A stretch of DNA of 21,152 nucleotides from a virus. Location of the stretch: positions 1 through 21,152 of IMG/VR virus record IMGVR_UViG_3300047359_000140; one strand, 5' to 3'. Position 1 is the first letter of the stretch; each line of letters opens with the position of its first letter. The notes under the pieces were generated by a model. The model was given only the letters and a program-made list of their open reading frames with translations. It was not told the origin of the DNA and did no database searches. The position numbers and the translations under genes were made by a program. Positions 1 through 21,152 of this stretch are shown piece after piece.

Positions 1-1067
1 TAAGCGGAATGGCTACTAAATTAAACGAGCGTTTAGACGCTATGGAAGTAGCAAACAAAAAACAATTCAATAGCCAAAAGAAAGTAACTTTTAAAAGTGC
101 TTTACAAGAGGCGTTGGATAATGGAGCGGTTGATGGAATTGCAAAAGGTAATTCAAGAAGCGCATCATTTGAATTAAAAGCGGATATGACTGTTGCAGCT
201 GATTTTACCGGAGAGGTAATTCCGGCGGACAGAGTACCAGGTTATAAATTTGACCCTACAAGACCAGTTCACGTAAGACAATTACTAGCTACTGGATCAA
301 CTCAATCTGATGTTGTAAGATATGTAAAAGAATCAGGATATTCTAATGGCGCTGCTGCAACTGCTGAAGGTGCAACTTTAGGACAGTCTGACTTTGATAT
401 GACTGCGGCTGATGCTAACGTAAGAAAAATCGGAACTTACTTCCGTATTTCTGAGGAAATGTTAGCTGATACGCCTCAATTAACGTCGTACCTTTCTGCA
501 AGAGCGCCTGAGAAACTTTTAGAAGTGGAAGATGCTCAAATATTAAGCGGAGACGGAACTGGTGCTAATTTAAGCGGAATCATTACTGATGCAGCTGACT
601 TTGATGTATCTGCAAGTGGTGCATTTTATCAGTCTGTTGAATCTGCAAATGAGTTTGACGTTATTGTTGCAGCATTAAACCAATTAGCTTTGTTAAACTA
701 CAACGCTGATTGTATTATGTTAAATCCTACTGACTTTAACAAAATCTTATTGTTAAAAGATTCAACTAACAAATACTTGAAAGACCAAGTTTATAACGGA
801 TTACAACCTTCTTTTTCAGGAGTTAAAGTAATTCAAAATACTGCTATCGCTGCGGGAACTTTCTTAATCGGAAACTTCGGTATTGGTACTCAGTTATGGG
901 TTAGACAAGGTGTTAATGTTGAATTCTTTAGAGAAGATGGAACTAACGTAAGAGATGGATTTGTAACTGTTAGAGTAAGCGAAAGAGTTGCTTTAACAAA
1001 CTACTTGCCAAATGCGTTTGTAAATGGATCTTTTGCAACTGCAATTGCAGCACTAGAAACTCCATAA
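1..1067 (+). CDS. Major capsid protein, HK97 fold (5' end cut by window)
   Basis: Forms the icosahedral shell. From the VRQLL segment onward the protein tracks HK97 gp5 (compared from memory): RQLLATG, then an E-loop-like stretch, RISEEMLADTPQL, LSGDGTGANLSGI, MLNPTDFNKILLLKD and a C-terminal ERVALTNYLPNAFVNGSF. The first ATG is at 9, but the frame is open to the window edge and the visible part before the N-arm is only about 65 residues of lysine- and glutamate-rich, probably helical sequence. HK97-type proteins usually carry a propeptide near 100 residues, so I infer that the gene starts upstream and that 9 is an internal Met. At the position of the HK97 cross-linking lysine (K169) I see Leu in AEGATLGQSD, so HK97-style cross-links are unlikely. 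A terminator follows directly. Confidence 0.93.
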   Translation, partial: SGMATKLNERLDAMEVANKKQFNSQKKVTFKSALQEALDNGAVDGIAKGNSRSASFELKADMTVAADFTGEVIPADRVPGYKFDPTRPVHVRQLLATGSTQSDVVRYVKESGYSNGAAATAEGATLGQSDFDMTAADANVRKIGTYFRISEEMLADTPQLTSYLSARAPEKLLEVEDAQILSGDGTGANLSGIITDAADFDVSASGAFYQSVESANEFDVIVAALNQLALLNYNADCIMLNPTDFNKILLLKDSTNKYLKDQVYNGLQPSFSGVKVIQNTAIAAGTFLIGNFGIGTQLWVRQGVNVEFFREDGTNVRDGFVTVRVSERVALTNYLPNAFVNGSFATAIAALETP

Positions 1068-1087
1068 TAACTAAAATAATATATTTT

Positions 1088-1121
1088 AAAGGGCCTGGAT
1101 TAACTTTCAGGCCTTTTTTTT
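1088..1121 (+). terminator. Rho-independent terminator after capsid gene
   Basis: GGCCTG (1092-1097) pairs with CAGGCC (1108-1113) around a 10-base loop, extended by AAA/TTT, and is followed by a run of eight T. It separates the capsid gene from the accessory genes downstream. Confidence 0.85.
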
Positions 1122-1133
1122 GCGTTAAAAACT

Positions 1134-1176
1134 AAAAATATTTTTTTAATTAAATAATTTTTTTTAATTTAGCCAA
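1134..1176 (+). promoter_or_regulatory. Double T-tract promoter-like motif, copy A
   Basis: Seven T (1141-1147), AATT, a short A-rich spacer, eight T (1158-1165), then AATTTAG ending at 1172. The same arrangement occurs near 16386 and 17474. TAATTTAG (1165-1172) resembles the Bacteroidota -7 element TAnnTTTG with one mismatch. There is no clear -33 TTTG; the equivalent place reads AATTAA. It lies 18 bases before the start codon at 1191, just after a terminator, so it is the likely promoter of the accessory block. Confidence 0.55.
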
Positions 1177-1190
1177 ACAAAACAAATATT

Positions 1191-1481
1191 ATGAAACCTA
1201 AATTACAACTTCCAAATTACACAAAGCAAGATAAAGAAAATTCAAGAAGAATGAGTATTTTTAGAAAGTATGAGAAGCTAATGAAAGCTGCAAGAAGTGC
1301 TAAAGAAGATTATTTAGATTGTAAAGGTAAAAATACTTTTAATTTAGATGAGGAAAATAGAGGAGCTTTAGCTAGATTAATAGTAATATTTAAAGCAGAT
1401 GCTTTAGAGAATTGGAATAATGCAGAAGCATTGAGAAAAGAGTATGCTTTTTTGAATGAAATGATTAGGTTAAAAAAATAA
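1191..1481 (+). CDS. Hypothetical 96-residue charged protein
   Basis: I do not recognise this family. The protein is very rich in Lys, Glu and Arg and reads as almost entirely helical (for example RRMSIFRKYEKLMKAARSAK and EALRKEYAFLNEMIRLKK), with one short hydrophobic patch, LARLIVIFKA. It has no signal peptide and only a single cysteine, so no metal-binding motif. The start is the ATG at 1191, preceded by an AACAAAT-type leader and a promoter-like motif. It is first in a block of small accessory genes between the capsid and neck genes. The small, basic, helical character would suit a nucleic-acid-binding or host-modulating early protein, but that is a guess. Confidence 0.75.
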   Translation: MKPKLQLPNYTKQDKENSRRMSIFRKYEKLMKAARSAKEDYLDCKGKNTFNLDEENRGALARLIVIFKADALENWNNAEALRKEYAFLNEMIRLKK

Positions 1482-1500
1482 CAATTTAAACAAAAACAAA

Positions 1501-1692
1501 ATGACTTTTACAAAAACATCTTTAAACACTTGGGAATCAATTCAAGGGAATAGAACATTCTACATTGATAGAGAAATTGAGAACAAATATTCAATGTATT
1601 ACCTGACTATTTTAGAAAATGATAATGTAATATTACAAGGCAGTGACTTTTTTAAATTTAGTTCTGCTAAATTTTTTGCAGAAGTATTTTAA
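1501..1692 (+). CDS. Hypothetical 63-residue protein
   Basis: Unrecognised small protein, preceded by the A-rich leader AAACAAAAACAAA that marks genuine starts in this genome. The sequence alternates polar and aromatic residues (RTFYIDREIENKYSMYYLTI) and looks like a short antiparallel beta sheet. It ends in a hydrophobic FFKFSSAKFFAEVF tail that suggests a terminal helix. No membrane segment or cysteines. It lies 19 bases after its upstream neighbour and 18 before the next small gene, so it is probably co-transcribed from the promoter near 1165. Function unknown. Confidence 0.65.
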   Translation: MTFTKTSLNTWESIQGNRTFYIDREIENKYSMYYLTILENDNVILQGSDFFKFSSAKFFAEVF

Positions 1693-1710
1693 CTTTAAAA
1701 ACCAAACAAA

Positions 1711-1797
1711 ATGAAAAAACTACAAACTTTGATAATGATTTTAGCGCCTAGCTATTTCATCGTAAGATTATTAACCGGATTAATTTTTAACGTATAA
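1711..1797 (+). CDS. Small 28-residue membrane peptide
   Basis: The ATG at 1711 follows the leader AACCAAACAAA and opens a 28-codon frame: two lysines, then a long hydrophobic stretch (LIMILAPSYFIVRLLTGLIF) with one internal arginine. It could be one bent or amphipathic membrane helix. Its TAA at 1795-1797 overlaps the ATG of the next gene by one base, a typical translational-coupling arrangement that supports the reading frame. Too short for family assignment; it might act on the host membrane, but nothing proves this. Confidence 0.5.
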   Translation: MKKLQTLIMILAPSYFIVRLLTGLIFNV

Positions 1798-2000
1798 TGA
1801 GCAAACCAAAACACTACGACAATGGCGCCAATTATGACGTTATAGATATTGCAAACGATTACAATTTATCATTTGCTAGAGGAAACGCCATAAAGTACAT
1901 TGTAAGGGCGGGAGTAAAAAACCAAGATACAGAAATCGAGGATTTAGAAAAGGCGATTGTTTGCCTGGAGAGAGAAATTAATTATTTAGAAAAAAAATAG
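1797..2000 (+). CDS. DUF3310 family protein
   Basis: The 67 residues match the compact DUF3310 pattern common in phages: an N-terminal KPKHYDNG, then DVIDIANDYNLSFARGNAIK, YIVRAG, and a C-terminal EDLEKAIVCLEREINYL helix. The biochemical role of the family is not firmly known; members usually sit in phage early regions near nucleotide-metabolism and replication genes. The start overlaps the stop of the membrane peptide by one base. Finding this early-type gene next to capsid genes, under a promoter resembling those of the replication region, suggests that the block is expressed early. Confidence 0.85.
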   Translation: MSKPKHYDNGANYDVIDIANDYNLSFARGNAIKYIVRAGVKNQDTEIEDLEKAIVCLEREINYLEKK

Positions 2001-2002
2001 CT

Positions 2003-2140
2003 ATGGATGTATTTGATCACCAATTAAACGAACATTTAGAATCGTCAGAGGAAAAAAACGAATGTATGGAGTGCGGAGTTGATGTACAACTTGGAAAACA
2101 ATACTGTTGCTTTGGTTGTTTTGATTCATCTAATAGGTAG
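2003..2140 (+). CDS. 45-residue Cys-rich (zinc-ribbon-like) protein
   Basis: A short frame starting two bases after the DUF3310 stop. An acidic N-terminal half (HLESSEEKNE) is followed by C21-x2-C24 and, twelve residues later, C36-x2-C39 with an extra C35 (ECMECGVDVQL then QYCCFGCF). Two CxxC knuckles this far apart are typical of a small zinc ribbon. The spacing to its neighbour and the codon use agree with a real gene. It is the last gene before the terminator at 2167-2193. Role unknown; small zinc ribbons in phages often bind nucleic acid or host proteins. Confidence 0.65.
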   Translation: MDVFDHQLNEHLESSEEKNECMECGVDVQLGKQYCCFGCFDSSNR

Positions 2141-2166
2141 CGCCTAAATGCTTTTTATTGACTTAT

Positions 2167-2193
2167 AACCTACGTTAAAACGTGGGTTTTTTT
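2167..2193 (+). terminator. Rho-independent terminator
   Basis: AACCTACGT (2167-2175) pairs with ACGTGGGTT (2180-2188), with one G:T wobble and a four-base loop, followed by T residues. It ends the small-gene block that began at 1191. Confidence 0.8.
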
Positions 2194-2200
2194 ATTTTGC

Positions 2201-2208
2201 TATCTTTA
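2201..2208 (+). promoter_or_regulatory. Putative -7 promoter element TATCTTTA
   Basis: One mismatch to TAnnTTTG, directly after a terminator and only four bases before the ATG at 2213. The same octamer plus C recurs at 2633-2640, also just after a terminator. No convincing -33 TTTG at normal spacing. If it is used, transcription would start at or near the A of the start codon. Confidence 0.45.
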
Positions 2209-2212
2209 CGAT

Positions 2213-2572
2213 ATGGATAACAACCAAATTGGATGCCTAGCAGAATATAAGTTTGCAACTGCTGCAATGGAACAAGGGTTTTTTGTTTCTTTTCCCTTAT
2301 TACATACTTCAAGGTATGACTGCATAATTGAAACGCCTAAAGGATTGTTTAAAGTACAAATTAAATCAGTTCACAATTTCACAGATAGATCAAGAGTTTT
2401 CTTAAGAGATACAAAGAGAAAAAAATATAGTTTAAAAGATGTTGATTTTTTTGCTATTTATTACAGAGAGAAAGACGGATTCTTTATTTTAAAAAATGAC
2501 GGCATAAAAAAATCAATTGAATTAACATCGCCTAAATATTCAAAATTTTTTAATAACTTTGCGCAACTTTAA
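2213..2572 (+). CDS. PD-(D/E)XK endonuclease-like protein
   Basis: A 119-residue protein resembling the small stand-alone PD-(D/E)XK nucleases related to archaeal Holliday-junction resolvases (PDDEXK_5-like). Visible active-site candidates are E11 in IGCLAEYKFA, D36 in SRYDCII, and Q49-x-K51 in KVQIKS; Gln in place of the second acid is usual for this subgroup. The middle strand-rich region is followed by a basic segment (RDTKRKKYSLKD) that could contact DNA. The gene forms its own transcription unit between two terminators, a moron-like arrangement. It could cleave branched DNA, or act as a selfish or exclusion nuclease. The fold assignment is fairly secure, the role is not. Confidence 0.75.
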   Translation: MDNNQIGCLAEYKFATAAMEQGFFVSFPLLHTSRYDCIIETPKGLFKVQIKSVHNFTDRSRVFLRDTKRKKYSLKDVDFFAIYYREKDGFFILKNDGIKKSIELTSPKYSKFFNNFAQL

Positions 2573-2602
2573 CTGTTTTCAATTTTGTTTTCCAACGAAA
2601 AG

Positions 2603-2633
2603 GCGTCACAATCTAATGTGGCGCTTTTTTTTT
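2603..2633 (+). terminator. Rho-independent terminator after nuclease gene
   Basis: GCGTCACA (2603-2610) pairs with TGTGGCGC (2617-2624), one wobble, six-base loop, followed by nine T. The next promoter-like element begins on the last T. Confidence 0.82.
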
Positions 2634-2640
2634 ATCTTTA
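2633..2640 (+). promoter_or_regulatory. Putative -7 promoter element TATCTTTA
   Basis: Same octamer as at 2201, placed at the end of the terminator U-tract and 16 bases before the ATG at 2657. It would restart transcription into the neck and tail operon. Confidence 0.45.
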
Positions 2641-2656
2641 CAAAAATATTCATAAT

Positions 2657-2863
2657 ATGAAACTAAAAATAAAACAATCCATTTTAAAAGGAGGTAAGCG
2701 TTACAATGAGGGCGATGTTATAGAGTTAGACGCAAATACTGCTGAGAACTGGATTAAAAAAGGTTTAGGATCTAAAATATCTAAAAAGAAAGAGAAACAA
2801 ACCTTTGAGACTAAAGAACTAAAGGTTGAATATAAAGAAATCAAATCAGATGAGACAAATTAA
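2657..2863 (+). CDS. Small head-region protein (68 residues)
   Basis: I chose the ATG at 2657 because an upstream alternative start (near 2585) would run through the terminator hairpin. The N-terminal half (MKLKIKQSILKGGKRYNEGD then VIELDANTAENWIKKGLG) is a pattern often seen in short phage proteins next to connector genes: a small beta domain with a GKRYxxGDxIEL core and a C-terminal helix. The second half is a lysine- and glutamate-rich, probably disordered tail. The last 14 bases overlap the connector gene, so the two are probably translationally coupled. Function not known; a role at the head-tail joining step is an inference from position. Confidence 0.7.
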   Translation: MKLKIKQSILKGGKRYNEGDVIELDANTAENWIKKGLGSKISKKKEKQTFETKELKVEYKEIKSDETN

Positions 2864-3365
2864 AATCAACGCAACAACCGGGAATGAAATATTAACCGCT
2901 CAAAATGTTAAAGACTACGCACGTATTGACACAAGCGCAGACGATAATTTAATTACTGCAATGATTTCTCAGGCTCGAATATGGTGTGAAAATTATATTT
3001 CAAGAGATATTGTTCCAAAAAATAGAACGTACTACCTAGACACAACAAATGGTTTATTCGATTTACCTTTTGGCCCTATTGCTAGTATTTCAGAGGTAAC
3101 TATTGACGGAACGGCTACAACTGATTATGAAATACTTGGTTTAGATAATGAAACGATTGAACTAGATGGAGGCTCTGCCGAGAGAGTTAAAATTACCTAT
3201 GTAACATTAGGAATAAATGATTCTTTAGTAAAACAAGCGATGTTGCAACTTATATCAACCTATTATGATAATAGGGCGGATTTTACAACTGAGCAAAACG
3301 ATGTTGCAGAAATACCAACATCAACAAGAAAGATTTTAACGTCTTATAAAACTATGTTTATTTAA
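2850..3365 (+). CDS. Head-tail connector protein, HK97 gp6-like
   Basis: A 171-residue protein of the gp6/phage_connect_1 type, which forms a ring below the portal. Typical features: an N-terminal helical DNA-packaging fold (EILTAQNVKDYARIDTSADD then NLITAMISQARIWCENYISR), a beta insertion with LDTTNGLFDLPFGPIASISE, and C-terminal helices (SLVKQAMLQLISTYYDNR). The ATG at 2850 is preferred to an upstream TTG because it lies closer to the family's usual N-terminus. It overlaps the preceding gene by 14 bases and its stop overlaps the next start by one base, so it belongs to one tightly coupled operon with the head-closure and tail-completion genes. Confidence 0.88.
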   Translation: MRQIKINATTGNEILTAQNVKDYARIDTSADDNLITAMISQARIWCENYISRDIVPKNRTYYLDTTNGLFDLPFGPIASISEVTIDGTATTDYEILGLDNETIELDGGSAERVKITYVTLGINDSLVKQAMLQLISTYYDNRADFTTEQNDVAEIPTSTRKILTSYKTMFI

Positions 3366-3691
3366 TGGATGCCGGAAAACTAGATTCTAAAATAACAATA
3401 AAGCGATTAGTTAAGTCGCCTGATGAATTTGGCGGGTTTAATTCTACTTTGTCAGAGGTTGCAACTGTATGGTGCAACTTAAAGCAAATTAGCGGAGATA
3501 TAAGCGATAAACTAGGCAAAAGAACGCAAGACATTCAGATTGAAATAATGATGCGTAAAAATACCGCAGATTTAATTCAATTAGGAGATATATTTACATT
3601 AGAGGGCGGTACAAAGAATTATCGTATAAATGAAAAGTATGAGTTTGATTTAGATTTTTATACTAAATTATTAGCAACAAAATCTCAGTAA
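3365..3691 (+). CDS. Head closure / head-tail adaptor protein (SPP1 gp16-like)
   Basis: The 108 residues fit the Phage_H_T_join family: an N-terminal MDAGKLDSKITIKRLVKSPD, the conserved DEFGG turn, then VATVWCNLKQISG, and a C-terminal beta section with LGDIFTLEGGTKNYRIN. Such proteins bind the connector ring and plug the neck after packaging. The start codon shares one base with the stop of the connector gene, and the HK97 gp10-like gene follows one base after its stop, giving the standard order for siphovirus necks. Confidence 0.88.
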   Translation: MDAGKLDSKITIKRLVKSPDEFGGFNSTLSEVATVWCNLKQISGDISDKLGKRTQDIQIEIMMRKNTADLIQLGDIFTLEGGTKNYRINEKYEFDLDFYTKLLATKSQ

Positions 3692-3692
3692 A

Positions 3693-4124
3693 ATGAATAT
3701 TAAAATCGACCAATCTGATTTGGCTCAACTTAAAAAAAAGTTAGACAATTTACGTTCCTTTGATAAAAATACGCTATCAAGAGAACTAGGCTCGGCCGGT
3801 ATGGATATAGCTAGGATTGCAAAAAGAGCTGCACCAGTTGACAAGGGTACATTAAGGCAATCGATAAGGTCAGAAAAGAAAGGCAAAACTGTTGAAGTTA
3901 TAGCCGGAGCAAAATATGCGCCTTACCTAGAATTTGGAACGGGTGCTTTTGTAACTTTTGATGATATGCTAGAACTAGGAATACCAAAGAGTTATGCGGA
4001 ACAATTCAAAGGCGCTAAGCCAGGTTATATGAAACCTCAGCCATTTTTCTTTGGCTCTGCTAGAATAGGACTAAAAAAATTATTAATGCGCTTAAATGGC
4101 GAAATTAAAAAAGCAATAAAATAA
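3693..4124 (+). CDS. HK97 gp10-like tail completion protein
   Basis: A 143-residue member of the HK97 gp10 family. Diagnostic stretches are an N-terminal helical region, the central DIARIAKRAAPVDKGTLRQS, the strand AGAKYAPYLEFGTGAF, and a C-terminal MKPQPFFFGSARIGLKKLL. The family joins tail to head or forms the head-proximal tail end. It is packed between head closure and tail terminator genes without gaps. An extra segment around residues 85-105 (VTFDDMLELGIPKSYAEQFK) lies between the EFGTG motif and the PQPFF motif. Confidence 0.88.
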   Translation: MNIKIDQSDLAQLKKKLDNLRSFDKNTLSRELGSAGMDIARIAKRAAPVDKGTLRQSIRSEKKGKTVEVIAGAKYAPYLEFGTGAFVTFDDMLELGIPKSYAEQFKGAKPGYMKPQPFFFGSARIGLKKLLMRLNGEIKKAIK

Positions 4125-4125
4125 T

Positions 4126-4611
4126 ATGTTAGAGGCAATTCACTATGTTAGAAAAGCAATTATTGCAAAGTTAAACGGAAATGTTTTAATTAATAGCGTT
4201 GCGGTACCGGTTTACAATCGTATTCCAACGGATGCAACATACCCATTAATAAGAGTTTATTCGGTTTCTTCTGACGAAACAGACCAAAACCAACAATCGT
4301 TTAATACTGAGACAATAACAAGAATTGAATGTATTTCAAAATTTTATTCAGACGATGGCGGTCAATTAGATACAAATTTAATGGTTTCCCAATGTCTTGA
4401 AAACGTAAGAACAAGATCATCAAACTACATTGACATAACTGCAAACGGATTTAATGTTTATACAAGCGTAAACAATGGCGTTACTTACTTAGAGGATGAT
4501 TTAGCAGATTCAACTTATTTTAGGGGTATAATTGAATTGTCAAATAAAATTGAACAAATTAATCCAGTTGGAGGGTTACAAAGCGAATTACAAAACGAAC
4601 TACAATCATAA
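4126..4611 (+). CDS. Tail terminator-like protein, DUF3168
   Basis: A 161-residue protein resembling the DUF3168/tail terminator family, which caps the finished tail tube. Visible pattern: an N-terminal helix (LEAIHYVRKAIIAKLNGN), then VPVYNRIPTDATYPLIRVYS, a strand pair with TRIECISKFYSDDGG, and a C-terminal half with a conserved-looking ADSTYFRGIIELSNKI. The C-terminus ends in a repetitive LQSELQNELQS. Position after gp10 and upstream of the tail tube matches the usual order, although here the tube gene lies almost 6 kb further on, past the adhesion and lysis cassette. Confidence 0.78.
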   Translation: MLEAIHYVRKAIIAKLNGNVLINSVAVPVYNRIPTDATYPLIRVYSVSSDETDQNQQSFNTETITRIECISKFYSDDGGQLDTNLMVSQCLENVRTRSSNYIDITANGFNVYTSVNNGVTYLEDDLADSTYFRGIIELSNKIEQINPVGGLQSELQNELQS

Positions 4612-4623
4612 AAAAATTAAACT

Positions 4624-5220
4624 ATGGCTAAAATAACTTTTTCATCAAAATCGGACAATCAAACTTCAGTTTTGCCTGAAATAAACAAGGTAACTGCTGC
4701 TAATATAAATGAAATTAAAAATTCTATTAATGAATTATATGATTCACAAGGTGGTTGGGTTGATTATGAGGATTCAGCAACGTCAGTAACTCCAATAAAT
4801 TTAACGGCTAATGTTTGGACAGATTTAACAAATGACAAGGCCGGAAGTGGTACAATTACAACTTATAAGCCTAGTTTTGTGACTGGAGAATTGTGGAACT
4901 CTGCAAGAAATTCATTAGATTTTTCAGAACTTGGTGCGGGTAAAGTTGTTATTATTAGAAATGATTTTGATATAACTGCTGGAGCGTCAAACACAAGATT
5001 GGATGCTCGTTTGTATTTTCCTGATAATGGAAAATCAGTTGAGTTTATGCACGACAATATTGCAAATAATAATGATCTTGTGAGGTATTCAAGAACAACT
5101 CAATTATTTACACATACTGACATTTTAACAAGTGGTTGTAAAATTCAAGTGAGAGTAGATAAATCAGGAGCAACGGCAACTATTGAAAATTTCTTAATTA
5201 CAGTATTATCACATTTTTAA
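4624..5220 (+). CDS. Hypothetical beta-rich virion-associated protein (198 residues)
   Basis: Not assigned to a named family. The N-terminal 45 residues include a helix (VTAANINEIKNSINELYDSQ) of the kind used for trimerisation or tail attachment in phage appendage proteins. The rest (about 50-198) is Thr-, Asn- and Ser-rich and beta-like, with regularly spaced hydrophobic strands (KVVIIRNDFDITAG and TLITVL-type ends such as ENFLITVLSHF) that would suit a jelly-roll head. It opens the adhesion/lysis cassette and is followed ten bases later by the amidase gene. A small receptor-binding or decoration protein is plausible but inferred only from composition and position. Confidence 0.65.
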   Translation: MAKITFSSKSDNQTSVLPEINKVTAANINEIKNSINELYDSQGGWVDYEDSATSVTPINLTANVWTDLTNDKAGSGTITTYKPSFVTGELWNSARNSLDFSELGAGKVVIIRNDFDITAGASNTRLDARLYFPDNGKSVEFMHDNIANNNDLVRYSRTTQLFTHTDILTSGCKIQVRVDKSGATATIENFLITVLSHF

Positions 5221-5229
5221 AATAAAGCA

Positions 5230-5637
5230 ATGCGACAAATAAACAAAATTATAATTCATTGCAGCGCTACGCCTGAAGGTAGAAAAACAAGCGCCAAAGA
5301 AATAAAAAGTTGGCATTTAGAAAGAGGTTTTTCTGATATTGGTTATCATTATATTGTCCATTTGGACGGCTCAATTTCTTATGGTAGAAACATTGAGAAA
5401 ATTGGCGCACATTCAAGAGGGCAAAATAAAATGTCCATAGGCGTTTGTTATATTGGCGGTTTGGACGAATGTTTAGATGCTAAAGATACTAGAACGCCAC
5501 AACAAAAAGAAAGTCTTACAGACTTATTAAAAACATTAAAAAAATTGCATCCAAAAGCGGTTATTTATGGCCACAGAGATTTTAGCGAAAAGGCTTGTCC
5601 GAGTTTTGATGCTTTTGACGAATATAAATACTTATAA
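5230..5637 (+). CDS. N-acetylmuramoyl-L-alanine amidase (T7 lysozyme-like endolysin)
   Basis: A 135-residue amidase_2 enzyme that cuts the bond between MurNAc and L-Ala in peptidoglycan. Alignment by eye to T7 lysozyme gives zinc ligands H10 (IIIHCSAT), H115 (YGHRDF) and C123 (ACPSFD), and catalytic Y39 (GYHYIV) and K121. The conserved SIGVCYIGG strand (69-77) and a late TPQQKESL helix are also present. There is no signal peptide or transmembrane segment, so release through the holin encoded next door is expected. Slightly shorter than T7 lysozyme and lacking an extended N-terminus. It sits just upstream of the holin. Confidence 0.93.
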   Translation: MRQINKIIIHCSATPEGRKTSAKEIKSWHLERGFSDIGYHYIVHLDGSISYGRNIEKIGAHSRGQNKMSIGVCYIGGLDECLDAKDTRTPQQKESLTDLLKTLKKLHPKAVIYGHRDFSEKACPSFDAFDEYKYL

Positions 5638-5639
5638 AA

Positions 5640-6083
5640 ATGCCAAAGAAAAAATTTAAAGACACAAAGGTTGGTCAGTTTATTTTAAAAAAGATACCTG
5701 GTTTTGTTGGAGATATACTTCCTGAAAAAGGTGTTTTAGGAGTTGTTAAAAATTTAATTGATAACGATCCTGAATTGACAAGTCAAGACAAAACACAATT
5801 ACATAATGAGTTAATTGAACTTTATGAGTTAGAGGTGGCCGATAGAGATTCTGCAAGAAAACGTGAAGTTGAAAAGGCTAAATCAGGAGGTTTTGATTTT
5901 ATGTTTAATTTAACCGGTGTTATTGGATTAGGCGCCTTTGCTTTTATTATTTATGCGATTGTATTTTTACAAATTCCTGAATCTAACAAAGAGGTTTGGA
6001 TTCATTTAATTGGTATTTGTGAAGGAATTGTATTATCTATTTTTGGCTACTTTTTTGGATCTGCCGTAAGAAAAAATAATTAA
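5640..6083 (+). CDS. Holin, two transmembrane segments (3TM/GTA-holin-like)
   Basis: A 147-residue membrane protein two bases after the endolysin gene. The soluble N-terminal half is basic, then helical and acidic, and ends in the ADRDSARKRE motif (67-76) typical of this holin family. Two strongly hydrophobic segments follow at about 88-110 and 119-141, with a short basic tail (VRKNN). Holins of this family perforate the inner membrane and let the endolysin reach peptidoglycan. The neighbouring amidase supports the call. A short A/T-rich gap with a promoter-like element follows. Confidence 0.85.
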   Translation: MPKKKFKDTKVGQFILKKIPGFVGDILPEKGVLGVVKNLIDNDPELTSQDKTQLHNELIELYELEVADRDSARKREVEKAKSGGFDFMFNLTGVIGLGAFAFIIYAIVFLQIPESNKEVWIHLIGICEGIVLSIFGYFFGSAVRKNN

Positions 6084-6105
6084 AAATCTATAATTTTAAT
6101 TTTTG

Positions 6106-6113
6106 TATTTTTG
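6106..6113 (+). promoter_or_regulatory. Putative -7 promoter element TATTTTTG
   Basis: Exact TAnnTTTG in the 58-base gap after the holin gene, 28 bases before the ATG at 6142. No clear TTTG at normal -33 spacing. Confidence 0.4.
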
Positions 6114-6141
6114 TAAATATATAAAATTTTAAAATTTAGAT

Positions 6142-6414
6142 ATGGCTTCAGATTTATACTATTCAGGCGAATTTCAAAAACTATCATTCGGCGACAAGGG
6201 TTTAAGGGTAATTGCTGCATCTGCTACATCGTTAGCGGGTGAAAACTTTTGCGCTATTCAGGCGCTAGAATCTTCAACAATTTCTTGTGACATTGATACA
6301 GTTGGCGGTGATGCTTCAATAACATCTTTAGCGTTAGGTGCCGGATCAATAATTTACGGAAACTTTGACGATGTGAGTGTGGCGAGTGGAAAGGTTGTTT
6401 GTTATTTAAGATAA
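6142..6414 (+). CDS. Small beta-rich structural protein (90 residues)
   Basis: No confident family. The protein is short, rich in Ala, Ser and Gly, and built of alternating hydrophobic strands: GLRVIAASATSLAGENFCAI, an STISCDIDTVGGD strand, LGAGSIIYGNFDDVSV and a final SGKVVCYLR. This resembles, loosely, the compact beta-sandwich or spike-base modules in phage appendages, where an AGSIIYG-type turn precedes a last strand. Three cysteines are present. It lies between the holin and a large adhesin and probably starts a transcript from the element near 6106. A virion surface role is inferred from composition only. Confidence 0.65.
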   Translation: MASDLYYSGEFQKLSFGDKGLRVIAASATSLAGENFCAIQALESSTISCDIDTVGGDASITSLALGAGSIIYGNFDDVSVASGKVVCYLR

Positions 6415-6421
6415 TTATTTT

Positions 6422-6571
6422 ATGATAGGATTAGGATTAAAATTACAAGTAAATCCGGCAATCAATAATGTGATTGATAACTTGCTGACGGAGTTGGAGG
6501 CAAGAGCAACCTATTATGAAAACGTTACTTGTACAAAAGCAACATTAACTCAACTTGAAACCATAACATAA
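6422..6571 (+). CDS. Hypothetical 49-residue protein
   Basis: A short frame that fills the space between the 90-residue structural protein and the large adhesin, with seven bases before it and one after. The sequence begins MIGLGLKLQVNPAINNVIDN and continues as an acidic helix (LLTELEARATYYENV), then a Thr-rich end. The tight packing supports translation. No family recognised; the helix could pack against a neighbouring appendage protein. Confidence 0.55.
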   Translation: MIGLGLKLQVNPAINNVIDNLLTELEARATYYENVTCTKATLTQLETIT

Positions 6572-6572
6572 T

Positions 6573-8450
6573 ATGTCCAATTTATTAGATAAAGCATCAA
6601 TATTACTTACACCAACTGCTTATAATGATGGTAGTATGTTGAGTGTAAAGCCAGAGAATGGAGATGGAGATTTCACATTCAGCAGAAGTTCAGCTGCAAC
6701 TAGAGTAAACGCACAAGGTTTAGTAGAGAATGTACAGATAATAAGTTCAGAGTTAGTTTCAAATGGTAACTTTTCACAAGAAAGTTCGGAGCTGATTACT
6801 AATGGAGATTTTGCTACTGATAGTGATTGGACTAAAGATTCAAGTTGGAGTATTTCAGGTGGTAAAGCAAATTATGATGCTACATCAACTGGTGCAGAAT
6901 TAAGACAACTAATGTCAAGTATCGCAGTAGGTAAAACAATAAAGATTCAATTTGACATATCAGATGTTGCAGCTACTAAAGATGCTTTTTTTAAATTAGA
7001 TTGTAGTGGTGCGCCAGAAAGCATATTTGGATACACAAAGTTTTCTCAAGGAACATATACTTATTACCACACTATAACAAGTGGGTTTGATAGATTAACT
7101 TTTACTGCCTTAAATAGTAGTACTGGAGGTGCTTTCTCTATAACAAACATATCAGTTAAAGAAGTAGGGCAAGATTGGCAATTAGGAGGCGGATGGAGTA
7201 TTGGAGATGGTGAAGCAACTGCAACATCTTCTGCAAATGGACAACGATTAGGTCAATACATATTAACTCCAACCGTAGGTAAAACATATAAAGTAACTTA
7301 TGAAATAAAATCAATTACGCAAGGAGCATTTAGAGTTTGGCTTGGGGGTGTTTTAACTTCTACTGACAATACTGATGTTGGTGTTTATACTTTCTCGATT
7401 ACTGCAACAGATGCAAGTACTTTTTATATTAGAACTGTAGGTGTAACAAGTGGCTCTGTAGCAAACATCTCAGTTAAAGAAATAACAGACGATACAGACA
7501 TACCTAGAATAGACTACACAGATGGTTGTGGAAGTTGGTTGCTAGAGGGACAGAGTACGAATCTTGCTACAAAATCTGAAAACATAAGTGGTTGGGGTTT
7601 TCCTACAAATGTAACTACAACACAAAACTATGGAACAAGTCCAGATGGCTCAGTAAATTCAACTCGTTTACAATTTACTGCAAATGGGTTTATGAATGAT
7701 GCCTTAACTTTAACAAGTGGTACAGAATATACACTAAGTATTTATGCAAAAAGAAATGATACTGGAACTCAATCATTTGGTTTTTATGTTGATGGTATTC
7801 CTACAATAGTTGGTGGTATTACTTTATCAGATGAATGGCAGAGATTTACATACACTTATACTGCTTCTAGCAATTCTAGTATTGGACTTGCTGGAAATAG
7901 TGGTGCAGACGTTTCAGTATTTGGATTTCAAACAGAGCAACAATCTTACGCAACCTCATACATTCCAACTAACGGAGCAACAAGCACTAGGCTTCAAGAT
8001 ATTGCAAACAATAGTGGGAACTCTACTTTGATAAATAGTACAGAGGGTGTATTGTATGCAGAGATAAGTCTTTTATCTCCTGCGACAAGCAGTACAATTA
8101 TATCTTTAAGTGATGGTGGGGCTAATAGATTGTATTTTGAATTTTTTACATCAAATAGATTATATGCTATTATTGAAAATGGTTCATCAACATTTAGTAC
8201 AGTACAAACAATTACACAAACCAACAATAATAAACTTGCCTTTAAATATAGTGCAAGTGGTTGTAAATTATACATAAATGGTACGGGGTATTCTTTTGGT
8301 GGATTAAATTTTTCAAGTGGAACTTTAGATACTTTAAATTTTGCAACATCAAACGGAACATCTTCTCCTTTCTACGGAAAAACAAAAGCAATAGCAGTTT
8401 ACAAAGAAGCATTAACAGATGCAGAATTACAATCTTTAACAACAATATAA
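6573..8450 (+). CDS. Large tail adhesin with carbohydrate-binding-like modules and LamG-like C-terminus
   Basis: A 625-residue secreted-type beta protein without a signal peptide, probably a tail-attached host-recognition protein. Modules by eye: an N-terminal attachment-like part (1-57) with NGDGDFTFSRSSAATRVN; two jelly-roll, CBM-like repeats at about 72-197 and 199-303, each containing a WSIxxGxA strand and ending in ISVKE; a conserved IDYTDGCGSWLLEGQSTNL linker (313-331); a third CBM-like module to about 475; and a LamG/concanavalin-like end (486-625) with KLYINGT and a final VYKEALTDAEL. An extra first strand, SELVSNGNF (59-67), precedes repeat 1 and seems to belong to repeat 2. A shorter relative lies at 9332-10459. 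Binding target unknown. Confidence 0.8.
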   Translation: MSNLLDKASILLTPTAYNDGSMLSVKPENGDGDFTFSRSSAATRVNAQGLVENVQIISSELVSNGNFSQESSELITNGDFATDSDWTKDSSWSISGGKANYDATSTGAELRQLMSSIAVGKTIKIQFDISDVAATKDAFFKLDCSGAPESIFGYTKFSQGTYTYYHTITSGFDRLTFTALNSSTGGAFSITNISVKEVGQDWQLGGGWSIGDGEATATSSANGQRLGQYILTPTVGKTYKVTYEIKSITQGAFRVWLGGVLTSTDNTDVGVYTFSITATDASTFYIRTVGVTSGSVANISVKEITDDTDIPRIDYTDGCGSWLLEGQSTNLATKSENISGWGFPTNVTTTQNYGTSPDGSVNSTRLQFTANGFMNDALTLTSGTEYTLSIYAKRNDTGTQSFGFYVDGIPTIVGGITLSDEWQRFTYTYTASSNSSIGLAGNSGADVSVFGFQTEQQSYATSYIPTNGATSTRLQDIANNSGNSTLINSTEGVLYAEISLLSPATSSTIISLSDGGANRLYFEFFTSNRLYAIIENGSSTFSTVQTITQTNNNKLAFKYSASGCKLYINGTGYSFGGLNFSSGTLDTLNFATSNGTSSPFYGKTKAIAVYKEALTDAELQSLTTI

Positions 8451-8451
8451 A

Positions 8452-8766
8452 ATGCACATATACAAATTAGTTTTTGATACAGAACAACAAGGCAAACAAG
8501 TCTTAATAGATAGCAACGTTTGGGAAGAAGTAACTGATGAAGGTGTTACAACAATGCGTTACATAAACGGAACAAAAGGTGTTGTGAATATCGGTAAAGT
8601 AATTAACCCACAAGCTACAACAGACCCAGAACATCCTATTTATTATCCTGGTTATGCTTATGATGTTATAAGTACTGATGAATTAGAGTTAGAGCAATAC
8701 AGAGTTTATCCAAATGGCTCTGCTGCACATATGTTTTATGGTTATAAAAGAGAAGATGAAAATTAA
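8452..8766 (+). CDS. Hypothetical adhesin-linked protein (104 residues)
   Basis: Begins one base after the large adhesin stop and so is almost certainly translated with it. The sequence is mixed alpha/beta with several conserved-looking stretches: MHIYKLVFDTEQQGKQVLID, a WEEVTDEGVTTMRYINGTKG hairpin, and PEHPIYYPGYAYDVISTDEL. It has no cysteine or membrane segment. Small proteins encoded directly after phage tail fibres are sometimes assembly chaperones or tail-tip components; that role is an inference from position. The stop lies inside the next gene (11-base overlap). Confidence 0.65.
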   Translation: MHIYKLVFDTEQQGKQVLIDSNVWEEVTDEGVTTMRYINGTKGVVNIGKVINPQATTDPEHPIYYPGYAYDVISTDELELEQYRVYPNGSAAHMFYGYKREDEN

Positions 8767-9004
8767 AGATATAATTACAAGTATTCAAAAGGACAAACTA
8801 CTACATTTCTTTGTGGGTAGTATTATTTTGTTTTTATCATTGTTGATTTTTAACACATTGTTTTCGGTTACTATTGTTGTTCTTATAGCTGCAATAAAAG
8901 AAATTGTTTACGACGATTTTTTTGGAAAAGGAACGCCTGAGGTTGAAGATTTTATTTATACTATTGCGCCTTGTTTATTGCATATAATTAATTGCTATGT
9001 TTAA
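8756..9004 (+). CDS. Small membrane protein (82 residues)
   Basis: I use the ATG at 8756, which overlaps the upstream stop by 11 bases; an ATG 14 codons earlier would add a segment encoded wholly within the neighbour. Sequence: a basic N-terminus with QKDKLLHFFVG, a hydrophobic helix about 15-36, a second about 37-51 ending in AAIKEIVYDDFFGKGTPEVE, and a third hydrophobic stretch near 66-80. The HFxxG...KExxD pattern occurs in small phage and bacterial membrane proteins of unknown function. Together with the next gene it may be an additional lysis or membrane component, which the sequence does not prove. Confidence 0.65.
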   Translation: MKIKDIITSIQKDKLLHFFVGSIILFLSLLIFNTLFSVTIVVLIAAIKEIVYDDFFGKGTPEVEDFIYTIAPCLLHIINCYV

Positions 9005-9329
9005 TATAAAATTGATTTTATCGTATTTGGAAAAATTCAGTCTTGCAATTTGGGGTTTAAACCTTATGGACATACTAGCAATATCTAATATTGATTTTTT
9101 TAACAATATTGACGGAAATCTAAAAACATTGTTTGGAGTTGTTGGTTTTGCTTATTTAGTTATTCAACTGCCTTTTAAGGTTATGGAGTTAATATCAAAG
9201 CATAAATTCAACAAACTTGAAAACGAGATAAAAGAACAAGACTTATTGAGCAAAAGAACGCATCTTAAAGATCTTAAAGAGGTTAATAAAGTTTTAAAAG
9301 ATTTTGATCAAATACACAAAAAGAAATAA
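8997..9329 (+). CDS. Membrane protein with C-terminal coiled coil (110 residues)
   Basis: The start overlaps the preceding stop by eight bases. Two hydrophobic regions are visible, at about 14-31 (SLAIWGLNLMDILAIS) and 44-60 (TLFGVVGFAYLVIQLPF), followed by a charged helix from 62 to the end (LENEIKEQDLLSKRTHLKDL and onward), which fits a cytoplasmic or periplasmic coiled coil. This is the general build of small holin- or spanin-like phage proteins, but I see no lipobox and no diagnostic motif. Located between two adhesin genes. Possible second lysis component, or a protein that alters the host envelope. Confidence 0.65.
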   Translation: MFNIKLILSYLEKFSLAIWGLNLMDILAISNIDFFNNIDGNLKTLFGVVGFAYLVIQLPFKVMELISKHKFNKLENEIKEQDLLSKRTHLKDLKEVNKVLKDFDQIHKKK

Positions 9330-9331
9330 AT

Positions 9332-10459
9332 ATGTCAATTTTAAATGATTCTGTTTTTTTATTGCAGCCAACTGGAGTAAAAGAAAGTAAAATTTATTCT
9401 ACATTTCCAACAAATGGCGATGGCGATTTTACTTTTTCAAGAAGTTCATTAAAAAATAGAATTGCAAAAAATGAATATATTACAGAGGTAAAACAAAACA
9501 TTCCAAGTTTATCATATAAAGAAATAAGCGGTGTTTCTGACAATTGCCCACATATTGAAATAGAAGCGCAATCAACAAATTTAATTTCTTACTCTGAAAG
9601 TTTTAGCCAATGGACAAGCGTTGGTAATGCAGTTGTAACTGATAACTTTATTCAATCACCTGACGGCACTAAAAACGCAGCTAAAGTTGTTTTTGACGGA
9701 ACAACAAACGCAAGGATTGAAATAAGCGTAACTTCAACCGGACAAATTACTCAATCAATTTATTTAAAATCAGAGGCCGAGACGCAAGACGTAAGTATTG
9801 GATGCGTTTCAACAGATTTAAAAATTGTAACCTTAACAAATCAATGGCAAAGGTTTTCGCATACAAGCACCTCAGGATCTACTCCAAGAGTTTTGTGTAG
9901 CGATGCTTCAACTATTTATGTGGCCCAAGCACAAGCGGAAAATTCTAGCTTTGCATCTTCATATATTAAATCAAATGAGGGTGCTGCATCTTCAAGATTA
10001 ACAGAGGGCGCCTTTAGTTCAAACTTTTCATCTTCAACAACTTTTCCGGCAAATACTTCAACTTTAGTTTTGTGGTTTTCCTACAACGGAAAAAATGGAG
10101 ATTTTTATAAAATGCTAAGATTTAAAGATTTTTCAGGAGGAAATTCAATGCGCCTTGAAACTTATTCAAGTAATTTAATAAATATATTTGGTGATAATAT
10201 TAGCGGATCCGGATTAATAAATGGAGGCTTTACTTTACAACCTGGAACACTTTGCAAAATGGCAATTGCTTATGACGCCTCAAATACTTATGTTTATATT
10301 AATGGCTCTAGTATTGGATTAAATGCACCTACGGGAGTTTTAAATATTATCGATAATATTTACAACGTAAGTTCCAATATGAATAATATAAATATACACA
10401 GAATTTCAGTTTTTAATACATTAAGATCTACTGACGATTTAGTTGCTTTAACCTCCTAA
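9332..10459 (+). CDS. Second tail adhesin, shorter relative of 6573-8450
   Basis: A 375-residue beta-rich protein sharing the same module plan: N-terminal NGDGDFTFSRSS (28-39), the linker HIEIEAQSTNLISYSESFSQ (74-93), a CBM-like module with QSPDGTKNAAK and NQWQRFSHTS, the closing SSFASSYIKSNEGAASSRLT (205-224), then a LamG-like domain (about 234-375) with TYVYINGSS. It lacks the two ISVKE-type repeats of the larger protein. The shared NGDGDFTFSRSS peptide is encoded with different codons at six of twelve positions, so the pair is not a fresh duplication. Probably a receptor-binding or appendage protein. Confidence 0.78.
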   Translation: MSILNDSVFLLQPTGVKESKIYSTFPTNGDGDFTFSRSSLKNRIAKNEYITEVKQNIPSLSYKEISGVSDNCPHIEIEAQSTNLISYSESFSQWTSVGNAVVTDNFIQSPDGTKNAAKVVFDGTTNARIEISVTSTGQITQSIYLKSEAETQDVSIGCVSTDLKIVTLTNQWQRFSHTSTSGSTPRVLCSDASTIYVAQAQAENSSFASSYIKSNEGAASSRLTEGAFSSNFSSSTTFPANTSTLVLWFSYNGKNGDFYKMLRFKDFSGGNSMRLETYSSNLINIFGDNISGSGLINGGFTLQPGTLCKMAIAYDASNTYVYINGSSIGLNAPTGVLNIIDNIYNVSSNMNNINIHRISVFNTLRSTDDLVALTS

Positions 10460-10480
10460 AATTATAAATAAATAAATTCG

Positions 10481-10488
10481 TATATTTA
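10481..10488 (+). promoter_or_regulatory. Putative -7 promoter element TATATTTA
   Basis: One mismatch to TAnnTTTG in the 60-base gap before the tail tube gene, 31 bases before its ATG. No clear -33 element. A separate promoter here would fit the high demand for tube protein, but the evidence is thin. Confidence 0.3.
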
Positions 10489-10519
10489 CACAAAATTAAT
10501 AACAATAAAAATTACATAA

Positions 10520-10927
10520 ATGGCTACAACCGGAGTATTTAACGGAACTAACTTAATTTTAACAGTGGAAGGCGCCACAGTTGGACACACTACAAGTTGT
10601 TCAATGTCTTTATCAATGGACACGCCGGAAGCCACAACTAAAGATTCAAACGGCTTTTCTGAGTACATCGGAGGCGTAAAAGGAGGAGAAATATCTTTTG
10701 AAGGATTAGTAGTATATGACGATGCGTCAAATGCTATTGAAATGGCTGATTTTCTTTTGGCAAGAACTCAATTAACTTGTGTTTTTGGAACTGCTGAAAC
10801 TGGAGACGCAGTTTATACTGCTGAAGCGTTTTTATCAAGTGTTGAAATGTCTGCTGAAATGGAAGCTGCCGTAACTTATAGCGGATCTTTAACTATTACT
10901 GGAGCAATCACAAAATCAACTAACTAA
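10520..10927 (+). CDS. Major tail tube protein (TP901-1-like)
   Basis: A 135-residue tube protein that stacks as hexamers around the tape measure. Visible signature: an N-terminal strand (GTNLILTVEGATVGHTTSCS), the loop MDTPEATTKDSNGFSEYIGG, then KGGEISFEGLVVYD, and a C-terminal SLTITGAITKSTN. This order and length fit the Phage_tail_2 family. It is followed by a strong terminator and then the tail chaperones and tape measure, as usual. Strong stand-alone expression is suggested by a promoter-like element upstream and the terminator downstream. Confidence 0.88.
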   Translation: MATTGVFNGTNLILTVEGATVGHTTSCSMSLSMDTPEATTKDSNGFSEYIGGVKGGEISFEGLVVYDDASNAIEMADFLLARTQLTCVFGTAETGDAVYTAEAFLSSVEMSAEMEAAVTYSGSLTITGAITKSTN

Positions 10928-10954
10928 TTAATTTTAGTTTACTTATATAGGGCC

Positions 10955-10984
10955 GCCGTCAATATTTGGCGACGGCTTTTTTTT
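10955..10984 (+). terminator. Rho-independent terminator after tail tube gene
   Basis: GCCGTC (10955-10960) pairs with GACGGC (10971-10976) around a ten-base loop, followed by eight T. Confidence 0.85.
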
Positions 10985-11005
10985 ATTAATTTTAAACCTT
11001 AAAAA

Positions 11006-11383
11006 ATGACAAACAAAAAAAGGGGTTACATTGACATCAAAGTTGGTAACAAAAACAGAACTCTGCATTTCTCAATGAACTTTTGGTCGGAATTTACCGA
11101 ACAATTAGGAATTAGTTTAGCCGATATAGGCGGAGCTTTTCAAAACGGAATATCAATAAAAGGATTAAGAGCGTTGGTATATTCTGCAATCTTAGCAAAC
11201 GACCAAGAAAACGGAAACGAAATAGATTACAATTTATTTACCGTTGGCGCTTGGCTTGATGAATTAGACGCCGAAAAAATAAATGAAATTGTTGAAGTAA
11301 TGCTACAATCTAAAATCTTAGGTAATAGTTTAAATGGCGAAACTGAAACTAAGGGAAAGCGTCAGCCGTCAAAGAAGAAGTAA
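11006..11383 (+). CDS. Tail assembly chaperone, lambda gpG-like product
   Basis: A 125-residue protein translated in the zero frame, upstream of the tape measure gene, where tailed phages encode a helical chaperone that coats the tape measure during tail assembly. Sequence: a short N-terminal beta part (YIDIKVGNKNRTLHFSMNFW), then helices (EFTEQLGISLADIGGAFQNG, KGLRALVYSAILAND, FTVGAWLDELDAEKINEIVE), and a basic end, KGKRQPSKKK. The slippery heptamer GGGAAAG lies at codons 116-118, seven codons before the stop, so most ribosomes should finish here while some shift into the -1 frame. Start ATG preceded by an A-rich leader. Confidence 0.85.
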   Translation: MTNKKRGYIDIKVGNKNRTLHFSMNFWSEFTEQLGISLADIGGAFQNGISIKGLRALVYSAILANDQENGNEIDYNLFTVGAWLDELDAEKINEIVEVMLQSKILGNSLNGETETKGKRQPSKKK

Positions 11384-11715
11384 ATTTTGAAACTTTAACT
11401 GATCACTACATTGGATTAGTTGGAATTAAGCCTGACGATTTTTGGCGGCAAACCTGGAGGGAAAACGCTTTAATTGCGCAACACTATCATAACAATATTG
11501 ACTTAAATTGGGAGCAAACTCGTTACATTGCCGTAATGATTCACAACGTGCAATGTGAGAAAAAATCTCAAATGTTAAAGCCTGAAGATTTATTTCAATT
11601 GCCAAGTGATATTGCAAGAAAAAAGAAAAGGGCAGAGCCTAAATCTACAAAGGAGCAAATGGATGCCTTTATGGAAAAATATCAATCAATGACTAATAAA
11701 AAGACGTTAAAATAA
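11006..11715 (+). CDS. Tail assembly chaperone fusion via -1 frameshift (lambda gpG-T-like)
   Basis: The longer chaperone product. The -1 frame is open from 11353 to the TAA at 11713-11715 and has no ATG, GTG or TTG before 11536, so the conserved-looking start of the second part (FETLTDHYIGLVGIKPDDFW followed by RQTWREN) can be reached only by frameshifting. Slipping at GGGAAAG (11353-11359) joins 118 zero-frame residues to 118 from the -1 frame (236 in total). The C-terminal part has helices (IDLNWEQTRYIAVMIHNVQC) and a charged tail ending in MTNKKTLK. In lambda, the T part recruits tail tube protein while the G part binds the tape measure; the same is inferred here. The stop codon lies in the loop of the following terminator. 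Confidence 0.85.
11353..11359 (+). other. Programmed -1 ribosomal frameshift site GGGAAAG
   Basis: In the zero frame it reads G-GGA-AAG, so both tRNAs can re-pair one base back (GGG-AAA). It is the same heptamer as in lambda gpG-T, and lies immediately after an in-frame TAA (11350-11352) of the -1 frame. No strong downstream stem-loop was visible. Confidence 0.85.
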
Positions 11716-11730
11716 AAGCGTCTTTTTTTT
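11698..11730 (+). terminator. Rho-independent terminator overlapping chaperone 3' end
   Basis: AAAAAGACG (11698-11706) pairs with CGTCTTTTT (11719-11727), followed by more T. The last codons of the frameshift product form the left arm and its TAA (11713-11715) lies in the loop. Confidence 0.78.
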
Positions 11731-11732
11731 TG

Positions 11733-11740
11733 TATTTTTG
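11733..11740 (+). promoter_or_regulatory. Putative -7 promoter element TATTTTTG
   Basis: Exact TAnnTTTG right behind the terminator and 19 bases before the tape measure ATG at 11760. A -33 TTTG is not evident. Confidence 0.42.
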
Positions 11741-11759
11741 TTTCAACTTATTTAATACT

Positions 11760-13991
11760 ATGGCCGAACAGAATTTAAAAATAAATATTACCGGAGATTC
11801 CTCCAAGTTAAAAAATGCACTAAGTTCTGCAAGTTCTAAATTGTCAAGTTTTGGCACAAAGATGCAAAGCGTTGGAAAGTCATTAACAACTAGATTGACA
11901 TTGCCTTTAGCCGTTGCCGGTGGCGCAGCAGTTAAATTTGCAAGTGATTTTCAAGAATCAATGAACAAAGTAGATGTTGCCTTTGGTAAATCTAAAAAAG
12001 AGGTAAAAGACTTTGCAAAAACTACATTAAAACAATTCGGTATTGCAGAAGGTAGCGCCTTAGATATGGCCGCTCTGTTTGGCGATATGGCAACTTCAAT
12101 GGGGTTAAATCAAAGCGCTGCGTCTGATATGAGTACGTCTTTGGTTGGTTTAGCCGGAGATTTAGCGTCTTTTAAAAATATAGGTATTGATCAGGCAACA
12201 ACGGCTTTAGCGGGAGTTTTTACCGGTGAAACAGAATCTTTGAAAAGATTAGGTATTGTTATGACCCAAGCAAACCTTGAAAGTTTTGCAATGGAAAGAG
12301 GTATGAACGCCAATATTAAAACAATGACACAAGCGCAAAAGGTTGCATTGCGTTATAAGTTTATAATGGAGGCAACTTCAAACGCTCAGGGCGATTTTGG
12401 TAGAACAAGCGGGGGTGCTGCAAATCAAATGAGAATATTTCAAGAATCCTTAAAAGAATTATCTGCAAAGTTTGGTCAAGTTATTTTGCCGGTATTTACT
12501 AAATTAGTATCATTTGCAAATGGGTTATTGCAAAAATTTTCAGAATTAAGCCCAACAACAAAAAAATTAATAGTTGTTTTAGCGGGTATTGCTGCGGCTT
12601 TAGGGCCAGTACTTTATATTTTAGGAACTTTAGTTACTTTGGCTCCGGCTATTGGTACGGCTTTAACTGTTATGATGGGGCCTATTGGTTTAGTTGTTGC
12701 CGGATTAACTGCAATATCAGTTGTAATTTATAAAAACTGGGCGGGTATAAAATCCGCTTTAGTAAGAATAGGAAACTATTTTATAGAATTATACAACAAT
12801 TCATTGCCTATTCAATTAGCAGTAAACACGCTAATAATGAATTTTAAAAATATGCTATCCGTTGGTAAGTTTGTTTTTTCTACTTTTTTAACAATAATAA
12901 AAACTTTTGCAAATAATTTTATAACACTATTTAAAGGAATAGGCGATATTTTAATGGGTGTTTTTACTTTTGACAAAGACAAAATTGTTCAAGGGTTTAC
13001 AGACTTAACAACTGGTTTAAAAAACAATTTTACAACTGCATTTGATGCAATTAAAACAGACGCCTCAATTTTAGGTGGATCTGTTGTTGATAATTTTAAT
13101 GAATCTTTACAACAAAAAACAATTGCAAAAATAGTTGTTCCAGTTGAAATGGCGGTTAGTGGTGCCGGTACCAATACTTCAACAGATGTTGGAGGTGGAG
13201 GCGGTATTGCAACAAGACCAATGGCAACTTCTGCAATGGAAGGAATTAGCGGAGCGGGAATACAAACGCCGATTAGTGATATGATTGCAGCTGATACTGA
13301 AAGGATTCCTGAAGTAATGCGTGAGCAACAAACTGCATTGTCACAAGCTAGACTAGACGCTTTGAATAGAGCCGCTGAATTTAATCAAGGTGTGAATAGA
13401 ATTTTATCACAAGGAGCGTCTCAATTAGCAAATGGTATTGGAAACGCAATTGGAAGCGCAATCACCGGCGGTGGCAAAATGGCAAACAAATTGTCTAAAG
13501 TTCTTTTAGGAACTATTGGAGGTATGGCAGTTCAATTAGGTAAACTAGCAATAAAAATTGGTATAACCCTTGAAAAAGTTAAATTAGCCTTTAAAGGCCC
13601 ATCGGGGTTTTTAGCTATTGCTGCGGGTGCGGCTTTGGTTGCTTTAGGAAGTTTGTTTAAAGCGGGTGCGGCTAAAATTGGTGGTGGCGGCGGTGGAAGT
13701 CGAGGTGGCGGAGGTAGTGGAAGTAGTTACACTGGAGGAAATACCGCCGGAGGTGCAACGGCTTTTGCAAATGGTGGAATTATTAGCGGCCCAACTATGG
13801 GATTGGTTGGTGAATATCCAGGAGCAAGACAAAACCCGGAAGTTATAGCGCCGTTAAACAAGTTACAATCTATTATAGGAAAATCAAACAATGGCGGAAA
13901 TATAAACGTCAGCGGAGAGGTTAGAGTTGATGGGCAAGATTTATTGATTGCAATAGAGAGAGCAAACGAAACTGCGGAGAGAGTTTACTAA
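11760..13991 (+). CDS. Tail tape measure protein
   Basis: A 743-residue tape measure protein, which sets tail length and is ejected with the DNA. I start at the ATG at 11760 (MAEQNLKINITGD); an upstream TTG would lie within the promoter and terminator region. The N-terminal third has the usual tape-measure block: LPLAVAGGAAVKFASDFQES, VAFGKSKKEVKDFA, and LAGVFTGETESLKRLGIVM. Hydrophobic, Gly/Ala-rich segments at about 267-327 may form membrane-spanning helices during ejection. A Gly/Ser-rich linker lies at about 640-665, followed by GPTMGLVGEYPGARQNPEVI, a common C-terminal tape-measure motif. At about 1.5 angstrom per residue this would predict a tail near 110 nm (rule-of-thumb inference). 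Confidence 0.9.
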   Translation: MAEQNLKINITGDSSKLKNALSSASSKLSSFGTKMQSVGKSLTTRLTLPLAVAGGAAVKFASDFQESMNKVDVAFGKSKKEVKDFAKTTLKQFGIAEGSALDMAALFGDMATSMGLNQSAASDMSTSLVGLAGDLASFKNIGIDQATTALAGVFTGETESLKRLGIVMTQANLESFAMERGMNANIKTMTQAQKVALRYKFIMEATSNAQGDFGRTSGGAANQMRIFQESLKELSAKFGQVILPVFTKLVSFANGLLQKFSELSPTTKKLIVVLAGIAAALGPVLYILGTLVTLAPAIGTALTVMMGPIGLVVAGLTAISVVIYKNWAGIKSALVRIGNYFIELYNNSLPIQLAVNTLIMNFKNMLSVGKFVFSTFLTIIKTFANNFITLFKGIGDILMGVFTFDKDKIVQGFTDLTTGLKNNFTTAFDAIKTDASILGGSVVDNFNESLQQKTIAKIVVPVEMAVSGAGTNTSTDVGGGGGIATRPMATSAMEGISGAGIQTPISDMIAADTERIPEVMREQQTALSQARLDALNRAAEFNQGVNRILSQGASQLANGIGNAIGSAITGGGKMANKLSKVLLGTIGGMAVQLGKLAIKIGITLEKVKLAFKGPSGFLAIAAGAALVALGSLFKAGAAKIGGGGGGSRGGGGSGSSYTGGNTAGGATAFANGGIISGPTMGLVGEYPGARQNPEVIAPLNKLQSIIGKSNNGGNINVSGEVRVDGQDLLIAIERANETAERVY

Positions 13992-14000
13992 AATAAAAAA

Positions 14001-16313
14001 ATGGCATACGGCGTTAAATATAGATTAGAGTTTTCCGATGTTTTAGGATATGGAAAAAAAGTTGAAATATTAAAAAAAGATTATACCGGAGACGTACTTA
14101 AAATGGTGGGCGGTGCAAATCCGGTTTCAATATCTTGGCAATCTTCAAATGATTTTTACAATCCAATAATTGGCTCAAAATGTAAATTAAATCTATTTGT
14201 TACTGATGACGTTTCTTATGATGATTTTTATAAATTCGACGAACGAGAATACAAAGTTGTAGTTTATTATAAGCAAACACAATCAAATCAATATAACGAT
14301 CGGGTTTCTGAGGACGGAGGAAATATTGAAAGCATTGGTTGTTTAGAAAATTTAATTGACAATTATTCAGGCGCTGATGTTTGGGCAACTTATTGGTCAG
14401 GTTTTTTAGTTGTAGACAGATACAAAGAAAAAATGATTTCAACGCCTTTTGCGGTCAGTTTTAACGCCTTTGATGGATTAGGTACCCTAAACAATTTCAA
14501 TGGCACAATTGGCTATAATAATAACAATGCGCCAATAAATATCACAAACTTAGAACGTATTTCAGAAATACTTCAAAACCTAGATTTAGATTTAGACATT
14601 TATATTGCATCTGATATAAAATACAGAACATTTGGCCCGGTAACAACTAGCGATTTTGAGAATATAACAACTTTAGATTTTGGTTATGATGAAATGACCG
14701 GAGATTATGGATTGTTAAACGCAAAGCAACAACTAGAACTTTTATTAAAACAATTCAATTTACGAATTTATCAATCATATAACAAATGGTATATTGTTGA
14801 GGTAACAAATATATTTGATTATTACGTTAAGGATTTAATTTATAATGAATTACAAGAAACAACAGTAACACCTACAAATATTAGAAATAAAATCACAACA
14901 CAATATGAAAGTACTTCAAAAGAGTATATTGATTTTAGAAAATATAACTATCTAGGTGCTAGTATTGGAAACGAACGCAAACAGATTCTTTTTAGCAATG
15001 AGGCTGATTTAAAAGAAACCGGAAATAGTTTGTCAAGAGAATTTTTGCAACCGGCATCACAAATTCATATTGTTGGAAGTTATTTAAAAACAAAAAACGC
15101 TTTTTATAATTCAGGCTTTGAATATGGAGATTATGGGTTTGACATTATTGAAGATCCAACAATTTTACCAAGTTTTACAATAACCAATCCTGGAAGCGGA
15201 TTTTCGCCTGATGGAACAAGAAGCTTTACGCCAAGCGGTGGAAGTGGTACCGGTATGATTGTAAGCGCAACAATATCAAGTGGAGGTGTTCAATCTATTG
15301 TAATTACAAACAAAGGACAAGGGTATTTGGTTGATGATATATTAACAATACCTTTTGACGATACTTTAGGAGTAAATTCAACTTTTCAAATTACTTATGT
15401 GCCATTTTACGCAGAAATTGCAACTGATGAAGTCTCTTTTAAAGGTAGGCGATCAATGAAATTGACTGACATTGCACAGAATACGGGATTTAATCAAATG
15501 TTTTCATTTGAAACCGATGTATTTAATCCGCAAGAGGTAAAATATTCTAGCTTTACTTGTAAGTTAAAATATTATTTTAGTTTTTTAAATTCTCAAAACT
15601 CAAATGTTTCAGCTAATTTTCAATATTCTATTTTTACAACTTTGGGAAGTGTTGGTTATTTTTGGGATGCTGCATCCGGCAAGTTTTCTTCAACTTATGG
15701 AGGAAGTAATTCAATAACAACAGAAACGCCAAACAAGTGGGTTGATTTAAACATTGCTTTAAATGATACTGATTTAAATATTGGAACAGACACAACGGCA
15801 ACAATAAAGTTTATTATAGCCAACACAGTTTGTTCAGATTCTGATTACGACACAACGTATTTTGATAATATGCAAATATTACAAACTAAAACATCGGCAG
15901 ACCAATCTAACCAAACATTTATTTCTAAACTTGATAATAATAGTGCTAATACAAATATTGTTAAACTAACAAGAATACCTGACCAAAAGTCTGGATATTT
16001 TAGAACAAGAGACGCAAATCCTACAATAACTTTTAAGCCAAATAGTATTGATTTAATGAAAGTTTTAGGAAAAAATATATCTAATGATTACAGAGAATAT
16101 TTAACAAGATACACCGGAACTTTTAGAAATTTAAAAAGAGAGCCGATGTCTATTCACAATAAAATTTGGTTTTATTTTTCCGCTAGTGATTACGACCCAC
16201 AATCTACAATAATTGATGGCCTAACCTATAACGTAAAAAATGCAGAATTTCAAGTTAAATCACATTTACCAAATAACGATGACGATACTCCAACAACTAG
16301 CATAATAAATTAA
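14001..16313 (+). CDS. Large tail-tip / baseplate protein (770 residues)
   Basis: Located directly after the tape measure, where distal tail and hub proteins are encoded. The N-terminus (MAYGVKYRLEFSDVLGYGKK, residues 41-70 with SISWQSSNDFYNPIIGSKCK) is the kind of beta module seen at the start of Bacteroidota phage tail-tip proteins. Residues 240-270 contain a helix and strand (QQLELLLKQFNLRIYQSYNK) found in tail-associated proteins that bind the tube end. A separate beta domain at about 391-465 has GSGF, GGSGTG and GQGYLVDD turns. The rest is beta-rich with no enzymatic motif seen. It probably closes the tail tip and carries adhesion domains. Terminator follows. Confidence 0.78.
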   Translation: MAYGVKYRLEFSDVLGYGKKVEILKKDYTGDVLKMVGGANPVSISWQSSNDFYNPIIGSKCKLNLFVTDDVSYDDFYKFDEREYKVVVYYKQTQSNQYNDRVSEDGGNIESIGCLENLIDNYSGADVWATYWSGFLVVDRYKEKMISTPFAVSFNAFDGLGTLNNFNGTIGYNNNNAPINITNLERISEILQNLDLDLDIYIASDIKYRTFGPVTTSDFENITTLDFGYDEMTGDYGLLNAKQQLELLLKQFNLRIYQSYNKWYIVEVTNIFDYYVKDLIYNELQETTVTPTNIRNKITTQYESTSKEYIDFRKYNYLGASIGNERKQILFSNEADLKETGNSLSREFLQPASQIHIVGSYLKTKNAFYNSGFEYGDYGFDIIEDPTILPSFTITNPGSGFSPDGTRSFTPSGGSGTGMIVSATISSGGVQSIVITNKGQGYLVDDILTIPFDDTLGVNSTFQITYVPFYAEIATDEVSFKGRRSMKLTDIAQNTGFNQMFSFETDVFNPQEVKYSSFTCKLKYYFSFLNSQNSNVSANFQYSIFTTLGSVGYFWDAASGKFSSTYGGSNSITTETPNKWVDLNIALNDTDLNIGTDTTATIKFIIANTVCSDSDYDTTYFDNMQILQTKTSADQSNQTFISKLDNNSANTNIVKLTRIPDQKSGYFRTRDANPTITFKPNSIDLMKVLGKNISNDYREYLTRYTGTFRNLKREPMSIHNKIWFYFSASDYDPQSTIIDGLTYNVKNAEFQVKSHLPNNDDDTPTTSIIN

Positions 16314-16339
16314 ACTTTTTCTTTTGTTTTGTTTGTCAG

Positions 16340-16377
16340 CCGTCGTTTAACAAATTTGTTACTCGGCGGTTTTTTTT
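16340..16377 (+). terminator. Rho-independent terminator after tail-tip gene
   Basis: CCGTCG (16340-16345) pairs with CGGCGG (16364-16369, one wobble), enclosing a perfect inner palindrome AACAAATTTGTT (16349-16360), then eight T. It separates the late genes from the replication region. Confidence 0.8.
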
Positions 16378-16378
16378 A

Positions 16379-16420
16379 AAAATAATTTTTTTATTTGAAA
16401 GTTTTTTTTTATTTTTGCGT
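16379..16420 (+). promoter_or_regulatory. Double T-tract promoter-like motif, copy B
   Basis: Seven T (16386-16392), ATTTGAAAG, nine T (16402-16410), then ATTTTTG. It contains an exact TAnnTTTG, TATTTTTG at 16410-16417, and TTTG at 16394-16397, but only 12 bases separate the two, shorter than the 17-23 reported for flavobacterial promoters. It lies 22 bases before the HTH gene. Related to copies near 1141 and 17474. Confidence 0.6.
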
Positions 16421-16439
16421 AACAAAATAAATAGAAAAT

Positions 16440-16637
16440 ATGTTTGAAAACAACTTCAAAGCCGAAATGAAACGGCTAAATTTAAAGCGTTATGATGTTT
16501 GTAAATTGCTAAATTGCACAATGCCAACATTAAAATCACGTTTACAAAATCCGAAAACCTTTACGATTAATGAAGTGTCAATATTACAAGGCGCTGAATT
16601 TAATTTGAATGGAATTGAATTAACCTTAAATTTTTAA
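16440..16637 (+). CDS. Small helix-turn-helix DNA-binding protein
   Basis: A 65-residue protein, nearly all of it a single HTH fold of the Cro/XRE type: first helix NNFKAEMKRLNL, then KRYDVCKLLNCTMPTLKSRL as the helix-turn-recognition helix unit, and the following TINEVSILQGAEF helix. It lacks a dimerisation or oligomerisation domain. It is the first gene after the promoter near 16410, so it may regulate that promoter or the two related ones. I see no obvious inverted repeat beside the promoter, so its operator is unidentified. It could also be a replication or middle-gene regulator. Confidence 0.75.
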   Translation: MFENNFKAEMKRLNLKRYDVCKLLNCTMPTLKSRLQNPKTFTINEVSILQGAEFNLNGIELTLNF

Positions 16638-16642
16638 ATTTT

Positions 16643-17131
16643 ATGAAAACAATAAACATTAAAGGAAAAGAGTACATCACAGTTAATGAGCGATTAATTT
16701 ATTTTAGAAATACAAATGAATTTAAAGGCTTTGGAATTAAAGAGGATATTGTCAGCATTGATGATACTGAAGGTATTTTTAAAGTAACAATCTACGATTC
16801 TAATGGAGAGCCTATTGTATCGGCACACGCACAAGAATACAGAGATTCGAGTTACATAAATAAAACCTCTTTTGTGGAGAATGGATTTACCTCCGCTTTA
16901 GGTAGGGCGTTGGGTTATTTAGGTATCGGAATAGATACTTCCATAGCATCTGCAAACGAAGTTCAAAACGCCGTTACAAATCAAAAGTCAGACAATAAAA
17001 AATGGCTAACTGAATCACAATTAAACGCAACTTTAAAGGCTACAAAAGACCAAGCCGAAAAGGTTTTAAATACGTTTAAAATGAAAAAAGATTACAGAGA
17101 ACAAATAGTAAATAAGTTTAATTTAAAATAG
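16643..17131 (+). CDS. Putative single-strand annealing recombinase
   Basis: A 162-residue protein with an N-terminal beta-rich domain and the stretch NKTSFVENGFTSALGRALG (73-91), followed by YLGIGIDTSIASANEV. An E-x-xTSAxGRAL-type motif ahead of a LGIG turn is typical of phage ERF/DUF1071/Rad52-like annealing proteins or close relatives. The C-terminal 45 residues are Lys-rich and helical (SDNKKWLTESQLNATLKATK and onward). It begins six bases after the HTH gene and is followed by an SSB-like gene and a RecE-like exonuclease, a normal recombination set. The family subtype is uncertain, but the recombination role is probable. Confidence 0.65.
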   Translation: MKTINIKGKEYITVNERLIYFRNTNEFKGFGIKEDIVSIDDTEGIFKVTIYDSNGEPIVSAHAQEYRDSSYINKTSFVENGFTSALGRALGYLGIGIDTSIASANEVQNAVTNQKSDNKKWLTESQLNATLKATKDQAEKVLNTFKMKKDYREQIVNKFNLK

Positions 17132-17138
17132 TAAAACA

Positions 17139-17411
17139 ATGAGTAAAGAAACAATCTACTGCGGAGGCGGTAAACAAGTAAAGGGAGAGTACGGAACTTT
17201 TAGAGCCGTAACAATTAATCTGTCAAATCTACCGGCAGAACATATTTTTGAATATGAAGGCAAAAAGTATGTAAAGCTAAATATTAGCGATAAAAGAGAG
17301 GCGGATCAATACGGAAAAGATGTATCTGTTTCTGTTAATACTTGGAAGCCTGAAGCACAAACTGAGCAAAAAGCACAAGAAGCAGCGCCAGTAAATGATT
17401 TACCATTTTAG
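17139..17411 (+). CDS. SSB-like protein with C-terminal NDLPF tip
   Basis: A 90-residue protein with a beta-rich core (KETIYCGGGKQVKG, then EYGTFRAVTINLSNLPAEHI, KKYVKLNISDKRE and VSVSVNTWKP), which could form a minimal OB fold, and a flexible Gln/Ala/Glu-rich tail ending in NDLPF. Bacterial SSB proteins end in a similar acidic DDLPF or DDIPF peptide that recruits repair partners. No clear SSB family alignment is visible in the core, so this is a candidate rather than an assignment. It lies seven bases after the annealing protein gene and before a terminator. Confidence 0.6.
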   Translation: MSKETIYCGGGKQVKGEYGTFRAVTINLSNLPAEHIFEYEGKKYVKLNISDKREADQYGKDVSVSVNTWKPEAQTEQKAQEAAPVNDLPF

Positions 17412-17434
17412 GTAATTGACAAGCAAAAAACAAT

Positions 17435-17465
17435 AAGCGGTTTCATATTGGAATCGCTTTTTTTT
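17435..17465 (+). terminator. Rho-independent terminator after SSB-like gene
   Basis: AAGCGGTTTC (17435-17444) pairs with GGAATCGCTT (17450-17459) with two wobble pairs, followed by a T run. Confidence 0.72.
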
Positions 17466-17510
17466 ATAAAATATTTTTTTAATTGAAAGTATTTTTTTAA
17501 TTTAGGCAAA
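17465..17510 (+). promoter_or_regulatory. Double T-tract promoter-like motif, copy C
   Basis: Seven T (17474-17480), AATTGAAAG, then seven T (17492-17498) and AATTTAGG. Almost identical to copy A near 1141 and close to copy B near 16386. TAATTTAG (17498-17505) is the likely -7 element, with TTG at 17483-17485 twelve bases upstream. It directly follows a terminator and lies about 29 bases before the ATG at 17535. Confidence 0.58.
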
Positions 17511-17534
17511 TATTAACAATTATATTCTTAAATT

Positions 17535-17675
17535 ATGGAAAACGATTTAATTAAATTTTTAACAATGCAAGTTCAAGCATTGCGAAAACAAAACAAAAAA
17601 TTAGGAAAACAAAACGAAAAATTACAACAAATTTTAAAAGAACAAACAGATTACATCTGTGATAATAGATTATAA
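17535..17675 (+). CDS. Small coiled-coil protein (46 residues)
   Basis: A short frame led by promoter-like copy C. Residues 5-36 form a clear heptad-rich helix with many Lys and Gln residues (LRKQNKKLGKQNEKLQQILK), typical of a small homodimeric coiled coil. The end is YICDNRL. It lies five bases before another short gene. Function unknown; a role as an anti-host or regulatory peptide is possible. The strong heptad pattern and gene spacing support expression. Confidence 0.6.
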   Translation: MENDLIKFLTMQVQALRKQNKKLGKQNEKLQQILKEQTDYICDNRL

Positions 17676-17679
17676 AAAT

Positions 17680-17778
17680 ATGAATAAATCAAAAACTAGA
17701 ATTGGATTAACAACCTATTTATTATTATCAGTAATAGTGGCAATAATTATTCTTTTTATAACATCAATCGTTAAATAA
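17680..17778 (+). CDS. Single-span membrane peptide (32 residues)
   Basis: A 32-codon frame: a short basic start (MNKSKTRIG) then one membrane helix (TTYLLLSVIVAIIILFITSI) and a Val-Lys end. The start is four bases after the coiled-coil gene stop and the stop is five before the exonuclease gene, so it fits the operon exactly. It could be a minor holin-like or host-membrane-active peptide; nothing further is visible. Confidence 0.5.
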   Translation: MNKSKTRIGLTTYLLLSVIVAIIILFITSIVK

Positions 17779-17783
17779 AAAAA

Positions 17784-18566
17784 ATGGAAACAAAACAAAA
17801 AGAAGTAAAAGCGTTATTTGATACAAATGAGGATTATCATTCATCGCCCGGAATAAGCGCATCAGGATTAAAAGCAATATTTAAAAAATCAGTATATCAC
17901 TTTTTAAATCAAAAGCCTTTTGAATCTTCTGCAATGGCGTTGGGTACTGCGGTACATTGTGCAATGCTAGAGCCTGAATTGTATTATAAAGACTTTCACG
18001 TTATGCCAAAGATTGACAGACGTACAAAGGCGGGAAAAGAGCAATTTGCAATGGAGCAAGAAAAAGCGGAAGGCAAATCCTTAGTCTCATTTGATGATCA
18101 CCAAAAAATAACTGCGATACTTAACAACTTTAGAAATCACGATTTAGCGCAAAAATATTGCAAAGGCGAAATTGAATTGTCGCATTATTTAGAACACGAG
18201 GGTTTGCAAGTTAGAGTGAGGCCTGATTGTTTAAATCGAGTTGAAAACTTTATAAGCGACGTTAAAACGTGCCAAGACAATGCACCAATGGCGTTTAAAA
18301 GAGATGTTTACAAATACGGCTATCATTTACAATGCGCATTTTATTCTGATATGTTAGGAATACCGGCTAAAAATTTTAGATTTATAGCAGTCGAAACTAA
18401 TTATCCTTTCTCAGTAGAGGTTTACGGATTAAGTGAGGAAATGATTGACCAAGGTCGCAGAGGTTGGAAAAGAGCGTTTAGCGATTGGAAAATTTATAAA
18501 GAAACCGGAATTGTTTCAGGATATAACTGGAACGAATTTTCCGAGGATGGAAGTTTAATATTATAA
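17784..18566 (+). CDS. RecE-like 5'-3' exonuclease (PD-(D/E)XK, DUF3799-type)
   Basis: A 260-residue nuclease of the type that digests one strand of double-stranded DNA ends to expose single strands for annealing. Residues 18-60 contain YHSSPGISASGLKAIFKKS and LGTAVHCAMLEP, both family hallmarks. Active-site candidates: H58, E131 (GEIELSHY), D148 (VRPDCL), D159-x-K161 (ISDVKT) and Q183-xxx-Y187 (HLQCAFYSD), matching the RecE layout as remembered. Its length equals the catalytic C-terminal domain of RecE, without the large N-terminal part. The annealing protein and SSB-like gene upstream complete a recombination set. Confidence 0.85.
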   Translation: METKQKEVKALFDTNEDYHSSPGISASGLKAIFKKSVYHFLNQKPFESSAMALGTAVHCAMLEPELYYKDFHVMPKIDRRTKAGKEQFAMEQEKAEGKSLVSFDDHQKITAILNNFRNHDLAQKYCKGEIELSHYLEHEGLQVRVRPDCLNRVENFISDVKTCQDNAPMAFKRDVYKYGYHLQCAFYSDMLGIPAKNFRFIAVETNYPFSVEVYGLSEEMIDQGRRGWKRAFSDWKIYKETGIVSGYNWNEFSEDGSLIL

Positions 18567-18579
18567 AAAACAAACACAA

Positions 18580-18708
18580 ATGAAATTAGAAATTAAAGAT
18601 TTGGAAACACTTTATGAAGTGGCACAAAGAATGGAGAAACTGCCATTTTTAGACAAAGAAATTAAATTGCTTTATAGCTTATTAAATCAAATTGAGGAAA
18701 AAGAATAA
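18580..18708 (+). CDS. Hypothetical 42-residue helical protein
   Basis: A short frame between the exonuclease and DnaA-like genes, preceded by the A-rich leader AAAAAACAAACACAA. It consists of two probable helices (KLEIKDLETLYEVAQRMEKL and DKEIKLLYSLLNQIEEKE) joined at PF, an antiparallel helical hairpin. The stop is three bases before the DnaA-like gene. No family recognised. Confidence 0.55.
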   Translation: MKLEIKDLETLYEVAQRMEKLPFLDKEIKLLYSLLNQIEEKE

Positions 18709-18711
18709 TAT

Positions 18712-19191
18712 ATGTTAGAGCAATTAGAATTACTAAGAAACTTAATTATAAGACACTTAAAAAAAGACCCAAAAGATAAAAGCAGAGTTAGAGAGGTTGT
18801 TGATGCAAAAAAAATATTTTGCTTAATTGCTTTTTATGAGGTCAAAGGATTTAGATATGTGCAAGTCGGTAAGTTTTTAAATATGAATCACGCAACAATA
18901 GTTCACCACGTTAAAAGCGCAAAAGATTTGTTAAACTACGATCCTTATTTTAGAGAAAATTACAAACTGGTTGAAAATAATTTTTTTATGGAAAACCAAG
19001 AAGTGTTGATTACTGATATTGAAAGCGAAATAAATATTTTACTTTTTAAACTTAACAAGTTAAAAGACAAGCGAGAAGAATTTTTAAATAAAAAAGAAGA
19101 ACAAAAAAAATTGGCTCATTTTGAGACTGATGACATTGTTAGAACTGAAACATTAACCCAAGAAAAAAAACCTTTACTGTGGACGAATTAG
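18712..19191 (+). CDS. Stand-alone DnaA domain IV-like DNA-binding protein
   Basis: A 159-residue protein whose first 85 residues resemble DnaA domain IV: helices (VREVVDAKKIFCLIAFYEVK), then YVQVGKFLNMNHATIVHHVK and a following SAKDLLNYDPYF. In DnaA the corresponding signature (DHTTVLHA-like) contacts the DnaA box; here it is NHATIVHH. No AAA+ or domain III region is present. The remainder is a coiled-coil-like charged segment (about 100-135) and a tail ending in LLWTN. It lies upstream of the initiator and origin, so it could bind phage DnaA-like boxes, sequester host DnaA, or act as a repressor. Confidence 0.78.
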   Translation: MLEQLELLRNLIIRHLKKDPKDKSRVREVVDAKKIFCLIAFYEVKGFRYVQVGKFLNMNHATIVHHVKSAKDLLNYDPYFRENYKLVENNFFMENQEVLITDIESEINILLFKLNKLKDKREEFLNKKEEQKKLAHFETDDIVRTETLTQEKKPLLWTN

Positions 19192-19322
19192 AGATAAAAA
19201 TTGAAAAATCAAAAAAAGATTATTACAACGTAACAATTTACAAAAACAACAAAATGTTTTTTGCAGAATTAGAACGTTCAGAATTACGCTTTTTAATTGG
19301 CGTTTTAGACAATGCAATTTAA
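19179..19322 (+). CDS. Hypothetical 47-residue protein with GTG start
   Basis: The frame runs from GTG at 19179 to a TAA at 19320-19322 and would read (V/M)DELEIKIEKSKKDYYNVT, then a beta-rich YKNNKMFFAELERSELRFLI part. The only ATG in frame is at codon 26, too late to be likely. The start overlaps the DnaA-like gene by 13 bases and the stop overlaps the VRR-NUC start by one base, an arrangement that supports translation. No family recognised. The start codon is uncertain. Confidence 0.5.
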   Translation: MDELEIKIEKSKKDYYNVTIYKNNKMFFAELERSELRFLIGVLDNAI

Positions 19323-19693
19323 TGGCTAGAGCTAACCCATACCAAAAGTATTTAAAAGGCGAGGATTTACTCCAACGGGCCGTAATTAATTATATTCAGA
19401 TGCAATATCCTGAGGCAATTTTTACGCACCCTATGAATGAGGGTAAACGATCGCCTTTTGAACAATACAAATTAAAATATTTAGGCACAAAGCCAGGTAT
19501 TCCTGATTTATTAATTTTTACGCCAAATGCAAAAAGAAGCGGTTTAGCGATAGAATTAAAGTATAAGTATAACAAACCTACACCAAAGCAAAAAGAATGG
19601 CTTAAATGGCTTAAAAAATGCAATTGGGATGCTATTTGGTTAAATAACTTTGACGATTGTAAAGAAGCTATCGATAATTACTTTAAAAATTAA
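19322..19693 (+). CDS. VRR-NUC domain nuclease
   Basis: A 123-residue stand-alone VRR-NUC protein (PD-(D/E)XK superfamily), often found in phage replication regions and acting on DNA branches or Holliday junctions. Visible motif order: an N-terminal helix with LLQRAVINYIQMQYPEAIFT, then YLGTKPGIPDLLIF with D62, AIELKYKYNKPTPKQKEWL with E78, K80 and Q90. These are the expected metal- and phosphate-binding residues. The start overlaps the preceding stop by one base. Eukaryotic FAN1 has this domain attached to other modules; the phage protein has the nuclease alone. Confidence 0.88.
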   Translation: MARANPYQKYLKGEDLLQRAVINYIQMQYPEAIFTHPMNEGKRSPFEQYKLKYLGTKPGIPDLLIFTPNAKRSGLAIELKYKYNKPTPKQKEWLKWLKKCNWDAIWLNNFDDCKEAIDNYFKN

Positions 19694-19699
19694 AAAAAA

Positions 19700-19945
19700 A
19701 TGCAATATAAAACCATTTACTTTGACGCTGAAAAACAAAAAGTGCGATATACGCAAAGTTCAACAACAGATAAAATAACTAATTATAGTTATATCGGAAA
19801 ATCAACACGAGTTGAGTTTGATCTACTGATTGAGTTGCTTTGGTATAAGTACGAGGATAGCGAGATTCCCCTAGAAGATTTTAAAAAAATCTTTGATGAA
19901 CTAAGAAAATTTTGCGATTCAATAAAATATCAGCTAAATTTGTAA
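19700..19945 (+). CDS. Hypothetical 81-residue protein
   Basis: Unrecognised. The N-terminal part is beta-like (MQYKTIYFDAEKQKVRYTQS, then TNYSYIGKSTRVEFD) and the C-terminal half helical, with an acidic, aromatic pattern (LLIELLWYKYEDSEIPLEDF then KKIFDELRKFCDSIKY). No metal-binding motif or membrane segment. It lies six bases after the VRR-NUC gene and 15 before the initiator gene, so it belongs to the replication operon. Confidence 0.65.
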   Translation: MQYKTIYFDAEKQKVRYTQSSTTDKITNYSYIGKSTRVEFDLLIELLWYKYEDSEIPLEDFKKIFDELRKFCDSIKYQLNL

Positions 19946-19960
19946 AAATATTTTTTCAAA

Positions 19961-20851
19961 ATGGAAAACAAGAAAAACTATTATGCCGTTATACCGGCAG
20001 AGGTACGATATTCTAAAAATTTAAAGGCTAACGAAAAATTAATGTACGGCGAACTTACCGCCTTGGCAAATGAAAAAGGTTATTGTTACGCCTCTAATGA
20101 ATATTTTGCACAACTTTACCAGGTTTCAAAATCTACTGTTTCAAGATGGGTTTCTAATTTAGAAAGAAATAAATTTCTAAAAATAAAAATGATTTATGAA
20201 AAGGGAACAAAGAACATAAAAGAGAGAAGAATTTACATTTCTACCCTATTGACGAAAAGCGCAATACCTATTGACGAAAAGATCAATACCCCTATTGACG
20301 AAAAGCGCAAGGTTATATATAAATATAATAATATAAATAATATAAAAAAGAATAATGTACAAAATGTAAAAGCGCCTATATTTACTGAGATTACTGAAAA
20401 GGCGTTTCCACATTTTATAAGCCTTTTTCCTTTAAATTATAGACCGAAAACAAAAGCACAAAAAAACAAATGGTTGGAATGCTTAGATAAAATTCAGCGC
20501 ATTGATAAATATAATTTACGAGATGTTTACAACGTGGCAAAAGATTTAAGAGATGACCAATTTTGGGCGAAAAACTTTTTAAGTATTCTTAAATTAAGAA
20601 ACACAGATAAAAACGGCATAAAGTACATTGATAGGTTTATGGATGATTACCGCTCTAAAACTAAACCAATAGGCTATAATAAAATAAAAGGAATTATTGA
20701 GTATTATATTTATACCTCTCCGGCAACTGGTCAAAAAGAATTAGGAGCAAAAACAAAAGGCGGAGAGTTATATGAATTTAATATAAAACAAACATTGCAA
20801 ACAAAAGAGTTTCACGAATTAAAAAAATACGTTCAAGATGGCAACAAGTAA
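19961..20851 (+). CDS. Winged-helix replication initiator-like protein
   Basis: A 296-residue protein resembling phage O-type or replication initiation proteins with an N-terminal winged helix (about 20-93): KANEKLMYGELTALANEKGY, ASNEYFAQLYQVSKSTVSRW as the recognition region, and KFLKIKMIYEKGTKNIKERR as the wing. A low-complexity linker (94-138) contains PIDEK repeats and an Asn/Lys-rich stretch that coincide with DNA iterons and a pure A/T tract. The C-terminal half (139-296) is a helical domain with KWLECLDKIQRIDKYNLRDV and YRSKTKPIGYNKIKGIIEYY that could bind helicase or other replisome parts. The arrangement is like lambda O, with binding domain, origin and interaction domain in order. 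Overlaps the next gene by 15 bases. Confidence 0.82.
   Translation: MENKKNYYAVIPAEVRYSKNLKANEKLMYGELTALANEKGYCYASNEYFAQLYQVSKSTVSRWVSNLERNKFLKIKMIYEKGTKNIKERRIYISTLLTKSAIPIDEKINTPIDEKRKVIYKYNNINNIKKNNVQNVKAPIFTEITEKAFPHFISLFPLNYRPKTKAQKNKWLECLDKIQRIDKYNLRDVYNVAKDLRDDQFWAKNFLSILKLRNTDKNGIKYIDRFMDDYRSKTKPIGYNKIKGIIEYYIYTSPATGQKELGAKTKGGELYEFNIKQTLQTKEFHELKKYVQDGNK
20245..20305 (+). repeat. Three 15-bp direct repeats (origin iterons)
   Basis: CCTATTGACGAAAAG occurs exactly at 20245-20259, 20267-20281 and 20291-20305, with start-to-start distances of 22 and 24 bases (about two helical turns). The flanks partly continue the similarity (CGCAAT, ATCAAT, CGCAAG). Copy 1 is read in a different frame from copies 2 and 3, so the repeat is conserved as DNA, not as peptide. 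No further exact copies were seen elsewhere in the window. Confidence 0.85.
20311..20350 (+). other. A/T-only tract, putative DNA unwinding element
   Basis: Positions 20313-20349 contain only A and T, starting eight bases after the third iteron. This iteron-then-AT-rich order is typical of phage and plasmid origins such as lambda ori inside the O gene. Encodes the Asn/Tyr/Ile/Lys-rich linker of the initiator. Confidence 0.7.
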
Positions 20852-21152
20852 ATTGAAAACAGTTAATAGTTTAAGCGGCGGTAAAACGTCAAGCTATATT
20901 GCTGCAAATTATCCAGCAGATTACAATGTATTTTCTTTAGTTAGAACAGATGATAAAAATTGTATTTTTCCTGATAAAAAAATAAGGCAAGAGGTTTCAG
21001 ATAGATTAGGCACAGAATTTATTGGTACTTTGGAAGAAGATATGATTATTTATACAATGTTAGATTTAGAACAGTTTATAGGATCAAAGATTAATTGGGT
21101 AACTGGAAAGACATTTGATGAAATTACAGTAAGAAATGGTAAAAGGTATTTA
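20837..21152 (+). CDS. PP-loop / PAPS reductase-like protein (3' end cut by window)
   Basis: The ATG at 20837 overlaps the initiator stop by 15 bases and the frame is open to the window edge (105 full codons). The N-terminus has the PP-loop motif LSGGKTSSYIA (12-22), the ATP-pyrophosphatase signature of the adenine nucleotide alpha-hydrolase superfamily, followed by VFSLVRTDDKNCIFPDKKIR. In phages this family is often named phosphoadenosine phosphosulfate reductase; members may act in sulfur transfer, DNA phosphorothioation (DndC) or tRNA/nucleotide modification. The substrate cannot be determined from the visible third. Confidence 0.75.

Follow-up and report, generated by a model that had tools for sequence, protein, structure and literature searches.

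In a stretch of viral DNA of 21,152 bases (the window), the linker part of the replication initiator gene very probably holds a theta-type replication origin, which, judged from sequence comparison, would work by the mechanism proposed below. Three palindromic iterons and an adjoining A/T-only tract lie within the coding sequence, are selected as DNA, and carry half-sites that covary with the recognition helix encoded by the same gene. The arrangement itself is already known from lambda O, SPP1 gp38 and the Rep proteins of pSK41 and pPR9; what is new is its presence in this phage group, together with the swapping of modules and an apparent recognition code. Lambda-style in-gene origins are thereby supported in a large group of uncultured phages, probably of marine flavobacteria, in which replication has been little studied.

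Initiator gene and iterons

The record encodes an HK97-type capsid protein and a tail module; its early block comprises genes for an exonuclease VIII-like protein and a VRR-NUC protein and, towards the end, the 296-codon initiator gene (Table 1). The encoded protein consists of a winged-helix DNA-binding domain, a disordered linker whose codons contain the putative origin, and an O-like C-terminal domain. A Pfam scan placed HTH_36 at residues 20–73, returning this family instead of RepA_N, and the protein matched replication-initiator PHROGs. The AlphaFold model was of modest confidence (pLDDT 66), with no confident structure in the linker. When this model was used in a PDB fold search, no match had an E-value below 0.001; the best relevant matches were winged-helix Rep proteins, and the folds 4pql, 4pt7 and 5kbj were matched weakly. 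A PDB sequence search gave no convincing match and an Rfam search gave none. A minus-strand ORF at 20246–20413 was rejected, as stops interrupt it in all but the closest relatives.

Table 1. Coordinates of the initiator gene and of the features within it (positions in the window)
Feature	Position	Strand	Remarks
Replication initiator gene, 296 aa	19961..20851	+	PF13730 1.7e-13; phrog_19658 1.1e-28; AF2 model
N-terminal HTH_36 winged-helix domain, residues 1-93	19961..20239	+	48-54% identity to Firmicute/Fusobacterium phage initiators
Recognition-helix codons, SKSTVSRW, residues 56-63	20126..20149	+	Ser58 and Arg62 covary with iteron bases
Iteron 1, CCTATTGACGAAAAGCGCAATA	20245..20266	+	Palindrome core 20249-20264; reading frame differs from copies 2 and 3
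Iteron 2, CCTATTGACGAAAAGATCAATA	20267..20288	+	Palindrome core 20271-20286
Iteron 3, CCTATTGACGAAAAGCGCAAGG	20291..20312	+	Palindrome core 20295-20310
A/T-only tract, 37 nt, presumed DNA unwinding element	20313..20349	.	Conserved in relatives
C-terminal domain, signature DxFWxxNxLSxxKLR	20378..20848	+	On at least three different N-terminal domains; motif common to lambda O

An earlier reading of the letters alone (the sequence-only reading) had described three exact copies of CCTATTGACGAAAAG, spaced by 22 and 24 bases and followed by 37 nt of pure A/T, and the coordinates bear this out. Each copy starts at the first base of an iteron in Table 1, and no fourth copy is present anywhere in the 21,152-base record. 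The repeat extends beyond 15 nt, copies 1 and 3 being identical over 21 nt, and each copy forms an interrupted palindrome of 20–22 bp, TTGAC-nAAAAn-GTCAA. The array begins about 285 nt into the gene, between the DNA-binding and the C-terminal domains, and its spacing corresponds to about two helical turns.

Chance occurrence was assessed with 200 order-2 Markov windows, in none of which did three copies of a 15-mer fall within 100 nt. An A/T-only run of 37 was reached in two of them, and the tract is only the second longest in the window, with one of 39 nt at 1133. The tract alone is weak evidence; its position and conservation after the third iteron carry the weight, since it lies directly 3' of the last iteron in all close relatives.

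A repeat within a gene could also be a protein feature, with the linker peptide PIDEK selected at the protein level. Copies 2 and 3 share a frame and both yield this peptide, and a second family of DNA-binding domains (see below) has in-frame repeats spaced by 15 nt. Copy 1, however, is read in another frame as LLTKS, from which the sequence-only reading had argued that peptide selection could not account for the repeat, and codon shuffling upheld the argument: the triple-repeat score of 32/36 was reached in none of 1000 protein-preserving shuffles (mean 24.5, maximum 28). The lack of confident structure in the linker, the palindromes that related genes retain despite different peptides and frames, and the constraint on synonymous sites described next also count against a protein feature. 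Chance and peptide repetition are excluded as the source of the iterons, and selection for the peptide itself is given next to no probability.

Two scans of IMG/VR supplied relatives, 40 from the first (40–99% identical) and further ones from the second. Among the 16 distinct sequences of the close clade, synonymous variation was found in 3/19 iteron codons compared with 99/214 codons elsewhere (Fisher p=0.014), and in 1/14 scored codons of the A/T tract (16 relatives), so that the synonymous-site comparison suggested by the sequence-only reading showed both elements to be constrained. That reading had also considered relatives that keep the protein linker and lose the DNA repeat; the opposite was found, the DNA repeat being kept while codons and peptides vary. 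Between clades the iteron copies change in concert (TTGAC in the window, TTGAA in L054 and L085), and iteron identity was 0.80 within genes and 0.60 between genes, a difference reached in none of 2000 permutations.

Palindromic half-sites, module swaps and the recognition helix

Palindromic form was analysed in 68 distinct 22-mers from 44 related genes. The 22-mers show a 5-6-5 interrupted palindrome, which in the window's group reads TTGAC-nAAAAn-GTCAA. With the register taken by position and, for distant sequences, aligned manually at the A-rich centre, arm complementarity was 0.73, against 0.54 (maximum 0.63) when halves were re-dealt between iterons, and it fell to 0.16–0.36 when the partner was slid by 1–3 bases. 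The arms covary, as in TTGAC/GTCAA, TTGAA/TTCAA, TTAAC/GTTAA, TCACG/CGTGA and TTCAA/TTGAA. Palindromic symmetry is low (1/5) in the iterons of one clade (L076–L078).

In relatives, which repeat is present depends on the DNA-binding domain. L072 and L067 are a natural swap of HTH and iterons: these two elements diverge by 25% and 38%, respectively, compared with 4% over the first 120 nt and 6% for the C-terminal part, and the A/T tract is identical (0%). A larger set (L034, L039, L094–L129 and others) has the same C-terminal domain, about 60–70% identical in most, joined to a different N-terminal domain; here the initiator linker carries ACCGnnnCGGT-type repeats, in frame, every 15 nt. Conversely, the window's N-terminal domain is found at 48–54% identity on unrelated C-terminal domains in Staphylococcus phage 77 and in Enterococcus, Lactobacillus, Leuconostoc and Fusobacterium phages. 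In nearly all of these initiators the corresponding position holds iterons built in the same way (L052 is an exception), spaced by 22–24, and the half-site TTGAC is common to the window and the Staphylococcus and Enterococcus examples. The window shows the same HTH_36 pattern, a PF13730 domain with palindromic iterons directly after it. Besides the C-terminal domain, the partner differs: in several of these phages the gene after the initiator encodes a DnaC-like loader or a DnaB-like helicase. In three of these relatives (L044, L045 and L051), the A/T part that follows the last iteron contains a direct repeat of 15 nt of the type TAATAATACAnnnAT, which may form a structured unwinding element.

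For the covariation analysis, five further IMG/VR scans were added, giving 142 distinct HTH_36 domains in 53 clusters at 80% identity. Iterons were called with a chain detector, the score having to exceed the 97.5th percentile of a shuffled null. This detector took the place of an earlier one that, having no spacing rule, accepted too much in A/T-rich DNA (mean of 1.03 per linker after shuffling). The threshold was passed by 30/53 clusters, 27 of which yielded a usable half-site, and in the other 23/53 no iteron chain above the null was found with this detector. Every column of the domain was then compared with every base of the half-site across the 27 divergent initiators in an unsupervised scan, in which recognition-helix positions ranked top. 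Arginine at helix position +6 (Arg62 in the window) was accompanied by C at base 5 in 11/13 cases, compared with 0/14 for other residues (p=6e-6); at helix position +2 (Ser58 in the window), valine was accompanied by A at base 3 in 4/4 cases versus 3/23 (p=0.002), and arginine by G at base 1 in 3/5 versus 0/22 (p=0.003). The individual rules had initially been spotted in about 17 sequences, some of which are among the 27, so that the p-values are not entirely independent of the hypothesis. The pairing of Ser58 and Arg62 with TTGAC in the window fits the rules.

On a tree from which the helix columns were excluded, the Arg state changed 10 times, compared with 9.3 for shuffled labels, and six of the changes share branches with a base change. 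The Arg state is thus as changeable along the tree as randomly placed labels, and the association is not explained by kinship.

An evenly balanced reading of these data is a simple amino-acid-to-base code, in which helix and iterons are swapped together on a conserved C-terminal domain and the opened origin passes to a primase-helicase without a loader. In such a code, Arg at +6 would specify C at base 5 and other residues usually A, Val at +2 would specify A at base 3, and Arg at +2 would specify G at base 1. Since every gene includes the sites cognate to its protein, the code could be read off gene by gene; with protein and binding site stored in one gene, sequence alone gives access to many natural protein-DNA pairs. 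This offers a route to an initiator recognition code, to phage origin-incompatibility groups and to replicons for Bacteroidota genetics. No recognition code for HTH_36 initiators was found in the open-access library covered, where absence is weak evidence.

Proposed origin function and helicase partner

We infer that the site is used as an origin in vivo, as follows. The N-terminal winged-helix domain would bind each of the three palindromic iterons as a dimer, with Arg62 reading the G opposite base 5 of the half-site TTGAC and residue 58 contacting base 3. The stacked complexes would strain and open the adjoining downstream A/T tract. The replicative helicase would then be brought in by the O-like C-terminal domain; the most likely candidate is the TOPRIM primase-helicase of the phage itself.

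The iterons could instead serve as initiator binding sites for autoregulation, as a roadblock or operator within the gene, with the origin elsewhere. The covariation does support that the encoded protein binds the sites specifically, and binding alone is not proof of origin use; moreover, the binding of lambda O also interacts with transcription through ori. Against this, the distance from the start of the gene to the sites is about 285 nt, a promoter scan there was at chance level, close relatives always have an A/T tract behind their final iteron, with conserved synonymous sites, and lambda, SPP1 oriL and pSK41 have proven origins of the same anatomy. We consider autoregulation alone unlikely and an origin the better reading. 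GC skew was flat and positive with no inflection at the initiator gene in five relatives of 31–33 kb, a weak test as all genes are co-directional.

Self-recognition by a defence or exclusion system was also considered, since the aba element of bstA likewise lies in the gene to which it belongs, has repeats at its ends and shows cognate specificity (PMC8585504). Here, however, the protein matches replication-initiator families and not BstA, its gene is accompanied by recombination genes, with a primase-helicase encoded downstream, and an iteron array with an A/T tract is present, whereas aba is a 63-bp element at the start codon (PMC8585504). Such a function is highly improbable.

For the C-terminal domain, the O-like PHROG phrog_391 was matched in two relatives (L039, 1.7e-7; L027, 2.9e-7), and lambda O residues 220–264 gave a direct but weak match (12.3 bits, with E calculated for only two targets). 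The N-terminus matched some O-like PHROGs, while the direct comparison with lambda O aligned the C-terminus only. The C-terminal domain thus appears to be distantly homologous to that of lambda O.

The initiator gene is neighboured by recombination genes and, in relatives, is followed by a primase-helicase gene, which would fall beyond the end of the window. A DnaB_C-like match was found in 22/26 related records, mostly within a few kb of the initiator. In one of them (L008, 6646–8355), a fusion of TOPRIM primase and DnaB-like helicase of 569 aa (phrog_239, 9e-90) is encoded about 0.7 kb downstream of the initiator; a 136-aa protein of no known function is also encoded downstream, and a C-5 cytosine methylase-like gene follows the primase-helicase. 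No DnaC/IstB-type loader was found in the 26 related records. The primase-helicase gp4 of phage T7, which needs no loader, is a parallel. From the nearby TOPRIM primase-helicase and the missing loader, the C-terminal domain would be expected to meet the phage's own primase-helicase; by analogy it perhaps hands the origin to this enzyme, possibly without a loader, which we hold to be about as probable as not.

Known systems, host group and additional elements

Origins inside initiator genes are established in lambdoid phages (PMC7466680, PMC6022878). As the sequence-only reading had proposed, the anatomy is that of lambda O, with an N-terminal winged helix, palindromic iterons in the gene and an adjoining A/T tract. 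Both origins lie mid-gene, with tandem interrupted-palindrome iterons (in lambda ATCCCTCAAAACGAGGGA) that have an A-rich centre and mixed reading frames, a spacing of 20/24/23 in lambda and 22/24 in the window, an A/T-rich stretch on the downstream side and the C-terminal signature given in Table 1. Differences from lambda, and also from the O proteins of Stx phages, are the three iterons here instead of four and another half-site; the N-terminal domain here is HTH_36, and its possible homology to the O N-terminus is supported only indirectly. Of the proposed match to lambdoid O/ori, anatomy and distant C-terminal homology therefore stood, but the helicase partner differs: in the search for DnaC/IstB-type loaders and among the genes downstream of the initiator in L008 no lambda P was found, and a TOPRIM primase-helicase lies nearby in relatives. 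The site would work like lambda ori; a lambdoid O/P replicon is not claimed.

The nearest tested relative of the window's N-terminal domain is pPR9 Rep, in which a PF13730 N-terminus and origin region replaced those of pSK41 and supported autonomous replication (PMC5703833). This natural swap, together with a winged-helix N-terminus, central origin boxes in rep, a dispensable linker and a conserved C-terminus in pSK41 and pPR9 (PMC5703833), resembles the window, and the weak fold matches to 4pql, 4pt7 and 5kbj are a further likeness to these Rep proteins. Both, however, are plasmids whose C-terminal domain binds host DnaG, and the RepA_N domain of pSK41 is a winged-helix family different from HTH_36. 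In SPP1, direct repeats and an A/T-rich unwinding element also lie within the initiator gene (gp38/oriL; PMC6316719), but a helicase loader (gp39), a DnaB-type helicase (gp40) and a second origin (oriR) are present. Among cultured Bacteroidota phages, gp006 of Cellulophaga phage phi18:3 has a C-terminal domain 36% identical over 101 residues, with another N-terminal domain and a different repeat at 11-nt spacing.

No Bacteroidota-phage origin of this type was found in the open-access library covered, where absence is weak evidence. The sequence-only reading had called such origins little described, which holds for this phage group, but the arrangement is well known outside it. Firmicute and Fusobacterium phages have this DNA-binding domain together with iterons that are nearly identical.

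Its assignment to a Bacteroidota phage is likely, the host being probably a marine flavobacterium. A 99% relative is found in a contig of 3,974 bases from a Flavobacteriaceae MAG, and the Cellulophaga phage, as well as Flavobacterium phages that have in common with the window the DnaA-domain-IV-like gene upstream of its initiator, favour Bacteroidota. The assignment is not certain: two further relatives had been placed with a Rhodobiaceae MAG and a Woesearchaeota MAG by binning.

In the window, this upstream gene (18712–19191) encodes a protein of 159 aa with a DNA-binding part resembling DnaA domain IV (PF08299, 1.9e-4, below the cut-off) and no AAA+ domain. It has relatives in Flavobacterium phages, and the DnaA-annotated gene upstream of the phi18:3 initiator is related to it. 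DnaA boxes were not enriched in the window (69 one-mismatch matches versus 90 expected).

Two further elements were observed in the window. Three intergenic A/T-rich copies, 74–78% alike over 58 nt (AAAATATTTTTTTAATT...TTTTTTTAATTT), are located at 1135–1192, 16380–16437 and 17468–17525 and are candidates for a repeated phage promoter or regulatory motif. A near-perfect palindrome around TAACAAATTTGTTA, possibly a terminator, follows the tail gene block at 16340–16369.
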